Positions 1 through 64,000 of a DNA stretch of 64,000 nt are shown piece by piece. This stretch comes from Plantactinospora sp. BC1. Lineage in GTDB: Bacteria; Actinomycetota; Actinomycetes; Mycobacteriales; Micromonosporaceae. Within the stretch, counting starts at the first letter, position 1. The number at the start of each line of letters is the position of its first letter. The position numbers were made by a program, and so were the translations under genes. Under the pieces are notes generated by a model. It was not told the DNA's origin. It searched no databases and saw nothing but the letters and a program-made list of their open reading frames with translations. The stretch covers positions 2,728,001 to 2,792,000 of the forward strand of contig NZ_CP028158.1 of assembly GCF_003030345.1 (NCBI RefSeq), written 5' to 3'.

Positions 1-2
1 TC

Positions 3-578
3 GAGCAACTCGCCCGGTCGTCCCGCAGAGGGCACTGGCCCCGCCTCGGACAGGTCGAAGGCGCTGACGAAAGCGGCCTGGTGTACTTCGCGGTCGACGA
101 CGAGGGCGTGTTCGTGACGGCGCAAATCGATCAGCGGTGGTGGCAGGAACTCGGGGTCGCCGGGCTACCCGTCGCGCTCCGGGAGGCCCAGCGCAACGCG
201 TACGCCAAGTTGAGTGTCGCCCGGCTCGTCTTCCGGCGACTGGTCGGGCCGCCACCGTCCGCCTCGGCCGGGTCCTTCGAGTCGAGGCACGGGCTCTCCC
301 GGACCACAGACGCGTCGGAGCTGCTCAACTCGTGGCGGACCACGACAGCTGAGTCGTATCAGCGCATCTACGAGTACGAGCGCCGGTCGGCTGCACATGC
401 CAGAGCCGAGCCGACGGTGGTCAGCGGGCCGGACGGGCTCGTCCAACTCACCTTCGAAAAGGGCATGATCGCCGACGTCAAGCTGACCTCGTGGCGTCTC
501 TCCGAGCACTCGACCGATCAACTCGTCGCCGACATCCGAGCGGCGCTCCGCGAACACGGGGGAATGGCACATGGGTGA
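3..578 (+). CDS. YbaB/EbfC-like protein (5' end outside window)
   Basis: The reading frame is open to the left edge, so the true start lies upstream; a GTG at 81 could start it but the codons before it already read as protein. The visible ~190 residues hold two similar modules, each a beta-hairpin followed by an alpha helix: one around VYFAVDDEGVFVTAQI and one around GLVQLTFEKGMIADVKL near the C terminus. That second module matches the YbaB/EbfC nucleoid-associated fold. In actinomycetes such proteins commonly sit beside WXG100 genes of ESX-type loci, as here: its stop overlaps the start of the next gene by 8 nt. Function in secretion is not established; DNA binding is possible but unproven. 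Confidence 0.7.
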   Translation, partial: EQLARSSRRGHWPRLGQVEGADESGLVYFAVDDEGVFVTAQIDQRWWQELGVAGLPVALREAQRNAYAKLSVARLVFRRLVGPPPSASAGSFESRHGLSRTTDASELLNSWRTTTAESYQRIYEYERRSAAHARAEPTVVSGPDGLVQLTFEKGMIADVKLTSWRLSEHSTDQLVADIRAALREHGGMAHG

Positions 579-930
579 TTTCGAGTACTACGATTCGAAC
601 ATTCTCCGGGTTGCGGGCGACGCGATCCGCGAAGAGGCCGCGAAGTGGGACAAGATGTCCGGCGACATGGCGAACGTCGCGGGCGCGACAAAGCAACTGT
701 GGCTGACTCCGGTTGCCTTCGCTGTCGCCGATCCCTGGGCTGGACCAGCGGTGGCCATCGATGACTTTGCGATCTACAACGACGTCCACAAGCTGCTCTG
801 CTCGCTGCTCGACGGCGCGGCCACCGAGTTCGGCCAGCTCGGCGACGCGCTGCGCACGATGGCTGGGGAGTACGAGAAGTCGGACGAGCGGAGCTACATC
901 AACATCAGCAAGATCTACAAGGCTGAGTAG
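571..930 (+). CDS. WXG100-like ESX-type protein
   Basis: A 119-residue, mostly helical protein without signal peptide or membrane segment. Its size and helix-turn-helix hairpin character fit the WXG100/ESX superfamily exported by type VII secretion, although the turn reads LWLTPVAF rather than a clean WxG, so it is a divergent member. The C-terminal tail YEKSDERSYINISKIY is where ESX substrates carry the YxxxD/E signal; YEKSDE contains Y-x-x-x-D. The ATG overlaps the preceding stop, and the next gene starts 28 nt downstream, indicating one transcript. Known for the family: secreted as helical dimers; here the partner would most likely be the next gene product. Confidence 0.65.
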   Translation: MGDFEYYDSNILRVAGDAIREEAAKWDKMSGDMANVAGATKQLWLTPVAFAVADPWAGPAVAIDDFAIYNDVHKLLCSLLDGAATEFGQLGDALRTMAGEYEKSDERSYINISKIYKAE

Positions 931-958
931 CACCGGACGAACAGAGAGGAACAGGCCG

Positions 959-1819
959 GTGGCCCCATCGACGGTACCGCTGCCCACTCCGGAAGAGGCT
1001 GGCGCGATCCTGGGGACGTTCCGCACCAACAAAGAACTCTTCAGTACCCTGCTCGAACAGGTCGAGCGGGAGTGGGACAACCTCTGCCGAGAAGTCGACG
1101 CAATGCTGCGCAGAGGCGAGCACGCCGTCAACAGCGACAGCGCATGGAGTAGCTTCACAGGCTGGATTGCCGACATCAATCCGTTCCAAGAAGCCCTCGT
1201 GGAAATTTTGGAGGACATCCGAAAAGCGTTCGAGGAGGTACGCAAGGCGGTCGACAAGCTGTTCCCGATGATCCGCCTGGTTGTCGAGCGGTCGGCGCCG
1301 GTGCTCTCGCTCTGCGAGCACAGCCTGAGCTACCTCTCGCAAGTGTTCGGCCCGCTCGGCGACCTCTATACGTCTTCGGGCAGTCTGGTGCCGGATGCTG
1401 TCTATTGGGGCGGGCCGACGAAGGAACACTATGTGCAGTCGGTGGTGGCCGACCAGAAGAACGCACTGGACCGGGTCACCGACCACGTCGAGGGTGTCAG
1501 CACCTGGCTGGCCCAGACGGCGGCGAAGAACACCGATTACATGGTGACGATCGTGCACAATCTCAGTCCAATCCCCAACGCGCTTACCGCAGCCGCCGCG
1601 AACGTGGCGGTGGCGACGGTGGACTTCGTTTCCGCGTTCTGGGCCATCGACAACCTGGCACAGACACTCGGCAACACCGTTCAGGCCGTTCTGGACCAGA
1701 CCGCGGACCTGTTCGGCTTCCTTGTCAACGCCGTGGCCGGAATCCAGGAACTGACCGTGATCAAGACGGATCGGCGTGACCTCGCTGGCGGCAAGTGGCC
1801 GCAGTCGGTCGTGGGCTGA
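959..1819 (+). CDS. long WXG100-like helical protein
   Basis: GTG at 959 is chosen because it follows an AGAGAGGA ribosome-binding site and the protein composition begins here; this gives 286 residues. The protein is helical throughout, with a predicted amphipathic N-terminal region (residues 10-80) and a WGGP turn near residue 145 followed by a second helix pair, an arrangement like the WXG100 or LXG-type long effectors. Alanine/valine-rich segments around residues 200-260 could contact membrane but no clean transmembrane helix is visible. No toxin domain is recognised. It lies between the short WXG protein and the mycosin-like gene, which starts 2 nt after its stop. Confidence 0.65.
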   Translation: MAPSTVPLPTPEEAGAILGTFRTNKELFSTLLEQVEREWDNLCREVDAMLRRGEHAVNSDSAWSSFTGWIADINPFQEALVEILEDIRKAFEEVRKAVDKLFPMIRLVVERSAPVLSLCEHSLSYLSQVFGPLGDLYTSSGSLVPDAVYWGGPTKEHYVQSVVADQKNALDRVTDHVEGVSTWLAQTAAKNTDYMVTIVHNLSPIPNALTAAAANVAVATVDFVSAFWAIDNLAQTLGNTVQAVLDQTADLFGFLVNAVAGIQELTVIKTDRRDLAGGKWPQSVVG

Positions 1820-1821
1820 CG

Positions 1822-3744
1822 ATGGTGTACGGCTGGAGTACGCGGCTGGCCTCCGCCGCCCTGGCCGGCATGGCCGGCACCGCCCTGAGCCTGTTCGGCG
1901 GTGTCGCCGGCAATGCTCATGTTGGGGGGAAGCCGGGGGATGCCTGGCATGTCGCGGCGTTGAATCTCGCCGCAGCACACCAGCAGTCCCGGGGTGCTGG
2001 GGTAACCGTCGCGATGGTCGACAGCCGCGTCGAGCCGCATCGTGACCTGCGGGGCGCGTTGTTGCCCCCCATCGACGTAGCACCGTCCGGCACTCGCGAC
2101 GGCGCGGCCCGAGGCACCCAACTCGCTGGCCTCGTCGCTGCCCGGGGCGACGGACGCACCAGTCTGCTCGGCGTCGCCCCCGAGGCCAGAATCCTTCCGG
2201 TCCGGGTAAGCGGTCGGGGTTTCGACGCAGACCCCGACGCCGTCGCGGCGGGGATCGAACGCGCGGTGGCCGGCGGTGCCGACGTGGTCGTCTCCACGTA
2301 CAGCCGGCCCGGGGTCACGGATCCGCTCGCCGGGGCGGTCCGCCGGGCGATCGCCTCGAACGTCGTGGTGGTCGCACCCGCCGCGCCAGGATCGCCGAAC
2401 GCGCAGACCCTCGCCGATCTGCCCGGAGTGGTTGCTGTGGTGGGCACCGATCAGGAGGGCCGGCCGCTGCGGGACTCCGTGCGGGGACTGAGCCTGGACG
2501 TCGCGGCGCCCGGTGACGAACTGGTGGCGCCGGTGCACACGAGCCTCGGCGATGCATACACGGAGGTCGGTGGAGCGGACTACGCCGCTGCCCTGGTCGG
2601 CGGGGTCGCGGCGCTCGTACGGTCGAAGTACCCGCAACTGTCCGGCGCGGATGTGGCGCGTCGGTTCATCGATGATGCGCAGCGGGACCTGGCCCTCGGC
2701 TGGGGCGTCGTCAACGCGGCGGAGGCCCTCACGCGGACGCCCGTCGAGTTGCCGGCAGCGCGTACCGCCGCAGCGGACTCGGGTGTTGGTCGGCTGCCGC
2801 GGGACCGGCAGTGGTACCTGGACGCCCTGGCGGTGGGGGACGCCCATCGGATCACCCGGGGCGATGGAGGCACGCTGGGCCTGGTCGCCGCAAGGATCGA
2901 CACGGACCGGCCGGATCTGGCGGGTCGGCTGGACCGGCAGGTCGGGATAGACGCGCAGGGTGACATCGGTGACCTGCCGGGCGGGGCCGCGCGGCCCACC
3001 GACACCGCCGCCGCTGTGCTCGCCGGAGGCGCGGGCGGTACGGGATATCTCGGCGTCGCTCCGGCGGCTCGGCTGATCGCAGCCGGCGGCGGGCCCAAGC
3101 CTGGGCGGGCTCAGGTGGAAGCGGCCGTACGGTGGCTGGTCGACGACGGCGCGGGAGTGGTGCTGGTGGTCGACGGCGTGGAGGAGCTCAGCGCGGCCGC
3201 GGTCGCCTACGCCCTGGCCCGTGACACCGTCGTCGTGGCGCCGCAAGCCGGCTATCCGTCGGGCGTCCCCGGCGTGATCACCGTGCGCGGCGTCCAGCAG
3301 CGTGAGCCGCCGGTCTCCGAGCCGGCGCCGATCCTCGCGGCCCCCGGTGAAGTCAACCTGATGCTCGGCACCGATCACGCGGCCTCCGCCGCGTCGGACA
3401 TCTCGGCGGCGGCGCTGGTGGCCGGAGTTGTCACCCTGGTTCGGGCTCGAAACCCGGAGGCGGACGCCGAGAACGTCATCCAAAGGGTCCTGTCCACCGC
3501 GACGGCCGTCGAGGTCGAACCGTCGCCGTACGGACGGGGCCTCGTCAACCCGGTGGCGGCACTGACCGCCGATGTTCCGCCCGTCACCAGCAACCCGCTC
3601 GGGGATCCCGGAGATCCGGCGGACGACCCCGGGGACGCCCGGCGGCTGTGGCTTGTCGTGGGCATCGCGGTGGCGGCGGGCCTGGTGCTCCTGGTCGTCG
3701 GCCTAACGGCCGGGATGCTGTACCGGCGGCGGCGTCCCCGGTGA
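1822..3744 (+). CDS. tandem subtilisin-fold mycosin-like protein, probable pseudoprotease
   Basis: 640 residues from ATG 1822 (an in-frame GTG at 1795 would overlap the previous gene). N-terminal signal peptide, then two peptidase S8 folds (about residues 40-310 and 330-590), a Pro/Asp-rich linker, one transmembrane helix near residues 609-634 and a short basic tail. This is the topology of MycP proteases of type VII systems. The first domain keeps the catalytic-type Asp (D67, AMVDS) but the His motif reads ARGTQLAG (R97) and the Ser motif GADYAAA (D253); the oxyanion Asn is also absent. The second domain has no His at PTDTAAAVLAG and Ile527-Ser528 where the nucleophile motif should be. A structural, non-proteolytic role is therefore inferred; MycP proteins are known to stabilise ESX membrane complexes independently of proteolysis. 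Confidence 0.75.
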   Translation: MVYGWSTRLASAALAGMAGTALSLFGGVAGNAHVGGKPGDAWHVAALNLAAAHQQSRGAGVTVAMVDSRVEPHRDLRGALLPPIDVAPSGTRDGAARGTQLAGLVAARGDGRTSLLGVAPEARILPVRVSGRGFDADPDAVAAGIERAVAGGADVVVSTYSRPGVTDPLAGAVRRAIASNVVVVAPAAPGSPNAQTLADLPGVVAVVGTDQEGRPLRDSVRGLSLDVAAPGDELVAPVHTSLGDAYTEVGGADYAAALVGGVAALVRSKYPQLSGADVARRFIDDAQRDLALGWGVVNAAEALTRTPVELPAARTAAADSGVGRLPRDRQWYLDALAVGDAHRITRGDGGTLGLVAARIDTDRPDLAGRLDRQVGIDAQGDIGDLPGGAARPTDTAAAVLAGGAGGTGYLGVAPAARLIAAGGGPKPGRAQVEAAVRWLVDDGAGVVLVVDGVEELSAAAVAYALARDTVVVAPQAGYPSGVPGVITVRGVQQREPPVSEPAPILAAPGEVNLMLGTDHAASAASDISAAALVAGVVTLVRARNPEADAENVIQRVLSTATAVEVEPSPYGRGLVNPVAALTADVPPVTSNPLGDPGDPADDPGDARRLWLVVGIAVAAGLVLLVVGLTAGMLYRRRRPR

Positions 3745-3981
3745 TCCCGGGTGGTACCCCCGACGGAGATACACCCGACGGCCGTCGTCCGCGAAGTTGA
3801 CAACCCGCCAGCCCTGGGCCTCGAGCAACTCGGCTGCGGCCATCGTGGTCTCCAGATTGTGCGCCCCCGCCGTGCCGGGGTTGTCGACGCAGACGAACGT
3901 CAGCGGATAACTGTGCAGTCGGACCTGCCCGGAGAGGATGTCCCCGGCCTTGAACCATCGAGGCGGCGCCGGCATCATCAT
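3703..3981 (-). CDS. conserved hypothetical protein, 92 aa
   Basis: Small soluble protein of unknown function. ATG 3981 is chosen over a GTG at 4002 because a TATCCT hexamer lies exactly 6 nt before it, as expected for a leaderless transcript. The body reads as a compact alpha/beta domain (VRLHSYPLTFVCVDNPG, then an amphipathic helix MAAAELLEAQGWRVV and a beta strand) ending in a proline-rich tail. The 3' end overlaps the end of the mycosin-like gene by 42 nt in convergent orientation, so the last dozen residues may be less constrained. No family recognised. Confidence 0.6.
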   Translation of the reverse strand: MMMPAPPRWFKAGDILSGQVRLHSYPLTFVCVDNPGTAGAHNLETTMAAAELLEAQGWRVVNFADDGRRVYLRRGYHPGSPGTPPPVQHPGR

Positions 3982-3987
3982 CCGCTC

Positions 3988-3993
3988 AGGATA
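3988..3993 (-). promoter_or_regulatory. -10 box TATCCT of a leaderless promoter
   Basis: TATCCT on the minus strand, 6 nt before ATG 3981, with no Shine-Dalgarno between. Fits the TANNNT -10 of actinobacterial housekeeping promoters with the start codon at +1. Confidence 0.5.
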
Positions 3994-4272
3994 GATGTTC
4001 ACGCCTATACCCAGGTGCTCGTGGCCGCAGTTCCCGACCGAACCAACAACCTACCGTAACGGCGCCAATTCCCCCGCCGACCGGCCCGCGCCGGCACCCT
4101 GCCCTGCACGCCCAGACCCTGATCGATCACTCCCAGGTCCCGTGCCCGGCAACGTGTCCGCGCCGTGTCCGCTGGCTCCACTAGGGTGCCGTGTCGGAGC
4201 ATCCAGTCGAGGCGAACGCGGCCGACCAGCACCAGGTCGACGTCACCGAGCGGACGGGGCAAGAGGAGCACG

Positions 4273-4600
4273 ATGTCGTACGTGCCCAGCGGTACCTGGC
4301 ACCACCCGGCACAGCCGGCCGGACCGGGCAGTCCCGCGGTGGCACCCGGCAGCCTGCCGTGGTCGGTTCGCCGCTCAACACCTACCGGCCGACCTCCGGT
4401 TCACCCACCGGCGCGTACCCGCATCCGCCGACCGAACCGTACCTGGCCGCACCAGTCGACCCGTACGCCAGCGCGCCGCTCGATCCCGACCTGCCGCCGC
4501 CGGTCGACCCGTACCTCGGCCCACTGCCGGGCCAGGAGCAGCCGTCACCGCCGGGCGGCTGGGATGGCGCCTGTCCACCCGCATCCACATCGAACCTGGG
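4273..4600 (+). pseudogene. frameshifted proline-rich gene fragment
   Basis: ATG 4273 follows a good AAGAGGAG ribosome-binding site and encodes a plausible Pro/Gly/Ala-rich N terminus (MSYVPSGTWHHPAQPAGP). Around 4365-4380 the sensible reading moves to another frame, where repeated PYLAAPVDPY- and DPYLGPLPG-type segments continue until about 4560, after which no coding sequence follows in any frame. I read this as the intrinsically disordered N terminus of a membrane or secreted protein that suffered one frameshift and lost its 3' part. The upstream region 3994-4272 shows only a TAGGGT hexamer at 4182-4187 as a candidate -10. No family can be named. Confidence 0.4.
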
Positions 4601-4710
4601 CCGACGCGCACAGATGTCGCTAATCTCTCACGTTCGGCAGCAGAGGGAATCCATGCCGAAATGTGCCAGGATAGCCGTACATGGATGTCTGACCTCTGCG
4701 GGAGGATCGG

Positions 4711-5280
4711 GTGGCGTTCTGGCACGTCCGAGATCGGATACGCCTCGAAGCGGGGCATGTCCTGGACCTGGCCTCGGACGGTGGCGGCTTCGGCATCCAA
4801 TACTGCGAGACGGCCCGTACCGCCAAACGCCCGACACACGGCAAGGCCGAGCAGCGGATCCAGTGCGGGCACTGTGGACAGACGGTCGTCTTCACCGTCT
4901 ACTCCACCGCCCTGACCCGGCGGCACCGCTTCGTCGCGTACAGCCTCGGCGCCGCCCTGCTGGCCGTCGCCGCCCTGGTCTACGGCATCGGCATCGACGC
5001 CGTCGTCTCGGCCACCAGCCCGCTCTGGCCGCTGCTCCTCGCCGCGGCCGAGATCGCCCTGATCGTGCTGGCCCTCGGATTCCTCGGCTATGCCGCCATG
5101 TTCGAGTACGGCGTCCGGTCGCCCCGGATGTGGCGGGGCGGGCCGGTACCGCGCGACTCCCACCTGGCGATGTTCGACCCGCACCTCGGCAGCAAGCCGC
5201 TGGCCCGCACCGGCCGGGCCAGCTCCTCGATCCACCACCAGCACACCGACGACCGTCCCGCCGGGTCAGGCCCGACCTGA
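4711..5280 (+). CDS. membrane protein with N-terminal zinc-ribbon-like motif
   Basis: 189 residues from GTG 4711, preceded by a GGGAGGA ribosome-binding site. The cytosolic N terminus carries CGHCG (residues ~52-56) and an earlier lone Cys, suggesting a partial zinc ribbon. Two hydrophobic helices follow (about residues 72-95 and 103-133), then a polar tail. No known family is recognised. It is intact although both neighbours are decayed: a frameshifted gene just upstream and an MFS transporter remnant immediately downstream, so it may be the survivor of a degraded cluster. Confidence 0.7.
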   Translation: MAFWHVRDRIRLEAGHVLDLASDGGGFGIQYCETARTAKRPTHGKAEQRIQCGHCGQTVVFTVYSTALTRRHRFVAYSLGAALLAVAALVYGIGIDAVVSATSPLWPLLLAAAEIALIVLALGFLGYAAMFEYGVRSPRMWRGGPVPRDSHLAMFDPHLGSKPLARTGRASSSIHHQHTDDRPAGSGPT

Positions 5281-5305
5281 CCCCGCCCCCGGCCAGCATC
5301 GCCGC

Positions 5306-5794
5306 GCCCTCCTCTGGGCGTACCTGCACCTGACCGAGGCGGCGGGAGTGTCCGCCGGGTCGGCCGCGCTGACCGTCTCCGGCTACTGGGTCGCGCTGCT
5401 CGTCGGGCGCCTGCTCCTCGGCCCGGTCGCCGACCGGTGCGGGGCACACCTGGTACTCCGGGCGGCCCTCGCCACGACCGTCACGGCCGCCGTCCTGCTG
5501 CTGCTTCCCGGCCGTACGCGACCGCCGGCATCGTCCTGCTCGGCCTCGCGGCGGCACCGATGTTCCCCCTGCTCATCCTGACCACCGGTGAACGGGTCCA
5601 CGCGGACTCCGCCAGGGCCAGGACCAGCAGGCACGGGCCGAGCGATCCGGCACCGGACCGGTCCAGGATCACGCCGACCGTGGCCGGCACGATCGCCGCC
5701 CCGGCCGCCGAGGCCGCCACCTGGATGCCGATCACCCGGTCGGCGACCACTCACGTACGCCGTCGCGACGCGCAGCCGGCCATCGGGCGGCTAA
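5306..5794 (+). pseudogene. MFS transporter remnant (C-terminal half) with internal inversion
   Basis: Three pieces make up the C-terminal half of a major facilitator. Piece A (+ strand, 5306 to ~5505) reads YLHLTEAAGVSAG and the loop GRLLLGPVADRCG typical of transmembrane helix 8; after a frameshift near 5508 it continues GIVLLGLAAAPMFPLLIL and TTGERVHAD. Piece B, about 5608-5740, makes sense only on the minus strand: ADRVIGIQVAASAAGAAIVP and GVILDRSGAGSLG, exactly the expected next helices. Piece C resumes on the plus strand as LTYAVATRS with a stop at 5792-5794. So a ~135 bp block has flipped in place. The N-terminal half is missing. A dead gene, no product expected. Confidence 0.75.
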
Positions 5795-5860
5795 CCCGGC
5801 CGTGCGGTTCGCCAGTCCCACGGCGGAGCGGCAGCTCACTCCTTGTCCGATTCAAGGCCA

Positions 5861-5866
5861 TATACT
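5861..5866 (+). promoter_or_regulatory. -10 box TATACT of a leaderless promoter
   Basis: TATACT ends 6 nt before GTG 5873. No Shine-Dalgarno is present, and the signal-peptide start coincides with the expected +1. Confidence 0.55.
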
Positions 5867-5872
5867 CCGTCC

Positions 5873-6415
5873 GTGAGATGTTTGAGGACCTTAGGGGGAA
5901 TTATTCTCCTGTCGGGTGCCGTTCCAGCGGTTCTGCCGGCCGAGCCGGCCGCCGCTGCTACGTTCGTGGTTTCCCGGCTGCGGCAGACCGACCTGTCGAT
6001 CACGGTCCCGGCGACGGCCAGCCTCGGGGCCGGTCTGCCCGGCGCCACCCTCAGCCGCCGGCTCGGCGTGGTCACCGTGCGGGACAGCCGGCCGATCAAC
6101 CCGAACACCTGGACGGTGACGGTGACCTCGACGCCGTTCATCACCGGTTCCGGTTCGGCGGCGCAGACCATCCCCACCAGCCGGGTGTCGTACTGGTCCG
6201 GCCCGGCCACCCGGCACACCGGGGGCGGCAACCTGGTGCCCGGTCAGCTAACCAGCGCGCAGGCGCAGACGTTGACGGTGCCTCGCATCGCGTTCCGGAA
6301 GACCTCCGGCAACGCCAACAATCGGGTGAGCTGGATGCCGACCCTGGTGGTCAGTATTCCGTCGGGCGCGGTCGTCGGCCTCTACCGAGGTACGGTCACG
6401 CATTCCGTTTCCTGA
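5873..6415 (+). CDS. secreted WxL-like domain protein (paralogue 1)
   Basis: 180 residues from GTG 5873 (a TTG at 5843 would add 10 residues before the signal peptide and overlap the promoter). Signal peptide ends near PAAAA. The mature all-beta domain carries the TWTVTVTSTPF segment, the tract SYWSGPA, a second Trp in SWMPTLVVSIP, and ends GLYRGTVTHSVS. Trp-x-(Leu/Val) segments in an Ig-like sheet plus the DUF916 gene two positions downstream resemble WxL proteins, which bind peptidoglycan noncovalently and partner with WxLIP proteins. The next gene encodes a paralogue of identical length; the pair arose by tandem duplication. Surface localisation is inferred. Confidence 0.7.
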   Translation: MRCLRTLGGIILLSGAVPAVLPAEPAAAATFVVSRLRQTDLSITVPATASLGAGLPGATLSRRLGVVTVRDSRPINPNTWTVTVTSTPFITGSGSAAQTIPTSRVSYWSGPATRHTGGGNLVPGQLTSAQAQTLTVPRIAFRKTSGNANNRVSWMPTLVVSIPSGAVVGLYRGTVTHSVS

Positions 6416-6478
6416 CCGCCGCGTCCATGCTCCTGCCAGTCTGGCGTCGAATGCCCTATTTAGACGGCTTTGGTGTGT

Positions 6479-6485
6479 TACAACT
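6479..6485 (+). promoter_or_regulatory. -10-like TACAACT of a leaderless promoter
   Basis: TACAACT ends 5 nt before ATG 6491 and occupies the same place, followed by the same CC, as TATACT before the paralogue at 5873. No Shine-Dalgarno is visible. The hexamer is a weaker match than its partner. Confidence 0.35.
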
Positions 6486-6490
6486 CCTAC

Positions 6491-7033
6491 ATGAAGAAGA
6501 TGCTCGCGCCCACGTTCTGCCTCGCCGCAGCCACCCTGTTGATCGCCACGCCGGCAGCGGCCCAGCCGTCCGCAGACACCATCGTGACGTTCACCGTCGC
6601 CACGGCCAACCTCACCATCGAGGCGCCCGCCGCGGTCAACCTCGGCTCGGCCTTCCCCGGGCAACGCCTGAGCGGACAGTTGGGCACCGTGACCGTCCGT
6701 GACCAGCGGGCTGCCGCGAACGCCACCTGGACCGCCTCGGTCGTCTCCAGCGAGTTCCGCACCGGTGACGGCGACCCCGGGCAGATCATCCAGCCACAAC
6801 TGGTCGAGTACTGGTCCGGGCCGGCGACCTCCACGACCGGCACCGGCACCTTCGTTCCCGGCCAGCCCACCGAGGCGGACCGGGTCAGCCTCAGCGTGCC
6901 CCGCACGGCCTTCGCCAAGACCTCCGGCAGCGGCAACAACTCCGCCAGCTGGAACCCGACGTTGGTGATCAACATCCCGCCCGACGCGGTCGGCGGCCTG
7001 TACACCGGGACGGTAACCCATTCTGTGTCGTAA
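6491..7033 (+). CDS. secreted WxL-like domain protein (paralogue 2)
   Basis: 180 residues from ATG 6491; the MKKMLAPTFCLAAATLLIA signal peptide with AAAQ cleavage region begins exactly here, so the in-frame GTG at 6470 is rejected. Aligns along its whole length with paralogue 1: TVTVRDQR, TWTASVVSSEF, EYWSGPAT, SWNPTLVINIP and the identical ending TGTVTHSVS. It keeps the second Trp but has W-x-A in place of W-x-V at the first. Probably exported and held at the cell surface by the membrane-anchored DUF916 protein encoded next, whose coding frame overlaps this gene's end. Confidence 0.7.
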   Translation: MKKMLAPTFCLAAATLLIATPAAAQPSADTIVTFTVATANLTIEAPAAVNLGSAFPGQRLSGQLGTVTVRDQRAAANATWTASVVSSEFRTGDGDPGQIIQPQLVEYWSGPATSTTGTGTFVPGQPTEADRVSLSVPRTAFAKTSGSGNNSASWNPTLVINIPPDAVGGLYTGTVTHSVS

Positions 7034-8072
7034 CCGGCGGTCCCTGGCGGGCTGCGCCCTCACCCTCGCCGTACTCGTGCTGGCGGGAGCGCCCGGCGCC
7101 GCCGCCGACCCGTCCCCACCGGCCGCGTCCACGGCCCCGCAGGTAGGGGTGAGCGTCCGGCTGCTCGACGCGCCGGTGAACCGGCGCGAGGACAGCCGCG
7201 CCTACCACTACATCGTCGACCACGTGAAGCCTGGCACCACGGTCCGCCGCCGGATCGTCGTCTCCAGCGCCTCGGAGATCCGCCGCGAGGTCGCCGTCTA
7301 TCCGGCGGCGGCCACCGTCGACAAGGCCACCTGGGTCGTCGCCCCCGATCGGACCGCGAACGAGCTGTCCAGTTGGGTGACCGTGGACCGCAACCGCCTC
7401 GACCTCGATCCCGACGAACGGGCGACGGTGTGGACCACGATCAGGGTCCCCGAGGACGCCGCGGCCGGGGAACGCTATGCCGTGCTCTGGGCGCAGACCG
7501 CCGGTCTCGCCGACTCCACCGTGCGGCACATCGGCCGGGCCGGGATCCGGATCTACCTCTCCGTCGGTCCCGGGGGCGAACCAGCGTCCGACTTCACCAT
7601 CACCGACCTGACCGGCACCCGGGCCCCCGACGGCACCGCCACGCTCACCGCCTCGGTGACCAACACCGGCAAGCGGGCCCTCGACCTCGACGGCACACTC
7701 CAGCTCAAGGACGGACCGGACAACCTCAACAGTGGCCCGTTCAAGGTCGAGGCACCCACCCTCGCCCTCGGCGCCACCGCGACCGTGCAGGTGCCGATCG
7801 GCCGGAACACCCCGGACGGCCCGTGGACCGCCAAGCTGGAACTGGCCAGCGGCTGGACCAGGCGTACCGCCACCGGCCAGGTGACCTTCGCCCGTCCCGG
7901 CGCCGTGGCCAAACCGGCCGACCGGAGCCGTACCGTCCTGCTCGCCGGCCTGGCCGGGTCCGCGATCGTGCTGGCCCTGCTCGTCGGCTACGCCGTCCAC
8001 CAGCGCCGGCACGGCGACCGGCCGGTGACGCTCCGGACCCGGGTCCTGGCCCGGCACGCCTCCCGGAAGTAG
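7023..8072 (+). CDS. WxLIP-like (DUF916) membrane-anchored surface protein
   Basis: The first ~150 mature residues (SVRLLDAP, HVKPGTTVRRRIVVSS, then WVTVDRNRLDLDPDERATV and the turn PEDAAAGERYAVLWAQT) match the WxL-interacting-protein peptidoglycan-binding domain. A second Ig-like domain follows (DFTITDLTGT to the GWTRRTATGQVTF strand), then one transmembrane helix (TVLLAGLAGSAIVLALLVGY) and a basic tail. A standard GTG at 7077 would remove the signal peptide; codons from 7023 read LCRNRRSLAGCALTLAVLVL, a perfect one, so I place the start at CTG 7023 (or ATT 7020), inside the preceding gene, translationally coupled. In low-GC Gram-positives such proteins anchor WxL proteins; the two upstream genes are the likely partners. 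Confidence 0.7.
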   Translation: MCRNRRSLAGCALTLAVLVLAGAPGAAADPSPPAASTAPQVGVSVRLLDAPVNRREDSRAYHYIVDHVKPGTTVRRRIVVSSASEIRREVAVYPAAATVDKATWVVAPDRTANELSSWVTVDRNRLDLDPDERATVWTTIRVPEDAAAGERYAVLWAQTAGLADSTVRHIGRAGIRIYLSVGPGGEPASDFTITDLTGTRAPDGTATLTASVTNTGKRALDLDGTLQLKDGPDNLNSGPFKVEAPTLALGATATVQVPIGRNTPDGPWTAKLELASGWTRRTATGQVTFARPGAVAKPADRSRTVLLAGLAGSAIVLALLVGYAVHQRRHGDRPVTLRTRVLARHASRK

Positions 8073-8146
8073 CCGCCACCACCGGGCCACCGCCTCCGCA
8101 CCGCCCTGCGGCGCCGGCAATCCCGGCGCGGCGCGACCGCCATGAC

Positions 8147-8242
8147 CCGAGGAGTACGACGATCTGAGGAACGACAACCGCGGAGTACGACAATCCACGG
8201 CGCGACGGTCCGCGGAACGACGATCCGAGGAGTACGACGATG
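8147..8242 (+). repeat. tandem array of ribosome-binding-site-like units
   Basis: Six degenerate 15-17 nt copies of CCGAGGAGTACGACGAT run head to tail; the last contains the GAGGAG Shine-Dalgarno and the ATG of the phosphoesterase gene at 8240. Copies 1 and 6 are nearly identical; the middle ones vary at the GAGGAG core (GAGGAA, GCGGAG, GGCGCG, GCGGAA). Confidence 0.75.
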
Positions 8243-10093
8243 GAACAGAACCCGAGCCGGCGCGGGTTCCTCCAGGGCGCCGGACTGGTCGGGGCCGGGA
8301 TGGTCAGCGGCGTCACCACCGGGGCGCTGCTGCCGGCCGCCACCCTCGCCTGGCAGCGGGTCGACGCCGACGAGCCGGCTCCGGACACCGGCTCGCCCCG
8401 GTTCACCCTCGCCGTCATCCCGGACACCCAGTACCTCTTCGACGGCGAGCGGGGCGACAGCGCGCCGCTCGCCGCGACGCTGCGCTGGCTCGTGGCGCAC
8501 CGGGCGGAGCGGAACATCGTCCTCACCGCCCACCTCGGCGACATCGTCGAGAACGGAGCCGCCGCCGAGCTGGCCGAGGCGGGCCGGGTCTTCGGGATCC
8601 TCGACCGACACCGGATGCCGTACAGCGTGCTGGCCGGCAACCACGACGTCGACGCCTCCACCACCGACCAGCGTGGACCGAGCCCCTACCTGGAGGTCTT
8701 CGGACCGCACCGGTCATGCCGGCTGCCGACGTACGGCGGCGGCACGCCGGACGGCTACAACACGTACCACGTCTTCACCGCCGCCGGACGCGAGTGGCTG
8801 CTGCTGGCGCTGGACTGGCGACCGTCGGACGCCACGCTCGACTGGGCGCGGTCGGTGCTGGCGGCGCATCCGACCAGCCCGGCGATCCTGACCACCCACG
8901 ACCTGGCCGACGCCGACCACGCCGGTGCCACCTGGCTCTCCGGGCACGGCCAGCGGCTCTGGGACCGGCTCGTCAGGGACAGTGACCAGATCTTCCTCAC
9001 CCTCAACGGGCACTACTGGCCGCCGGGACGCACCGTGCTGCGCAACAGCGCCGGCCGGGACGTGCAGGTGCACATCGCCAACTACCAGGACCGCTACTAC
9101 GGCGGCGGCGGGATGCTCCGGCTCTACTCGTTCGACCTGGCCCGGAACACGATCGACGTCGAGACGCTCTCGCCGTGGATCCTCGGCCAGCCGGCGCAGC
9201 GGCGCAATGTGCTGGCCCGGCGGGAGGTCGAGCTGACCGACCCGGCCAACCGGTTCAGCCTGGCGATCGACTTCGCCGACCGGTTCGCCGGCTTCGCCCC
9301 GGTCGCCCGCCGCGCACCGCGCGGGCCGGCCGCCGTGGTCGGTGACGGCGTCGTCGCGTACTGGCGGTTCGACCAGGGGCGGGACGGTGCGGCGGTACCG
9401 GACGGCCACCGAATCGAGGATCTCTCCGGCCGGGGCAACCACCTGACCCGGCTCAGCCTGCCCGGTGGCCGGCCGGAGGCGCTGCGCTGGTCGACCGAGC
9501 ACCACGACGACCAGCCGGCACACGCCAGCCTCTTCTTCTCCGGCGGCCGGCAGGCGACCCCGGGCGGCTGTCTGGGTACGGTCGACGGTGCGCCGCTGAA
9601 CACGGCGACGTTCGGGCACGGCTACACGATCGAGGCGTTCGTGAAGCTGCCGGCCGACGTCCGGCAGATCGGCTCGGCCGGGATGGGCATCCTCAGCCGG
9701 TACGGCACCGGCCGGGACGCCGGCAAGACCGGGGCCGACCCGGCGGAGCCGACCGCGCTGCTGGGGCTCTCCGCCGGGATGGCGCTGAAGTGGGCCGTCT
9801 TCCCGGTCGAACTGGACGGCATCGTCGCCAACTGGGGGCACGAGCTGACCGCCGGGGAATGGTTCCACGTCGCGGTGGTGAACGACGGCCGGCTCAGCAC
9901 CCTCTACGTCGACGGCGCACGGCTGCTCCGCAACCCCTCCGTCGCGGCGTCCGGGCTGGCCGCCTCGGGCGACTCGTGGCTGGTCGGGGCGGACCACCGC
10001 GACCGGATTCTGCGGCCGGGCTTCTACGGGTGGATCGGCGACATTCGGATCGCCGACCGTCCGCTGCCGGTCGACCGCTTCCTCCGGGCCTGA
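8240..10093 (+). CDS. Tat-exported metallophosphoesterase with C-terminal LamG domain
   Basis: 617 residues. N terminus SRRGFLQGAG is a twin-arginine signal. The calcineurin-like phosphoesterase domain (about residues 55-320) shows the ordered metal ligands: VIPDTQY, HLGDIVENG, AGNHDVD, TTHD and NGHYW. After a linker, residues ~370-617 form a concanavalin/LamG-like beta sandwich starting VVAYWRFDQG and ending YGWIGDIRIADRPL, a likely carbohydrate-binding module. The enzyme would act outside the membrane on a phosphoester substrate that cannot be named from sequence. The start is fixed by the repeat-embedded Shine-Dalgarno. It follows the WxL-like surface genes on the same strand, separated by 167 nt, and ends at a strong hairpin. 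Confidence 0.85.
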   Translation: MEQNPSRRGFLQGAGLVGAGMVSGVTTGALLPAATLAWQRVDADEPAPDTGSPRFTLAVIPDTQYLFDGERGDSAPLAATLRWLVAHRAERNIVLTAHLGDIVENGAAAELAEAGRVFGILDRHRMPYSVLAGNHDVDASTTDQRGPSPYLEVFGPHRSCRLPTYGGGTPDGYNTYHVFTAAGREWLLLALDWRPSDATLDWARSVLAAHPTSPAILTTHDLADADHAGATWLSGHGQRLWDRLVRDSDQIFLTLNGHYWPPGRTVLRNSAGRDVQVHIANYQDRYYGGGGMLRLYSFDLARNTIDVETLSPWILGQPAQRRNVLARREVELTDPANRFSLAIDFADRFAGFAPVARRAPRGPAAVVGDGVVAYWRFDQGRDGAAVPDGHRIEDLSGRGNHLTRLSLPGGRPEALRWSTEHHDDQPAHASLFFSGGRQATPGGCLGTVDGAPLNTATFGHGYTIEAFVKLPADVRQIGSAGMGILSRYGTGRDAGKTGADPAEPTALLGLSAGMALKWAVFPVELDGIVANWGHELTAGEWFHVAVVNDGRLSTLYVDGARLLRNPSVAASGLAASGDSWLVGADHRDRILRPGFYGWIGDIRIADRPLPVDRFLRA

Positions 10094-10133
10094 CCGCCCC
10101 GCCGTCCGTTCCGCTCTCCCACCGGCGGGGCGG
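10094..10133. terminator. hairpin terminator between convergent genes
   Basis: Perfect 11 bp inverted repeat CCGCCCCGCCG / CGGCGGGGCGG with an 18 nt loop, starting right after the phosphoesterase stop. No U-tract, as is common at high GC; it can serve both strands. Confidence 0.6.
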
Positions 10134-10184
10134 CCGATATTGGTTCGAGTATCAGACCAGCTCGCGGGGGTGGGCCGGGACCGG

Positions 10185-11066
10185 TCAGCCGGCCCGCAGG
10201 GCCTCGACGGCGGTCCGGGCCGCCTCGCCGATCGCCAGGTCGACGTCGATCCGGCGGGTGGCCAGCCGCCGGGTCCGGGCGAAGACCGCGATCGCGTACC
10301 GGCCGCCGTCCGGATACTCCGCGACCCCGGCCTCGGCGTGCAGGCCGGGCAGGGTGCCGGTCTTCGCGGCCACCCGTACCCCGGGCGGGAAGCCGGAGGC
10401 GATCCGGGTCCAGAAGAGCTGCCGGCCCATGAGTTCCCGGACCAGCGCACCCGCCGGGGCCGGGCCCGCCTCGTCCCGCCAGATCAGCCCGAGCAGCCGG
10501 GTGACGTCCCGGGCCGTGCTGGAGGTGGTCCGCTCCGGGTCGTGCACCCGCATCGCCCGGATCCGCTCCTCCGGCAGCAGCGGGAAGATCTGGGCGAACT
10601 CGGCGTCGTCCCGCGCGCCGACGTCGGCGTACATCGACTCCAGGAGTTGCCGGGGCCCGCCGAGAATCCGGGTGCGGGTCAGCCCCAGCTCGGCCGCGAG
10701 CAGCGGCAGCACGTCCGGGCCGACCCGGCGCAGCAGCAGGTCGGCGGCGCTGTTGTCGGTGACCGTCATCGCGAAGTACGCCAGGTCGCGCAGCGACACC
10801 TCGACGTCGTCGGCGCAGCCGGCCGTACCCCAGCCGCCCAACCGGTCCTCGGCGCGCACCACCACCCGCTCGGTCGGGTCGAGCTGCCCGGCGGCGGCCT
10901 GCCGGGCGAACTCCAGGACCAGCAGGATCTTGAAGATCGAGGCGAGCACCACCTGGTCGTCGGCGCCGACGCCCAGCTCGGCCCCGCCGTCGATGTCGGT
11001 GACGTGCAGCCGGGCGTCGACTCCCACCTCGTCGAATATCCCGGTGATGGCTTCCAGGGTCGGCAC
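10185..11066 (-). CDS. class A beta-lactamase-like serine hydrolase
   Basis: 293 residues without a signal peptide, so probably cytosolic. The penicillin-recognising fold motifs are in order: SIFK (S43, K46), TDN at 103-105 and KTG at 235-237. The omega-loop motif ExxLN, which supplies the deacylating Glu of true class A beta-lactamases, is not found between TDN and KTG. An esterase, transpeptidase-like or unknown amide hydrolase role is therefore as likely as antibiotic hydrolysis. It is divergently transcribed from a LysR-type gene 59 nt away, an arrangement like ampC-ampR, but that regulator is interrupted by a nonsense codon. Confidence 0.75.
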   Translation of the reverse strand: MPTLEAITGIFDEVGVDARLHVTDIDGGAELGVGADDQVVLASIFKILLVLEFARQAAAGQLDPTERVVVRAEDRLGGWGTAGCADDVEVSLRDLAYFAMTVTDNSAADLLLRRVGPDVLPLLAAELGLTRTRILGGPRQLLESMYADVGARDDAEFAQIFPLLPEERIRAMRVHDPERTTSSTARDVTRLLGLIWRDEAGPAPAGALVRELMGRQLFWTRIASGFPPGVRVAAKTGTLPGLHAEAGVAEYPDGGRYAIAVFARTRRLATRRIDVDLAIGEAARTAVEALRAG

Positions 11067-11098
11067 CTGGCGACGATAGCCGGCCGGCGGGCGGCTCC

Positions 11099-11116
11099 GA
11101 TATCCGAACTCATATC
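11099..11116. promoter_or_regulatory. candidate LysR operator GATAT-N8-ATATC
   Basis: Perfect 5 bp inverted repeat in the 59 nt divergent intergenic region, unusually A+T-rich for this genome, and of the dyad type (T-N11-A) bound by LysR regulators. It sits 9 nt before the LysR start codon. Confidence 0.45.
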
Positions 11117-11125
11117 ATCGGCCGG

Positions 11126-12100
11126 GTGGACCTGGCCCGGCACCTGCGGCAGTTCGTCGTGGTGGCCGAGGAGCTGCACTTCGGCCGGGCCGCCGAGATC
11201 CTCGGCATCGCCCAGCCGCCGCTGAGCCAGTCGATCCAGCGGCTGGAGCGGGAACTCGGCGTCGTGCTCTTCGACCGCTCCCGGCGCCAGATCAGCCTGA
11301 CCACCGCCGGGCAACTCCTGCTGGCCGAGGCGCCGACCCTGCTCGCCGCCGAGGAACGCATCCGGATCGTGATGCGCAAGGCCCGGGACGGCGAGATCGG
11401 GACGTTGCGGGCCGGGGTACCGCCGGAGACCCCGGCCGTCACGCTTTAGGCGCTGCTGGCCGGGATGGCCGACCGGGCACCCGGGCTCGACGTGGACCTG
11501 CACGAGCTGACCAGCGCGGAGCAGCTGCGGATGCTCGCCGAGGCCCGCCTCGACGTCGGGCTGGTGCACCATCCGGTCCGGGGCGAGGGGCTGCGGGTCG
11601 GGCCGGCCGTCGAGGTCCGGTTGGGAGTACTGCTGCCGCGTGCCTCGCCGCTGGCCCAGCTGCGGGAGGTGACCCTGGCCGACCTCGCCGGGTACGACCT
11701 GGCGATCTTTCCTCGGGCCACCGCGCCGGACTGGCACGACCAGGTTCTCGACGTCTGCCGCCGGCACGGCTTCACGCCCCGGCGGGTCCGGCACGCCGGC
11801 AACCCCGAGTTCCTGTTGGCTCTGGTGCTCGCCCGGGGGTGCGTGGCGTTCGAGCCGGAGTCGACGGCCCGCCGGGAGCCGCGGGTCGCCTGGCGGCCGT
11901 TGACCGAACCGGTGTTGCGGCGCCGCACCTCGGCGGTCTGGCCGGACCGGGCGGCGCATCCGGCCGCGTCGACCTTCGCCGAGACCGCCGCCGAGATCCT
12001 CGCCGGCCCGGCACCGGCCGCCCCGACCGTGCTGCGGCCGGGCCAGCCCCGACCGTGGTCGGTGGTCTATCCACCGGACGACTTTCCCGAACGCGCCTGA
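11126..12100 (+). pseudogene. LysR-family regulator interrupted by an in-frame TAG
   Basis: GTG 11126 opens a typical LysR protein: winged HTH (LRQFVVVAEELHFGRAAEIL and AQPPLSQSIQRLERELG) followed by the linker helix. At 11447-11449 a TAG stops translation after 107 codons, but the same frame continues as ALLAGMADRAPGLDVDLHE with a full substrate-binding domain to 12100 (324 codons in all). A single CAG-to-TAG change would explain it. The truncated product would retain the DNA-binding domain. Either a recent pseudogene, a sequencing error, or readthrough. Its divergent neighbour is the beta-lactamase-like gene, its presumed target. Confidence 0.8.
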
Positions 12101-12172
12101 CAGTGGCCGGGCCGACGGGGGCGCTCGGTAGAGTGACCGGTCGTCCCGGCCCCGTACCCCCGGAAGGTGCGC

Positions 12173-12886
12173 ATGACGGTGTCTGCCCAGCGGGCCCGAC
12201 GGTGGCGGCAGATCCTCTTCGAGCTGCGGCCCGCGCTTCCCGGCGAGTGGTCGGTCCGGGGCACCGGGCTGGGCATGTCGCTGGTCCGGGAGCCGCTGGA
12301 CTGGGCACTCCGCTGGATCGGCTACTCCGGTTCGCCGAGCCGGCCCGTGGGGTGGGTCGGCGCCGGGGTGCAGCCGCTGGTGACGCCGCCGCTCGGCTTC
12401 GGCCTGACGTACGGCATCCGGATGGACGAGGTCCGCTCCGGTCCGCGTACCGTCGACCTGCTCGCCGACGACGCGGCCGACGCCATCCGGCGGTTCGTAC
12501 TGGACGCGGGCCTGCCGGAGATCGACGCCTGGCCGGCCGAGCGTCTCGCCGAGGTGGCCGAGCGGGACTTCGCCCAGGATCCGCACCGGCGCGGCAAGCA
12601 CTGGGACCACCTACCCGGCTGGCGGGTGGTCACCGGCAGTGGATCACCTGTCGAACCCGCCGAGCAGCTCGCCGCGCTGTGCCGGCAGAAGGCCGGTACG
12701 GCTTCCGGCCGGGGCGGCCGGCGGCTGGCGGAACGGGGCACCTTCTACGAGCGGCTCTGCGAGCAATGGCACGAGGGCGGATCCGGGGCGGCGCTGCGGC
12801 TGCTAGCCGAGCAGCGTGACCAGGCGCTCGGCAGCTGGAAGCTCGACCGGTTGGCCACCGCGCCGCGCCCCGACCCCGCTCCGTGA
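12173..12886 (+). CDS. hypothetical protein, 237 aa
   Basis: ATG 12173 is preferred over GTG 12167 because the GGAAGG ribosome-binding site overlaps the latter. A TAGAGT hexamer at 12129-12134 is a plausible -10. The protein is soluble, rich in Arg and Trp, starting with a basic helix (SAQRARRWRQILFELRPAL), with no motif I can assign. No membrane segments. It stands alone between the broken LysR gene and a GNAT acetyltransferase. Confidence 0.65.
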   Translation: MTVSAQRARRWRQILFELRPALPGEWSVRGTGLGMSLVREPLDWALRWIGYSGSPSRPVGWVGAGVQPLVTPPLGFGLTYGIRMDEVRSGPRTVDLLADDAADAIRRFVLDAGLPEIDAWPAERLAEVAERDFAQDPHRRGKHWDHLPGWRVVTGSGSPVEPAEQLAALCRQKAGTASGRGGRRLAERGTFYERLCEQWHEGGSGAALRLLAEQRDQALGSWKLDRLATAPRPDPAP

Positions 12887-13072
12887 GTCGACGTCCCGTC
12901 CTGCCGCCCGGCGGCGTTTCCCGCGCGGTAGAAAGCGGGAACCGCAGCGCCCGCCACCGGGCGCGGGTGCGCCGAGGCGGCGAGCCGGCGGCCACCGGCG
13001 GTGGTTTCCGGCGGGATCGTCGCCCCGACCGGCTTGAATGGCGGAGAGCGACGAGCGGAAAGGTGGGGTGAC

Positions 13073-13594
13073 GTGGCCGGAGGAGCGGATCGGGTCCGGA
13101 TCGAGCCGTGGAGCGAGGGTGACCTCGACCTGCTCCGCCGGATCAACATCCCGGAGATGAAGCGGCACCTGGGCGGCCCGGAGACCGAGGAGCAGGTCCT
13201 CGCCCGGCACGAGCGGTACCTCCGGTTCGGCGGTGGCAGGCAGGGGTGCATGTTCCGGGTGGTCGCCCTGCCGGACGGGGTTGCGGTCGGCAGCGTCGGC
13301 TACTGGGAACGGGACTGGCACGGCGAGCCGGTCTACGAGATCGGCTGGAGCATCCTGCCGGAACACCAGGGCAGAGGGCTGGCCACGGCGGCGCTGCTGG
13401 CCGTCGTCGACGAGGCCCGCGCGCGGCGAGACCGCCGGTACGCCCACGCCTATCCCTCGGTCGACAACGCCGCCTCCAACGCGGTCTGCCGTAAGGCCGG
13501 GTTCGAGTTCCGCGGCGAGACCGACTTCGAGTTCCCGAAGGGGCGGCTGATGCGCTCCAACGACTGGCGGCTCGACCTGACTGACCTGAGCTGA
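13073..13594 (+). CDS. GNAT family N-acetyltransferase
   Basis: 173 residues from GTG 13073, which follows an AAAGGTGGGG ribosome-binding site; frames opening further upstream lack coding character. The acetyl-CoA motif A is clear: EIGWSILPEHQGRGLATAAL (Q-x-x-G-x-G/A), followed by the NAASNAVCRKAGF segment typical of motif B. RimJ/RimL-like organisation suggests acetylation of a small molecule or a protein N terminus; the substrate is unknown. The 3' end runs into a short CTGAC-rich repeat. Confidence 0.8.
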   Translation: MAGGADRVRIEPWSEGDLDLLRRINIPEMKRHLGGPETEEQVLARHERYLRFGGGRQGCMFRVVALPDGVAVGSVGYWERDWHGEPVYEIGWSILPEHQGRGLATAALLAVVDEARARRDRRYAHAYPSVDNAASNAVCRKAGFEFRGETDFEFPKGRLMRSNDWRLDLTDLS

Positions 13595-13620
13595 CTGACC
13601 TGACCTGAGCTGACCTGACC
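13574..13620 (+). repeat. short CTGAC/CTGAG repeat at a gene end
   Basis: The final codons of the acetyltransferase and the following 26 nt consist of CTGAC/CTGAG units; the 13-mer GACCTGAGCTGAC occurs at 13583 and 13602. The repeat supplies the last residues LTDLTDLS and repeated TGA stops. Confidence 0.6.
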
Positions 13621-13667
13621 GGAGCCGACCGGCGCTGAGCTTCGGCGCCCCGTCCGGCCGATCCGGG

Positions 13668-13673
13668 TAAAGT
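13668..13673 (+). promoter_or_regulatory. -10 box TAAAGT of a leaderless promoter
   Basis: TAAAGT, 7 nt before ATG 13681, no Shine-Dalgarno. Confidence 0.5.
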
Positions 13674-13680
13674 CCTGTCG

Positions 13681-14088
13681 ATGCATCGTTCCCGGACGTA
13701 CGCGATCATCATCGACACGCCGGAGGGGGAGGTCGACGCCGCCGCCGACTTCTGGTCGGGGGTGTTCGGCACCCCGGCCCGGCCGGAGCCGGGCGAACCG
13801 CAGTTCCAGGTGTTGAGCCGGGCGATTCCCGGGCTCACCACGGCGATCCAGTCCGTCGACGCTCCGGCCCGCTACCACCTCGACATCGAGACGGACGACG
13901 TGCCGGCCGAGGTGGCCCGGCTGATCGCACTCGGCGCCACCGAGGTCGCGACCTGGCTGGAGTGCCACGTGCTCCGGGCACCGGGCGGTCACCTGCTCTG
14001 TGTGATCCCGGTGGCCAGTGATCCCGAACTGTTCCGCTCCGAGGCCCGCACCTGGCCGGACCCGCCGTCCGAACTGGACGGTGCGTAG
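13681..14088 (+). CDS. VOC (glyoxalase/bleomycin-resistance fold) protein
   Basis: 135 residues, one beta-alpha-beta-beta-beta pair typical of vicinal oxygen chelate proteins: AIIIDTPEGEVDAAADFW at the N terminus, the central ARYHLDIETDDVPAEVARL strand-helix, and HVLRAPGGHLLCVIPV at the C terminus. His in YHLD and Glu/His positions near the end could bind a metal, but the set is incomplete, so a binding rather than enzymatic role is possible. Transcribed singly from a leaderless promoter. Confidence 0.75.
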   Translation: MHRSRTYAIIIDTPEGEVDAAADFWSGVFGTPARPEPGEPQFQVLSRAIPGLTTAIQSVDAPARYHLDIETDDVPAEVARLIALGATEVATWLECHVLRAPGGHLLCVIPVASDPELFRSEARTWPDPPSELDGA

Positions 14089-14269
14089 CGGTGGTCGGGC
14101 GCCTGGTGGCGAGCCCGGGGTGGGGGCGGCGCTGGGAGCGGCCGGCGGACGGGGCCGGGCGGCGGGGTTAGAGTCGCCCGCCCGGTGGAACTCGGCGGGC
14201 GGGGCCGGGGGAAGGTCCTGGTCGGGACGAAACCGGTCGCCGCGGTACTTCGCGGTCGAGGAGGAACAG

Positions 14270-14353
14270 ATGTCCAGACGAGTCGCCCGCGTGGACGCCA
14301 AGCCGAGTGACGGCACCGAGCGGGTCTCGGTGCGGCGGGAGGTGACGCTCTGA
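14270..14353 (+). CDS. 27-residue leader peptide coupled to rpmG
   Basis: ATG 14270 follows a strong GAGGAGGAAC ribosome-binding site and encodes a basic peptide beginning [13 protein letters not shown]; its TGA shares one base with the ATG of rpmG (TGATG). rpmG itself has no Shine-Dalgarno of its own, so it should be translated by coupling. The peptide does not resemble ribosomal proteins I know; it may be a regulatory leader or a remnant of a small ribosomal protein. Confidence 0.5.
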
Positions 14354-14520
14354 TGGCCCGGCGCAACGACGTACGCCCGATCGTGAAGCTGCGCAGCACC
14401 GGCGGCAGCGGCTACACGTACGTGACCCGGAAGAACCGCCGTAACGACCCGGACCGGCTGGTGGTGCGCAAGTACGACCCGGTGCTCCGCCGGCACGTGG
14501 AGTTCCGCGAGGAGCGCTGA
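14353..14520 (+). CDS. rpmG: 50S ribosomal protein bL33, cysteine-free paralogue
   Basis: 55 residues: [40 protein letters not shown] and the VEFREER ending are diagnostic of L33. The CxxC pairs of the zinc-binding form are replaced (no Cys at all), making this the C-minus version that bacteria use when zinc is scarce. In other actinomycetes such paralogues are under Zur; I looked upstream for a Zur box and saw none, only a TTAGAG hexamer near 14168. Translation appears coupled to the leader peptide. A GC hairpin follows the stop. Confidence 0.9.
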
Positions 14521-14527
14521 CGGCCCG

Positions 14528-14556
14528 GCCGCCCCGGCGCTGTGGGCAGGGGCGGC
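14528..14556. terminator. hairpin after rpmG
   Basis: Inverted repeat GCCGCCCC / GGGGCGGC with 13 nt loop in the 51 nt gap between convergent rpmG and the CGNR gene. Confidence 0.5.
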
Positions 14557-14571
14557 GTCGCCGCGGGACGG

Positions 14572-15153
14572 TCAGCCGACCGGAGTCGGGGTCTTCTCCT
14601 CGATCCCGGTCGCGACCGGTGCCTGCGCCTCCACCGCGGCCCGCTTCCGGGCCCGGTGCGCCGCCACGTGTGACCGGGTGGCGCAGCGTTCCGAGCAGAA
14701 CCGGCGGCAGCAGTTGGACGAGGTGTCCAGGTAGACGTTGCCGCACCGGTCGTCGGCGCAGACGCCGAACCGGGAACTGCCGTACTCGCACAGCCAGACC
14801 GAGAGGCCCCAGACCGCACCGGCGAGGAACTCGGCACTCACCGAGGCGCCCCGGCTGGTCACGTGCATGTGCCAGTCCTTGGCGTCGTGCCCGGATATCC
14901 GTGGCTGGACGGGATAACTCTCCAGAAGTGAATTCAGTTCGGTCACCGCGTCGGCGTCCCGTCCCGAGGAACCGAATTCGAAGACGTCCCGCAGGCGTTT
15001 CTGGGCCCGACGGAAGGCGGCGACGTCCCGTTCGGTCACCTCGTCGCGCATCCAGCCGTGTTCGTCGGTGAAAACGGCCCGCAGGCCGTCGAGGTCGTCG
15101 AGTCGCGCGTTGACGAGATCGACCCCGGTCCGGGCGTACGCGTCGAAGTTCAC
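14572..15153 (-). CDS. CGNR zinc-finger (ABATE domain) protein
   Basis: 193 residues from GTG 15153. The N-terminal helical ABATE domain (residues 1-130) precedes the C-terminal zinc finger CADDRCGNVYLD ... NCCRRFCSERCATR, containing the CGNR-family cysteines and the Asn-Val-Tyr-Leu-Asp strand; here CGNV is followed by a second Cys cluster. The family is thought to bind stress-related RNA polymerase or nucleic acid targets, with regulatory function inferred only. A TACGGT box lies 6 nt before the start, so the transcript is probably leaderless. Confidence 0.85.
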   Translation of the reverse strand: MNFDAYARTGVDLVNARLDDLDGLRAVFTDEHGWMRDEVTERDVAAFRRAQKRLRDVFEFGSSGRDADAVTELNSLLESYPVQPRISGHDAKDWHMHVTSRGASVSAEFLAGAVWGLSVWLCEYGSSRFGVCADDRCGNVYLDTSSNCCRRFCSERCATRSHVAAHRARKRAAVEAQAPVATGIEEKTPTPVG

Positions 15154-15159
15154 CCGACA

Positions 15160-15165
15160 ACCGTA
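15160..15165 (-). promoter_or_regulatory. -10 box TACGGT of a leaderless promoter
   Basis: Minus-strand TACGGT ends 6 nt before GTG 15153. Confidence 0.5.
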
Positions 15166-15439
15166 GACGACTTACGGCTCCGGTGGCGCGCCCATGTAGC
15201 GGGGAAGGAACGGCGAGTAGCGATCGGTGCTCCGGGACCGGCCGGTCGGTGGCGCGGGCACCGGACGCCCGCCGGTCACCGAGCAACCGCCTGCGGACCA
15301 GACGATGATCCGATAACAATGGTCCCGGGCGGAATCGCAGCCAACGCCACTCTTCGTCCGGTAAGTCGGAGGTCGGGAGAGGGTGGCGGCGGAGGACTGC
15401 CGGGCCTCCGGTCCCCGCGTACGGGCAAGCGGCTGGCGT

Positions 15440-15445
15440 TACGCT
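15440..15445 (+). promoter_or_regulatory. -10 box TACGCT of a leaderless promoter
   Basis: TACGCT, 6 nt before ATG 15452, without a Shine-Dalgarno. The 286 nt between this start and the divergent CGNR gene hold no other recognisable feature. Confidence 0.5.
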
Positions 15446-15451
15446 CAGCTC

Positions 15452-16372
15452 ATGCTCCGATCGGTCATCCTCGCCGCCTCCCGGTCATCCCGGATCGAGC
15501 GGCTCGTCGAGACGGCCCCGTTCACCCGGGACGTCGTACGCCGGTTCGTCGCCGGCACCACCACCGACGACGCGCTGCGCGCCACCCGCCAGCTCGTCGC
15601 CGACGGTCTCGCGGTCTCCATCGACCACCTGGGCGAGGACACCGTCAGTGCGGACCAGGCGATCGCCGTCCGGGACGAGTACCTGGCCCTGCTCGGCGGG
15701 CTCGCCGGGGCCGGGCTCACCCCGCCGGCCGAGGTCAGCGTCAAGCTCTCCGCGCTCGGGCAGAAGTTCGACGAGCGGCTGGCCCGGGAGCACGCGCACG
15801 CGATCTGCGCCGCCGCCGCCTCGGCGGGGACGACGGTCACCCTGGACATGGAGGACCACACCACCACCGACTCGACCCTGGACATCCTCGCCGAGCTGCG
15901 CAAGGACTTTCCGGGTACCGGGGCGGTGCTCCAGGCGTACCTGCGGCGTACCGAGGCGGACTGTCGGGAGCTGGCCACCCCGGGGTCGCGGGTGCGGCTC
16001 TGCAAGGGGGCCTACAAGGAGCCGGAGTCGGTGGCGTACCAGTCCGCCCGGGAAGTGGACAAATCGTACGTCCGGTGCCTGAACGTCCTGCTCGCCGGCC
16101 AGGGGTACCCGATGGTCGCCACCCACGACCCCCGGCTGATCGCGATCGCCGAGGACCGGTCCCGGTGGTTCGACCGTACGCCGGAGGAGTTCGAGTTCCA
16201 GCTCCTCTACGGGGTACGCCCGGACGAGCAGAACCGGCTCGCCGAGGCCGGCCACACGGTACGCGTCTACCTGCCGTACGGCACCGACTGGTACGGCTAC
16301 CTGATGCGTCGGCTCGCCGAGCGCCCGGCCAACCTGGCGTTCTTCGCCCGCGCCGTGGCGACCCGGGGATAG
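15452..16372 (+). CDS. proline dehydrogenase
   Basis: 306 residues, the usual size of monofunctional PRODH. It oxidises L-proline to pyrroline-5-carboxylate with FAD, feeding electrons to the membrane. Recognisable blocks of the TIM barrel: VSVKLSALGQKFD, TLDMEDHTTTDSTLDIL, the AYLRRTEADC segment, RLCKGAYKEPESVAYQS and the C-terminal YLPYGTDWYGYLMRRLAERP, which holds the RR pair that binds the proline carboxylate. No P5C dehydrogenase gene lies beside it, so the pathway's second enzyme is encoded elsewhere. The start is set by the leaderless promoter. Confidence 0.92.
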   Translation: MLRSVILAASRSSRIERLVETAPFTRDVVRRFVAGTTTDDALRATRQLVADGLAVSIDHLGEDTVSADQAIAVRDEYLALLGGLAGAGLTPPAEVSVKLSALGQKFDERLAREHAHAICAAAASAGTTVTLDMEDHTTTDSTLDILAELRKDFPGTGAVLQAYLRRTEADCRELATPGSRVRLCKGAYKEPESVAYQSAREVDKSYVRCLNVLLAGQGYPMVATHDPRLIAIAEDRSRWFDRTPEEFEFQLLYGVRPDEQNRLAEAGHTVRVYLPYGTDWYGYLMRRLAERPANLAFFARAVATRG

Positions 16373-16446
16373 CGCCCGGTCCTCGGTCCCGCCCGGCGCT
16401 CGGCCTGACTGGGATCGGCCCGCTCGGCCTGGCATCCTCGGACGAT

Positions 16447-17217
16447 ATGGACTTCTTCCGCGCGGTGGCGGCGTTGCGTGCCGCCCTCGCCGACTCACCC
16501 CGGGCACCTGCGGCTCCCGATCTGGTCGAACAGATCCTCGGCCTGCTCCGCCCCTCGGTCGGACTCGCCGTACCGGCCCGGTCCCGCAACGGCGGAACTC
16601 CCGGCCCGGTCGCCGGCTGGTACGGCGGGCTGCCCGGGCTGCCGGACGACGTGCCGTGGCCGCACCACCGGGGTCGGCCGATGACGCTGCTGGCCCGGCT
16701 CGACTGTGCCGCGCTGGCGCCGCTACTCGGTCCGGAGTGGACACTGCCCCGGGACGGGGCGCTGCTCTTCTTCGTCGACGAGTGGCAGCACGCCGACTTC
16801 GGGGCGGACCCGGGTGACGACGGTTGCGTCGTGCTGCACGTACCCGTCGGGGTGCCGGACCGGGCCGCCCCGCCGGAGGTGGTGCCGATCCCGGCGCTGC
16901 CGCTGGTCGCCGCCCCGGTCCTGGCCGCCCCCGACTACGCCGAGCCGGAACTCGCGCCGGTCTTCTCGACCGACCCGATCAGGGTGATGAGCCTGGTCGC
17001 CGAGATCCGCGACCGGCTGCCGACGGTGCGGCACCGACTGCTGGGCTGGCCGGACGATCCGGTGGCGGAACTGCCTGGCCACCGGCCGCTGCTGACCCTT
17101 GAGGCCGAGGAGGGGACCGCCTGGGGCGAACTGGTCGGTGTCTCGTTCTGGATCGACGGCCCGGACCTGGCGGCGGGCCGGCTGTCCCGGGTACGCCGGG
17201 TCCTCGACGTCGCCTGA
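16447..17217 (+). CDS. DUF1963 (YwqG-like) protein
   Basis: 256 residues from ATG 16447, located 75 nt after proline dehydrogenase; a CATCCT hexamer 8 nt before the ATG is a weak leaderless -10. The family signature is present: GGLPGLPDDVPWPHHRGRPM, LLARLDCAAL and the GALLFFVDEW strand (usual form G-x-L-x-F-F). C-terminal HRLLGWPDDPV repeats the typical LGGxP motif in altered form. Function of the family is unknown. Long open frames continuing upstream through proline dehydrogenase are GC artefacts. Confidence 0.8.
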   Translation: MDFFRAVAALRAALADSPRAPAAPDLVEQILGLLRPSVGLAVPARSRNGGTPGPVAGWYGGLPGLPDDVPWPHHRGRPMTLLARLDCAALAPLLGPEWTLPRDGALLFFVDEWQHADFGADPGDDGCVVLHVPVGVPDRAAPPEVVPIPALPLVAAPVLAAPDYAEPELAPVFSTDPIRVMSLVAEIRDRLPTVRHRLLGWPDDPVAELPGHRPLLTLEAEEGTAWGELVGVSFWIDGPDLAAGRLSRVRRVLDVA

Positions 17218-17252
17218 CCCACCCGCCCGGCCCTGCCGGGTACCCGAAAAGG

Positions 17253-17311
17253 CGCATCCGGCCCGCCGAGGGTGCGATCTGCTGATCGTTTCCCCCGACG
17301 GACCGGATGCG
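17253..17311. terminator. possible long-loop hairpin between convergent genes
   Basis: CGCATCCGG / CCGGATGCG arms (extendable to 11 bp with a G-U pair) 41 nt apart, in the 168 nt between the DUF1963 gene and the surface-protein gene. Weak as a terminator because of the long loop. Confidence 0.3.
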
Positions 17312-17385
17312 TCCGCTCCGTCACCGGTGGTGGTCTCCGTTGCCGGCTACCCGTCCCCGGTCACCTGCGCCTCGGATGTCGAGGA

Positions 17386-19641
17386 TCAGGCGAAGCAGTT
17401 GTCGATCGTTTCCTTGCCGGCGCAGTTGTCGGGCCGGTTCTTGCTGATGACGGTGTCGTCGTCCACCTTGACCTTGGCGTGCTCGGCGAAGAGCCCGCCG
17501 CCCTTCTTGGTCGCGTCGTTCTCGACGATCTTGCTCTTCTTCAGTTCGAGTGAACCGCCCTCGACCGCGATGCCGCCACCGACCGAACGTGCGCCGACGG
17601 CGCTGTTCTTGCTGACCTCGGTGTTCCGCACGATCACCTCGGACTTCTCGGCGAAGATGCCGCCGCCGTCACCCCGGGTGGTGTTCTTGGTGATCTTGCT
17701 GTCGTCCACCGTGAGCAGGCCCTTGATGGTGGCGATGCCGCCGCCGTCCTTGGTGCCGAGGTTCTTGCTGACGTGCAGCCCCCGGACCGTGAGGGTGGCG
17801 TCCTTGTTGAAGAGGCCGCCGCCGACCTTCGCGGTGTTGCCGTTGACCTCGCCGTCCCAGACCTTGGTCCGGGCCGAGACGCTGGCGATGCCGCCGCCCT
17901 CTGCCGCGTTGTTGTGCTCGAAGGCGCTCTTGGTGATGTCGGCCGCCCCCTGGTAGTTGGCGAGCCCACCGCCGGCCTTGTCGGCGCTGTTGCTGAAGAA
18001 CTCGGACTTCTCCACGGTGAGGACACCACCGTTGAGGATCCCGCCACCGTTGCCGGCGGAGTTGTTCTCCTCGAACTTGCTCTCCGCGACCGCCAGGTGG
18101 CCGTCGTTGAAGATCGCGCCGCCGCCGCCGTCCTTGGCGAGTGCGGTGCTGTCCGAGATGGTGACCCGCTTGACCTTGGCGCTGGCGCCGTGGTCGACCG
18201 AGATCGCGCCGCCGGTGTCCGCCCGCCCGTTCTCCAGGAAGACCTCGCTCAACTCCAGCTCCCCGCCGTCCCGGACGGTGAAGAAGCGGAAGTCCTTGGC
18301 GTAGCTGTCCCGGGTGATGGTCGCGCCCTCACCCTTGATCTTGATCGGGGCCTTGATCACCGGCAGACCGGACCGGTCGTTCTTCTTGTCGTGCTTCTTC
18401 TCGTCCTTCTTGCCGTTCTGGCTGCCCGCGGCCGCCGACGCGCCGGCAGGACCGTTGGCGGCGTCGGTCGGCGCCTTGCCGTAGTCCTTCTCGCCCTTGC
18501 CGTTGTGCTTCTCGCCGCTGTCGTCGTACGCGGTGAGCGTGTAGGTGCACTTCGGCGCGAGCTTGAGGCTGCCGCCGCCCTCGGCGTTGGCGTGCACCAG
18601 CGCGGCGATGAGCTTGTCGGGGTCGCACGGTACGGACGTCACCTTCTCGTCCTCGCGCTTGTCCGAACCGCAGCCTTCGCGGCCCTCCTGGGACCCGCCG
18701 TTCCAGCCCGAGCCCTCCGAGCCGGAACCCTGCCAACCCGAGCCGTTCTCGCCGCCGCTCTGGGAGCCGCCGTGCCAACGAGAGCTGTCGGAGCCGGGAG
18801 TCTCCCCGGACGAGTCCTTCTCGTCGCCACCCTGCGAGCCGCCCTGCCAGCCGGAACCGCTCTGCGATCCGCCCTGCGAGCCACCCTGCCAGCCGGAGCC
18901 GTTGGAGTCCTTGGCGTCCTTGTCGTCCTTGGAGCCCTCGTGCTTGTCCTTGGCGTCCTTGTCGTCCTTGGAACCCTCGTGCTTCTCCTTGGCGTCCTTG
19001 GACTCGGCGGCCGGTCCGGCCTTCGGGTCCTTGGTCGCGGTCGGTCCGGCCTTGGGGTCCTTGGTCGCCGTCGGTCCGGCCTTGGGGTCCTTCGACTCCT
19101 CGGGCTTCGCCTCCTCGGGCTTCGCCTTCGAGTCCTTGGACTCGGCGGTCGGTCCGGCCTTCGGGTCCTTGGTCGCCGTCGGTCCGGCCTTCGGGTCCTT
19201 CGACTCCTCGGGCTTCGCCTCCTCGGGCTTCGCCTTCGAGTCCTTCGTGTCGCGTGGCGCGGCCTTCGACTCTTCGGCCTTCTTGTCGTCGTGGCCCTGC
19301 CGGCCACCGCCGGGCTTGCAGTAGTCCTGCCAGTTGCCACCCTGGGAGTCCTCGCCACCCTCGTGCTTGCCGTTCGGGTCCTTGGGATCTTCGTGCTTGC
19401 CCCGGTCCCTGCCTTCGTCGCCCTTGTCGTCGTTGGCGGCGGCGACGATCGACAACTGCCCCAGGTCCACGTCTGCCAGGCCCTTGTCACCGGCCAGGGT
19501 GGCGACGCCGGCCAGGCCGGCCGCGCCGGCCACCAGGCTGCCGGCGACGATGCCGCCGGCTAAGAACCACCGGGACCGACGCCTTTTCGGCCGAGTCGTG
19601 GGCTGACGGGGATCCGGGTGGCTCCCTTGGAATTCGGACAT
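17386..19641 (-). CDS. secreted beta-helix (PMP-like) surface protein with disordered repeat stalk
   Basis: 751 residues from ATG 19641, preceded by AGGGAG. After a basic N terminus a hydrophobic signal/anchor (WFLAGGIVAGSLVAGAAGLAG) leads into ~300 residues of Lys/Asp/Glu/Ser-Gly low complexity with repeated KDPKAGPTA and GSKDDKDAKD units and then GSGWQGGSQ units. Residues ~390-751 form a right-handed parallel beta helix with repeated GGG(I/L) turns and N-S/N-N ladders (GGAIFNDGHL, NGGGILNGG, GGGLANYQG, DGGGIATIKG), like polymorphic membrane or adhesin-type pectate-lyase folds. It lacks LPxTG or C-terminal helix. Probably an extracellular adhesin or polysaccharide-binding protein; no catalytic residues visible. 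Confidence 0.75.
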   Translation of the reverse strand: MSEFQGSHPDPRQPTTRPKRRRSRWFLAGGIVAGSLVAGAAGLAGVATLAGDKGLADVDLGQLSIVAAANDDKGDEGRDRGKHEDPKDPNGKHEGGEDSQGGNWQDYCKPGGGRQGHDDKKAEESKAAPRDTKDSKAKPEEAKPEESKDPKAGPTATKDPKAGPTAESKDSKAKPEEAKPEESKDPKAGPTATKDPKAGPTATKDPKAGPAAESKDAKEKHEGSKDDKDAKDKHEGSKDDKDAKDSNGSGWQGGSQGGSQSGSGWQGGSQGGDEKDSSGETPGSDSSRWHGGSQSGGENGSGWQGSGSEGSGWNGGSQEGREGCGSDKREDEKVTSVPCDPDKLIAALVHANAEGGGSLKLAPKCTYTLTAYDDSGEKHNGKGEKDYGKAPTDAANGPAGASAAAGSQNGKKDEKKHDKKNDRSGLPVIKAPIKIKGEGATITRDSYAKDFRFFTVRDGGELELSEVFLENGRADTGGAISVDHGASAKVKRVTISDSTALAKDGGGGAIFNDGHLAVAESKFEENNSAGNGGGILNGGVLTVEKSEFFSNSADKAGGGLANYQGAADITKSAFEHNNAAEGGGIASVSARTKVWDGEVNGNTAKVGGGLFNKDATLTVRGLHVSKNLGTKDGGGIATIKGLLTVDDSKITKNTTRGDGGGIFAEKSEVIVRNTEVSKNSAVGARSVGGGIAVEGGSLELKKSKIVENDATKKGGGLFAEHAKVKVDDDTVISKNRPDNCAGKETIDNCFA
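18900..19250 (-). repeat. in-frame repeats in the surface-protein stalk
   Basis: Two ~105 bp near-identical blocks (encoding SKDSKAKPEEAKPEESKDPK followed by AGPTA units) plus extra copies of the 27 bp KDPKAGPTA unit and two copies of a 36 bp GSKDDKDAKD unit. Copy number is likely to vary by slippage between strains. Confidence 0.75.
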
Positions 19642-20063
19642 CAAGCTCCCTGCCTTTCGAATACAAGACACGGCCGCACCATCTGGGGCGCGGAGGGCCA
19701 CAAATAGGTTGTAGCCACTTAAGGTCACCGTACGGTGCTCTTCAGTGCACGGCGGGCCTATATGAAGAAAACCCACGAACCAGTGGAATTAAGGGCTCTG
19801 AGCGCTCGAAAAGCGCTAACCGGATAGATGCGGGGCAGATCCTGGCAATCCAATTTCGGGCAGAAAAAAGCAGACGGTGACGGCTTTGGACGGACCTCTC
19901 TTAACGGCCGAGTCATCCGGGGAGGGCACAATTCGTACATCGAGCGCAGGTGGCGCAGGCGGCTCATCCGGCGCGTTCGGGCGGTGGCCGCGTGAAACGG
20001 GTCGGATCGAGGTCAGGGTTCCTCCGGATGGCCGCCCGCCCCCGGTCGGGAGAGACTGAACCG
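19642..20063. other. 422 nt divergent intergenic region
   Basis: Separates the surface-protein gene from the HAAS membrane gene. A hairpin-forming AGCGCT-N5-AGCGCT lies near 19800-19817 and the stretch 19690-19870 is A+T-richer than its surroundings, as expected for promoters. Short frames here show no coding character or conserved start. Confidence 0.5.
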
Positions 20064-20768
20064 GTGACCGCCCCGATCGACGACTACGTCCGCGCGGTCG
20101 GCGACCGGTTGCGCGGTGCCGCGAGGTTGCGGGCCGACATGCTGGCCGAGATCCGGGACGCGCTGGTCGACGCCGCCGAGGCGTACCGGCACGACGGCCA
20201 GACCGCCACGGAGGCGCAACGACTGGCCGTACGGGAGTTCGGTTCGGCGCAGCGGATCGCGGCCGGGCTACAGGACGTGCTGGCGGTGGCACAGGGGCGG
20301 CGTACGGCGCTGCTGCTCCTCGGAGTGCTCGGCGCCCAGTACGGCACGACGGAGTTGTTGGGCCGGATCGGCGGCTGGCAGCAGTTCTGGGACGGCGCGC
20401 AGCCCGGGGCGGCGTACCTGTGGCTGGCCCGGGCGACGGACACCTTCGCGGGGCTCGCCCTCGGCGCCGCCCTGGTGGCGGTCGTCCTGCTGCGTTGGGG
20501 GCCACGGCACTTCGACATCCGGCCGGCGGCGATCCGGCTCACCGCCGTACTCGCCTCGGTGGTGGTCGCGGTGACCATGGTCTGCGGCGTGCTGCTCGCC
20601 GTACTGCCGCCCGGGAACGGAGGCGTGCAGGCGCTGGTCGGCGGGGTCGGCTCGGCTGTCTCGTCGGCCCTGCTGCTCGGCTCGGCACGACACTGCTGGC
20701 AGGCCGCCGCCGAGCGGCCGTACTCCCGACCGGCGGCGCGACTGGCCGGGTCGTGGGCGGGCCGCTGA
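20064..20768 (+). CDS. HAAS (permease prefix domain) membrane protein
   Basis: 234 residues from GTG 20064 with GGGAGAG 9 nt upstream. Residues 1-75 form the helical HAAS/permease-prefix domain (DDYVRAVGDRL, RADMLAEIRDALVDAAEAYR, EAQRLAVREFGSAQRIA). Four hydrophobic segments follow (about residues 85-105, 130-155, 165-195, 200-220). Such proteins are normally paired with a PadR regulator and sense or tune membrane stress; no PadR gene is adjacent here. Physiological role unknown. Confidence 0.8.
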   Translation: MTAPIDDYVRAVGDRLRGAARLRADMLAEIRDALVDAAEAYRHDGQTATEAQRLAVREFGSAQRIAAGLQDVLAVAQGRRTALLLLGVLGAQYGTTELLGRIGGWQQFWDGAQPGAAYLWLARATDTFAGLALGAALVAVVLLRWGPRHFDIRPAAIRLTAVLASVVVAVTMVCGVLLAVLPPGNGGVQALVGGVGSAVSSALLLGSARHCWQAAAERPYSRPAARLAGSWAGR

Positions 20769-20799
20769 GGGCAGGTTCGCACGGCTGGACGATTGGTCG

Positions 20800-20805
20800 T
20801 ACTCT
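20800..20805 (+). promoter_or_regulatory. -10 box TACTCT of a leaderless promoter
   Basis: TACTCT, 6 nt before GTG 20812. Confidence 0.5.
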
Positions 20806-20811
20806 CCGGCC

Positions 20812-22620
20812 GTGACCGACGGGGACTACCACCACCGCCCACCGGCCGACCAAGAGCCGCGGATCGGCTATCCACCGGCCGACAGCCAGCCCTCCGAGTG
20901 GCGGCGCCCGGGCGGTCAGCCGTCCTCCGCGCCCGAACCGGTCGGGCTCGGCCTCCCGCCGGTGAGCGGTTATCCGGTGCGGCCCACCGGTTACGAGCCG
21001 GACCTCGACCGCCACCAGCCGACCCAGCCCGCCTACCAGCCGGCCGGCTACCCCCCGGCCGGCGGGTACGGCCAGCCGCCGACCGGGTACCCGACGCCCG
21101 GCGGTCATGCGATGCCGGGCGGTTATCCGGTGCCCGGCGGTCATTCGTCGCCCGGCGGTTATCCGGTGCCCGGCGGTCATCCGTCGGCCGGCGGCTATGC
21201 GGTGCCGGGCGGTCATCCGTCGGCCGGCGGTTATGCGGTGCCGGGCGGTTATCCGGTGCCCGGCGGACATCCGGTGCCGGGCGGACATCCGGTGCCCGGC
21301 GGCTACGGGCCGGCACCGGCCGATCTTCTGCCACCGCCGCGTCGGCGCCGGTGGCCGCTCTGGGTGGGCCTCGGTACCGTCGTGGCCCTGCTGCTCTGCG
21401 CGGCGCCGGTCGCGATCGGGGCTGCGTTGCTCGACCGGGTGTCCGGCCCGACCGGCCCGACCGGCGGTGCCGGTGCGGCGGCCAGCCCGAAGGCCGGCGA
21501 CCCGGTCTCGGTCACCGGCGACTGGCTCACCGAGCAGATCCGCGGCCTGCTCGACGGGCAGGCGAAGGCGCTGCTCGGCGGCGACGAGAGCGGCTACGTC
21601 GGGCTCGCCGAGCCGAACACGGCGATCGCCCGGCAGCTCCGGCGCGAATTCCGGACCCTGCGGGCGATGCGGGTCAGCAAGTGGGAGCCGAAACTGCTGG
21701 GCCAGGTGGTCAAGCTCGACACGGGCGGCGAGTGGCGGGCCAACCTCACCGTCGCGCACTGCTTCGTGAGCCCCGGCTGCGAACCGAACGAGATCACCAT
21801 GGTCACCCGGTGGAAGGACAGCGCCGGGCAGCCGCGACTCTCCGCGATCGACACCGACCGGGCCGGTGGACCGGGCCGGCCACGGCCCTGGGAGAGCGAC
21901 GAACTGGTCGCCTCGATCGGCGAGCGCACTCTGGTCGCGGCGCCCCGGGCGTTCCGGGACCGGCTGCCCGACCTGCTGCGCGAGGGAGAGCGGGCGGCCA
22001 AGGTCGCCGACCGGTACGCCGTGGACGGCTCGCCGCCCGAGCGCTACCTGATCTTCTACGCCGGCCCGAACGAGTGGAGCCGCTGGTACGGCGGCAACCG
22101 GCCGGACTGGACCGCCGGATACGCCGTACCGGTCGGCGACGACCAGTACGACCTGGTGCTCAACTCCAAGGCCGTGGTACCGGGCCAGTACGCCGACCTG
22201 ATGCGGCACGAGCTGACCCACGCCTCCTCGCTGGCCGGAGCCGAACAGATCGACGACGATGCCTGGTGGTTGGTGGAGGGACTCGCCGAGCAGGCGGCGG
22301 CGGGTGGCAAGGCGGCGAGCCGGTACGGCAGCCTCGACGACGTCGACCGGCTGGTCGGCTCGGGCTGGAACGGCAAGCTGGCGGACGTCGCGCCGAGCAG
22401 GGGCTCCGAGGACTGGCACGTCGCCGGCAGTTACGGCGTCGGCTATCTCGCCGTACGGCATCTCGTGGACCGGTTCGGCGAGAAGGACGTACTCGCCTTC
22501 TTCAAACTGGTGGTGCACGACGGCAGGTCGGAGGCGGAGGCGTCCCAGGAGGCGTTCGGCCAGGACTGGTCGAAGCTGCACGACGAGTGCGTGGCGTACG
22601 TGAAGAGGACCGCCTCCTAG
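20812..22620 (+). CDS. membrane-anchored gluzincin-type metalloprotease-like protein
   Basis: 602 residues. The N terminus (1-170) is Pro/Gly/Tyr-rich and disordered, with an 18 bp tandem repeat encoding PGG(Y/H)PVP-type units; a basic stop-transfer and transmembrane helix follow (RRRRWPLWVGLGTVVALLLC, ~178-205). The extracellular part ends in a zinc site: HELTH at H466-H470 and WLVEGLAE with E489 as the third ligand, spacing usual for gluzincins, followed by GSYGVGYLAVRHL. Substrate unknown; cell-envelope proteolysis is inferred. Single-gene transcription from a leaderless promoter, next gene 78 nt away with its own promoter. Confidence 0.8.
   Translation: MTDGDYHHRPPADQEPRIGYPPADSQPSEWRRPGGQPSSAPEPVGLGLPPVSGYPVRPTGYEPDLDRHQPTQPAYQPAGYPPAGGYGQPPTGYPTPGGHAMPGGYPVPGGHSSPGGYPVPGGHPSAGGYAVPGGHPSAGGYAVPGGYPVPGGHPVPGGHPVPGGYGPAPADLLPPPRRRRWPLWVGLGTVVALLLCAAPVAIGAALLDRVSGPTGPTGGAGAAASPKAGDPVSVTGDWLTEQIRGLLDGQAKALLGGDESGYVGLAEPNTAIARQLRREFRTLRAMRVSKWEPKLLGQVVKLDTGGEWRANLTVAHCFVSPGCEPNEITMVTRWKDSAGQPRLSAIDTDRAGGPGRPRPWESDELVASIGERTLVAAPRAFRDRLPDLLREGERAAKVADRYAVDGSPPERYLIFYAGPNEWSRWYGGNRPDWTAGYAVPVGDDQYDLVLNSKAVVPGQYADLMRHELTHASSLAGAEQIDDDAWWLVEGLAEQAAAGGKAASRYGSLDDVDRLVGSGWNGKLADVAPSRGSEDWHVAGSYGVGYLAVRHLVDRFGEKDVLAFFKLVVHDGRSEAEASQEAFGQDWSKLHDECVAYVKRTAS
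21097..21303 (+). repeat. 18 bp tandem repeat (PGG[YH]PV coding)
   Basis: About 11 in-frame copies of CCCGGCGGTYATCCGGTG, alternating Tyr and His in third-variable positions, with GCCGGC variants in the middle. Lies in the cytosolic disordered head of the metalloprotease-like protein. Confidence 0.8.
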
Positions 22621-22686
22621 ATCACGTGCAGGTCAGCGGGCTCGCCCGGCCCGCGCGTCGGGCCGGCGGGGGGCGGCGGTAGCTCG

Positions 22687-22692
22687 TACCAT
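22687..22692 (+). promoter_or_regulatory. -10 box TACCAT of a leaderless promoter
   Basis: TACCAT, 6 nt before GTG 22699, the first gene of the three-gene efflux operon. Confidence 0.5.
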
Positions 22693-22698
22693 GGCGGC

Positions 22699-24114
22699 GT
22701 GCGTCGCGCCTCTCCGCCGCGCCTGTCCGCAGCACCGCGGCCCCGTCGCCCCGTCATCTCCGCCACCCTCGTCGCCGCCACCGTCCTGTTCGGCCTCTCC
22801 GCGGCCTCCTGTGAGTCCGACGAGCAGGTCGGGCTGGCCAGTGTGGAGCGGGCCGACGTCGCCGAACTGGTCGACGCGCCGGCCAGCGTCACCGCGCGGG
22901 CGGCGGCGACCCTGAGCGCCCCCGCCGACGGCACCCTGGCCGAGTTGCGGGTCAGACCCGGTGCCCAGGTCAGGGCCGGCCGGGTGCTCGCGGTCATCCA
23001 CTCGCCCTCGGCCCGGGACCGGCTCGCCAAGGCCCGCCGGGCCCTCGACGCGGCCCGGAGCGCCGGGCGGGGCGTCGGCGGCGGGGCCGATTTGGCCCGG
23101 TTGCGTCGCGGCACCGACCGGGCGGCGGATCAGGCGTTCCGGGCGGCCCGGGACGCCGCCGACAAGCTCACCGACCCGGGCGCGCGGGCCGCGCTGCTCG
23201 CCCAGGTCCGGGTCGCGGAGCGGCAGTACGAGGCGGCGGCCGAGACGGCCAGCACGGCGGTACGCGCCGTCCAGCGCGGCGTCGCCGGGCTGAACTCGGC
23301 GGTACGGGCCCTCTCGGCCGCCCAGCGTCTCCAGGCCGAGCAGGCGTACGACCTGGCGAAGGCGACCGTCGACGCGCTGGTGCTGCGGGCGCCGATCGGC
23401 GGGGTGGTGCAGCTCGGCGGTGCGGCGTCGCCGGCTGCCCCGGGTTCGGCCGAGGCGCTCGCCGGGCTGCTGGGCGTGACCGGTGGGCTCGGTGCGCCCG
23501 CCGGGGTCGACCCGGCCGGTGCGCTCGGCGGTGGCGCCCCGGCCGCGCCGGTGGCCGGAGTCGACGGCACGGTGCCGGTCGGCGGCCGGGTGAGCGCGGG
23601 TACCCCGATCCTGACCGTGGTGGACCTGACCGACCTCGGCCTGGTCGCCGAGGTCGACGAGACCGACGTGCTGCTGGTCGGCCAGGGGGTGCCGGCGAGC
23701 GTGGAGCTGGACGCCGCGACCGGGGCGGAATATCCGGCCCGGGTCCGCTCGGTCGACGTACTGCCGACCGCGTCGGCCCGGGGTGGCGTCACGTACCGGG
23801 TACGGCTCTCGCTCGGCTCCGGGCGCTTCGCCGACGGGCGGGCCGCGCCGGCACCGCGCCCCGGTATGAGCGCCGTGGTCCGGCTCCGGGTCCGCGAGGC
23901 GGCCGGCGCGGTGACCGTACCGGCGGCGGCGCTCCACTCGGACCAGGGACGGGACGCGGTCTGGGTGGTCGAGGACGGGATCGCCGAGCAGGTACCGGTG
24001 ACGGTCGGGGTGCAGGGCCAGGATCTGGTGCAGATCGTCAGCGGGGTGCAGCCGGGCCAGCAGGTGGTGGTCAGCGGCGGCGACCAGGTGCGCCCCGGCG
24101 AGCGGGTACGTTGA
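22699..24114 (+). CDS. MacA-like efflux periplasmic-adaptor protein (putative lipoprotein)
   Basis: 471 residues. N-terminal signal ending LSAASC, a possible lipobox, then a biotinyl-lipoyl-like half ([31 protein letters not shown]), a long alpha-hairpin of Ala/Arg-rich heptads (~95-220), the returning lipoyl half ([14 protein letters not shown]), and beta-barrel and membrane-proximal domains ([33 protein letters not shown]). A Gly/Ala/Pro-rich insert of ~55 residues interrupts the lipoyl domain. Works with the ABC ATPase and permease encoded next in MacAB-type export of antibiotics, peptides or lipids; substrate unknown. Overlaps the next gene by 4 nt. Confidence 0.85.
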
Positions 24115-25151
24115 CCGGCTCGCCGACGGGTGGCTCCGGCGCTCCGAGAGCCGGCGCTATGCCAGCCGGCGCCCCGTCAGCCGGTGATGCGCCAGCCGGC
24201 GGGGCGGCCCGGCGGTCCGGGGTGGCGGTCGAGGCGGTGGACCTGGTCCGGACGTACGAGCTGGGCGGGGTCTCGGTGGCCGCGCTGCGCGGCGTCTCGC
24301 TGACCATCGCGGCCGGTGACTACCTGGCGGTCGTCGGGCCGTCCGGGTCGGGCAAGTCGACCCTGATGCACCTGCTCGGCGGCCTGGACCGGCCCACCGC
24401 CGGCCGGCTGGTGATCGGCGGCCGGGACGTCGCCACGCTGGACGCCGGGGAACTCGCCACACTGCGCAACGAGACCATCGGCTTCGTCTTCCAGTCGTTC
24501 CACCTGCTGCCCCGGACCTCCGCGCTCGACAACGTGGCGCTGCCGCTGGTCTACCGGGGCATCGGCGGCCGGCGGCGGCGGGAGCTGGCGGCGGCGATGC
24601 TGGGCCGGGTCGGCCTCGGGCACCGGCTGGAGCACCGGCCCAACCAGCTCTCCGGCGGCGAGCAGCAGCGGGTGGCGATCGCCCGTGCCCTGGTCACCGA
24701 CCCGGTACTGCTGCTCGCCGACGAGCCGACCGGCAACCTGGACAGCGCCACCGGCGAGTCCGTGCTGACCCTGCTGGAGGAGCTGAACGCCTCCGACGGG
24801 GTGGCGCTGGTGCTGGTCACCCACGACCGGGAGGTCGCCGAGCGGGCGCACCGGCAGATCACGATGCGCGACGGCCGGGTGCTGACGTCGGCGGGGGAGC
24901 CGGAACCGGCGACGCCCGTACCACCGGCGGCGGAGGCGGATACCCCGACGGCCGTGCCGGCGGCGCGGCGCGGGCCTGAGATAGTAGATCCCGCTCCCAG
25001 CGCGGAGCCCCGACGAGCGTCCGGAAGCGACTCGGGGCACCCGTTCGGTGGCTTCGGTGGCGCCACCGAAGCCACCGGACGCCGCGGTGCGGCGGACGCC
25101 CCGGCCGGGACCGGTGGGGCCACCGCCCCCGGATCGGGGAGCGGCTCGTGA
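24111..25151 (+). CDS. MacB-type ABC transporter ATP-binding protein
   Basis: 346 residues from TTG 24111 within the TTGA stop/start overlap. All ABC motifs are intact: Walker [11 protein letters not shown]-loop [10 protein letters not shown], signature [15 protein letters not shown], Walker [13 protein letters not shown] and H-loop LVTHD. The N terminus (~35 residues) and the last ~80 residues are Pro/Ala/Gly-rich extensions absent from the LolD/MacB core. Energises the permease encoded by the next gene, whose GTG overlaps this stop. Confidence 0.92.
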
Positions 25152-26332
25152 GGATCGCCGAGGCGTGGCGGGTCGCGCTGGACGCCCTGCGGGCGAACCG
25201 GCTGCGCAGCATGCTCACCATGCTCGGGGTGGTGATCGGGGTGGCCGCCGTGGTGGTGCTGGTCGCCATCGGCACCGGCGCCAAGCGGGAGGTGGAGCAG
25301 CAGGTCGAGGGGCTCGGCTCCAACCTGCTGGTCGTGGTGCCCGGCCGGCTCGACTTCGGGGCGGCACCGGCGGTCTCCCGGCTCTCCCTCGCCGACGTCG
25401 AGGCGGTCAACCGGGTGGTCGGCGACCCGCGCCGGGTGGCGGTCACGGTCACCTCCGGCGAGACGGTACGCGCCGGCACCCGCTCGGCGTTCACCACCGT
25501 GCAGGGGGTACTCGAAACCACGCCGGAGGTCTTCGTCCGGGAACTCGACCGGGGCGGCTACCTCACGGCGTCCGATGTGGACACCAGTCGCCGGGTCGCG
25601 GTGCTCGGGTCCACGGTCGCCGGTACCCTCTTCGGCGACCGGGAGCCGGTCGGGCAGCAGGTCGCGATCGCCGGCGTACGGTTCCGGGTGATCGGGGTCT
25701 TCGCCCCGCTCGGCCAGAGCCTCGGGGTGGACCGGGACGACGAGGTGCACATCCCGGTCACCGCCGCGCACCGGCTCTACGGCACCCAGCGGATCGACGG
25801 GATCGCGATCAAGGCGCCGGACCGGGAGGAGATCGACGACCTCGGTGCCCGGGTGGTCGCCGAACTGACCCGACGGCATCCCGACACCGAGTTCAGCGCG
25901 GTGACCCAGGAGCAGATCCTCGGCGTACTCGGCGACATCCTCGGCGTGCTGACCGGGGTGCTGGCCGCGATCGCCGGCATCTCGCTGCTGGTCGGCGGCG
26001 TGGGGGTCTCCAACATCATGCTGGTCTCGGTACGCGAGCGGACCCGGGAGATCGGCCTGCGCAAGGCGGTCGGCGCCCGGCCCCGGGACATCGGGGTCCA
26101 GTTCCTGCTGGAGGCGGTACTGCTGACCGCGCTCGGCGGGGTGCTCGGGATGGCGCTCGGGGTGGGCGCCGCGCTGCTGGTGGCCGCCCTCTCCCCGGTA
26201 CCGGCGGTGGTCACCTGGTGGTCGCTGGCGCTCTCGTTCGGCGTCTCGGCGGCGGTCGGGATCATCTTCGGGGTGGTACCGGCGCAGCGGGCCGGGCGGT
26301 TGGACCCGGTGATCGCCCTTCGCGCCGAATGA
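25148..26332 (+). CDS. MacB-type ABC transporter permease
   Basis: 394 residues with MacB topology: N-terminal transmembrane helix ([20 protein letters not shown]), a large extracytoplasmic MacB_PCD domain (~45-260), and three C-terminal helices of the FtsX domain containing [21 protein letters not shown] and [12 protein letters not shown], the coupling region. Together with the upstream adaptor and ATPase forms a mechanotransmission-type exporter. Third and last gene of the operon. Confidence 0.92.
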
Positions 26333-26417
26333 GCACGGATGACTCGTTCCCAGGCGTCGACCGGCGAGCCAGTGATGATCAATTGCCCGAAGGGATCGCG
26401 CCGGTCACAGCCGCCCC

Positions 26418-26434
26418 GTTACCGTACTGGTAAC
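26418..26434. promoter_or_regulatory. palindrome GTTACC-N5-GGTAAC, candidate operator
   Basis: Perfect 6 bp inverted repeat GTTACCGTACTGGTAAC, 73 nt before the excisionase-type HTH gene and 85 nt after the permease stop. The A+T content and symmetry suggest binding of a dimeric regulator; which one is unknown. Confidence 0.4.
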
Positions 26435-26506
26435 ACGCGCGTAGCTGCCGCGCGGAAGCATCCCGTCGGGCGGCACGCGCCGGGGATTGGGATGGGTTGG
26501 TGAGCC

Positions 26507-26719
26507 ATGGCAGGATCACCACAGCCGGACAGCCGAATGCCGGAGGTCAGGTTTCTGACCGTCGCCGAGGTGGCGACGCTGATGCGGGTCTCGAAGATGA
26601 CGGTCTACCGGCTGGTGCACTCCGGCGAGCTGACCGCCGTGCGGGTCGGGCGGTCGTTCCGGGTGCCGGAGCACGCCGTGCACGACTACCTGCGCGGTGC
26701 CTTCCAGGAGACCGCCTGA
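26507..26719 (+). CDS. excisionase-family small HTH DNA-binding protein
   Basis: 70 residues, a MerR/excisionase-type winged HTH: FLTVAEVATLMRVSKMTVYR, LVHSGELTAVRVGRSFRVPE and YLRGAFQ. It is the orthologue by context and sequence of Rv0500A-type proteins that always sit upstream of the bS22 gene in actinobacteria. It is distinct from BldC, which shares the fold. Presumably a transcriptional regulator; targets unknown. 250 nt separate it from the bS22 gene. Confidence 0.9.
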   Translation: MAGSPQPDSRMPEVRFLTVAEVATLMRVSKMTVYRLVHSGELTAVRVGRSFRVPEHAVHDYLRGAFQETA

Positions 26720-26742
26720 CGGCGCAGCCGTGATGTCGCGAC

Positions 26743-26789
26743 GGTTCCGGAGCGTTCCGGGCGGTTCCGCACGGGGGTCGGGCGGTTCC
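26743..26789 (+). repeat. helically phased (G/C)GTTCC repeats
   Basis: Four (G/C)GTTCC hexamers begin at 26743, 26753, 26763 and 26784: spacings 10, 10 and 21 bp place them on one face of the helix, upstream of the bS22 promoter. Confidence 0.45.
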
Positions 26790-26802
26790 CCGTGGGGGCG
26801 CT

Positions 26803-26832
26803 TTGGCCCGGCTGACGGCCGAGGGCTAGTCT
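26803..26832 (+). promoter_or_regulatory. promoter of the bS22 gene
   Basis: TTGGCC, 18 bp spacer, TAGTCT. It predicts a ~130 nt GC-rich 5' leader before the 33-codon ribosomal gene. Confidence 0.4.
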
Positions 26833-26968
26833 GGACCGCGACCGTGGCCACGTGCCGATATGGGTGCGAGCCCGTAGTGCCGGCCCGGTCCGTTGTCCAG
26901 CTCGGTAACCGGCCGCACCTCCGGGTGGGGCCGGTCCGATCAGCACGTCGCATCAGAAGGGCTGTCGT

Positions 26969-27070
26969 ATGGGCTCGGTGGTCAAGAAGCGCCGCAAGCG
27001 CATGGCCAAGAAGAAGCACCGCAAGCTGCTGCGCAAGACCCGCGTCCAGCGTCGCCGTCTCGGCAAGTGA
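26969..27070 (+). CDS. 30S ribosomal protein bS22 (AURKAIP1/COX24 domain)
   Basis: 33 residues, [20 protein letters not shown] then [13 protein letters not shown], nearly identical to the actinobacterial Rv0500B-type protein found in the mycobacterial small subunit as bS22. An AGAAGG ribosome-binding site precedes the ATG. A strong hairpin follows the stop within 3 nt. The long leader suggests post-transcriptional control. Confidence 0.95.
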
Positions 27071-27072
27071 CC

Positions 27073-27096
27073 CCGGCCGGGCGCCTGCCCGGCCGG
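27073..27096 (+). terminator. hairpin terminator after the bS22 gene
   Basis: CCGGCCGGGC-GCCT-GCCCGGCCGG: perfect 10 bp stem with tetraloop, 3 nt after the stop. No U-tract. Confidence 0.65.
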
Positions 27097-27134
27097 CGGT
27101 GAGCCGTCCAGACTGTCGACCTTCGGAGGCCCAC

Positions 27135-27194
27135 GTGACGACGTCGCGGCGGTCCGGGTCCGGCCCGGGTCGTCCCGCGCGGAGCGCGAGGTGA
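27135..27194 (+). CDS. 19-residue upstream ORF coupled to the epimerase gene
   Basis: GTG 27135 has a CGGAGG ribosome-binding site 5 nt upstream and encodes a basic peptide (MTTSRRSGSGPGRPARSAR); its TGA overlaps the GTG of the epimerase gene (GTGA), which has no good ribosome-binding site of its own. Likely functions as a translational entry site rather than as a peptide. Confidence 0.4.
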   Translation: MTTSRRSGSGPGRPARSAR

Positions 27195-28315
27195 CCCCCG
27201 GTAGCACCCCCGGTGCGCCGGGGGTCGTCGTGGTGACCGGGGTCAGCAGGTTCCTCGGCGCCCACGTGGCGGCGCGGCTGGTCGCCGACGACCGGATCGC
27301 CCGGGTCGTCGGTCTCGACGTGCACGAGCCTGCGCCCGAGATCGCCGGGCTGCTCGACGGCGTCGAGCGGGTCCGCGCCGACGCCGGCGCGGTGAGCAGC
27401 ATCGTCGAGGAGCTGGACGCCGACGCCGTCGTGCACCTGGCGCTGGTCACGGCCGCCGACCCACAGCAGGGCGGCCGGGCGGCGATGAAGGAGCAGAACG
27501 TCATCGGCACGATGCAGCTGCTCGCCGCCGCCCAGCGGGCGCCCCGGCTGCGCAAGCTGGTCGTCCGGTCGTCGACCGCCGCCTACGGGGCGTCGTTCCG
27601 GGACCCGGCGGTCTTCACCGAGGACACCGAGCCCCGGGCCGTGCCGCGCGGCGGCTTCGCCCGGGACATCCTCGACATCGAGGGGTACGTCCGCGGCTTC
27701 CGGCGGCGCCGCCCCGACGTGACCGCCACCGTGCTGCGCTTCGCGCCGTTCATCGGCTCGATGGCGAACACCACGCTGACCCGGTACTTCGCCCAGCCCG
27801 TGGTGCCGACCGTGCTCGGGCGGGACCCGAGGCTCCAGTTCGTGCACTTCGACGACGTACTGGAGGTGCTGCACCGGTCGGTGGTGGAGGAGCACCCGGG
27901 GACCTACAACGTCGCCGGGCCGGGAGTGCTGGCGCTCTCCCAGGCGATCCGCCGGGCCGGCCGGGTCGCCCTGCCGGTGGTGGAGCCGGGGCTCTCCGGC
28001 GCGGCCGGGCTCGCCCGGGTGCTCGGCTTCGCCCGCTACGGCCTGGACCAGGTCGACCTGTTCGTGCACGGCCGGGTGGTCGACACCACCAGGCTCAGCA
28101 CGGAGTTCGGCTTCACCCCGAGGTCGACCGCCGCCGCCTTCGAGGAGTTCATCGCGAGCCACCGGGAGGGGACGGTGCTCGGGCCGGAGCAGCTCCGTCG
28201 GGCCGAGCAGGCGATCATTGACGGCATCCGGCAGACCCGGGCCACGGTCCGGGACCGGATCGCCCAGCTCGACGCGGCCGACGGTGCCGGACCGGCCGAG
28301 CGGGGCGGACGATGA
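27191..28315 (+). CDS. NAD-dependent epimerase/dehydratase (extended SDR, Rv0501-like)
   Basis: 374 residues. Rossmann start VVVVTGVSRFLGAHVAARL, the STAAYGAS active-site region with Tyr, VLRFAPFIGSMANT and the VHFDDVLEVLHR dimer/substrate segment. The YxxxK motif is not canonical, so catalysis is uncertain. Position between bS22 and the acyltransferase matches Rv0501 (annotated galE2). Probable role: nucleotide-sugar or lipid-head-group modification. Start codon overlaps the upstream small ORF; stop overlaps the next gene by 4 nt. Confidence 0.85.
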   Translation: MTPGSTPGAPGVVVVTGVSRFLGAHVAARLVADDRIARVVGLDVHEPAPEIAGLLDGVERVRADAGAVSSIVEELDADAVVHLALVTAADPQQGGRAAMKEQNVIGTMQLLAAAQRAPRLRKLVVRSSTAAYGASFRDPAVFTEDTEPRAVPRGGFARDILDIEGYVRGFRRRRPDVTATVLRFAPFIGSMANTTLTRYFAQPVVPTVLGRDPRLQFVHFDDVLEVLHRSVVEEHPGTYNVAGPGVLALSQAIRRAGRVALPVVEPGLSGAAGLARVLGFARYGLDQVDLFVHGRVVDTTRLSTEFGFTPRSTAAAFEEFIASHREGTVLGPEQLRRAEQAIIDGIRQTRATVRDRIAQLDAADGAGPAERGGR

Positions 28316-29346
28316 CCGGCGACGGCAGCGCGGACGACCGGCGTAACGGCACCGGAAACGGGGAGGCCGCAGGGGTGCAGCACGATCCGGAGAGCACGGC
28401 CGGCCGGCGGTACGGCGTACCCCCGGAGGCGGACGGCACGGAGCTGGACCGGCCGGCGCGGCGCAACGGGCACCGGCCCGGGCCGCCCGTACCGGACGAG
28501 TCCGGCGACGTCTGGGACCGGCGGGTCGCCGCCGGGCTGGCCTTCCTGCGCCGACGCCTCTCCGGGCAGTACGAGGTCGACGAGTTCGGCTTCGACCCCG
28601 AGCTGACCGACCAGGTCTTCTATCCGGTGCTGCGCCGGCTCTACCGCGACTGGTTCCGCACCGAGGTCTCCGGCGTGCACCACCTGCCGGTCGACGGCGC
28701 CGGACTGGTGGTCGGCAACCACTCCGGCACGGTCGCGATGGACGCGCTGGTGCTGGCCGCCGTGCTGCACGACCGGCACCCGAAGCACCGCTACCTGCGG
28801 CTGCTCGGCGCCGACCTGGTCTTCCGGATGCCGGTCGTCTCCGAGCTGGTCCGCAAGACCGGCGGCACCGTCGCCTGCAACTCGGACGCGGAGCGGCTGC
28901 TCGGCCGGGGTGAACTCGTCGGCGTCTTCCCCGAGGGCTTCAAGGGCGTCGGCAAGCTCTACGCGGACCGCTACAAGCTGCAACGGTTCGGCCGGGGCGG
29001 CTTCGTCTCCGCCGCCCTCCGCACCGGTACCCCGATCGTGCCGGTGGCGATCGTCGGGGCCGAGGAGACGTACCCGATGCTCGCCGACATCAAGCCGCTG
29101 GCCCGGCTGCTCAAGCTGCCGTACTTTCCGGTGACGCCGACCTTCCCGTGGCTCGGCCCGCTCGGCGCGGTGCCGCTGCCCAGCAAGTGGCTGATCCAGT
29201 TCTGCCCGCCGATCCCCACCGAGCACCTGGTCGACTCCGCCGACGATCCGCTGGTGGTCTTCAACCTCGCCGACCAGGTCCGCGAGACCATCCAGCAGAC
29301 CCTGCACGAGTTGCTGGAGAAGCGTCCCGACCCGTTCGGACCCTGA
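28312..29346 (+). CDS. lysophospholipid acyltransferase family protein (Rv0502-like)
   Basis: 344 residues, ATGA-coupled to the epimerase. After ~60 disordered residues, the PlsC-type core shows VVGNHSGTVAMDAL (catalytic His with an Asp six residues on), GGTVACNSDAERLLGRG, the glycerophosphate-binding VFPEGFKGVGK and PIVPVAIVGAEE. Predicted to acylate a lysophospholipid or related acceptor at the inner membrane face. Cotranscription with the epimerase suggests a shared envelope-lipid pathway (inference from conserved synteny). Confidence 0.88.
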   Translation: MTGDGSADDRRNGTGNGEAAGVQHDPESTAGRRYGVPPEADGTELDRPARRNGHRPGPPVPDESGDVWDRRVAAGLAFLRRRLSGQYEVDEFGFDPELTDQVFYPVLRRLYRDWFRTEVSGVHHLPVDGAGLVVGNHSGTVAMDALVLAAVLHDRHPKHRYLRLLGADLVFRMPVVSELVRKTGGTVACNSDAERLLGRGELVGVFPEGFKGVGKLYADRYKLQRFGRGGFVSAALRTGTPIVPVAIVGAEETYPMLADIKPLARLLKLPYFPVTPTFPWLGPLGAVPLPSKWLIQFCPPIPTEHLVDSADDPLVVFNLADQVRETIQQTLHELLEKRPDPFGP

Positions 29347-29370
29347 GCCGCGCCCCGGACGCCGGGCCGG

Positions 29371-30249
29371 TCACCGGGCCAGCCGGCGACGCATCGCCAG
29401 CCCCGCCGTCACGGCGCCGGCCACCAGCCCGGCGGCGACGGTCGAGGGTACGGCGATCCGGGCCGCCTTCCGCCCGGTCCGGAAGTCGTGCACCGACCAA
29501 CCGTGCTCGCGGGCGTGCCGCAGCAGCGTGCCGTCCGGGTTGATCGCCACCGCCCGACCGACGGCGGAGAGCATCGGCAGGTCGTTGGCGGAGTCGCTGT
29601 ACGCGGCGCAGCGCGCCAGGTCCAGCCCCTCCACGGTGGCGAGCTGCACCACCGCGTCCGCCTTGGCCGGCCCGTGCATCAGGTCGCCGACCAGCCGCCC
29701 GGTGTAGGCGCCGTCGCGGATCTCGGCGACGGTGCCGATCGCGCCGGTCAGGCCGAGCCGGGCCGCGATGATCCGGCCGATCTCCACCGGTGCGGCGGTG
29801 ACCAGCCAGACCCGCTGGCCGGCGTCGAGGTGCTGCTGGGCCAGGGCCCGGGTGCCGGCCCAGATCCGGGGCGCCATCAACTCGTCGAAGATCTCCGCGG
29901 TGAGCCGCTCGACGTCCTCGACCCGCCAGCCGGCCACGAAGGCCAGCGCCGCCTCCTTGACCCGGGACATGCTGCCGGCGTGCTCGACGGCGAGTACCCG
30001 GAACCGGAGCTGTTGCCAGGCGAACCGGGCCAGGTCGCCGGTGGTGAGGTAGTTCCGGGCCGCCAGGCCACGGGCGAACCAGTAGATGGAGGCGCCCTGC
30101 ATCACCGTGTTGTCCACGTCGAAGAAGGCGGCGGCGTCGGGATCGGTCCGGGCCGGCTCCGCCGGTGGGGCGTCCGGTCCCGCCTCGGCCCAGCCGGCGG
30201 TGTGACCGTGGTCGTCGGTGCTGACCGTCACCTTGCGCGCCCGGGCCAC
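29371..30249 (-). CDS. HAD-IB family phosphatase (SerB1-like)
   Basis: 292 residues from GTG 30249, with GAGGAGG upstream. HAD motifs: I FFDVDNTVMQG, II VWLVTAAPVE, III and IV SDSANDLPML. A C-terminal hydrophobic helix (VPSTVAAGLVAGAVTAGLAM) followed by Arg residues indicates membrane tethering. Conserved neighbour of Rv0502-type genes (Rv0505c); in that family phosphoserine phosphatase or lysophosphatidate-type phosphatase activity is proposed. Convergent with the acyltransferase, 24 nt between the stops. Confidence 0.85.
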   Translation of the reverse strand: MARARKVTVSTDDHGHTAGWAEAGPDAPPAEPARTDPDAAAFFDVDNTVMQGASIYWFARGLAARNYLTTGDLARFAWQQLRFRVLAVEHAGSMSRVKEAALAFVAGWRVEDVERLTAEIFDELMAPRIWAGTRALAQQHLDAGQRVWLVTAAPVEIGRIIAARLGLTGAIGTVAEIRDGAYTGRLVGDLMHGPAKADAVVQLATVEGLDLARCAAYSDSANDLPMLSAVGRAVAINPDGTLLRHAREHGWSVHDFRTGRKAARIAVPSTVAAGLVAGAVTAGLAMRRRLAR

Positions 30250-30352
30250 GCGGGAACCTCCTCGCTACGCGTACACAGCGAGGGTAGCCGGATCGGCGGG
30301 GGCGCACCCGGAGTCCGGGGCAGCGGCCGACGTACGGGCCGGTGCGGGAGGG

Positions 30353-31435
30353 TCAGCCGCCGACTCGGTGTACGGGTTCGGTGGTGCTGCGGTCCCGTAC
30401 CGCCGGTGGCTGCTCGGGGCTGGGCGTCGCGGCGGGTGGCCGGGGTGCCGTACTCCGGTCCGGGGCACGCGGCGCCTCCTCCTCCGGGGTACGGCTGCCG
30501 CCGTCGCCCTCGGCCGCCGAGGGGGGCGGCTCCACCGGGGTACCGATCGGGCCACGGCCGGACGGGCAGGTCCGGGGCAGTGGACCGATCGAGTCGGCCC
30601 GGCCGATCGCACCGACCCGGCAGATCAGCGCGGCCCGGAGGCTCTCGGAGCGGGTCTGTACGTCGTCGAGGAGTTTCAGCGAGTCGTTGGCCCGGCTGCG
30701 GGTGGCCCGGGTGGTGTCCTCGAAGAGGCGGGCGACCTGCGGTCGCTGCTCGCGCACGAAGGTGTCCACGGCGTCCAGCGCCGACGGGTCCTGGCGCTGC
30801 ACCGCCGCGCTGGTCAGCAGCTTGACACCCTGTCGGGTGTCGGCGTCCATGTCCTCCAGGACGGCGGAGAAGCCGAAGTTCTGGCCGCCGACCGCGACCG
30901 CCTCGGCGAGCCGGGTACGCGCGAAGTCGAGGAAGAGCTGCCCGCGACTCAGGTCGGAGCTGGCCAGGGCGAGCTGGGCGCGTTCGGTGTGCCGCTTCAT
31001 GCCGTAGAGCGCGTCACCGGGTACGGCGTTCTCGCTGGCGGCGGACATTCCGGAGACGGCGATCGCGCCGACGGCGACCCCGATGACGACGGCTCCCCGG
31101 GCCCGGGCCCGGGTGCGTGGGCCCCGGAACGCGGGCTGACCGGTCCGGCGGGTGGCGGGTTGACCACCGCCGTCGACGATGGCGTCGTCGGTGGCGGTCG
31201 CGCCGATTCCCTCCCGCTCGGCGGTGGCGACGAGCATGGCGCGCAGGCCGGCCCGGAAGTCGGGGTCGACCTCGACGGTGGACTGGACGTCGCGGAGTCG
31301 TTCGCCGATGGCCAGGGGCTGCGCCAGGTCGTCGTCGAGGCGGGACCGGACGTGGTGGCGACGGCCTCCGTTGGCCTCGTCGAGCAGCTGCGCGAAGCGC
31401 TCGGCGCGTTGGCGGTAGAAGGTCTTCCAACTCAC
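30353..31435 (-). CDS. DUF5667 membrane protein, probable anti-sigma factor of BldN (RsbN-like)
   Basis: 360 residues from GTG 31435, which follows a strong AAGGGAGGTG. Cytosolic N terminus (~1-110, starts SWKTFYRQRAERFAQLLDEA), one transmembrane helix (GAVVIGVAVGAIAVSG), then an extracytoplasmic DUF5667 domain (AVPGDALYGMKRHTERAQLA ... GQLFLDFARTRLAEA) and a Pro/Arg-rich tail. In Streptomyces the gene after bldN is rsbN, a single-pass anti-sigma factor whose cytosolic RANAFAQ-like helix binds sigma-BldN; the corresponding RAERFAQ helix here and the position argue for the same role. Unproven from sequence alone. Confidence 0.7.
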   Translation of the reverse strand: MSWKTFYRQRAERFAQLLDEANGGRRHHVRSRLDDDLAQPLAIGERLRDVQSTVEVDPDFRAGLRAMLVATAEREGIGATATDDAIVDGGGQPATRRTGQPAFRGPRTRARARGAVVIGVAVGAIAVSGMSAASENAVPGDALYGMKRHTERAQLALASSDLSRGQLFLDFARTRLAEAVAVGGQNFGFSAVLEDMDADTRQGVKLLTSAAVQRQDPSALDAVDTFVREQRPQVARLFEDTTRATRSRANDSLKLLDDVQTRSESLRAALICRVGAIGRADSIGPLPRTCPSGRGPIGTPVEPPPSAAEGDGGSRTPEEEAPRAPDRSTAPRPPAATPSPEQPPAVRDRSTTEPVHRVGG

Positions 31436-31699
31436 CGCCGACACCTCCCTTCGCTGGTCGCGATGCTGCGGTCGGCGTCGTCTCGCCGTCCGGGTACGAC
31501 GGTGGCTGACCTCAGGATCGGGCCACGGTGCCCGGGGTCCGATCCGTTCTCCGACCGACCGGTCGGCGGGATCTGAGGCCAACCACCGGTCGCACCCGGA
31601 CAAACGGTCGGCGGGGGCGACCGGTTACGGCCCGGCGGCGGGAAATACTACGAAGAGTGAGCGGAGTCACGGAGCGTCGGCGCTGGCTCTGGGAGCGCT

Positions 31700-32671
31700 T
31701 CACGGACGGAATCCGTCCGGCAGCAACCGGGCCAGCGCCCGCACCGCGCGGTATTGAAGGGCCTTGATCGCGCCCTCGTTCTTCCCCATCGCCTGGGCGG
31801 TCTCCGCCACGGAGAAACCCTGTAGGAATCGCAGAACGATGCATTCCTGCTGCTCGGGGTTGAGTTGCTTGACGGCGGTCAGCAGGGCGACGTTGGTGAT
31901 GTGCTCGACGACGGCCGCCTCCGGGCTCCCCTCCGGACCCCGATCCTCGCGGTCCGCATCCAGAACGTCACCCGTAGTAACTTCCAGGCGGTAGCGGCCG
32001 GACTTGAAATGGTCCGCGACCAGGTTCCGGGCGATCGTCACCAGCCAGGCACCCAGGTCACGGCCCTGCCAGGTGAAGCTGCCAATCCGTTTCAGCGCCC
32101 GTAGGAAGGTGTCCGAGGTGAGGTCCTCGGCGAGCTGCCGGTTGCCGACCCGGAAGTAGACGAACCGGAAGACCGTGTCGACGTACCGGTCGTAGATCAG
32201 GCCGAACGCCTCCGGCTCACCGGCCTGGGCCCGTTCCACCAGCGCCCAGACCTCCCGGGCCGGGTCCGACGGGTCCGGGCGGTCCGGATAACCGGTCGGC
32301 GTACCGCCGCCCGAACCGGTCGAGGTCTCGGTCGCCGGCACCACCGGCAGGATCGCCGTCTCGGTCTCCGGCGCCTCGGGGCGGGCGGGCGGTGCCGCCG
32401 TACCCGGCTGGGCGGGCATCGCCGGCCGGGCCGGACTGGCCACCCGGCCGCCGACCGGCCGCGCGTTGCCGCCCGGGTTGTTGTGCCGGGTCGGCGTCTC
32501 GTTCGGATGTGGACGGTTCCGGATCCGCTTCGAGCCCCCGTCGCCGCGTACCGCCAGGCTCAGCATGTCGTCCATGGACGCGCGGAGCCGGTCGAGGCCC
32601 TGGGTGAGGGCGAGGCGGGTGTTCCGTGGCCCGCCGCCGGATGCTCCGTCGACGTATCCGTATGTGCTCAC
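31700..32671 (-). CDS. bldN: BldN-like ECF RNA polymerase sigma factor
   Basis: 323 residues from GTG 32671 (GGGGAGG 4 nt upstream). A ~140-residue disordered N-terminal extension precedes sigma region 2 (FGLIYDRYVDTVFRFVYFRV, LTSDTFLRALKRI, TWQGRDLGAWLVTIARNLVA) and region 4 (QECIVLRFLQGFSVAETAQA, KNEGAIKALQYRAVRAL). These match Streptomyces BldN almost word for word, including its unusual N-terminal pro-region. In streptomycetes BldN drives aerial-hypha and chaplin genes; in this organism a developmental role is inferred. The anti-sigma-like gene lies 264 nt downstream. Region 31436-31699 shows no other gene. Confidence 0.88.
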   Translation of the reverse strand: MSTYGYVDGASGGGPRNTRLALTQGLDRLRASMDDMLSLAVRGDGGSKRIRNRPHPNETPTRHNNPGGNARPVGGRVASPARPAMPAQPGTAAPPARPEAPETETAILPVVPATETSTGSGGGTPTGYPDRPDPSDPAREVWALVERAQAGEPEAFGLIYDRYVDTVFRFVYFRVGNRQLAEDLTSDTFLRALKRIGSFTWQGRDLGAWLVTIARNLVADHFKSGRYRLEVTTGDVLDADREDRGPEGSPEAAVVEHITNVALLTAVKQLNPEQQECIVLRFLQGFSVAETAQAMGKNEGAIKALQYRAVRALARLLPDGFRP

Positions 32672-32859
32672 TGGACCTCCCCGGCCGGCCGAGGCCGCGG
32701 GACCGGTCGCCGGAACCGGGCCGCGATGGGGGCCGTACCCGCGCCGGGGTCGGCGCGATCCGGCACGGCAGTTCCGGGGTGCGCCGTACGACGGCACACG
32801 CCCCACAGCTGCTGGTGCAGTGCTCTCACAGGCACGGCGGCCTCCTCGGGCTGAGGGGT

Positions 32860-32889
32860 GTCGACTCACGGCAAAAGGGGTGAGCCGAC
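32860..32889. promoter_or_regulatory. 10 bp inverted repeat, candidate operator upstream of bldN
   Basis: GTCGACTCAC / GTGAGCCGAC (one mismatch) separated by 10 nt, centred ~200 nt before the bldN start. Confidence 0.4.
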
Positions 32890-32933
32890 CCGAGTGATGA
32901 TAGGGCCAACGTCACCCATGTGCGGCAAGTCCG

Positions 32934-32946
32934 TTACACAGAGCCA
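32934..32946. promoter_or_regulatory. BldD-box-like site
   Basis: TTACACAGAGCCA differs at one defined position from the published BldD consensus TNACNCWGNGTNA. BldD with c-di-GMP represses bldN in streptomycetes; here the site is 263 nt upstream of the bldN start. Confidence 0.4.
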
Positions 32947-33334
32947 AAGTATTTCCGCCAAGCCACCCGAACGGGGCGCACAGCTTGTGCGTTGTCAGAT
33001 GCCTGACAGTGCGGTATCAAGGGCCCTGAGCAGGGGAAACGTGCAGACACGCCAGTGCGCGACGGGCCTTGGGCGCGCCGTCGCGAACGTGTTAGAAGCT
33101 GTTCACCGCACGGGGGCGTCGATATCCGAAACCCGTTACGGCCTGCTGGAACTTACCTCGGGACCCGGGGCGAAGTCGAGAGAAGTTCCACGTCGAGGGA
33201 AAGTTCCACCGATCCGTGTCCACCGGGCGTACCGATCCGGGCGTACCGGTCCGGGATGGCCGGTTGTGCGACCGCTGGACGAGCCGGCGGTCGGAGCGCG
33301 CGTCGCGCCCGGCGCTGTGCCAGACTCAGCGACC

Positions 33335-35011
33335 GTGCAGGATGGACCGGACACCCCCGCCGAGCCAGCCGCGGCCACCCTGGCCGACCGGGTACGCCTG
33401 GCCGCCGCGAGCCGCCCCGACGAGCCCGCGCTGCTCTGGACCGACGCCGCGCTGAGCTGGGCCGAACTGGACAGTGCCGTCGACCGGGTCGCCGCTGCGC
33501 TCCGCCGCCGGGCCGGCGCGCCGACCGACGGGCACCCGGCCCGGGTCGCCATCGCCCTGGCCAACTCGCCCGACTTCGCGGTGGCGTTCTTCGGCACCCA
33601 GCGGGCCGGGCTGGTCGCGGTACCGGTGAACCCGGCGCTGACCGGCCCGGAGCTGCGACACATCCTGGCCGACTCGGCGGCGAGCATCCTGATCTGCACC
33701 GAGCAGGTCGGCGCGGCCGTCGACGGGGTCCGGGCCGAGTTGCCGGCACTGACCGAACTGCACACCGCACTGTCGAGCCTGACCGGGCCGGCGCCCGAGG
33801 AAAAGGTGGTGTCGGCGTCCGAAGGCGACCCGGCCGACCGGCCGATCCGGACGGACCCGGAGGCGGTGGCCGTACTCCTCTACACCTCCGGCACCACCGG
33901 CGAGCCGAAGGGCGCGATGCTGTCGCACCGGGCGCTGCTCGCCAACCACGAGCAGGTCGGCCGGATCTCCCCGCCGGTGGTCGGGCCGGACGACCGGGTG
34001 CTGCTGGCCCTGCCGCTCTTCCACGCGTACGGGCTGAACGCGGGGCTGGGCGCGGTGGCGTACCACGGGGCGTGCGGGGTGCTGGTCGATCGGTTCGACG
34101 CGGCCGCCGTACTGGAGGTGGTCGCCCGGCACCGGGTGAGCGTGCTGGTCGGCGTACCGTCGATGTTCCTCGGCTGGGCGATGCTGCCGGACGCCCCGGC
34201 GGCGGCCGGGGTGCCGGCCGGCTCGGCGCTGCGCACCGCGATGGCCTCGGTGCGGGTCGCGATCTGCGGTGCCGCCCCGCTGGCGGTCGGCGGCGCGACC
34301 CGGTTCGCCGAGGCGACCGGCCGGCGGATCCAGGTCGGCTACGGCCTCACCGAGACCGCTCCGGTGCTCACCACCACACTCTCCGGCCCGGAGGCGAAGC
34401 CGAACTCGATCGGTCGGCCGATCCCCGGCGTCGAGCTGAGGCTCGTCGCCGCCGACGGGGAGGAGCTGTGGCGGGACGGCTCCGCCGTCGAGCCGGCCGA
34501 CGGCGGGGACGACCCGGACGAGCCCGACCTCGACCTCTCCTCGCCCGGCACCGATCCCGGCGAGATCGTGGTCCGGGGCGCCAACCTCTTCTCCGGCTAC
34601 TGGCCGGACGGGCACGGCGGCCCGGACGCCGACGGCTGGTGGCGGACCGGCGACGTGGCGTACGCCGACGCGGGCGGTGACCTCTTCCTGGTGGACCGGC
34701 TCGGCGAACTGATCCTGGTCAACGGCTTCAACGTCTATCCGCAGGAGGTCGAACGGGTGCTCGGCGCGCATCCGGAGGTGGTCGAGTCGGTGGTGTTCGG
34801 CAGGCCGGACCCGCTGGCCGGGGAGGCGGTCACCGCGTACGTCGTGCGGGCACCGGAGAGCGAGGTCTCCGCCGCCGAGCTGGCCGCGCACTGCGCCGGT
34901 AGCCTGGCCCGGTTCAAGTGCCCGAGCAGGATAGAGTTCGTCGGGTCCCTGCCGCTCTCCGCGATCGGCCGGGTACGCAGATCGGTGATCCGGCACGAGG
35001 GGCGCGAGTGA
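33335..35011 (+). CDS. AMP-dependent acyl-CoA ligase (long-chain fatty acid type)
   Basis: 558 residues from GTG 33335; earlier in-frame codons are rejected because they lack coding character and the start fits a CAGACT -10. Adenylation motifs: LLYTSGTTGEPKGAMLSH (P-loop), YGLTETAPVLTTTLSGPE (aromatic/TE motif), DGWWRTGDVAYADAGG and the lysine-bearing C-terminal domain (KCPSRIEFVGSLPLSAIGRV), where the catalytic Lys position reads Arg-Val-Arg-Arg (IGRVRR instead of GKILRR); this may weaken the adenylation half-reaction. A ~35-residue acidic insert (VEPADGGDDPDEPDLDL) interrupts the subdomain before the hinge. Overlaps the glutaredoxin gene by 4 nt. Confidence 0.88.
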   Translation: MQDGPDTPAEPAAATLADRVRLAAASRPDEPALLWTDAALSWAELDSAVDRVAAALRRRAGAPTDGHPARVAIALANSPDFAVAFFGTQRAGLVAVPVNPALTGPELRHILADSAASILICTEQVGAAVDGVRAELPALTELHTALSSLTGPAPEEKVVSASEGDPADRPIRTDPEAVAVLLYTSGTTGEPKGAMLSHRALLANHEQVGRISPPVVGPDDRVLLALPLFHAYGLNAGLGAVAYHGACGVLVDRFDAAAVLEVVARHRVSVLVGVPSMFLGWAMLPDAPAAAGVPAGSALRTAMASVRVAICGAAPLAVGGATRFAEATGRRIQVGYGLTETAPVLTTTLSGPEAKPNSIGRPIPGVELRLVAADGEELWRDGSAVEPADGGDDPDEPDLDLSSPGTDPGEIVVRGANLFSGYWPDGHGGPDADGWWRTGDVAYADAGGDLFLVDRLGELILVNGFNVYPQEVERVLGAHPEVVESVVFGRPDPLAGEAVTAYVVRAPESEVSAAELAAHCAGSLARFKCPSRIEFVGSLPLSAIGRVRRSVIRHEGRE

Positions 35012-35265
35012 CGACGAGTGAGCCACGGCTGACCTTGATCACCCGGCCCGGCTGCCACCTCTGCGAGGTTGCCAGGGAGGCCGTCGACCGGGTGGTGGCG
35101 GTGACCGGAGACCGCTGGACCGAGCTGGACGTCACCGGTGACCTGGAGCTGGAGCGCGAGTACGGCGACCGGCTGCCGGTGGTGCTGCTCGACGGCCGCG
35201 AGCACGGCTACTGGCGGGTCGAGGAGGAGCGCCTGCTCCGCGACCTGACCGCACCGCGCGGCTGA
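35008..35265 (+). CDS. glutaredoxin-like thiol protein (Rv0508-like)
   Basis: 85 residues from GTG 35008 (GTGA overlap with the ligase stop). Thioredoxin fold with active site RPGCHLCEVA (CxxC) and the cis-Pro segment DRLPVVLLDG. Belongs to the glutaredoxin 2-like/DUF836 group; conserved next to the hem cluster in actinobacteria. Probably reduces a protein disulfide; mycothiol-dependent use is possible. Confidence 0.88.
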   Translation: MTTSEPRLTLITRPGCHLCEVAREAVDRVVAVTGDRWTELDVTGDLELEREYGDRLPVVLLDGREHGYWRVEEERLLRDLTAPRG

Positions 35266-35302
35266 CCGAGGTGGCACCGGCCGAACCGTCGGCGGTGCCG
35301 CG

Positions 35303-35308
35303 TATCGT
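35303..35308 (+). promoter_or_regulatory. -10 box TATCGT of a leaderless promoter
   Basis: TATCGT, 6 nt before ATG 35315. Confidence 0.5.
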
Positions 35309-35314
35309 GCTCGG

Positions 35315-35956
35315 ATGCGCGAGCACCTCGTCTGGGACTGGAACGGCACCCTGCTCGACGACCTGACCCTGGTCGTCGCCGCCACCAACGTGGCGCTGGT
35401 CGGAGCCGGCGGACCCGAGGTGACCGCCGAGGAGCACCGTACGCAGTTCCGGCGGCCGATCGCGGACTACTACGCCGAGGTGCTCGGCCGGGCCGTGGAC
35501 GCCGAGGAGTTCAGCCGGCTGGACCAGCTCTTCCACGAGGCGTACCGGGTCGGGCTGGCCAGTTGCGAGCTGGCCGCCGACGCCACCACCGCGATCAAGA
35601 CCTGGACCGGTACCCAGTCGCTGCTGTCGATGTGGTTCCACGACGAGCTGGTGCCGGCGGTCGACCGGTACGGGCTGACCGCCGTGTTCCGCCGGGTCGA
35701 CGGGCTGCGCGGCACCGTCGGCGGTGACCGCAAGGCCCGGCACCTGGCCCGGCACCTGGCGGAGTCCGGTGTCGAGGGGAGTTCGGCGGTGCTGATCGGC
35801 GACTCGATCGACGACGCCGAGGCGGCCGACTCGGTGGGCGCCCGCTGTGTCCTCTACAGCGGCGGGTTCACCGATTCGGCCCGGCTGCGCGCCGCCGGCT
35901 GGCCGGTCGCCGACTCGCTCACCGAGGCCGTCGAACTCGCCGCCAGCCTGGACTGA
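35315..35956 (+). CDS. HAD family hydrolase, phosphoglycolate-phosphatase-like
   Basis: 213 residues. Motif I is VWDWNGTLLDD, with Asp-x-Asn in place of Asp-x-Asp: the second (acid/base) aspartate is replaced by Asn, while WDWNGTLxDD is characteristic of a distinct actinobacterial HAD group. A helical cap (~20-100) follows, then motif II LLSMWF (weak), motif III GGDRKARHL and motif IV IGDSIDDAEAADSVG. Substrate unknown. Transcribed alone; ends at a GC palindrome. Confidence 0.82.
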   Translation: MREHLVWDWNGTLLDDLTLVVAATNVALVGAGGPEVTAEEHRTQFRRPIADYYAEVLGRAVDAEEFSRLDQLFHEAYRVGLASCELAADATTAIKTWTGTQSLLSMWFHDELVPAVDRYGLTAVFRRVDGLRGTVGGDRKARHLARHLAESGVEGSSAVLIGDSIDDAEAADSVGARCVLYSGGFTDSARLRAAGWPVADSLTEAVELAASLD

Positions 35957-35973
35957 ATATCCGGGCCGCACGC

Positions 35974-35991
35974 CCCGGCCGCGCGGCCGGG
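35974..35991. terminator. GC palindrome between convergent genes
   Basis: CCCGGCCGC/GCGGCCGGG, a perfect 18 bp palindrome 17 nt after the HAD stop; in RNA it folds with a minimal loop. Confidence 0.4.
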
Positions 35992-36031
35992 CAGGCACCC
36001 GGGCGGGCCGGCCGCGCGACGGGCGGGCGGG

Positions 36032-36697
36032 TCAGCCGCGCAGGTAGGCGAGCACGGCGAGGACCCGGCGATGCTGCTCCTCGTCCGGCGGCAGTTGCAG
36101 CTTGGTGAAGATGTTCCGGACGTGCTTCTCCACCGCGCCGTCGCTGACCACCAGGGCCCGGGCGATGGCCGTGTTCGACCGCCCCTCCGCCATCAGTCCG
36201 AGCACCTCCCGCTCGCGCGGTGTCAGCTCCCGCAGCGGGTCGTCCCGACGGCGCCGGACGAGGAGCTGGCCGACCACCTCCGGGTCGAGCACCGTGCCGC
36301 CGCCGGCGACCCGGTTCACGGCGTCGAGGAACTCGTCGATCGCCGCCACCCGGTCCTTGAGCAGGTAGCCGATCCCACCGCCGCCGACGCCGCCGCTGGG
36401 CTTGACGGTGGCGAGCAGGTCGTCGGCGTACGACACCTCGACGTACTGGGAGAGGACCAGGATCGGGGTCCGCGGTACCCGCTGCCGGGCCTCCACCGCC
36501 GCCCGCAGTCCCTCGTCGGTGTGCGAGGGCGGCATCCGGACGTCCACGATCGAGACGTCGGGGCGGTGCGTGACGATGGCCTCGACCAGGGTCGTACCGT
36601 CGCCGACCGCGGCCACCACCTCGTGGCCGTGCTCGGTCAGCAGGCGTACCAGACCCTCCCGGAGGAGAACGGCGTCATCGGCGATCACTACGCGCAT
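36032..36697 (-). CDS. NarL/LuxR-family response regulator
   Basis: 221 residues from ATG 36697. Receiver domain: VVIADDAVLLREGLVRLL with the acidic pocket, phospho-acceptor Asp in VSIVDVRMPP, Lys in YLLKDR. The loop after alpha4 carries an unusual Gly-rich insert (KPSGGVGGGGIGYLLKDRV). LuxR HTH: LTPREREVLGLMAEGRSNTA, IARALVVSDGAVEKHVRNIF. Partner of the sensor kinase encoded 104 nt upstream on the same strand. Target genes unknown. Confidence 0.92.
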   Translation of the reverse strand: MRVVIADDAVLLREGLVRLLTEHGHEVVAAVGDGTTLVEAIVTHRPDVSIVDVRMPPSHTDEGLRAAVEARQRVPRTPILVLSQYVEVSYADDLLATVKPSGGVGGGGIGYLLKDRVAAIDEFLDAVNRVAGGGTVLDPEVVGQLLVRRRRDDPLRELTPREREVLGLMAEGRSNTAIARALVVSDGAVEKHVRNIFTKLQLPPDEEQHRRVLAVLAYLRG

Positions 36698-36801
36698 GAT
36701 GTTGTTGTCTACCACTGCCGGCCCGTCGGACGGGTGTTCCCGTCCCATCCGGTCAACTTCCGGGGAGGTCGGTGCGGTGCCGGCCGGGGCGTCGGAGTGG
36801 C

Positions 36802-38112
36802 TCAGCACGGCAGCTCGGCCCGGATCTCGGTCGGCCCACCGGGCGGGCTGAGCACGGTCAGGGTGCCGTCGTTGGCACGTACCCGGTCGGCGAGCCCGGC
36901 CAGGCCGTGCCCCTTGGAGAGGTGCGCGCCGCCCTCGCCGTCGTCGATCACCACGATCCGCAGCGCCCGCTCCTCCCGGGTCACCGTCAACCAGCACTCG
37001 GTGGCCCGGCTGTGCTTGGCGACGTTGGTCAGCGCCTCGGCCACCACGAAGTACGCGGTCGACTCGATCGCCGGGCCGGGCCGGCCGTCCGGGGTGCCGA
37101 GCCGGGGGTCGACGGCGAGTTCGACCGGGATCAGCCCGCGCCCGGCGAGCGCCGCCAGGGCGCTGGGCAGGCCCCGGTCGACCAGGATCGGCGGGGCGAT
37201 CCCCCGGGAGAGTGCCCGCAGTTCGGCGAGGGTGTCCCGGGTCTGCGCGAGCGCCTCGCCGAGGGTCTGCCGGGCCGCCTCCGGGTCCGAGTCGAGCTGC
37301 TGCTGGGCCCGGCTCAGGTCCATGGCCAGCCGGACCAGCCGCTGCTGCGGCCCGTCGTGGATGTCCCGCTCCAGCTTGCGCAGCGCGGTGGCCTCGGCCG
37401 AGACGGCAGCCCGCTTCTGCTCCTCCAGCACGGTGATCCGGTTGCGCATCTCCGCCACCCCGGTCAGCAGCGCGCGGCCGAGCCCGGCCTGCATCAGCGC
37501 ACAGCCCCGGACCACCAGCGGCAGGGTGATCAGGAAGAAGACCCCGAGGGCGGTGTTCAGTCCGATCCGGGCGGCGGCGCTGTCGCCCAGCCCGAGCAGC
37601 TCGTGCAGGCCCTCGTCGTTCGGGCCCTGCGGGATCGCCCAGTCGTACGCCCAGTAGAGCGAGCCGCCGATCGCGCCGAGCCACCAGACCGCGGTGATCA
37701 CGAAGGTGCCGAGCGCCACGATCAGCCGGACCCAGCCGTGCGCGAGGTCGAGCCAGGACTGGGCGTCGGCGATGGGTACGAAGATCCGTCGCCACATGCT
37801 GGCCCCGGGCTCGGCGGTGCGGTAGTTGGGGCGTACCCGGGGTTGCCGCAGCACCGCCGGCATCCGCAGCCGTTCGATGTCGGCGAAGCCCCGGGCAGCG
37901 TAGAGGGTGCCGGCCAGGATCGGCAGTCCGGTCACCGTCACCGCCAGTCCGGCACTGAGCGCGGTCCCGGCGACGAGCACGACGAAGCTCGCCAGCGCGA
38001 GGGGGAGGCCGAGGAACACGTAGCCGGAGTCGATGGCGAGTTGGCGGAGCACGCTGCGGCCGGCGCCGGGCTCGGCGCCGACGGCCACGCTGGTGGCGGT
38101 GGTCGTGGTCAT
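36802..38112 (-). CDS. NarL-type sensor histidine kinase with sensor domain
   Basis: 436 residues from ATG 38112, chosen by the TAGCGT box 7 nt before it; an upstream ATG would overlap that box. N-terminal membrane-bound sensor domain with about four helices (~30-85 and 125-235), then the HisKA_3 dimerisation helix with the phospho-acceptor His in ERDIHDGPQQRLVRLAMDL, and HATPase motifs EALTNVAKHSRA (N box), DDGEGGA (G1) and KGHGLAGLADR (G2). Pairs with the downstream response regulator. The signal sensed cannot be told from sequence. Confidence 0.92.
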   Translation of the reverse strand: MTTTTATSVAVGAEPGAGRSVLRQLAIDSGYVFLGLPLALASFVVLVAGTALSAGLAVTVTGLPILAGTLYAARGFADIERLRMPAVLRQPRVRPNYRTAEPGASMWRRIFVPIADAQSWLDLAHGWVRLIVALGTFVITAVWWLGAIGGSLYWAYDWAIPQGPNDEGLHELLGLGDSAAARIGLNTALGVFFLITLPLVVRGCALMQAGLGRALLTGVAEMRNRITVLEEQKRAAVSAEATALRKLERDIHDGPQQRLVRLAMDLSRAQQQLDSDPEAARQTLGEALAQTRDTLAELRALSRGIAPPILVDRGLPSALAALAGRGLIPVELAVDPRLGTPDGRPGPAIESTAYFVVAEALTNVAKHSRATECWLTVTREERALRIVVIDDGEGGAHLSKGHGLAGLADRVRANDGTLTVLSPPGGPTEIRAELPC

Positions 38113-38119
38113 GTTCTCG

Positions 38120-38125
38120 ACGCTA
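38120..38125 (-). promoter_or_regulatory. -10 box TAGCGT of a leaderless promoter
   Basis: Minus-strand TAGCGT, 7 nt before ATG 38112 of the sensor kinase. Confidence 0.5.
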
Positions 38126-38500
38126 GGCATCGCTGCGGTCGGTCCCCATCCCATCGGCTGGCCTCTTCACGGTAGGGCTGTCCCCACCTGACCGGGAAAT
38201 CCGCGCGCGACCCGACCGGGAAATCCGCGCGCCACTGGGGCGGGAAACCCGCGCCACCCGGGCGGGAAATCCGCGCCCACCGGGTGGGCCGGGTCGGTCC
38301 GGCGGCGGTGCCGGTCCGGGAGGGTGCCGCGCCGCTCGCGGGCCGGTCCGGAAGGCCGGCAGCCGGGAATGCGCGGGGGCCGCGACGGTTTGGCGCCGAA
38401 TGTAATGGTGGACGTCAGGAAATCCGCGGCGCATCGTGATTGCTGGATCGGCCGAAAGAGCCGGTCGATCGGCCGGCGTGGTAGTGGCGAGTTGGTCAGA

Positions 38501-38513
38501 TAAGTCGGACTTA
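38501..38513. promoter_or_regulatory. palindrome TAAGTC-G-GACTTA
   Basis: Perfect 13 bp dyad in an AT-rich stretch ~100 bp upstream of the Rex operator; candidate site for a second regulator of rex-hem. Confidence 0.4.
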
Positions 38514-38609
38514 GGTAATAATCGCCGTGACGGCTCCGGTTGGGTCGCGAACTGATCTTGTAAGTGGAGGCCCAGGTGAGGCGTTATCGCGGTCTATCAA
38601 GATCGCGAT

Positions 38610-38627
38610 TTGTGCGTGTCTTCACAA
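38610..38627. promoter_or_regulatory. Rex operator (ROP)
   Basis: TTGTGCGTGTCTTCACAA matches the actinobacterial Rex consensus TTGTGAA-N4-TTCACAA with intact outer half-sites TTGTG and CACAA and one weak inner position. It overlaps the -35 of the rex promoter, so NAD+-bound or apo Rex would block polymerase, giving autoregulation relieved by NADH. Confidence 0.8.
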
Positions 38628-38638
38628 GCGCCTACTCT
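38610..38638 (+). promoter_or_regulatory. rex promoter
   Basis: -35 TTGTGC and -10 TACTCT separated by exactly 17 bp; the -35 is the left half of the Rex operator. Confidence 0.65.
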
Positions 38639-38746
38639 GTTACTCCGACGAGCCCTGCTAGCACAGCCGGTCACAGCGGTCGCCAGCGGGTGCCCCGGAA
38701 CGACCCGCCGGTCCGGCTGGTCGAAGATCGCACGGCACGGAGTCGC

Positions 38747-39610
38747 ATGAATCAGCACCGCCCCGTAGGCACGCCCGGCCGCGCCGGTGCGGTGCCGGCG
38801 CTTCCGGATCTCCCTGAGGCGACGGTCGCCCGGCTCCCCGAATACCTCCGTGCCCTGCACAATCTCGCCGAGTCCGGCAACGACACGGTCTCCAGCGAGG
38901 AGCTGGCGACGGCGGCCGGGGTCAACTCGGCGAAGCTGCGCAAGGACCTCTCACAGCTCGGGTCGTACGGCACCCGGGGCGTGGGCTACGACGTCGCCCT
39001 GTTGATCGACCAGATCGAGTTCGTGCTCGGGCTCACCCAGTGCCGGGCGGTGGCCCTGGTCGGTGTGGGTAATCTCGGTCACGCCCTCGCCGGCTACGCG
39101 GGCTTCGCCGGCCGTGGCTTCCGGATCGCGGCGCTCTTCGACGCCGACCCGGCCCGGCTCGGCGAGGTGATCAACGGGCTGGTCGTCCGGCACATCGACG
39201 AGCTGCCGCAGGTGGCCGCCGAGGAGAGCATCGCGATCGGTGTGATCGCCACCCCGGCCACCGCCGCGCAGAGCGTCGCCGACCAACTGGTCGCGGCCGG
39301 GGTGACCAGCATCCTCAACTTCGCCCCGTGCGTGCTGGCGGTGCCGGACGGCGTCGACGTCCGCAAGGTCGACCTCGCCATCGAGCTGCAGATCCTCTCC
39401 TTCCACGAGCACCGCAAGGCGGCGCTGACCGGGTTGCCGGCGAGCACCGGTCCGGCCGCAGCGCTCGGCACGGCGAACGGCACCACCCTGGGCGGCACCG
39501 CCACGACGGGGCTGACGGCCCTGCCCGGCGGGCTCGCCGCCACCGGCACCACCGAGGCAGCGCCCACCGGGACACTCCGGTCGACGAACGCGGAGGCGGT
39601 CGGCTCATGA
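38747..39610 (+). CDS. rex: redox-sensing transcriptional repressor Rex
   Basis: 287 residues from ATG 38747. N-terminal winged HTH (residues ~25-85, TVSSEELATAAGVNSAKLRK and DLSQLGSYGTRGVGYDV) and a Rossmann domain with VALVGVGNLGHALAGY (GxGxxG at ~106), then FDADPARLGEVINGL and the domain-swapped C-terminal helix. The last ~50 residues (after HRKAALTG) are a low-complexity Gly/Thr/Ala tail not found in shorter Rex proteins. Represses respiratory and heme genes when NADH/NAD+ is low; binds its own operator here. ATGA overlap with hemA makes rex-hemA-hemC-hemD a translationally coupled operon. Confidence 0.95.
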   Translation: MNQHRPVGTPGRAGAVPALPDLPEATVARLPEYLRALHNLAESGNDTVSSEELATAAGVNSAKLRKDLSQLGSYGTRGVGYDVALLIDQIEFVLGLTQCRAVALVGVGNLGHALAGYAGFAGRGFRIAALFDADPARLGEVINGLVVRHIDELPQVAAEESIAIGVIATPATAAQSVADQLVAAGVTSILNFAPCVLAVPDGVDVRKVDLAIELQILSFHEHRKAALTGLPASTGPAAALGTANGTTLGGTATTGLTALPGGLAATGTTEAAPTGTLRSTNAEAVGS

Positions 39611-41076
39611 ACCTGCTCGTCGTCGGTGCATCGCACCGCACCGCGCCGGTCGCGATCCTGGAGCGGCTGGCCGTGGCCAACACCGAGCTGCCGGAGATCC
39701 TCGCCCGGCTGCTCGCCCAGCCGTACGTCGGCGAGGCGGTCGTCGTCTCGACCTGCAACCGGGTCGAGGTCTACGCCGCCGTCACCGGCTTCCACGGCGG
39801 GCTGGGGGACATCTGCACCGTACTGGCCGGGCACGCCGGCTCCGCCCCGGCCGAACTGGCCAACCACCTCTACGTGCACTACGACGGCGCGGCGGTGGAG
39901 CACGCCTTCCGGGTCGCCGCCGGGCTGGACTCGATGGTGGTCGGCGAGGCGCAGATCCTCGGCCAGCTCCGCGACGCCTACCATGCCGCGAGCGAGGCCG
40001 AGGCGCCCGGCCGGCTGCTGCACGAGCTGATGCAGCAGGCCCTCCGGGTGGGGAAGCGGGCGCACGCCGAGACCGACATCGACCGGGCCGGGCAGAGCGT
40101 GGTCAGCGCCGCGCTCGACCTGGCCGCCACCCACTTCGGCGGCAGCGTCGAGGGTCGCCCGGTGCTGGTGGTCGGGGCCGGCTCGATGGGCGCGCTGGCC
40201 GTGGCCACGCTCTCCCGGCTGGGCGCCGGCCCGGTGGGGATCAGCAACCGGGGCCACGACCGGGCGCTGCGGCTGGCCGAGGCGTACGGTGCCTCGGCGG
40301 TGCCGATCGCCGAACTCCCGACCGCCCTTTCCACAGTGGACATAGTAGTCGCCGCCACCGCGTCGATCGAGCCGGTCCTCACCCGCGAGACGGTGGCCAG
40401 GGCGCTGCGGGAACGCGCGGCCGACCGCCCCGATCCGCTGGTACTGCTCGACCTCGCCGTCCCCCGGGACATCGAGCCGGCGATCGCCGAGCTGCCCGGC
40501 ACGGTGGTGATCGACATCGACGGGCTCGCCGCGGCCCAGCCGATCGGCCCGGCCGCCGCCGACACCGCCGCCGTCACCCAGATCGTCGGCTCCGAGGTCG
40601 AGGCGTTCCTCACCTGGCTGCGCGGTGCCGACGTCGCGCCGACCGTGGCCGCGCTGCGGGCCCGGGCCGACGAGGTGGTCACCGCCGAGCTGCGCCGGCT
40701 CGCCCAGCGCCGGCCGGACCTCACCGACGACCAGCGCGCCGACGTGAGCCACACGGTGCACCGGGTGGTGCAGCGGCTGCTGCACTCGCCGACGGTACGG
40801 GTCCGGCAACTCGCCGCCGAGCCCGGCGGCGACCAGTACGCCGCCCTGCTCCGGGAACTCTTCGACCTCGAGGTGCCGGTCACCTCACAGGCGGACACCG
40901 TGCCGGAACTGGCCGCCGCCGAGCTGGCCGGGGTACCGGCCGGCAACCGGTTGACCGGTCTCGCCGGCCTGCCCGGTCTCGGCGACCTGCCGGCCGTCGG
41001 CGGGCAGGCCGACCTGGACGCCGGCCCGGCCCTGCGTGCACCGGTGCCCCGACAGCAATCCGGAGGAGAACGATGA
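39607..41076 (+). CDS. hemA: glutamyl-tRNA reductase
   Basis: 489 residues. First committed step of the C5 heme pathway: glutamyl-tRNA(Glu) to glutamate-1-semialdehyde with NADPH. Catalytic Cys50 lies in VVSTCNRVEVY; GLDSMVVGEAQILGQLRDAY, the NADPH domain VLVVGAGSMG and LAVPRDIEP are all present, followed by the dimerisation helices. A ~50-residue Gly/Leu/Pro-rich tail extends beyond the core. Its stop TGA overlaps the ATG of a 27-codon ORF that leads into hemC. Confidence 0.96.
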   Translation: MNLLVVGASHRTAPVAILERLAVANTELPEILARLLAQPYVGEAVVVSTCNRVEVYAAVTGFHGGLGDICTVLAGHAGSAPAELANHLYVHYDGAAVEHAFRVAAGLDSMVVGEAQILGQLRDAYHAASEAEAPGRLLHELMQQALRVGKRAHAETDIDRAGQSVVSAALDLAATHFGGSVEGRPVLVVGAGSMGALAVATLSRLGAGPVGISNRGHDRALRLAEAYGASAVPIAELPTALSTVDIVVAATASIEPVLTRETVARALRERAADRPDPLVLLDLAVPRDIEPAIAELPGTVVIDIDGLAAAQPIGPAAADTAAVTQIVGSEVEAFLTWLRGADVAPTVAALRARADEVVTAELRRLAQRRPDLTDDQRADVSHTVHRVVQRLLHSPTVRVRQLAAEPGGDQYAALLRELFDLEVPVTSQADTVPELAAAELAGVPAGNRLTGLAGLPGLGDLPAVGGQADLDAGPALRAPVPRQQSGGER

Positions 41077-41156
41077 CCGAGGTTCAGGCCGGCGCCGGCC
41101 GGACCGGTGACCCGGGGTGGGCCGACCTCGCCGAGCGGATCGAGGTGCCGGCATGA
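41073..41156 (+). CDS. 27-residue linker ORF between hemA and hemC
   Basis: Begins at ATG 41073 in an ATGA overlap with hemA's stop and ends in a second ATGA overlap with hemC's start. It has the strongest ribosome-binding site in the run (CGGAGGAG, 8 nt upstream) whereas hemC's own site is weak. Starts MTEVQAGAGRTGDPGWADL. Probably relays ribosomes from hemA to hemC; whether the peptide has a function is unknown. Confidence 0.5.
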   Translation: MTEVQAGAGRTGDPGWADLAERIEVPA

Positions 41157-42118
41157 CCGCGCTGCGGCTCGGTACCCGGGGGAGCGCCCTCGCCCTCGCC
41201 CAGTCCCGGACGGTGGCCGAGGCGGTGACGGCGGCGACCGGCCGGCAGGTGGAGCTGGTCGAGGTCGTCACGGCCGGCGACCGGTCCAACGCCCCGGTGC
41301 ACCGGCTGGGCGTCGGGGTCTTCGTCTCGGCGCTGCGGGACGCGCTGCTCGCCGGAGAGATCGACTTCGCGGTCCACTCGTACAAGGACCTGCCGACCGC
41401 CGTCGAGACCGGGCTGCACATCGCGGCGGTACCGCCCCGGGAGGACCCGCGCGACGCGCTGGTCGCCAAGGACGGGCGTACCCTCGCCGAGCTGCCACCC
41501 GGCGCCACCGTCGGCACCGGCGCGCTGCGCCGGATCGCCCAGCTGCACGCGCTCGGGCTCCAGCTCACGGTGGTGCCGATCCGCGGCAACGTGGACACCC
41601 GGGTGGGCCGGGTGCGCGGCGCCGAGGCGGATCTCGACGCGGTGGTGCTGGCCCGGGCCGGACTGGCCCGGCTGGGCCGGGCCGAGGAGATCAGCGAAAC
41701 CCTCGACCCGATGCTGATGCTGCCGGCCCCCGCCCAGGGTGCGCTGGCGGTCGAGTGCCGGGTCGACGACTCGGAACTGGTCGAGCTGCTCGGTGCGCTC
41801 GACCACGCCCCAACCCGGGCCGCGGTCACCGCGGAACGGGCATTTCTGGCCACCCTGGAGGCCGGGTGCAGTGCACCGGTCGCCGGGTACGCCGAAGTCG
41901 CCGAGGGCGACGACGGCGAGGAGATCTACCTGCGCGGGGCGGTGATCAGTCCGGACGGCACCCGTGACATCCGGCTGTCCCGCACCGGTACGCCCGCCGA
42001 GGCGACGGAGATCGGAAAGGCACTCGCCGCCGAACTCCTCGACCTCGGCGCCGACTCGATCCTCGGGGCGCCCAAGGAATCCGGCGCGAGGACCCAGCAT
42101 TTTGGAGCTACAGAATGA
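41153..42118 (+). CDS. hemC: porphobilinogen deaminase (hydroxymethylbilane synthase)
   Basis: 321 residues from ATG 41153. Polymerises four porphobilinogens to hydroxymethylbilane. Motifs: LRLGTRGSALALAQ at the start, FAVHSYKDLPT, the RGNVDTRVGRVR arginine-rich active site, PAPAQGALAVECR, and the cofactor-attachment Cys239 in LEAGCSAPVAGYA, which holds the dipyrromethane primer. Third heme enzyme gene of the coupled operon; the next start overlaps its stop. Confidence 0.96.
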   Translation: MTALRLGTRGSALALAQSRTVAEAVTAATGRQVELVEVVTAGDRSNAPVHRLGVGVFVSALRDALLAGEIDFAVHSYKDLPTAVETGLHIAAVPPREDPRDALVAKDGRTLAELPPGATVGTGALRRIAQLHALGLQLTVVPIRGNVDTRVGRVRGAEADLDAVVLARAGLARLGRAEEISETLDPMLMLPAPAQGALAVECRVDDSELVELLGALDHAPTRAAVTAERAFLATLEAGCSAPVAGYAEVAEGDDGEEIYLRGAVISPDGTRDIRLSRTGTPAEATEIGKALAAELLDLGADSILGAPKESGARTQHFGATE

Positions 42119-43695
42119 TCGGCACCCGTAAGCCCGCAGGCCGCATCGCGTTCGTCGGGGCCGGACCCGGCGACCCCGGCCTGCTGACCCGCCGGGCGCA
42201 CGACGCCCTGGTCGACGCCGACCAGGTGGTATACGACCGCAGCGTGCCCGAGGCCCTGCTCACGGCCGTCAAGGCCGAGGCCAGGGAGGACGCCCAGTTC
42301 ACCCCCGCCGAGGGGGCGCCGGGCGACGTGGCCAAGGTGCTGCTGTCGGCCGCCCGGTCCGGCCTCTCCGCCGTGCACCTGGTCGCCGGTGACCCGTTCG
42401 GGCACGACTCGGTGGTCAAGGAGGTGCAGGCGGTGGCGCGTACCGCCGTGCACTTCGAGGTGGTGCCGGGGGTCGGCCAGGCCGAGGGGGTGGCCACCTA
42501 CGCCGGGGTACCGCTGCACGGGGTACGCACCGCCGCCGACGTCGACGACGTCACGGCGATGGACTTCGAGGCGCTCGCGGCGGCGGTCAACCGAGGCTCG
42601 CTCGCGCTGGCGGTGGACGCCGGTGACCTCGCCGCGGTCCGGGACGGGCTGCTCGCGGTCGGGGTGGACGGCTCCACCGCGGTCGCGGTGACCGGGGACG
42701 GCACCGGGGAGACGCAGTACACCACCACCTCGACGGTGGACAGCTTCGTCGCCGCCGCGCTCGGCTTCACCGGCCGGGTCGTGCTCACCCTGGGTGCCGG
42801 TGTGCCGCACCGGGACAAGCTGAGCTGGTGGGAGAACCGCCCGCTGTACGGCTGGAAGGTGCTCGTCCCGCGCACCAAGGAGCAGGCCGGGGTGATGAGC
42901 GCCCGACTGCGTGAGTACGGCGCCATCCCGTGCGAGGTGCCGACCATCGCGGTCGAGCCGCCGCGTACCCCGGCCCAGATGGAGCGGGCGGTCAAGGGCC
43001 TGGTCGACGGCAGGTACGCCTGGGTGATCTTCACCTCGGTGAACGCGGTCCGGGCGGTCTGGGAGAAGTTCGCCGAGCACGGTCTCGACGCCCGGCACTT
43101 CGGCGGCGTCAAGATCGCCTGCATCGGTGAGCCGACCGCCGAGGCGGTACGCGCGTTCGGCATCCAGCCGGAGCTGATCCCGTCCGGGGAGCAGTCCTCG
43201 GAGGGGCTGCTCGCCGAGTTCTCGCCGCACGACGAGATCCTCGACCCGGTCGGCCGGGTACTGCTGCCCCGTGCCGACATCGCCACCGAGACGCTGGCGG
43301 CCGGGCTGACCGAGCGCGGCTGGGAGGTCGACGACGTGACCGCGTACCGGACGGTGCGGGCGGCCCCGCCGCCGGCCGAGATCCGCGACGCGATCAAGTC
43401 GGGCGGCTTCGACGCGGTGCTCTTCACCTCTTCTTCCACCGTGCGCAACCTGGTCGGCATCGCCGGCAAGCCGCACGCCCGGACCGTGGTCGCGGTGATC
43501 GGCCCGAAGACGGCGGAGACCGCCACCGAGTTCGGCCTGCGGGTGGACGCCCAGCCGGCGCACGCCTCAGTGCCGGACCTGGTGGAGGCGCTGGCGTCGT
43601 ACGCGGTGGAGCTGCGGGAGAAGCTGGCCGCGATGCCGGCCAAGCAGCGCCGGGGTTCCAAGGTCCAGGGCCCGACGGCGCTGCGGTTCCGGTAA
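42115..43695 (+). CDS. hemD: uroporphyrinogen-III synthase fused to a degenerate SUMT-like domain
   Basis: 526 residues. N-terminal half (1-240) is a uroporphyrinogen methyltransferase fold: IAFVGAGPGDPGLLTRRAHD is conserved, but the loop after GDPF lacks the GRGGEE signature (GDPFGHDSVVKEV), so methyl transfer is doubtful. C-terminal half (~250-505) is HemD: WKVLVPRTKEQAGVMS, WVIFTSVNAVRAVWE, GRVLLPRADIA and VLFTSSSTVRNL. It closes hydroxymethylbilane to uroporphyrinogen III, the branch point for heme and B12. Start overlaps hemC (ATGA); GGAG lies 9 nt upstream. Confidence 0.93.
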   Translation: MIGTRKPAGRIAFVGAGPGDPGLLTRRAHDALVDADQVVYDRSVPEALLTAVKAEAREDAQFTPAEGAPGDVAKVLLSAARSGLSAVHLVAGDPFGHDSVVKEVQAVARTAVHFEVVPGVGQAEGVATYAGVPLHGVRTAADVDDVTAMDFEALAAAVNRGSLALAVDAGDLAAVRDGLLAVGVDGSTAVAVTGDGTGETQYTTTSTVDSFVAAALGFTGRVVLTLGAGVPHRDKLSWWENRPLYGWKVLVPRTKEQAGVMSARLREYGAIPCEVPTIAVEPPRTPAQMERAVKGLVDGRYAWVIFTSVNAVRAVWEKFAEHGLDARHFGGVKIACIGEPTAEAVRAFGIQPELIPSGEQSSEGLLAEFSPHDEILDPVGRVLLPRADIATETLAAGLTERGWEVDDVTAYRTVRAAPPPAEIRDAIKSGGFDAVLFTSSSTVRNLVGIAGKPHARTVVAVIGPKTAETATEFGLRVDAQPAHASVPDLVEALASYAVELREKLAAMPAKQRRGSKVQGPTALRFR

Positions 43696-43714
43696 TCTCT
43701 GTCGGATTTCTGTA

Positions 43715-43759
43715 GCACCATCGGATGTGAAGCCCGCTAGGTCTTTCAGGCACCATCGG
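43715..43759 (+). repeat. 10 bp direct repeat upstream of hemB
   Basis: GCACCATCGG at 43715 and 43750, 35 bp apart, inside the 141 nt hemD-hemB gap that should carry the hemB promoter. Could be a regulator-binding pair. Confidence 0.3.
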
Positions 43760-43836
43760 TCCTAGGGCCGTCGGCGGCCCGGGCGGCCCGGCAGACGCCG
43801 GGTCGAGTGTCGGCCGGTCGGTCGTGAGGAGTGGTC

Positions 43837-44820
43837 ATGTCGTACCCAGAGATCCGTCCGCGCCGGTTGCGGCGGTCCCCGGCGATCCGCCGGCTGGTCG
43901 AGGAGACCCGGCTCGCCCCGGCGGAGCTGGTGCTGCCGATGTTCGTCAAGGAGGGGCTGGCCGAGCCGAGGCCGATCGCCTCGATGCCGGGCGTCGTGCA
44001 GCACTCCCGGGAGTCGCTGCGCAAGGCGGCGGCCGAGGCGGTGCACGCGGGCGTCGGCGGGATCATGCTCTTCGGGATCCCGGCGGAGAAGGACGAGACC
44101 GGTTCCGGCGGCATCGACCCGGACGGCATCCTCAACGTGGCGATCCGGGACGTGATCGCCGAGGTCGGCGACGCCACGGTGGTGATGAGCGACCTCTGCC
44201 TGGACGAGTTCACCTCGCACGGGCACTGCGGGCTGCTCGCCCCGGACGGCAGCGTCGACAACGACGCCACCCTGGCCGCGTACGCCGAGCTGGGGGTGGC
44301 GCAGGCCGAGGCCGGCGCGCACGTGGTCGGGCCGTCCGGGATGATGGACGGCCAGGTCGGGGTGATCCGGCGCGCGCTGGACGCCGCCGGACACACCGAC
44401 ACCAGCATCCTGGCGTACGCGGTGAAGTACTCCTCCTCGTTCTACGGCCCGTTCCGGGACGCGGTGGAGTCGTCGTTGCAGGGCGACCGCCGCACCTACC
44501 AGCAGGACCCGGCCAACCTGCGCGAGTCGCTCCGGGAGGTACGCCTCGACGTCGCCGAGGGCGCCGACCTGGTGATGGTGAAGCCGGCCCTGCCCTACCT
44601 CGACGTGCTCGCCGCGGTCCGGGCCGAGGTGGACGTGCCGGTCGCCGCCTACCAGATCTCCGGCGAGTACGCGATGGTCGAGGCCGCCGCGGCCAACGGC
44701 TGGATCGACCGGGACCGGGCGGTACTGGAGACGCTGACCTCGATCCGCCGGGCGGGTGCCCAGATCATCCTCACCTACTGGGCCGTCGAGGCGGCCCGGA
44801 TGCTCCGCGACCGCTACTGA
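43837..44820 (+). CDS. hemB: delta-aminolevulinic acid dehydratase (porphobilinogen synthase)
   Basis: 327 residues from ATG 43837, after GAGGAGTGG. Condenses two 5-aminolevulinates. Schiff-base lysines are in place: [12 protein letters not shown] (K197) and [10 protein letters not shown] (K249). The metal-binding loop reads [14 protein letters not shown]: Cys121, Asp123 and Cys131, between the three-Cys zinc form and the Asp-rich magnesium form. It does not overlap hemD (gap 141 nt), so it may be expressed separately from rex-hemACD. A hairpin follows. Confidence 0.96.
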
Positions 44821-44822
44821 CC

Positions 44823-44855
44823 GACCGGGGGTGCCGGGGCCGGCCGACCCCGGTC
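44823..44855. terminator. hairpin between convergent hemB and GNAT gene
   Basis: GACCGGGG / CCCCGGTC, 8 bp arms with a 17 nt loop that itself contains GC pairs, 3 nt after the hemB stop; can serve both directions. Confidence 0.5.
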
Positions 44856-44871
44856 CGCCCCGCCGCGTTCC

Positions 44872-45894
44872 TCAGCTGCCGGCGTCCAGCCGGTGCACCA
44901 GCTCGGCCACGTCGACGCCGTACTCGTACCACTCCCGGTCGGCCTGGAAGCCGAGGTCGGCGTTGACGGCCCGCATCGCCTCGTTGGTCCGGGCGTTCCA
45001 GGTCTGCACCTCGGAGAGCTTCGGCTCGACCGAACGCAGCTCGAAGAGCATCCGGGCCTTCATCGCCCGGTCGATTCCGTAGCCCTGGTGTTCCTGGCCG
45101 ACGATGGTGTCCCACTGGTCGGCCCGGGTCGGATGCTGGGCCGGCACCACGACCTCGGTGAGTCCGGCGACCAGGCCGGTCTTCTCCTCGATCGCGAGCA
45201 CGATGTACGGCTTCATGCCGCGCCGGTGCAGACAGTTCAGGCTGTCCCGCAGGCGCTGCGGATCGTGCGAACTGGGGCGCAGATCCAGGTCACCGTCGTC
45301 AATGTCGCGCGTCTCGGCCTTCGCCATGGCGTACGCCTCGATCAACTCGTCCGGCGGCCCGCCGGGGCAGAACTCCAGACGGTATCCGGGACCGATTCCC
45401 TGGGCCATCTCGCCGAGCGCGACCCAGTCGACCGTGCCGAGCCGCAGCACGCTGCGGTCCTCCTCGTACTCCCGGACGAAACCGAGGGCCTCGTAGAACC
45501 CGACCGCGGGCGTGTCGCCGATGACCTCGACGCCCATCGACCGGAAGCCCTCCTGGTAGGTCCGCCGGGCGGCCGTGGCGATCAGCTTGCGCCCGAGCCC
45601 GCTGCGCCGGGCCGCCGGGTGCACCATCACCTCCAGCACGCCGATGTCACCCAACAGGAGTACGTGGGTGTGCCCGAGGATGCGGCCCGGCTGCCCGTCG
45701 GCCGAAGGCTCGTCCTGGGCGATCCAGGAGATGCGGCGTTCGCCGGGCATCACCTCGCAGAGGTACTCCCGGAGCATGCCGTTCTCCCACAGGGGGTCCT
45801 CCGGTAGGTCGGCCGCGAAAACCGCGTTGAGCGCGTCCAGGAAGGACTCGATCTCGGCGGCCGGGGCGGTCCGGGGATCCCACTCGCGCACCAT
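44872..45894 (-). CDS. tandem-GNAT acetyltransferase
   Basis: 340 residues with two GNAT folds. The N-terminal one has a full acetyl-CoA site, VMVHPAARRSGLGRKLIATA, and GFYEALGFV; the C-terminal one (~200-340) shows TIVGQEHQGYGIDRAMKARM as a less regular motif A and NADLGFQ near the end. Such duplicated GNATs resemble mycothiol synthase and related actinobacterial enzymes, but MshD-specific residues cannot be judged here. Start placed at ATG 45894 (a GTG at 45897 is equally possible). Confidence 0.8.
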   Translation of the reverse strand: MVREWDPRTAPAAEIESFLDALNAVFAADLPEDPLWENGMLREYLCEVMPGERRISWIAQDEPSADGQPGRILGHTHVLLLGDIGVLEVMVHPAARRSGLGRKLIATAARRTYQEGFRSMGVEVIGDTPAVGFYEALGFVREYEEDRSVLRLGTVDWVALGEMAQGIGPGYRLEFCPGGPPDELIEAYAMAKAETRDIDDGDLDLRPSSHDPQRLRDSLNCLHRRGMKPYIVLAIEEKTGLVAGLTEVVVPAQHPTRADQWDTIVGQEHQGYGIDRAMKARMLFELRSVEPKLSEVQTWNARTNEAMRAVNADLGFQADREWYEYGVDVAELVHRLDAGS

Positions 45895-45966
45895 CACCCG
45901 TCTAGCTTGCCGTCAACCGCAGCCTGGCGAAAGTGCCCAGTTCGTCAATGTGTCGAGGACATTACG

Positions 45967-47346
45967 CTAAGTCCTACTGTCTGTGCCGTACTTGTTGGCC
46001 ATGTTGAACACCTCTTGGGCATATGGCCGCACGTCATTGTAGGAAAGGATGGCGCTCCACCAGTCCGAGGCGACCGACAGGTTGCGGCCTCCCTTGCACA
46101 GATAGTTACCGGCCGCCAGAGCCGCGTCGTCGATGCTGTGCGGGTTCTCCACCCCGTCGCCGTCGGCGTCGGCCCCGATCTCCTCCCAGGTGGTCGGGAT
46201 GAACTGCATCGGTCCGACCGCGCGGTCGTAGGTGGCGTCCCGGTCGAGCCGGCCGTCCTCGGTGTCCATGATCCGCATCCGGCCGCCGTTGCCGTCCAGC
46301 GGCAGGCCGATGATCTCCGGCGCGGCGATCCCGTTCGCGCCGAGGACCGCCCCGTTCGCCCGCCCGTGTGCGGATTCCACCTGGCCGATCGCGGCCAGCG
46401 TGGTCCAGCGGAGCTGGCAGCCGGGCGTCGTCTGACCGACCCGCAGCTCGGCGTAGCCGTACGCCTGGAGCGCGGTCGTGGAGATCTGGACCCGGGGCCC
46501 GATCTGCCCGGCCCAGCCGGCGAGTACGTCGGAGGGGCGCCCGCCGGTCGCGTTCCAGGGCGGTGCCGGCACGCTCGGCGTGCCGAAAGCCGGTGGGCTC
46601 GGCAGCCCCGAGGGCAGCCCGCCGGGGTCGACGGGGAACCCGGGTACGGTCGGCGAGGGCGGCGGCAGGCTCGTGGCGGCACCCGCGTCGACCGGCCGGG
46701 CCTGCCGCGCGGTGGCCGGGATCAGGAACGCTCCCGCGGCGCCGGTCGTGGCCACCAGGGCGAAGAGCAGCAGCGCCGGCAGGGTGAGCCGGCCACTCGG
46801 CCGCTTCGACCAGGCGCGTACCGCCCCGGGGGACGGCCAGCGGGAGACCGCGTGCGCGAACCGGACCCGGATCCGCCGGTTCCGCCCGGCCGGCGCGGTC
46901 ACGGGTACGTCGAGGTCGATGACCGTCTCGCCCGACTTGCCCGCCGGGATGGGCGGAGTGGCCGCCGCCGTGGTCGTGCCGGCGGTGCTCGCCGCCGTCG
47001 CGCTGGTCGCGGTGGCGTCGGGCTTCGCCTCGGCGGCGGGCTGCGGCTCGGCCTCGGCGGCCGGCTCCGGCTCGGTGGTCGCCTTCGGCTCCGTCTCGGC
47101 GGCCGGCTCGGCCTCGGCGGGCGGCGTCGGCTCGGTTTCGGCGGTCGGCTTCGGCTCCGGCTCGGCGGGCGGGACGGGTTCGGCCTCGGCGCGCGGGCGC
47201 GGCACGGCGACCGATGGTGGATCGAAGTCCTGATCCGGGGCGGCACCCGAACTGGCCAGCGGCCCGTCGAAGACCGGCGCCGCGGGTCGCAGTGGTCGAG
47301 TCGTAGAAGTCTCCTCGCGCTCCGCCACCCGTCGAGTATTACCCAT
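45967..47346 (-). CDS. membrane-anchored lytic transglycosylase
   Basis: 459 residues. Cytosolic disordered region (1-190) rich in Pro-Glu-Ala-Thr repeats such as AETEPKATTEPEPAAEAEPQ, one transmembrane helix (LPALLLFALVATTGAAGAFL), a Pro-rich linker, then an SLT domain: TLAAIGQVESAHGRANGA with the catalytic Glu in the QVESAHG turn, RAVGPMQFIPTTW, and DDAALAAGNYLCKGG. It cleaves peptidoglycan glycan strands outside the membrane. The cytosolic Pro/Glu tail is unusual for the family and could bind cytoplasmic partners. Divergent from the FmdB gene with only 38 nt between starts. Confidence 0.88.
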   Translation of the reverse strand: MGNTRRVAEREETSTTRPLRPAAPVFDGPLASSGAAPDQDFDPPSVAVPRPRAEAEPVPPAEPEPKPTAETEPTPPAEAEPAAETEPKATTEPEPAAEAEPQPAAEAKPDATATSATAASTAGTTTAAATPPIPAGKSGETVIDLDVPVTAPAGRNRRIRVRFAHAVSRWPSPGAVRAWSKRPSGRLTLPALLLFALVATTGAAGAFLIPATARQARPVDAGAATSLPPPSPTVPGFPVDPGGLPSGLPSPPAFGTPSVPAPPWNATGGRPSDVLAGWAGQIGPRVQISTTALQAYGYAELRVGQTTPGCQLRWTTLAAIGQVESAHGRANGAVLGANGIAAPEIIGLPLDGNGGRMRIMDTEDGRLDRDATYDRAVGPMQFIPTTWEEIGADADGDGVENPHSIDDAALAAGNYLCKGGRNLSVASDWWSAILSYNDVRPYAQEVFNMANKYGTDSRT

Positions 47347-47372
47347 CCAACGTCGAACGTCAGGTCTGGCCG

Positions 47373-47378
47373 TACGCT
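47373..47378 (+). promoter_or_regulatory. -10 box TACGCT of a leaderless promoter
   Basis: TACGCT, 6 nt before ATG 47385, in the 38 nt divergent region shared with the transglycosylase gene. Confidence 0.5.
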
Positions 47379-47384
47379 GTTGGT

Positions 47385-47606
47385 ATGCCCCGGTACGAGT
47401 TCCGTTGCCGCGCCTGCGGTGACACCTTCGAGATGAACCGGCCGATGGCCGAGGCCTCGGCTCCGGCGTCCTGCCCTCGCGGGCACGACGACACGGTCAA
47501 GCTACTGTCGACGGTCGCCTTCACCGGTCGCGGCGCGGGCGGTTCCGCCCCGGCGCCGATGGCCCCCGGCGGCGGCGGCTGCTGCGGCGGGAGTTGCGGC
47601 TGCTGA
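47385..47606 (+). CDS. FmdB-family zinc ribbon protein
   Basis: 73 residues: MPRYEFRCRACGDTFEMNRP and ASCPRGHDDTVKLLS supply a CxxC plus C-x-x-x-H metal site typical of the FmdB/putative regulatory protein family. C terminus is GGGGCCGGSCGC, a Cys-rich tail of five cysteines that may bind additional metal. Function unproven; often annotated as a regulator. Leaderless transcript and a downstream hairpin indicate a monocistronic unit. Confidence 0.88.
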   Translation: MPRYEFRCRACGDTFEMNRPMAEASAPASCPRGHDDTVKLLSTVAFTGRGAGGSAPAPMAPGGGGCCGGSCGC

Positions 47607-47618
47607 GGCCGTAGCCCG

Positions 47619-47652
47619 GCTGTCCGGACCTGGCCCCCTCCCGTTCCGGACA
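47619..47652 (+). terminator. hairpin after the FmdB gene
   Basis: CTGTCCGGA / TCCGGACAG, 9 bp arms, 16 nt loop, 12 nt after the stop. Confidence 0.5.
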
Positions 47653-47804
47653 GTGAGGACAGTTCGCGACCGTGATGTCGGTTTCGTGGCACAGTCCCCG
47701 GTTAGCACCTTGGTACGGGGTCGCGCCGTCCGTTTCTACGATGGGCCAACCCGTAAATATGCGGCAGCATGAACGCGACTTCCAGGGGGCGGGAGGTTCC
47801 AGGC

Positions 47805-50639
47805 ATGTCAGCACGGATCCACCTGCCGAGCGGGTTGGTGACATTCATGTTCACCGACATCGAGGGCTCCACGCGGCTGGCCCAGATGCTCGGGCCGGGC
47901 TACCGGCCGGTGCTGAGCGAGCACCGGCGCCTGCTGCGCGCGACCCTGGCCGCCAGTGACGGGACCGAACTCTTCACCGAGGGCGACTCGTTCTTCGTCG
48001 CGTTCGCCGACGCCTCGTCCGCGCTCGACGCCTCGCTGGCCGCGCAGCGTGCGCTGAACAACCACGAGTGGCCGACGCCGGAGGCCACCCCACGGGTCCG
48101 GATGGGACTGCACACCGGGCACGCCGAGCCGCGCGACGGGGAGTACGCCAGTGCCGAGGTGCACCGGGCCGCCCGGATCGCCGCCGCCGCGCACGGCGGC
48201 CAGGTGCTCTGCTCCGGTGCGACCGCCAAGCACGCCGCACCGCTGCCGCCGGGTGCCTCCCTGCTCGACCTCGGTCTGCACCGGCTGCGCGGCTTCGACG
48301 ACCGGGAGCGGCTCTTCCAGCTCGTCGCCCCCGGGCTGGAGCGCCAGTTCCCCCGTCCGCGTACGGCCGACGCGATCCCGCACAACCTGCCGACCCAGGT
48401 CACCTCGTTCGTCGGCCGGCAGGCCGAGCGGGAGGAGTTGGACCAGCTCATCGACTCGCACCGGCTGGTGACGGTGGTCGGCGCCGGTGGGGCCGGCAAG
48501 ACCCGGCTGGCGGTCGAGCTGGCCGGCGGCGTGGTCGAGTCGTACCCGGACGGGGTCTGGTTCGTCGACATCGCCACCGTGACCGATCCCGGGCTGGTCG
48601 CTTTCGCGGTCGCCGCGGTCCTCGGGCTGCGGCCGGAGCCGGGCCGGCCGATGCTGGAGACGCTTGTCGAGTTCGCCGCGTCCCGGCGGATGCTGGTCGT
48701 GCTCGACACCTGCGACGCCCAGCCGGCCGCCTGCGCCGAGGTGATCTCGCGACTGCTCGCCGGCGGCAGCGGCGTACGCGTGCTCGCCACCAGCCGGGAG
48801 TCGCTGGGGCTGCCCGGCGAGGTGATCTGGCGCATCCCACCGCTCTCCGTCGACCCGGCACCGGGCGGCGGTCCGAGCGAGGCGGTGACCCTGCTGCTCG
48901 ACCGGACGGCGGCGGCCCGGGGCGGGCGGCGGTCCGGGCCGGCCGAGTCGGCCGACCTGCAACGGGTGGTGACCCGGCTGGACGGGCTGCCGCTGGCGAT
49001 CGAGCTGGCCGCCGCCCGGCTGCGGGTACTCTCCGCCAGCCAGCTCGCCGAGCGGCTGGACGACGTACTCGGTGCCCTGGACGCGGGCCGGGACGACGTG
49101 GAACCCACCCCGGCGGCGGCCCGGAGCTGGTCGGCGAACCAGCAGGACACCGTGGACCTGGCGGCGGCGGCCCGGGGGGTGGCGCCACCCGTCGGCGCCC
49201 GCGCGGTGCAGCGTTCGGCCACCCAGCGGCACGTGACCATGCAGGCCACGGTCACCTGGTCGTACCGGACGCTCGGTCCCCGGGCGGCCCGGCTGCTGCG
49301 CTGGCTGGCGGTCTTCTCCGGCCCGGTCGACCTGGCCACCGTCGAGTGGCTGCTCAACGACGATCCGCTCGACCCGCTCTCGGTGCTGGTGGACAAGTCG
49401 ATGATCCAGGCCGAGCCGAACGTCTCCGGCAGCACCTACCGGATGCTCGACCCGATCCGGGCGTACGCGGCGCGTCGGCTGGTCGACGCGGGGGAGGAGC
49501 AGACCGCCCGGGACCGGCACGTGGCCTGGTCGCTGCACGCCTTGCAGCGGGCCTACCTGGGTCCGGACGACCGGCCGGTCACCCTCTCGCTCTACGCGCT
49601 CGACCCGCTCGCCGACGAGCTGCGGGCCGCACTGCGCTGGACGGTCACCGGCGGCAGCGCCCGGCAGGGGCTGCAACTCGCCAGCGGGTTGGACGAGTGG
49701 TGGCGGGAGCGGGGGCTGGCCCGGGAGGGGCGGCTCTGGCTGTTCCGGCTCTACGGCCGGATCGCCGAGACCGGCGAGCAGATTCCCGAGGCGGAGCTGG
49801 CGGCGGCGTACCACATGCACTCGCAGCATGCCGGCGCGGACGGTGAGTTCGCCGAGGAGCTGCGCTTCTCGCAGCGGGCCGAGTCGGCCGCCCGGCAGGC
49901 CGGCGACGCGGGCCTGCTGATCCGGGTACTCGCCGGCCGGGCCGCGCCGCTGATCGACATGGGACAGTTCGCCGAGGCCGAGCGGGTGTGCCGGGAGGTG
50001 ATCGCCGAGGCCGAGACGGAGGGCGTGGCCGGTGAGGCGCTGCTCGCCGTCTACAGCCTGGCGGAGCTGCTCTGGCGTCGGGGTGCCCTGGACGAGGCGG
50101 CCGAGCTGCTCGGCGCGGCCCGGCCGGTGGAGGCGAGCCGGCCGACCGAGCGCGGCAAGCGCTCCGTCGACATGCTGCTCGGGATGGTGGCGCTGGCCCG
50201 GGGTGATCTCGTCGCCGCGCACGACCACCTGGTCGTCGCGCTGCGGTCCCGGATGAGCTACGGCTATCTGGCCAGGGCGTGCGACACGGTCAACGCGATC
50301 GCGGTGCGCTGTGCCGGTGGCGGGGACCCGAGGTCGGCGGCGCGGCTCTTCGGCGCGGCCCAGCTCACCCGCTCGGCGATGCGCTGCACCCCCGGCACCT
50401 TCGGGGCGTACTGGCTCCAGGAGCAGACCGCGCTGCGGAACGTGATGGGGGACGCGGCCTTCGACACCGCGTACGCGGCCGGGGCCGAACTGACCCTTGA
50501 GGAGGCGGCGGCGGTGGCCCTGGAGGTCGACCATCCCGACCTGGCGGCCGGCTCGATCCGGTTCTCCCACGTGGAGACCCCGGCGCAGCGGCCACGGCCC
50601 CGGGAGAGTGTCGACTCGCCCCGGGAGGCCGAGCGCTGA
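47805..50639 (+). CDS. adenylate/guanylate-cyclase-domain ATPase regulator
   Basis: 944 residues from ATG 47805, which follows GGGAGG; the in-frame ATG at 47769 lacks a site. Class III cyclase domain (1-175) with metal-binding Asp in TFMFTDIEGST (D18) and GDSFFVAF (D61); the usual VNxAAR appears as VHRAARIAAA. Next a P-loop ATPase of STAND type (GAGGAGKTR at ~226-233, VVLDTCDAQP, LPLAIELAAARLR), a winged-helix segment, and a C-terminal helical repeat (TPR-like) region from ~600. No DNA-binding domain is seen. Predicted to couple nucleotide cyclase or nucleotide sensing to a protein-interaction scaffold. Confidence 0.85.
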   Translation: MSARIHLPSGLVTFMFTDIEGSTRLAQMLGPGYRPVLSEHRRLLRATLAASDGTELFTEGDSFFVAFADASSALDASLAAQRALNNHEWPTPEATPRVRMGLHTGHAEPRDGEYASAEVHRAARIAAAAHGGQVLCSGATAKHAAPLPPGASLLDLGLHRLRGFDDRERLFQLVAPGLERQFPRPRTADAIPHNLPTQVTSFVGRQAEREELDQLIDSHRLVTVVGAGGAGKTRLAVELAGGVVESYPDGVWFVDIATVTDPGLVAFAVAAVLGLRPEPGRPMLETLVEFAASRRMLVVLDTCDAQPAACAEVISRLLAGGSGVRVLATSRESLGLPGEVIWRIPPLSVDPAPGGGPSEAVTLLLDRTAAARGGRRSGPAESADLQRVVTRLDGLPLAIELAAARLRVLSASQLAERLDDVLGALDAGRDDVEPTPAAARSWSANQQDTVDLAAAARGVAPPVGARAVQRSATQRHVTMQATVTWSYRTLGPRAARLLRWLAVFSGPVDLATVEWLLNDDPLDPLSVLVDKSMIQAEPNVSGSTYRMLDPIRAYAARRLVDAGEEQTARDRHVAWSLHALQRAYLGPDDRPVTLSLYALDPLADELRAALRWTVTGGSARQGLQLASGLDEWWRERGLAREGRLWLFRLYGRIAETGEQIPEAELAAAYHMHSQHAGADGEFAEELRFSQRAESAARQAGDAGLLIRVLAGRAAPLIDMGQFAEAERVCREVIAEAETEGVAGEALLAVYSLAELLWRRGALDEAAELLGAARPVEASRPTERGKRSVDMLLGMVALARGDLVAAHDHLVVALRSRMSYGYLARACDTVNAIAVRCAGGGDPRSAARLFGAAQLTRSAMRCTPGTFGAYWLQEQTALRNVMGDAAFDTAYAAGAELTLEEAAAVALEVDHPDLAAGSIRFSHVETPAQRPRPRESVDSPREAER

Positions 50640-50710
50640 AGCGGGCGCACCGGCACCGCACCGGCCGGCCCTGCCGAGGTCGGGCAGCCGGGGGCGGGTG
50701 GCGAAGACGG

Positions 50711-50746
50711 CGATGCTCCCGTACCCGGGCGGGTGCGGGAGCATCG
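50711..50746. terminator. strong bidirectional terminator
   Basis: CGATGCTCCCG / CGGGAGCATCG perfect 11 bp stem, continued after one mismatch by ACCC/GGGT around a GGGC tetraloop. Lies between two convergent stops at 50639 and 50761. Confidence 0.7.
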
Positions 50747-50760
50747 GAGCGGTGCTGCGG

Positions 50761-50949
50761 TCAGCGGGCCTTGGCGAGATCGACGAATATCCGCCAGGAC
50801 TCGGGGCGGAACGCCAGGACCGGACCGGTCGGATCCTTGCTGTCCCGGACGGCGACCACCTCCGACAGATTGTCCGCCACCTCGACGCACGCACCACCGT
50901 TGCCACCGGACCGGGTCGACTTGTGCCACAGCGCCCGAGTTAGGTCCAT
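50761..50949 (-). CDS. DUF397 protein
   Basis: 62 residues from ATG 50949. The family signature is complete: ALWHKSTRSGGNGGACVEVA, VAVRDSKDPTGPVLAF and the WRIFVDLAK ending. DUF397 genes pair with XRE/DUF5753 regulators across actinomycetes, and this start overlaps the regulator's stop by 10 nt with AAGGAAG upstream, so the two are coupled. In characterised cases the small partner antagonises the regulator, affecting differentiation. Confidence 0.92.
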   Translation of the reverse strand: MDLTRALWHKSTRSGGNGGACVEVADNLSEVVAVRDSKDPTGPVLAFRPESWRIFVDLAKAR

Positions 50950-51737
50950 ATCTTTGACACTTCCTTGATCAATTCGAGTGACTGTTTGAGGGGAAGGGCA
51001 TAGTTGCGCACGACTTCCCACATTCGCACGAGTCTAACAATTTCACCCGGTTGATCCACGATCTGTGCCTTGAGCTGATTGTCGGCGTATCCGACCCGGC
51101 TGTCGTCCGGCATCTCCGCGACGATGAACTGCCCGGCCAGTCCGAGATAGATCCCGGTGCTCGCCGGCACGACCTGCACCTGGACGTGGTCCAGTTCGGC
51201 GAGCGCGACGATCCGTTCGACCTGCTCGCGCATCAGCCCGGGGTGCCCGGGGGCCGGCCGGCGCAGTACCGCCTCGTCGATCACCGCGATGAGCTGCGGC
51301 GGGACGTCCCGGTTGAGGATCGCCTGCCGGGCCAGCCGGGAGGCGACGTGCCGGTCGATCTCCTCGGCGGTGAACCGGCCGCCGGCCAGGGTCGCCCGGG
51401 CGTACGCCTCGGTCTGCAACAACCCGGGCACGTACGCCGGCTCGAACCAGCGCAACAGTATCGCCTCCCGCTCGATCTCGATCCAGTCCCGCAGCCAGAT
51501 CGGCGCGCTGTCGAAACTGGCGAGCCGGACCAGGAGCCGGGTGTACGCGCCCCCGGTCTGGAACGCCCGGTCCACCGCCGCCACGTACTCGCCGGTCGGT
51601 GGCCGGTGCCGCGTCTCCACCGAGCTGACGTGCGTCGGAGAGAACTTGACGGTACGTGCCCACTCCTCCTGGGTCATCGCCCGGGACGTCCGCGCCTCGA
51701 TCAACTCCTCGACCAGCAGGTCCACCGCCGCGCCCAT
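50940..51737 (-). CDS. XRE-family regulator with DUF5753 domain
   Basis: 265 residues from ATG 51737, preceded by GGAGGG. HTH at residues ~10-60 (SRAMTQEEWARTVKFSPTHV, SSVETRHRPPTGEY), followed by the DUF5753 sensor-like domain (YVPGLLQTEAYARATL, RLARQAIL, VIDEAVLRRP, VQVVPASTGIYLGLAGQF). A transcriptional regulator in the SCO4441/Scr1 class; the DUF397 protein downstream is its partner. The 249 nt divergent region to 51987 should contain its operator, with an AT-rich stretch near 51840-51860. Confidence 0.92.
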   Translation of the reverse strand: MGAAVDLLVEELIEARTSRAMTQEEWARTVKFSPTHVSSVETRHRPPTGEYVAAVDRAFQTGGAYTRLLVRLASFDSAPIWLRDWIEIEREAILLRWFEPAYVPGLLQTEAYARATLAGGRFTAEEIDRHVASRLARQAILNRDVPPQLIAVIDEAVLRRPAPGHPGLMREQVERIVALAELDHVQVQVVPASTGIYLGLAGQFIVAEMPDDSRVGYADNQLKAQIVDQPGEIVRLVRMWEVVRNYALPLKQSLELIKEVSKIWT

Positions 51738-51986
51738 TACGCACCCTCCACTCGAAATGTGTCGGTATCTACGCGGCCCACTCAGCACTACGCGTTCGCC
51801 GCGGCCCAACTGCGCAAAGGTTCCGGATCGTCGTCCACAGTATTTGCCTCTACACCAGACTGTCACCGACGGGACCGCTCCGGGGTCGTTTCCTGGGGGG
51901 AGAGCGGTACCCGCGCGGGGACCGCTCGGAGCCGGCACCGCACGAGCGGTCCCCGCCTGCACAGCGAACGCGGAGGGGGTCGCGAG

Positions 51987-52373
51987 ATGAGCTGGTTACG
52001 CAGTAAACCCGAACGACATCGCCGGGACTGGCGCCGACTCTGGCGGTACTGCCGGTGCGGCCACCGGTGGCGCTGTCCCGGCACGGTGGGCGCGGTGCGG
52101 TCCGCCGGGCCGCCGATGCCACCGGCCCGGCCGGCCGTGACCGCCGATCCGCCGCCACCACCGGCCCGGGCCAGGCCGACGAACCAGCGGCTCAGCTGGG
52201 CGCGGCCGGTCGGCAGCCTGGCCAACCGCGCCGGGCCGTCGGCGTCCGCCGGGGTCGCCGGTGCCCGGGCTTCCGAGCCGGGCACGCCGTCGGGGCAGTC
52301 CGACAACCTGCGCCGGACGGCCCAGTCGCCGGGCCGGGCGCGTCGACGACCGTTGGCCCGGCGCTCCATCTGA
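51987..52373 (+). CDS. hypothetical basic proline-rich protein
   Basis: 128 residues from ATG 51987 with GGAGG 12 nt upstream. Begins MSWLRSKPERHRRDWRRLWR followed by YCRCGHRWRCPG, a compact Cys/His cluster that might bind a metal. The remainder is Pro/Ala/Arg/Ser-rich and disordered. No family recognised. Located opposite the XRE/DUF397 pair, where small Cys-containing hypotheticals often occur. GC-rich composition makes chance reading frames likely, but the ribosome-binding site and N-terminal motif favour a real gene. Confidence 0.5.
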   Translation: MSWLRSKPERHRRDWRRLWRYCRCGHRWRCPGTVGAVRSAGPPMPPARPAVTADPPPPPARARPTNQRLSWARPVGSLANRAGPSASAGVAGARASEPGTPSGQSDNLRRTAQSPGRARRRPLARRSI

Positions 52374-52511
52374 GCCGCTCCGCCGGACAACCTGGTCGGG
52401 ACCGGCGCCGACGGCAACCGGCCCGGGACGGCATCGGGACCGGCGCCGACGGCAATCGGCGCCGGTCCCGACCGGCTCAGTGGGCCGAGCTGTGCGGCGG
52501 GGACGCGGAGG

Positions 52512-53057
52512 TCAGCGGGCCGCGGCCGCGGCCGCCCGGCGCTCGCCGTCGGCCTTGAGCTTCGCCGCCCTGTCCAGCTCGGACTGGCTGATGATCACGG
52601 AGCCGAACGCGCGTACGGCCTGGTAGTACGTCCAGGCCAGGCTGTAGCAGGCCGGGCGGACGAAGGCGTTGTACGTCGCGCAGACCCGACGCAGGTCCTC
52701 GTAGAACGCGCTGTCCAGCCGGGCCTTGTTCGGGTCGAACTGGCCGACGGCCTTGTGGTTGCGGTAGCCGAAGTCGTGCCGGTAGCAGGAGAGTTCGAAG
52801 TTGAACCCGAGCGGGTTGTCCGGGCTGGAGGAGCAGTAGTCGGTGCTCCAGTTGAAGGCGTACTCGGCCCAGGCGGCCTGGTTGGTGCGGGCCGAGTTCC
52901 AGGCGTTGTAGCTGCTGGCGCTGGTCTGGGTCCAGCTCGACAGCACGGCGAGCTTCTGTTCGGGGGTCACCGCGGCGGCGGCGGGCGAGGCGTACCCGAG
53001 CAGCGCCAGAACGGCGAACGCACCGGCGGCAAGGGTCGTGAGCAGGCGACGGGACAA
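52512..53057 (-). CDS. secreted prokaryotic phospholipase A2
   Basis: 181 residues from TTG 53057 with GGAGGT 8 nt upstream. Signal peptide (RRLLTTLAAGAFAVLALLGY, cleavage near SPAAAA), then the PLA2 core: FNWSTDYCSSSPDNPLG with the calcium-binding Asp, and the catalytic SCYRHDFGYRN with His-Asp; cysteines in VCATYN and ACY form the second disulfide. Matches the Streptomyces violaceoruber PLA2 fold, with an alanine-rich tail. Hydrolyses the sn-2 ester of phospholipids outside the cell. Confidence 0.92.
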   Translation of the reverse strand: MSRRLLTTLAAGAFAVLALLGYASPAAAAVTPEQKLAVLSSWTQTSASSYNAWNSARTNQAAWAEYAFNWSTDYCSSSPDNPLGFNFELSCYRHDFGYRNHKAVGQFDPNKARLDSAFYEDLRRVCATYNAFVRPACYSLAWTYYQAVRAFGSVIISQSELDRAAKLKADGERRAAAAAAR

Positions 53058-53207
53058 GGCGCGTACCTCCGGATAGAAGGGCCCCCTCGTGGGAGACCCG
53101 GGCGGGGCGAAGCTGTCACCGGTAGGTGATCTATGTGGTGACAGTCTCGGGGCATCGTCGCCCGCCGATCTCTACCCGACCTTTATTTTCGTTGACAGGC
53201 GCCAGAA

Positions 53208-53250
53208 CAGGCGAATGCTCCGAGGTGCCGTACCCCGGAGCATTCGCCTG
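53208..53250 (-). terminator. hairpin terminator of the glycoside hydrolase gene
   Basis: CAGGCGAATGCTCCG / CGGAGCATTCGCCTG: perfect 15 bp stem, 13 nt loop, 20 nt past the stop at 53271. The longest perfect stem in the window. Confidence 0.75.
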
Positions 53251-53270
53251 TCAGTGCCGGCCCGATCCGC

Positions 53271-54932
53271 TCAGCGGAGTACGAACCACGGCGGGCTGGG
53301 CTGGCTCTCGTTGGCCAGCCGGTCCAGCGCGGTCACGTAGTAGCTGTACCGCCGTCCCGGCTCGGCGGTCTCGTCCAGCCAGGACTGCACGCCCGAGCCG
53401 TCGGCCCGGACGGTGCCGACCAGGTTGCCGGCGTCGGCGAAACCGCAGGAGCCGGGGAGGTCGATCCCGTCGAACCGGTAGATCGCGTACGAGGTGGCCC
53501 GGCCGAACGGGCCGAGCCCGTCCGCCGGCTGCCGCCAGCGCAGTTGCACGCCCCCCGCCTTCCGCGAGGCGCCGGTCAGCACCGGGAACATCAGCGGCTT
53601 GGCGGCCAGGTGCGGCATGGTCGGGATCAGCGCCGGCCGGGAGTAGTGCTCGGCCGCGTAGATGTCGGTGGCGCCGAGCCGGTTGGCCCGGACCTGCACC
53701 GCGCTGAAGTGGATGTTGCCGGCGACCTGCGGATGGTCGCGGTTGAAGGTGAGGTGCCTCGACATCTCGGCCGGGTCCTGCCAGGGCGCCGGCTGCGCCG
53801 GATCGGCGATCTTGTAGTCGGCCTGCCCGATGTAGAGCTGCACCCGGGTCCCGGCGACCACATCCGACCACCAGGGCACCAGCTTGGCGTAGTCGGCCAC
53901 CGCGAAGCCGATGTTCCAGTAGACCTGCGGCACGATGTAGTCGATCCACTCCTCCTTGACCCACTTGCGGGTGTCGGCGAAGTTGGCGTCGTAGGACTGG
54001 GTGCCGTTGGTCTGCGAGCCGAGCGGGTCGGCCGAGGCGTTCCGCCAGATGCCGAACGGGCTGACCCCGAACTTCACCCACGGCTTGGTCGCCTTGATCC
54101 GCTGACCCATCTCCTGGACCAGCAGGTCGATGTTGTGCCGCCGCCAGTCCGCCTTGCTGGCGAAGCCGGCACCGTACTCCTCGAAGGTGGCCTGGTCGGC
54201 GAAGTCCTGCCCGGCCGCCGGGTAGGGGTAGAAGTAGTCGTCGAAGTGCACGCCGTCGATGTCGTACCGCTTGACCGCGTCGAGCATGGCGGTCTGGACG
54301 AACCGGCGTACCTCCGGGATGCCCGGGTTGTAGTAGAGCCGGGAGCCGGCCGCGTTGACCGGGTAGGCGACCGCCCAGTCCGGGTTCTCCCGGACCGGGT
54401 GGCCCGGGGCGAGCTTGTCGAGGTCGGCGCCGGCGCCGTCCGGCATCGAGATCCGGTACGGGTTGAACCAGGCGTGGAACTCCAGGTTCCGCTTGTGCGA
54501 CTCGGCGACCAGGTACGCCAGCGGGTCCCAGCCGGGGTCCTGGCCGCGCACCCCGGTCAGGTACTCCGACCACGGCTCGTGCGGCGAGGGCCAGAACGCG
54601 TCGGCGGTCGGTCGGACCTGCACGACCACCGCGTTGTGGTTCAGCCGCTGGGCCAGGTCGAGCCAGCCGGTGTACTCGGCCTGCTGGGCGGCGATCCGGT
54701 CCGGCGCGGTGTACGACGCCCTGGTCGGCCAGTCGATGTTGACCACGCTCGCGATCCACATCGCCCGGAACTGGCGTTTCGGGGTGGCGGGATCGCTCGC
54801 GCAGCCGGCGCGGTCGGTGACGACGGTCGCGGGTGTGGCGTTCGTGGGTGTGGCGTTCGCGGGCGGGGCGGCGGCGAGCGAACCGAGCAGCGCTGCGGCC
54901 AGCCCGGCGGCCACGAGCCGATATGGCTTCAT
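53271..54932 (-). CDS. secreted glycosyl hydrolase-like (GHL10, DUF187) protein with FN3-like tail
   Basis: 553 residues from ATG 54932, after GAAGGG. Signal peptide (YRLVAAGLAAALLGSLAAAP, then ANATP). GHL10 TIM barrel from ~40 to 430: FRAMWIASVVNIDWP, HNAVVVQVRPTADAFWPS, LEFHAWFNPYR, YDIDGVHFDDYFYPYP (acidic catalytic candidate region), KFGVSPFGIWRN, DYIVPQVYWNIGF. Residues ~450-553 form a fibronectin-type III-like domain (VQLRWRQPA ... YSYYVTALDRLANESQPS). Relatives include YngK; polysaccharide or peptidoglycan substrates are proposed for the family, not shown here. Confidence 0.88.
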   Translation of the reverse strand: MKPYRLVAAGLAAALLGSLAAAPPANATPTNATPATVVTDRAGCASDPATPKRQFRAMWIASVVNIDWPTRASYTAPDRIAAQQAEYTGWLDLAQRLNHNAVVVQVRPTADAFWPSPHEPWSEYLTGVRGQDPGWDPLAYLVAESHKRNLEFHAWFNPYRISMPDGAGADLDKLAPGHPVRENPDWAVAYPVNAAGSRLYYNPGIPEVRRFVQTAMLDAVKRYDIDGVHFDDYFYPYPAAGQDFADQATFEEYGAGFASKADWRRHNIDLLVQEMGQRIKATKPWVKFGVSPFGIWRNASADPLGSQTNGTQSYDANFADTRKWVKEEWIDYIVPQVYWNIGFAVADYAKLVPWWSDVVAGTRVQLYIGQADYKIADPAQPAPWQDPAEMSRHLTFNRDHPQVAGNIHFSAVQVRANRLGATDIYAAEHYSRPALIPTMPHLAAKPLMFPVLTGASRKAGGVQLRWRQPADGLGPFGRATSYAIYRFDGIDLPGSCGFADAGNLVGTVRADGSGVQSWLDETAEPGRRYSYYVTALDRLANESQPSPPWFVLR

Positions 54933-55103
54933 CCGGTGCGTCCCTTCGTTGGGCTCCCCCGGGGGAGGGGAGGGGCACGGCGGCACCCGTCGGCGGTTTA
55001 TACCGACACACTCATGCCGCTGGAAGGTAATTTTCACACCGGCGGTGCCGGGCGCAAGCCGTCGATCGACCATGGACGCTCCGCCGTACGGTCCGTGCTC
55101 GGT

Positions 55104-55346
55104 TCAGCCGCGCTCTCCGAGGGCGGCGACCCTGACCAGCGCCTCGATCCGACCCTGCGCCCTGCCGTCGCGGTCGAGCCGCTCGCCGACGATCCAGACC
55201 CACTCGTCCTGGTAATAGTGTGAGATGTCGTGCCGGACCTGCTCGACCCGGAGCCGGAGCGGGTGGCCGCCGTACCGCCAGTCCTCCTGGCGAAGCTGGA
55301 GCACCGTCCCGGCGGCCAGGTCGGGAACTGCGGGCAGCGTGGTCAC
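55104..55346 (-). CDS. small hypothetical protein, 80 aa
   Basis: GTG 55346 follows a clear GGAGGTGCC ribosome-binding site. Sequence: AVPDLAAGTVLQLRQEDWRY then GGHPLRLRVEQVRHDISHYY and DEWVWIVGERLDRDGRAQG, a small all-beta domain with conserved aromatic residues. I do not recognise a family. The 256 nt upstream to the K+ channel gene hold an A+T-richer promoter zone near 55430-55475. Confidence 0.65.
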   Translation of the reverse strand: MTTLPAVPDLAAGTVLQLRQEDWRYGGHPLRLRVEQVRHDISHYYQDEWVWIVGERLDRDGRAQGRIEALVRVAALGERG

Positions 55347-55602
55347 GGCACCTCCAGGCGACGGGGGGAGCGGCGGGGCGCGGGGGTTCGGTGGGCGAAT
55401 GACCGCATCTGACGTCACAGCGTGCTAATTCGGAGGCACCCAGCGCAACGTATCTAACCAAAATTTCAGCTCGATGCATGGCGGGACGGCCGGCCACAAC
55501 CCGGCTTGCCGGCCCCGATCCGGGCAGCCGGCCAGCCCGGTGCGATGATCCCGGCTATGTTGTGGGCGTGCGTGCGGGGGCGGCGATGAGGCGGGGTGGG
55601 CG

Positions 55603-56634
55603 ATGATCCACTTTCCGGCCATCCGCCGGGGGCCACTGCGGGCGCTGGGCCAGCGGCTCGCCGCCGCGATCGGCCTCGTGCTGCTGATCGTCGCGGTGGT
55701 CTACGCGGACCGCGACGGTTACCGTGACGTCAACGAGGACGGGGTCACCCTCCTCGACTCCTTCTACTACGCGGTGGTCTCCCTCTCCACCACGGGATAC
55801 GGCGACATCACGCCGGTGACCGAGGGCGCCCGGCTGATCAACGTCCTGGTGATCACCCCGGCCCGGGTGCTCTTCCTGATCATCCTGGTCGGCACCACCC
55901 TGGAAGTCCTGACCGAGCAGTACCGCACCAACCTCCGCTTGACGCGGTGGAGGAGACAAGTGAAGGACCACGTCATCATCTGCGGCTACGGCACCAAGGG
56001 CCGTAGCGCGATCTCCGCACTGCTCGAAACCGGCTTCGACAAGCAACGGATCCTCGTCGTCGAACGCAATCCGGCAGCCGTCCGGCAGGCCACCTCGGCC
56101 GGCCTGGTGGTGATCGAGGGCAACGCCACCCGGTCGGCGACGCTGAACGAGGCGCACGTACGACACGCGAAGTCCGTGATCATCGCGACCGACAGCGACG
56201 AGGTCTCCGTACTGGTCACGCTGACCGTACGGCAGCTCACCGCCGGCCAGGTCCGGATCATCGCCGCCGCCCGCGAGGCGGAGAACGCCCCGCTGCTGCG
56301 GCAGAGCGGGGCGCACCACGTCATCGTCTCGTCGGCGACCGCCGGCCGGCTGCTCGGCGTCTCCACCTCGGCCCCGCCGCTGATCGACGTCGTCGAGGAC
56401 CTGCTCACCCCCGGCCAGGGCATGGCGCTGGCGATGCGCTCGGCCACCCGGGACGAGGTCGGTGTCTCGCCGCGCCGGCTGGAGGCGCTGGTCATCGCGC
56501 TGGTCCGGCGGGGCAAGGTGGTCTCGCTCTCCGACCAGGCCGCCACCGCCATCGAAACCGGCGACATGCTGGTGTACGTCCGCGACGACCGGTCCAGCAG
56601 CGGCAGCGCCCCCGTCGCCGACCAGAACCGCTGA
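55603..56634 (+). CDS. potassium channel with RCK/TrkA-N regulatory domain
   Basis: 343 residues. Helix 1 (AAAIGLVLLIVAVVYA), pore loop with the K+ filter in SLSTTGYGDITP, helix 2 (RVLFLIILVGTTLEVLT), then a cytosolic RCK domain starting VIICGYGTKGRSAISALLE, EGNATRSATL and IIATDSDEVSVLVTL, and an RCK-C segment. The two-helix plus RCK layout is that of MthK-type channels. It lacks the voltage-sensor helices. Gated by ligand (Ca2+ or nucleotide) binding to the RCK ring; here untested. Confidence 0.92.
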   Translation: MIHFPAIRRGPLRALGQRLAAAIGLVLLIVAVVYADRDGYRDVNEDGVTLLDSFYYAVVSLSTTGYGDITPVTEGARLINVLVITPARVLFLIILVGTTLEVLTEQYRTNLRLTRWRRQVKDHVIICGYGTKGRSAISALLETGFDKQRILVVERNPAAVRQATSAGLVVIEGNATRSATLNEAHVRHAKSVIIATDSDEVSVLVTLTVRQLTAGQVRIIAAAREAENAPLLRQSGAHHVIVSSATAGRLLGVSTSAPPLIDVVEDLLTPGQGMALAMRSATRDEVGVSPRRLEALVIALVRRGKVVSLSDQAATAIETGDMLVYVRDDRSSSGSAPVADQNR

Positions 56635-56724
56635 CGGCGGCTCAGACCCGCCCGTCGTCGGTTCTGACGACTCAGGCCCGCCGGCCGGTGCTCACCGGTC
56701 GACGGGCCGTGGACGTCGGACGAG

Positions 56725-57759
56725 TCAGAGGATCGTCCAGGTGTCGCCGCTGTTCAGCAGGCCGGCGAGCTGCTCCTCCGGGGTACCCGTGCTCTTCGCC
56801 CGGGCCGCTTCGAGCTGCCCCTGCACCACACCGTCGTAGCTCGGCCGGTCGACGTTGCGGAAGATCCCGATCGGGGTGTTGCGCAGGGCGAAGCCCGGCA
56901 GCCGGGAGAGCGCGAAGGCGTACGCCGGCTCGGTCACCGTGGCGTCGTGCACCACGATCTCGTCCGCCGGTACCGAGGCGGTCTCCCGGACCTCCAGGCC
57001 GAAGCCACCCGGCGGGTGGACGACGCAGAACTGACCCGCCGAGCCGAAGGTGATCGGCTGGCCGTGCTCCAGCCGGATCAGGTAGTCGTCCCGGGTGGCC
57101 GGCTCCTTCAGCTCGTCGAAGGCACCGTCGTTGAAGATGTTGCAGTTCTGGTAGATCTCCACGAACGCCGAGCCCTCGTGCTCGGCAGCGGCCCGCAGCA
57201 CCGACTGGAGGTGCTTGCGGTCCGAGTCGATGGTCCGGGCCACGAAGGTCGCCTCGGCACCGAGGGCCAGCGAGAGCGGGTTGAACGGCGCGTCCGCCGA
57301 GCCGACCGGCGTCGACTTGGTGATCTTGCCGACCTCGGAGGTGGGCGAGTACTGCCCCTTGGTCAGCCCGTAGATCCGGTTGTTGAAGAGCAGGATCTTG
57401 AGGTTGACGTTCCGCCGCAGCGCGTGGATCAGGTGGTTGCCGCCGATCGACAGCGCGTCGCCGTCACCGGTGACCACCCAGACCGACAGGTCCGGCCGGG
57501 AGACCGAGAGCCCGGTGGCGATCGCCGGGGCCCGACCGTGGATCGAGTGCATCCCGTACGTGTTCATGTAGTACGGGAAGCGCGACGAGCAGCCGATGCC
57601 GGAGACGAAGACGATCCGCTCCCGGGGGATCTGCAACTCCGGCATGAACGACTGGACCGCGGCCAGGATCGCGTAGTCACCGCAGCCGGGGCACCAGCGC
57701 ACCTCCTGGTCGGACTTGAAGTCCTTGGTGGTGAGCTTGAGGGCGACGGGCTCAGGCAT
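56725..57759 (-). CDS. korB: 2-oxoacid:ferredoxin oxidoreductase beta subunit
   Basis: 344 residues. Thiamine pyrophosphate subunit: VRWCPGCGDYAIL supplies an iron-sulfur/TPP contact, and VTGDGDALSIGGNHLIHA is the Mg-TPP motif with the following NVNLKILLFNNRIYGLTKGQ. With KorA oxidises 2-oxoglutarate (or a related 2-oxoacid) to acyl-CoA, reducing ferredoxin. In aerobic actinobacteria this pair replaces or supplements the 2-oxoglutarate dehydrogenase complex. Overlaps korA's stop by 8 nt. Confidence 0.93.
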   Translation of the reverse strand: MPEPVALKLTTKDFKSDQEVRWCPGCGDYAILAAVQSFMPELQIPRERIVFVSGIGCSSRFPYYMNTYGMHSIHGRAPAIATGLSVSRPDLSVWVVTGDGDALSIGGNHLIHALRRNVNLKILLFNNRIYGLTKGQYSPTSEVGKITKSTPVGSADAPFNPLSLALGAEATFVARTIDSDRKHLQSVLRAAAEHEGSAFVEIYQNCNIFNDGAFDELKEPATRDDYLIRLEHGQPITFGSAGQFCVVHPPGGFGLEVRETASVPADEIVVHDATVTEPAYAFALSRLPGFALRNTPIGIFRNVDRPSYDGVVQGQLEAARAKSTGTPEEQLAGLLNSGDTWTIL

Positions 57760-59614
57760 TCTTAACGACCTCTTCCAGCATGGTCTCCAGCTCGGTGGCG
57801 GTGAACGGCAGCCCCCGGACCTGGTTGTATCCGATCGCGTCGACCAGGTAGCGGGCCCGGATCACGTGGGCGAGCTGGCCGAGGTTCATCTCCGGGATCA
57901 CCACCCGCTCGTAGCGGGCCAGCACCTCGCCGAGGTTGGCCGGCAGCGGCGCCAGGTGCCGCAGGTGCGCCTGGGCCACCGGCAGGCCGCGTTGACGCAG
58001 GCCACGGCAGGCCGCGCCGATCGGGCCGTACGTCGAGCCCCAGCCGAGCACCAGCACCCGGGCGTCCGAGTCCACGCCGTTAGGTGACCCGGTCTCCACC
58101 TCGACGTCCGGCACCCTGATCGCCTCGATCCGGGCCGCCCTGGTCCGCACCATGAAGTCGTGGTTCGCCGGGTCGTACGAGATGTCACCGGTCTTGTCGG
58201 CCTTCTCCAGGCCGCCGATCCGGTGCTCCAGCCCCGGCGTGCCGGGGATCGCCCACGGCCGGGCCAGCGTGGCCGGGTCGCGCAGGTAGGGCAGGAAGCT
58301 CTTGCCGTCCTCGCCGTTCGGCTCGGTGGCGAACTCGACCCGCAGGTCCGGCAGCGACTCGACGTCCGGCAGCAGCCACGGCTCGGAGCCGTTCGCCACG
58401 TAGTTGTCCGAGAGCAGGATCACCGGCGTGCGGTGGGTCAGCGCGATCCGGGCCGCCTCCAGCGCGGCGAAGAAGCAGTCGGACGGCGAGCGCGGGGCGA
58501 CCACCGCGACCGGCGCCTCGCCGTGCCGGCCGAAGAGCGCCATGTTCAGGTCGGCCTGCTCGGTCTTGGTCGGCATCCCGGTGGACGGGCCGGCCCGCTG
58601 CACGTCGACGATGACCAGCGGCAGCTCCAGGGCCACCGCCAGGGAGATCGTCTCGCCCTTCAGCGCGACACCCGGACCGGAGGTGGTGGTGACGCCGAGC
58701 GCACCGCCGTACGACGCGCCGAGCGCCGCCCCGATCGCCGCGATCTCGTCCTCGGCCTGCATCGTGGTCACGCCGAACCGCTTGTGCTTGCTCAGCTCGT
58801 GCAGGATGTCCGAGGCCGGGGTGATCGGGTACGCCCCGAGGAAGACCGGCAGCCCGGAGCGGACCCCGGCGGCGACCAGCCCCAGCGAGAGGGCCGCGTT
58901 GCCGGTGATGTTCCGGTAGGTCCCCGGGTTCATCTTCGCCGGCTTGACCTCGTAACGGACCGCGAAGTCCTCGGTCGTCTCGCCGAAGTTCCAGCCGGCC
59001 TTGAACGCCGCGGTGTTCGCCGCGACCAGCTCCGGCCGGGCCGCGAACTTCCGCTCCAGGAACCGGATCGTCGACTCGTACGGCCGGGAGTACATCCAGG
59101 AGAGCAGGCCGAGCGCGAACATGTTCTTGGCCCGCTCGGCGTCCTTCTTCGAGACGTCGTGCTCGGCCAGCGCGCCGACGGTCATCGAGGTCAGCGCCAC
59201 CGGGTGCAGCACGTAGCCGTCCAGCGAGCCGTCGTCGAGCGGGCTCGCCTGGTAGCCCACCTTGGCCAGGTTGCGCCGGGTGAACTCGTCGGTGTTGACG
59301 ATGATGTCGGCCCCGCGCGGCAGGTCGGCCAGGTTGGCCTTCAGCGCGGCCGGGTTCATCGCGACCAGGACGTTGGGGGCGTCGCCCGGGGTCAGGATGT
59401 CGTAGTCCGCGAAGTGCACCTGGAAGCTCGACACCCCGGGCAGGGTGCCGGCGGGGGCGCGGATCTCCGCCGGGAAGTTCGGTAACGTCGAGATGTCGTT
59501 GCCCAGTTGCGCGGTTTCCGAGGTGAATCGGTCGCCGGTGAGCTGCATGCCGTCGCCGGAGTCGCCCGCAAACCGGATGACCACCCGATCCAGTTGCTGG
59601 ACCTGCTTGCTCAC
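57752..59614 (-). CDS. korA: 2-oxoacid:ferredoxin oxidoreductase alpha subunit (fused gamma)
   Basis: 620 residues from GTG 59614, with GCGAGGTG upstream. N-terminal gamma domain (VVIRFAGDSGDGMQLTGDRF to ~190) fused to the alpha domain (YPITPASDILHELSKHKRFG, ADLNMALFGRHGEAP, the VILLSDNYVANGSEPWLLPD segment). This gamma-alpha fusion plus separate beta subunit is the mycobacterial/Streptomyces KorAB layout (Rv2455c-Rv2454c). A hairpin sits 17 nt upstream of the start. Confidence 0.93.
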   Translation of the reverse strand: MSKQVQQLDRVVIRFAGDSGDGMQLTGDRFTSETAQLGNDISTLPNFPAEIRAPAGTLPGVSSFQVHFADYDILTPGDAPNVLVAMNPAALKANLADLPRGADIIVNTDEFTRRNLAKVGYQASPLDDGSLDGYVLHPVALTSMTVGALAEHDVSKKDAERAKNMFALGLLSWMYSRPYESTIRFLERKFAARPELVAANTAAFKAGWNFGETTEDFAVRYEVKPAKMNPGTYRNITGNAALSLGLVAAGVRSGLPVFLGAYPITPASDILHELSKHKRFGVTTMQAEDEIAAIGAALGASYGGALGVTTTSGPGVALKGETISLAVALELPLVIVDVQRAGPSTGMPTKTEQADLNMALFGRHGEAPVAVVAPRSPSDCFFAALEAARIALTHRTPVILLSDNYVANGSEPWLLPDVESLPDLRVEFATEPNGEDGKSFLPYLRDPATLARPWAIPGTPGLEHRIGGLEKADKTGDISYDPANHDFMVRTRAARIEAIRVPDVEVETGSPNGVDSDARVLVLGWGSTYGPIGAACRGLRQRGLPVAQAHLRHLAPLPANLGEVLARYERVVIPEMNLGQLAHVIRARYLVDAIGYNQVRGLPFTATELETMLEEVVKNA

Positions 59615-59620
59615 TGCTGC

Positions 59621-59683
59621 ACCTCGCTTCGCTCGGCCCGGTCGGACGGGCCGAGCTCAGGGGTGACCTCGCCTTGCTCGGCC
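59621..59683. repeat. 18 bp direct repeat and hairpin in the korA leader
   Basis: ACCTCGCTTCGCTCGGCC (59621) and ACCTCGCCTTGCTCGGCC (59666) match at 16 of 18 positions. Overlapping the first copy, CTCGGCCCG-N6-CGGGCCGAG (59632-59655) forms a perfect 9 bp stem whose base is 17 nt from the korA start codon, flanking its Shine-Dalgarno. Confidence 0.6.
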
Positions 59684-59920
59684 ACATGTCCTCCTTGAGC
59701 GCCGGTGGCGGGTTGGCGGTGGTGAGGGCCGGGCCCGCTCCAGTCCTTCACTGCAGAGCCTACGTCGGTGGTTAGGTGATCCTTGCCCAAGGTCCGTCAC
59801 ATGGGACGCGGTAATGGTGGCATTGGCCTGGTTTCGCCCCACCCGGAAAGTGGTGTCGTTATCCAGATCACCGAAGTTCGGACGTCGAATTCCGCAGGGC
59901 AGAAACCCGACATCGGGCGG

Positions 59921-59926
59921 TAGGCT
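59921..59926 (+). promoter_or_regulatory. -10 box TAGGCT of a leaderless promoter
   Basis: TAGGCT, 7 nt before ATG 59934. Confidence 0.5.
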
Positions 59927-59933
59927 GCCGCAC

Positions 59934-60314
59934 ATGACCGGATACCTGGGGTCGTACGCGACGCTGGGACTGCTGCTGCTCGCCAGCGTACTGGTCTTCG
60001 TCGGCGCGTTCACCGCCAATCGGGTGCTCCGGCCGGCCCGCCCCGCCGACCCGCCCGGCAAGCGGACCAGCTACGAGTGCGGGCTCGATCCGGTCGGCAG
60101 CGACTGGGCACAGATGCAGATCCGCTACTACGTCTACGCCTACCTCTACGTGCTCTTCGCCGTCGAGGCGGTCTTCCTCTTCCCCTGGGCGGTGGTCTTC
60201 GACCGGCCCGGGTTCGGCCTCGTCACGGTGATCGAGATGGCGGTCTTCGTCGCCGTGCTCGCCCTCGGCATCCTCTACGCCTGGCGGAAGAACATCCTCC
60301 GCTGGACCCAGTGA
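59934..60314 (+). CDS. nuoA: NADH-quinone oxidoreductase subunit A (orphan)
   Basis: 126 residues, three membrane helices. Family blocks: YATLGLLLLASVLVFVGAF, TSYECGLDPVGSDWAQMQIR (the ECG-P-G loop at the quinone site), YYVYAYLYVLFAVEAVFLFP and VFVAVLALGILYAWRKNILRW. Normally nuoA opens a 14-gene operon; here it is followed by a convergent folP-like gene and no other nuo gene lies in the window, so it is an orphan copy. Leaderless transcript. Confidence 0.9.
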   Translation: MTGYLGSYATLGLLLLASVLVFVGAFTANRVLRPARPADPPGKRTSYECGLDPVGSDWAQMQIRYYVYAYLYVLFAVEAVFLFPWAVVFDRPGFGLVTVIEMAVFVAVLALGILYAWRKNILRWTQ

Positions 60315-60381
60315 GCCGGACGCCGGACCGGGTGGGCGGGGCCTGACGAGAGCCGGCCGCCAGCTCCGACCGGGACGGGGC

Positions 60382-61251
60382 TCAGGCCAGCCCGCGCCGG
60401 GAGACCGCCGGTGGGCGGTCGCCGCGGATCGAGGCGACCATGTCCAGCAGCCGCCGGGTCGGGCGTACCTGGTGGGCCCGGAACACCCGGGCGCCCAGCC
60501 AGGCCGAGACGGCGGTGGCCGCGAGGGTACCCTCCAGCCGCTGGTCCACCGGCAGGTCGAGGGTCTCCCCGACGAAGTCCTTGTTGGACAGGGCCACCAG
60601 CACCGGCCAGCCGGTTCCGGTGAGTTCGGCCAGCCGGCGGGTGATCTCCAGCGAGTGCCGGGTGTTCTTGCCGAAGTCGTGCGCCGGGTCGATCAGGATG
60701 CCGTCCCGGCGTACCCCGAGCCGGACCGCCCGCTCGGCGAGCCCGGTGACCGTGTCCAGCACGTCGGCCAGCAGGTCGGGGAAGGCCGCCCGGTGCGGCC
60801 GGGTACGCGGCGTCAACCCGCCCGCGTGCGAGCAGACCAGCCCCACCCCGGTCGCGGCGGCCACCTCGGCGAGCGCCGGGTCGGCACCGGACCAGGTGTC
60901 GTTGAGCAGGTCCGCCCCGGCGGCGACCGCCTCGACGGCCACCTCGGCCCGCCAGGTGTCGATCGAGATCACCACCTCCGGGAAGGCGGCCCGGACGGCG
61001 GCGATGGTGCCGACGGTACGACGGATCTCCTCGGCCACGTCCACCTCGGCACCGGGCCCGGCCTTCACCCCGCCGATGTCGACGATCTCGGCACCCTCGG
61101 TCACCGCCCGCTCCACCGCCCGCAGCGCGCTGTCCGCGGCGAAGGTGACGCCCCGGTCGAAGAACGAGTCCGGAGTCCGGTTCACGATCGCCATCACGGC
61201 GAGGTCTCCGGGCCCGAACGTGCGCCGCCCCAGTCGAAGCGCGTCCGCCAT
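60382..61251 (-). CDS. folP2: dihydropteroate synthase-like protein (FolP2 type)
   Basis: 289 residues from ATG 61251 (GGAGGAGGAG 4 nt upstream). DHPS barrel: MAIVNRTPDSFFDRGVTF (canonical NVTPDSFSDG), EIVDIGGVKAGPGAEV, VISIDTWRAEVA and LIDPAHDFGKNTRHSLEI. The changes at the first loop (DRG for DGG, VKAG for ESTRPG) are like mycobacterial FolP2, which is not an efficient dihydropteroate synthase, so the folate role is doubtful. Neighbours (DivIVA-like, methyladenine glycosylase) reproduce the Rv1207-Rv1210 order. Confidence 0.85.
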   Translation of the reverse strand: MADALRLGRRTFGPGDLAVMAIVNRTPDSFFDRGVTFAADSALRAVERAVTEGAEIVDIGGVKAGPGAEVDVAEEIRRTVGTIAAVRAAFPEVVISIDTWRAEVAVEAVAAGADLLNDTWSGADPALAEVAAATGVGLVCSHAGGLTPRTRPHRAAFPDLLADVLDTVTGLAERAVRLGVRRDGILIDPAHDFGKNTRHSLEITRRLAELTGTGWPVLVALSNKDFVGETLDLPVDQRLEGTLAATAVSAWLGARVFRAHQVRPTRRLLDMVASIRGDRPPAVSRRGLA

Positions 61252-61466
61252 CCACTCCTCCTCCACCGTCTCGGCGCTGATCACGCTAGTCGGCGGCGGT
61301 TCGGGGTACCCGTGCGGGCGGCCGCGTCGGTCGGGGCCGGCAGCCGGGGGCGGCGGCACGTCGGAGACCGCTGTCCGGCCCACCGGGGGGCAGGGTTTCA
61401 CGTGCGTCGAAGAATGACCGGGGTGGCGGGGTCGCCCGGCCCGGCTCGCCATGCCACCATCGGCGG

Positions 61467-62516
61467 ATGGGTCAGGTTCTGCTCCTCTTGGTCGTGGCGC
61501 TGACCGTCGCGGCGGTGGTCTTCGGGGTGACGGTGCTGGTGACCGGCTCCGATCCGGGGCTGGGCGCCGCCGAGCCGGACGGACGGGCGGTGCCGCTACC
61601 GGGCAACCGGCCGCTGCTGGAGACCGACGTCGGGCAGGTCCGGTTCGACCTGGCACTGCGGGGCTACCGGATGGCCCAGGTCGACCAGGCACTGCGCCGC
61701 ACCGCGTACGACATCGGCTACAAGGACGAGCTGATCGGGGTGCTCCAGGCGGAGGTCACCGCGCTGCGGGAGGGGCGGCTGGAGGACGCCGAGGTGCTCC
61801 GCCGGGCCCGGGAGGCGGCTCTCGTACCGGCCGGGTCGGCCCCGGCCGCGCCGGACGCCGGGTTGGACGGCTCCCCGGCCCGTACCCTGGCCTCGGCGAC
61901 GACCGGCGGGAGCGCGGTCCGCTCGTCGCCGGTGCCGTCGGTCGGCGGCCCGGTCGAGAACGGCGGAACCGGTACGGGCAGCTCCGGCGGGCGGTCCGGC
62001 CCGGCCGAGAGCGCGCCGTCCGGGCCCCAGCAGGGTGACCTCGACGCTTCCACCAGCCGGCCCGAGCCCACCACGGCGGCAGCCGCGCCCGCGACCGAGG
62101 AGCGGGCGGACGACGCCGAGCCGGTGCCGACCCGGCCGGTCCGGGCGGGCGGCTCCGTGATCGAGGCCGAGGACGGCGACCTGACCGAGGCCACCACACC
62201 GACCCGACCGGCCGGTGACGCCGGACCGACCGAGCCGGGCAGCGGCGACGAGGCCGCTCTGGGCGGCAGGGACGGAGCCGTCCCGACCAGCAGGGACGAG
62301 GTCGTTCCGAGCAGCAGGGACGAGGTCGTTCCGAGCAGCAGGGACGGAGCCGCTCCCGGCAGCGGGGAGGCGGACGACGACCAGCGGACCCGGCCGGTTC
62401 GGGCCGACGCCGTCGAGGCCGACGGGGCGGCGGACGGGACGCCGACCAGCCGGATCGAGCGGCCGGTGCGGACGGAGGGGACGGCCGGGCCGGCGGAGCA
62501 GCCGGAGCGGGCGTGA
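61467..62516 (+). CDS. DivIVA-like domain membrane protein (Rv1209-like)
   Basis: 349 residues. N-terminal transmembrane helix (VLLLLVVALTVAAVVFGVTVL), then a short DivIVA-type segment, VRFDLALRGYRMAQVDQALR and RTAYDIGYKDELIGVLQAEV (the GY-x-M-x-Q-VD motif), followed by ~230 disordered Pro/Ala/Thr/Asp residues including four 24 bp repeats. Position equals Rv1209 in M. tuberculosis. Probably a pole- or septum-associated anchoring protein. Stop overlaps the next gene by 4 nt. Confidence 0.82.
   Translation: MGQVLLLLVVALTVAAVVFGVTVLVTGSDPGLGAAEPDGRAVPLPGNRPLLETDVGQVRFDLALRGYRMAQVDQALRRTAYDIGYKDELIGVLQAEVTALREGRLEDAEVLRRAREAALVPAGSAPAAPDAGLDGSPARTLASATTGGSAVRSSPVPSVGGPVENGGTGTGSSGGRSGPAESAPSGPQQGDLDASTSRPEPTTAAAAPATEERADDAEPVPTRPVRAGGSVIEAEDGDLTEATTPTRPAGDAGPTEPGSGDEAALGGRDGAVPTSRDEVVPSSRDEVVPSSRDGAAPGSGEADDDQRTRPVRADAVEADGAADGTPTSRIERPVRTEGTAGPAEQPERA
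62262..62357 (+). repeat. four 24 bp in-frame repeats
   Basis: Four contiguous copies encoding (S/T/G)(S/G)RD(E/G)(V/A)VP-type octapeptides; copies 2 and 3 differ at one base. In the disordered tail of the DivIVA-like protein. Confidence 0.75.
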
Positions 62517-63031
62517 GCACCGCCGATGCGGGCGCTGCCGATCCGGACGGCACCGAGGGGCTCCGGGCGGCGGCCGAACCCGGCTCCGGGGAGGTCACCG
62601 CGACGGTCATCGTGGCGGCCCCCGCGCCCCGGGTCTTCGCCGCGCTGACCGCCTGGGAACGACAGGGCGACTGGATCCCGTTCACCCGGGTCCGCCTGGT
62701 CGAGGGGGACGGCGGCGAGGGCAGCCTGGTGGAGGCGGTCACCACGGTCGGACCGGCGGTACTCCGGGACGAGATGCGGGTGGTCCGGCTGGACCCGCCG
62801 TACGAGGTACGGGTGGTGCACTGCGGGCGCCTGTTGCGCGGTCCCGGGGTGCTGCGCTGCACCCAGATGGCCGAGGACCGGACCCAGGTGGTCTGGCACG
62901 AGTGGTTCCACCTGCCCGGCGGCCCGACCGGCCGGATGGCCTGGCCGGTGCTCTGGCCCGGCTCCAAGTTCGGCCTCACCCAGGCGCTGAAGCGGTTCGC
63001 CCGGCTGGTCGAACGCGGTCAACTGCCCTGA
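62513..63031 (+). CDS. SRPBCC family protein
   Basis: 172 residues from GTG 62513 (GTGA overlap). After ~25 disordered residues a START/polyketide-cyclase-like fold: VTATVIVAAPAPRVFAALTA, WERQGDWIPFTRV, VVRLDPPYEVRVVHCGRLL and a long C-terminal helix (LTQALKRFARLVER). Hydrophobic-ligand binding is the general property of the fold; the ligand is unknown. Cotranscribed with the DivIVA-like gene. Confidence 0.85.
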   Translation: MSTADAGAADPDGTEGLRAAAEPGSGEVTATVIVAAPAPRVFAALTAWERQGDWIPFTRVRLVEGDGGEGSLVEAVTTVGPAVLRDEMRVVRLDPPYEVRVVHCGRLLRGPGVLRCTQMAEDRTQVVWHEWFHLPGGPTGRMAWPVLWPGSKFGLTQALKRFARLVERGQLP

Positions 63032-63085
63032 TCACCGCGGAACCGTCCCCGGCCCGCTCACCGGCAGGTTGTCGGGCGGTTGGCC

Positions 63086-63091
63086 TACCGT
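63086..63091 (+). promoter_or_regulatory. -10 box TACCGT of a leaderless promoter
   Basis: TACCGT, 7 nt before GTG 63099. Confidence 0.5.
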
Positions 63092-63098
63092 TGACGCC

Positions 63099-63689
63099 GT
63101 GACTGATCTGGTGATTGGCGCCGACGGACTGGCCCGCTGCGGCTGGGGCGCGGGCACCCCCGACTATGCCGTCTACCACGACGAGGAGTGGGGCCGGCCG
63201 CTGCACGGCGACGACGCGCTCTACGAGCGGCTGACGCTGGAGGCGTTCCAGTCCGGGCTCTCCTGGTTGACCATCCTGCGGAAGCGGCCGGCGTTCCGGC
63301 GCGCCTTCGACGGGTTCCACCTGGCGACCGTGGCCGGCTACGGCGACGCGGAGGTGGCCCGGTTGATGGCCGACGCCGGGATCGTCCGGAACCGGGCCAA
63401 GATCGACGCGGCGATCGCCAACGCGCGGGCCGCGCTCGACCTGCCGGACGGGCTGGCGGCCCTGCTCTGGTCGTTCGCCCCGGCCGCCCGGACGGGCCGA
63501 CCCCGGTCGTTCGCCGAGGTGCCGGCGATCACCCCCGAGTCGACCGCGATGGCCAAGGCGCTCCGGAAGCGCGGTTTCCGGTTCGTCGGCCCCACCACGG
63601 CGTACGCGCTGATGCAGGCGACCGGCATGGTCGACGACCACCTCGACGGCTGCCACGTGAAGCCGCCGGCCGCCGCCGTGATGGGATAG
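63099..63689 (+). CDS. tag: DNA-3-methyladenine glycosylase I
   Basis: 196 residues from GTG 63099, set by the leaderless promoter. The Tag zinc site is complete: Cys in RCGWG, His in YAVYHDEEWGRPLH, and the C-terminal VDDHLDGC His/Cys pair. LTLEAFQSGLSWLTIL carries the catalytic-region Glu, and RNRAKIDAAIANARA is diagnostic of the family. Removes 3-methyladenine from alkylated DNA. Equivalent of Rv1210 by position and sequence. Confidence 0.94.
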   Translation: MTDLVIGADGLARCGWGAGTPDYAVYHDEEWGRPLHGDDALYERLTLEAFQSGLSWLTILRKRPAFRRAFDGFHLATVAGYGDAEVARLMADAGIVRNRAKIDAAIANARAALDLPDGLAALLWSFAPAARTGRPRSFAEVPAITPESTAMAKALRKRGFRFVGPTTAYALMQATGMVDDHLDGCHVKPPAAAVMG

Positions 63690-63693
63690 CGGC

Positions 63694-64000
63694 ATGAGTG
63701 CAGCGGGTTCGGCCGGGACGTGGGCAGTGGTCATCCCCGGCGAGCGCTACGAGGCCGAGCGGCTCTTCCACCACGACACCCTGGAGCTGACCGGGCTCAA
63801 CGGTGGGCCCCGACCCGGCCCCGGCGACCCGGTGCTGGTGGTGCGCGACGAACAGCCGCCACTGGTGGTCGCACTCGGCCGGGTGACCGCCGTCGGCGGT
63901 GTCGGGGAGCGGGACCCCGACGATCCGCAGTCCGGACCGGGCGAGAGCGCGGCGCTCGCGGTGACGTACACCCGGCAGGTCTTCGACGCGCCGGTGCCGG
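63694..64000 (+). CDS. hypothetical protein (3' end outside window)
   Basis: ATG 63694, 4 nt after the tag stop, so probably the same transcript. The visible 102 codons give WAVVIPGERYEAERLFHHDT, GDPVLVVRDEQPPLVVALG and AVTYTRQVFDAPV, a beta-rich domain with the strand order of PUA/EVE-like folds, but the assignment is weak. Not related to sequences I recognise with certainty. Incomplete at the right edge. Confidence 0.6.
   Translation, partial: MSAAGSAGTWAVVIPGERYEAERLFHHDTLELTGLNGGPRPGPGDPVLVVRDEQPPLVVALGRVTAVGGVGERDPDDPQSGPGESAALAVTYTRQVFDAPVP

What the first reader, a model, noticed from the sequence alone, without database searches (positions are those of the whole stretch)
1822..3744. 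Tandem mycosin-like protein with both catalytic sites lost
Two S8 folds in one chain, MycP-like signal peptide and C-terminal anchor. Domain 1 has R97 and D253 where His and Ser should be and lacks the oxyanion Asn; domain 2 has no His and Ile-Ser at the nucleophile position. Single-domain MycP is already known to have a non-proteolytic scaffold role, so a duplicated, doubly dead version would be a dedicated structural component.
Basis: partly seen in the sequence, partly recalled or inferred. Interest (0 to 1): 0.7.

Follow-up and report, generated by a model that had tools for sequence, protein, structure and literature searches.

The report
Fused dead mycosins in secretion cassette
This gene makes a protein, probably anchored in the membrane, built from two subtilisin-type domains that have both lost their protease residues; dead relatives sit in the same small secretion-related gene group, so the protein probably binds rather than cuts, although some close relatives have lost it.

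Summary
Window 1822-3744 (+) encodes 640 aa with two mycosin-type S8 domains and a C-terminal helix; neither domain keeps a triad. Domain 1 has Asp67, Arg97 (for His), Pro189 (for Asn), Asp253 (for Ser). Domain 2 has none; its nucleophile position is Ile527.

It is not an internal duplication. Domain 2 falls in a clade with nine single-domain dead mycosins of the same cassette from other genomes. Domain 1 nests among active mycosins. So two lineages were fused, both inactive.

The cassette is YbaB-like, EspC-like, WXG helical protein, slot 4, plus a small gene. Of 90 cassettes read, 12 carry a mycosin in slot 4 (10 are the seeds, chosen for it; 2 of the other 80); all 12 are dead. 17 carry a DUF3558-like lipoprotein instead. 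dN/dS against G036 is 0.31.

Against a vital role: the full-length dead tandem was found in 3 of 354 family genomes; a same-genus genome shows only a stop-bearing remnant; G110, a close relative of G109, has it deleted. The only EccB found lies 1.6 Mb away.

Best reading: a non-cleaving, anchored binding partner for the cassette's WXG proteins (binding untested). New variant of a known kind.

The parts
81..578 (+). First gene: YbaB/EbfC-like protein
   Evidence: Homologous to the first gene of the other seed cassettes; no Pfam hit for the window copy; its L085 counterpart hits PF02575 at E 1.5e-4, below cut-off
571..930 (+). Second gene: EspC-like small helical protein
   Evidence: PF10824 EspC E 0.024, below cut-off; homologues in all ten seed cassettes, the window's own counted
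959..1819 (+). Third gene: ~286 aa helical protein with invariant W-x-G and C-terminal WPQ-x-V, the cassette marker used for the census
   Evidence: Alignment A2 of 10 rows; search of 354 genomes; WXG100 only weakly by profile
1822..3744 (+). Fourth gene: tandem pseudomycosin, 640 aa, likely signal peptide, two S8 domains, C-terminal helix likely in the membrane
1939..2736 (+). Domain 1 (about residues 40-305), nested among active mycosins; Asp67 codon 2020-2022, Arg97 codon 2110-2112, Asp253 codon 2578-2580
2797..3576 (+). Domain 2 (about residues 326-585), in the pseudomycosin clade; Ile527 codon 3400-3402 at the nucleophile position
3628..3729 (+). C-terminal helix (residues 603-636), likely transmembrane, followed by an Arg-rich end
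   Evidence: DSSP on the model and sequence
3703..3981 (-). Convergent small gene (~90 aa) of the cassette, overlapping the end of the tandem gene by 42 bases
   Evidence: Homologues in 8 of the 10 seed cassettes, the window's own counted; profile hit in 57 of 90 cassettes, many of them weak; no Pfam match

Best explanation
It is a doubly dead pseudomycosin of an orphan type VII-related cassette. Sec exports it (inferred from the signal peptide) and the C-terminal helix holds it in the membrane with both S8 domains outside the cytoplasm (inferred). The EspC-like and WXG proteins leave through the ESX machine encoded elsewhere in the genome (inferred). The S8 clefts bind them or their tails without cutting, so that they are docked, held or presented at the cell surface instead of being processed (inferred). 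Shown here: two S8 domains, loss of both triads, a recurrent cassette, a clade of dead relatives, two separate origins of the domains, and purifying selection between the window and G036.
For: No triad in any of the 12 slot-4 mycosins found, 15 domains. Nine single-domain dead relatives and the three domain 2 copies form one clade, 100/99 support. The gene order YbaB-like, EspC-like, WXG, slot 4 recurs. Slot 4 holds a DUF3558-like protein in 17 of 90 cassettes and an ORF with a lipobox-like motif in 38 of the 76 cassettes without any mycosin hit, some doubtful, so the slot seems to call for an anchored outer protein, not a protease. dN/dS 0.31 against G036, 0.21 for the WXG gene. MycP1 cleaves EspB, and its proteolysis is dispensable for secretion (passages of PMC5082899). 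Precedents for dead peptidase domains as binding or signal partners: CspA and CspC (passages of PMC12880746) and inactive transglutaminase domains proposed to anchor toxins by binding peptides (passages of PMC3482391).
Against: No binding was tested. The full-length dead tandem is rare (3 of 354 genomes) and can be lost: remnant in G001, deletion in G110, no mycosin in G078's cassette. On a quick tree of 80 WXG proteins the mycosin label needs four changes, so WXG protein and pseudomycosin have not simply travelled together. 10 of the 12 cassettes with a mycosin were chosen for having one; of the 80 fetched by the WXG marker only 2 have it. dN/dS against G109 is 0.58. Slot 4 of about half of the other cassettes is unassigned.
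Confidence: 0.45

Rival explanations
1. One reading: an alternative, non-proteolytic mycosin that caps and stabilises the EccB chamber of the ESX membrane complex, as MycP5 does.
For: A MycP5 trimer stabilises the ESX-5 complex through EccB5, and the active site is not needed for secretion (passages of PMC8131196 and PMC5082899). The protein keeps a mycosin-like N-terminus and a C-terminal helix.
Against: Only one EccB found in the genome, 1.6 Mb away, with an active mycosin about 1 kb from it. Slot 4 is held by unrelated DUF3558-like proteins in 17 of 90 cassettes. Remnant or deleted in relatives. Two domains per chain would not obviously fit a three-MycP cap (inference).
Confidence: 0.22
2. 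Accessory dying out: a once useful mycosin that lost catalysis and now drifts, with fold stability kept for a while.
For: Stop-bearing remnant in G001, deletion in G110, no full-length match in the other six genomes of the genus; dN/dS against G109 is 0.58, tail 1.32.
Against: Open 640-codon frame; no triad in three genera; dN/dS 0.18 for domain 1 against G036; a clade of dead single-domain relatives with conserved motifs, from four genera (genus codes).
Confidence: 0.18
3. Decoy or regulator: the dead domains compete with active mycosins for substrate or in mixed trimers and so protect the cassette's WXG proteins from cleavage.
For: The genome has three other mycosins over the TIGR03921 cut-off, all with D-H-N-S; domain 1 lies among active mycosins; inactive MycP1 raises ESX-1 secretion (passages of PMC5082899).
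Against: No link to a particular active mycosin was sought; none of the 90 cassettes read showed an active mycosin in slot 4 (L179 is cut about 0.9 kb after the WXG gene).
Confidence: 0.1

Closest known systems
Mycosin MycP of ESX type VII secretion (TIGR03921; MycP1, MycP3, MycP5)
   Same: S8 fold, likely signal peptide, N-terminal extension, C-terminal helix; a non-proteolytic role is known for MycP1 and MycP5 (passages of PMC5082899, PMC8131196)
   Different: Two domains in one chain; no triad in either; below the TIGR03921 cut-off; not next to EccB
Single-domain pseudomycosins of the same cassette (found here in unnamed family genomes)
   Same: Same slot, same cassette, same clade as domain 2, no triad
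   Different: One domain only; different residues at the dead positions
CspBA, CspA and CspC of Clostridioides difficile (passages of PMC12880746)
   Same: A bacterial fusion of two subtilases with a dead domain; pseudoproteases acting as binding and signal partners
   Different: Spore germination; the fusion is cut apart; CspB is active; no mycosin features
DUF3558 proteins (PF12079)
   Same: Fill the same fourth slot of sister cassettes; the four tested have a lipobox-like start
   Different: No similarity to S8 by these profiles; matches are below the Pfam cut-off
EspL, EspC and EspB of mycobacterial ESX-1 (recalled; PMC6319747 seen only in a search listing)
   Same: YbaB-like, EspC-like and WXG-type proteins in one neighbourhood, with a mycosin
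   Different: Weak or absent profile matches; no machine gene found in this cassette

Membership tests
Peptidase S8 fold (PF00082) | Profile match above gathering score, subtilase fold | tested here: met
   92.1 bits against 21.8, two stretches; fold search
Active S8 peptidase | Asp-His-Ser triad with oxyanion Asn | tested here: not met
   Domain 1 D-R-P-D, domain 2 A-P-gap-I
Mycosin equivalog (TIGR03921) | Score over the curated cut-off of 278.75 bits | tested here: not met
   249.4 bits; orthologues 250.3 and 234.7
Mycosin equivalog (TIGR03921) | Signal peptide and C-terminal membrane helix | tested here: inconclusive
   Both read by eye from the sequence; helix 603-636 in the model; no signal-peptide or membrane predictor was run
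ESX core component | Encoded with EccB, EccC and EccD | tested here: not met
   One EccB match in the genome, G000:C1:4366719-4368101; window at 2728001-2792000. EccC and EccD were not searched
ESX core component | Binds and stabilises the EccB chamber | not testable with these tools
   Needs biochemistry
Cassette pseudomycosins (clade defined here) | Groups with the single-domain dead mycosins and sits in slot 4 | tested here: met
   Domain 2 in the 12-row clade, 100/99; position. Domain 1 does not belong to that clade
Internal duplication of one mycosin | Domains 1 and 2 are each other's nearest kin | tested here: not met
   They fall in separate, supported parts of the tree

The most novel reading that the evidence does not exclude
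Bacteria of this family have built a class of non-cleaving mycosins that stand in for a lipoprotein as the surface-anchored docking partner of orphan type VII substrate cassettes. In the tandem form a second, separately killed mycosin was added, and its active site became an Asp-Arg-Asp charge cluster (D67, R97, D253), a replacement that arose again on its own in another genus (G184: D-R-A-D).
Probability: 0.3. Interest if true: 0.62.

Novelty: new variant of a known kind. Interest (0 to 1): 0.45.

Why it matters
Mycosins work both as proteases and as scaffolds. A family that lost the protease part naturally, sits away from the EccB gene and shares its slot with a lipoprotein gives a way to separate substrate binding from cutting and from stabilising the machine. 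Natural losses in close relatives make the question directly testable.

Tried and rejected
Internal duplication: rejected by the tree. A hidden triad: rejected; none of the 15 domains of the 12 slot-4 proteins has Ser at the nucleophile column. Simple decay of one copy: rejected as the whole story, since two orthologues lack the triad as well, though loss does happen. Phages: no tblastn match at E 1e-5 among 50,697 records. Plasmids: 12 records match, none over 80% of the query; of the 8 listed, 5 are annotated as S8 peptidases and 3 have no annotation.

A recurrent Arg/Asp class in genus g24: the G184 protein was searched in 101 genomes. The 19 kin fetched as loci (L195-L213) all read D-H-N-S, so it is a lone case. 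It suggests convergence on D-R-x-D, not a widespread class.

First model on three rows: too poor to use (mean pLDDT 49.2). Two mixed alignments (A4, A6) misplaced single-domain rows and were not used. Literature, held open-access library only: mycosin with pseudoprotease 0 papers; DUF3558 with type VII secretion 0. Other mycosin searches listed no title or start of abstract on tandem or dead mycosins; most of those papers were seen as listings only.

Limits: the family searches scored only 3 or 6 candidates per genome, so weak tandems could be missed. The order and class draws (397 and 296 genomes) also hold family members. I fetched the 80 strongest marker places outside the seeds, skipping one partial match (G285); weaker listed places and an unlisted rest were not read. 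The marker profile was itself built from ten loci that carry dead mycosins. One locus (L179) ends about 0.9 kb after the WXG gene. The WXG tree is a quick one with long branches.

Full report
What is there. The + strand ORF 1822-3744 gives 640 aa. It matches PF00082 twice (92.1 bits, cut-off 21.8) and TIGR03921 mycosin twice, below the curated cut-off (249.4 against 278.75). The 60 PDB chains shown by sequence are subtilisins and their kin, with 4kg7 among them, which names MycP3. A model on 16 rows (mean pLDDT 74.7, pTM 0.53) shows two S8 folds and a terminal helix 603-636; Foldseek returns subtilisins and MycP3.

Catalytic residues. Against a profile of one canonical mycosin, domain 1 reads D-R-P-D at the Asp, His, Asn and Ser columns and domain 2 reads A-P-gap-I. 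Arg97 and Asp253 lie at the first turns of the helices that carry His and Ser in subtilisins (subtilisin recalled). In the G036 orthologue, domain 1 is also D-R-P-D and domain 2 T-A-P-E. In the G109 orthologue the profile gives G-H-L-D and G-H-P-T, while MAFFT aligns the Arg of its domain 1 with Arg97. None has Ser at the nucleophile column.

Distribution of the tandem. Three of these (window, G036, G109) match over the full length. The other five match about one domain; one of them, G325, is a different tandem whose first domain is D-H-N-S and second G-S-D-A. Draws of 397 genomes of the order and 296 of the class gave no further full-length match. A genome-contig scan, which reaches close relatives only, confirmed one relative, a Streptomyces mycosin with D-H-N-S.

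Origins of the two domains. In a 62-row maximum-likelihood tree the three domain 2 copies group with nine single-domain dead mycosins (12 rows, 100/99). The three domain 1 copies group together inside a 25-row clade (99/92); its other rows are the G325 tandem's two domains and 20 mycosins, 19 of which read D-H-N-S (L142 was not checked). So the tandem is a fusion of two lineages that lost catalysis separately. Rows were thinned by hand before the tree, 33 locus ids dropped, among them general subtilases and near-duplicates.

The cassette. The window gene is the fourth of a likely operon: YbaB-like 81-578, EspC-like 571-930, WXG-type helical protein 959-1819, tandem 1822-3744, with a small convergent gene at 3703-3981. 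The same four genes in the same order were found in nine other loci, which I had picked because they carried a dead mycosin. The small gene varies: downstream and convergent in some, upstream on the same strand in others (L087, L106, L113), not found in L084 and L090. Using the WXG protein as marker, 117 of 354 family genomes hold a match at E <= 1e-8. In a draw of 128 genomes of the class only the window's own matched. I read 90 cassettes, the 10 seeds and 80 fetched by the marker. YbaB-like was detected in 84, EspC-like in 88, the small gene in 57. A mycosin lies in slot 4 in 12 of 90 (9 single, 3 tandem): 10 are the seeds and 2 (L115, L117) are among the 80. All 12 proteins, 15 domains, lack the triad. 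L142 and L149 have a mycosin-type match on the other strand beyond the small gene, and L086 a D-H-N-S subtilase about 4 kb away.

Slot 4 elsewhere. In 17 of 90 cassettes a DUF3558-like protein lies there by a profile built here, 15 on the same strand and 2 on the other. The four tested hit PF12079 at E 8e-7 to 8e-4, all below the cut-off. A crude lipobox scan found an ORF in 38 of the 76 cassettes without any mycosin hit, and also in L142 and L149; several of these look doubtful by eye. The rest are unassigned.

Selection and loss. Against G036 dN/dS is 0.31 for the whole, 0.18 for domain 1, 0.36 for domain 2, 0.71 for the tail; the WXG gene has 0.21, EspC-like 0.29, YbaB-like 0.65. Against G109 it is 0.58 (domain 1 0.50, domain 2 0.56, tail 1.32) (Nei-Gojobori). 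In G001, of the same genus, about 130 C-terminal codons remain, with an in-frame TAG, and the small gene is intact. Only 613 bases precede the remnant on that contig, without cassette genes; no other high-identity match to the tandem was found in G001, a 440-contig assembly. G109 and G110 align at mostly 89-95% DNA identity around the cassette (one 273-base piece at 80%). G110 lacks about 1.7 kb, nearly the whole tandem, and about 0.5 kb, most of the YbaB-like gene, but keeps EspC-like, WXG and a piece matching the tandem's tail. G078 has the cassette with no mycosin between WXG and the small gene. On a quick tree of 80 WXG proteins the mycosin label needs four changes.

Place in the genome. 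The genome has 20 TIGR03921 matches at E <= 0.001, three over the cut-off. EccB was found once, 1.6 Mb from the window, with the D-H-N-S mycosin L001 about 1 kb away. I therefore call the cassette an orphan; EccC and EccD were not searched.

Interpretation. Purifying selection together with loss in relatives points to a useful but dispensable accessory. Sharing a slot with an unrelated lipoprotein points to an anchored outer protein. Dead clefts point to binding without cutting. MycP1 cuts EspB and MycP5 caps the EccB5 chamber (passages of PMC5082899 and PMC8131196), so both a docking and a scaffold role can be imagined; I prefer docking for the reasons above. Dead and fused subtilases have a bacterial precedent in CspBA and CspC (passages of PMC12880746). 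A survey of toxin systems proposes inactive peptidase domains as peptide-binding anchors and notes one mycosin-like neighbour (passages of PMC3482391). A paper on type VII variants (passages of PMC11217815) showed no dead or tandem mycosin in the passages seen.

The charge cluster. D67, R97 and D253 occur together in the window and G036. The G184 protein reads D-R-A-D in another part of the tree, and 19 of 19 fetched kin keep D-H-N-S. Two origins of one pattern are suggestive only; no contact distance was measured, and the G184 place in the tree has mixed support (100/52).

Noticed in passing
L078 / L104 (G325:C87), ORF of 756 aa: A different tandem mycosin, first domain D-H-N-S, second G-S-D-A; its two domains are sisters in the tree (100/98), so this one looks like an internal duplication with one half killed.
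   Followed up: partly
L103 5754-7166 + (G184): A single-domain mycosin with D-R-A-D at the catalytic columns, facing a D-H-N-S mycosin on the other strand; 19 of 19 fetched kin read D-H-N-S.
   Followed up: yes
L033 (G005:C12): A mycosin reading D-H-D-A, Ser lost to Ala, in a genome of the same genus as the window.
   Followed up: no
window 3703-3981 -: A ~90 aa protein with no Pfam match that accompanies many of the cassettes, convergent or upstream; intact in G001 although the tandem is a remnant there.
   Followed up: partly
window 5843-8072 +: Three consecutive exported-looking proteins with no Pfam match at E 0.01; by eye they resemble WxL-type surface proteins with a DUF916-like partner (recalled, not tested).
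   Followed up: partly
window 8240-10093 +: Metallophosphoesterase and LamG-like domains in one protein, with a weak Tat-signal match below cut-off.
   Followed up: no
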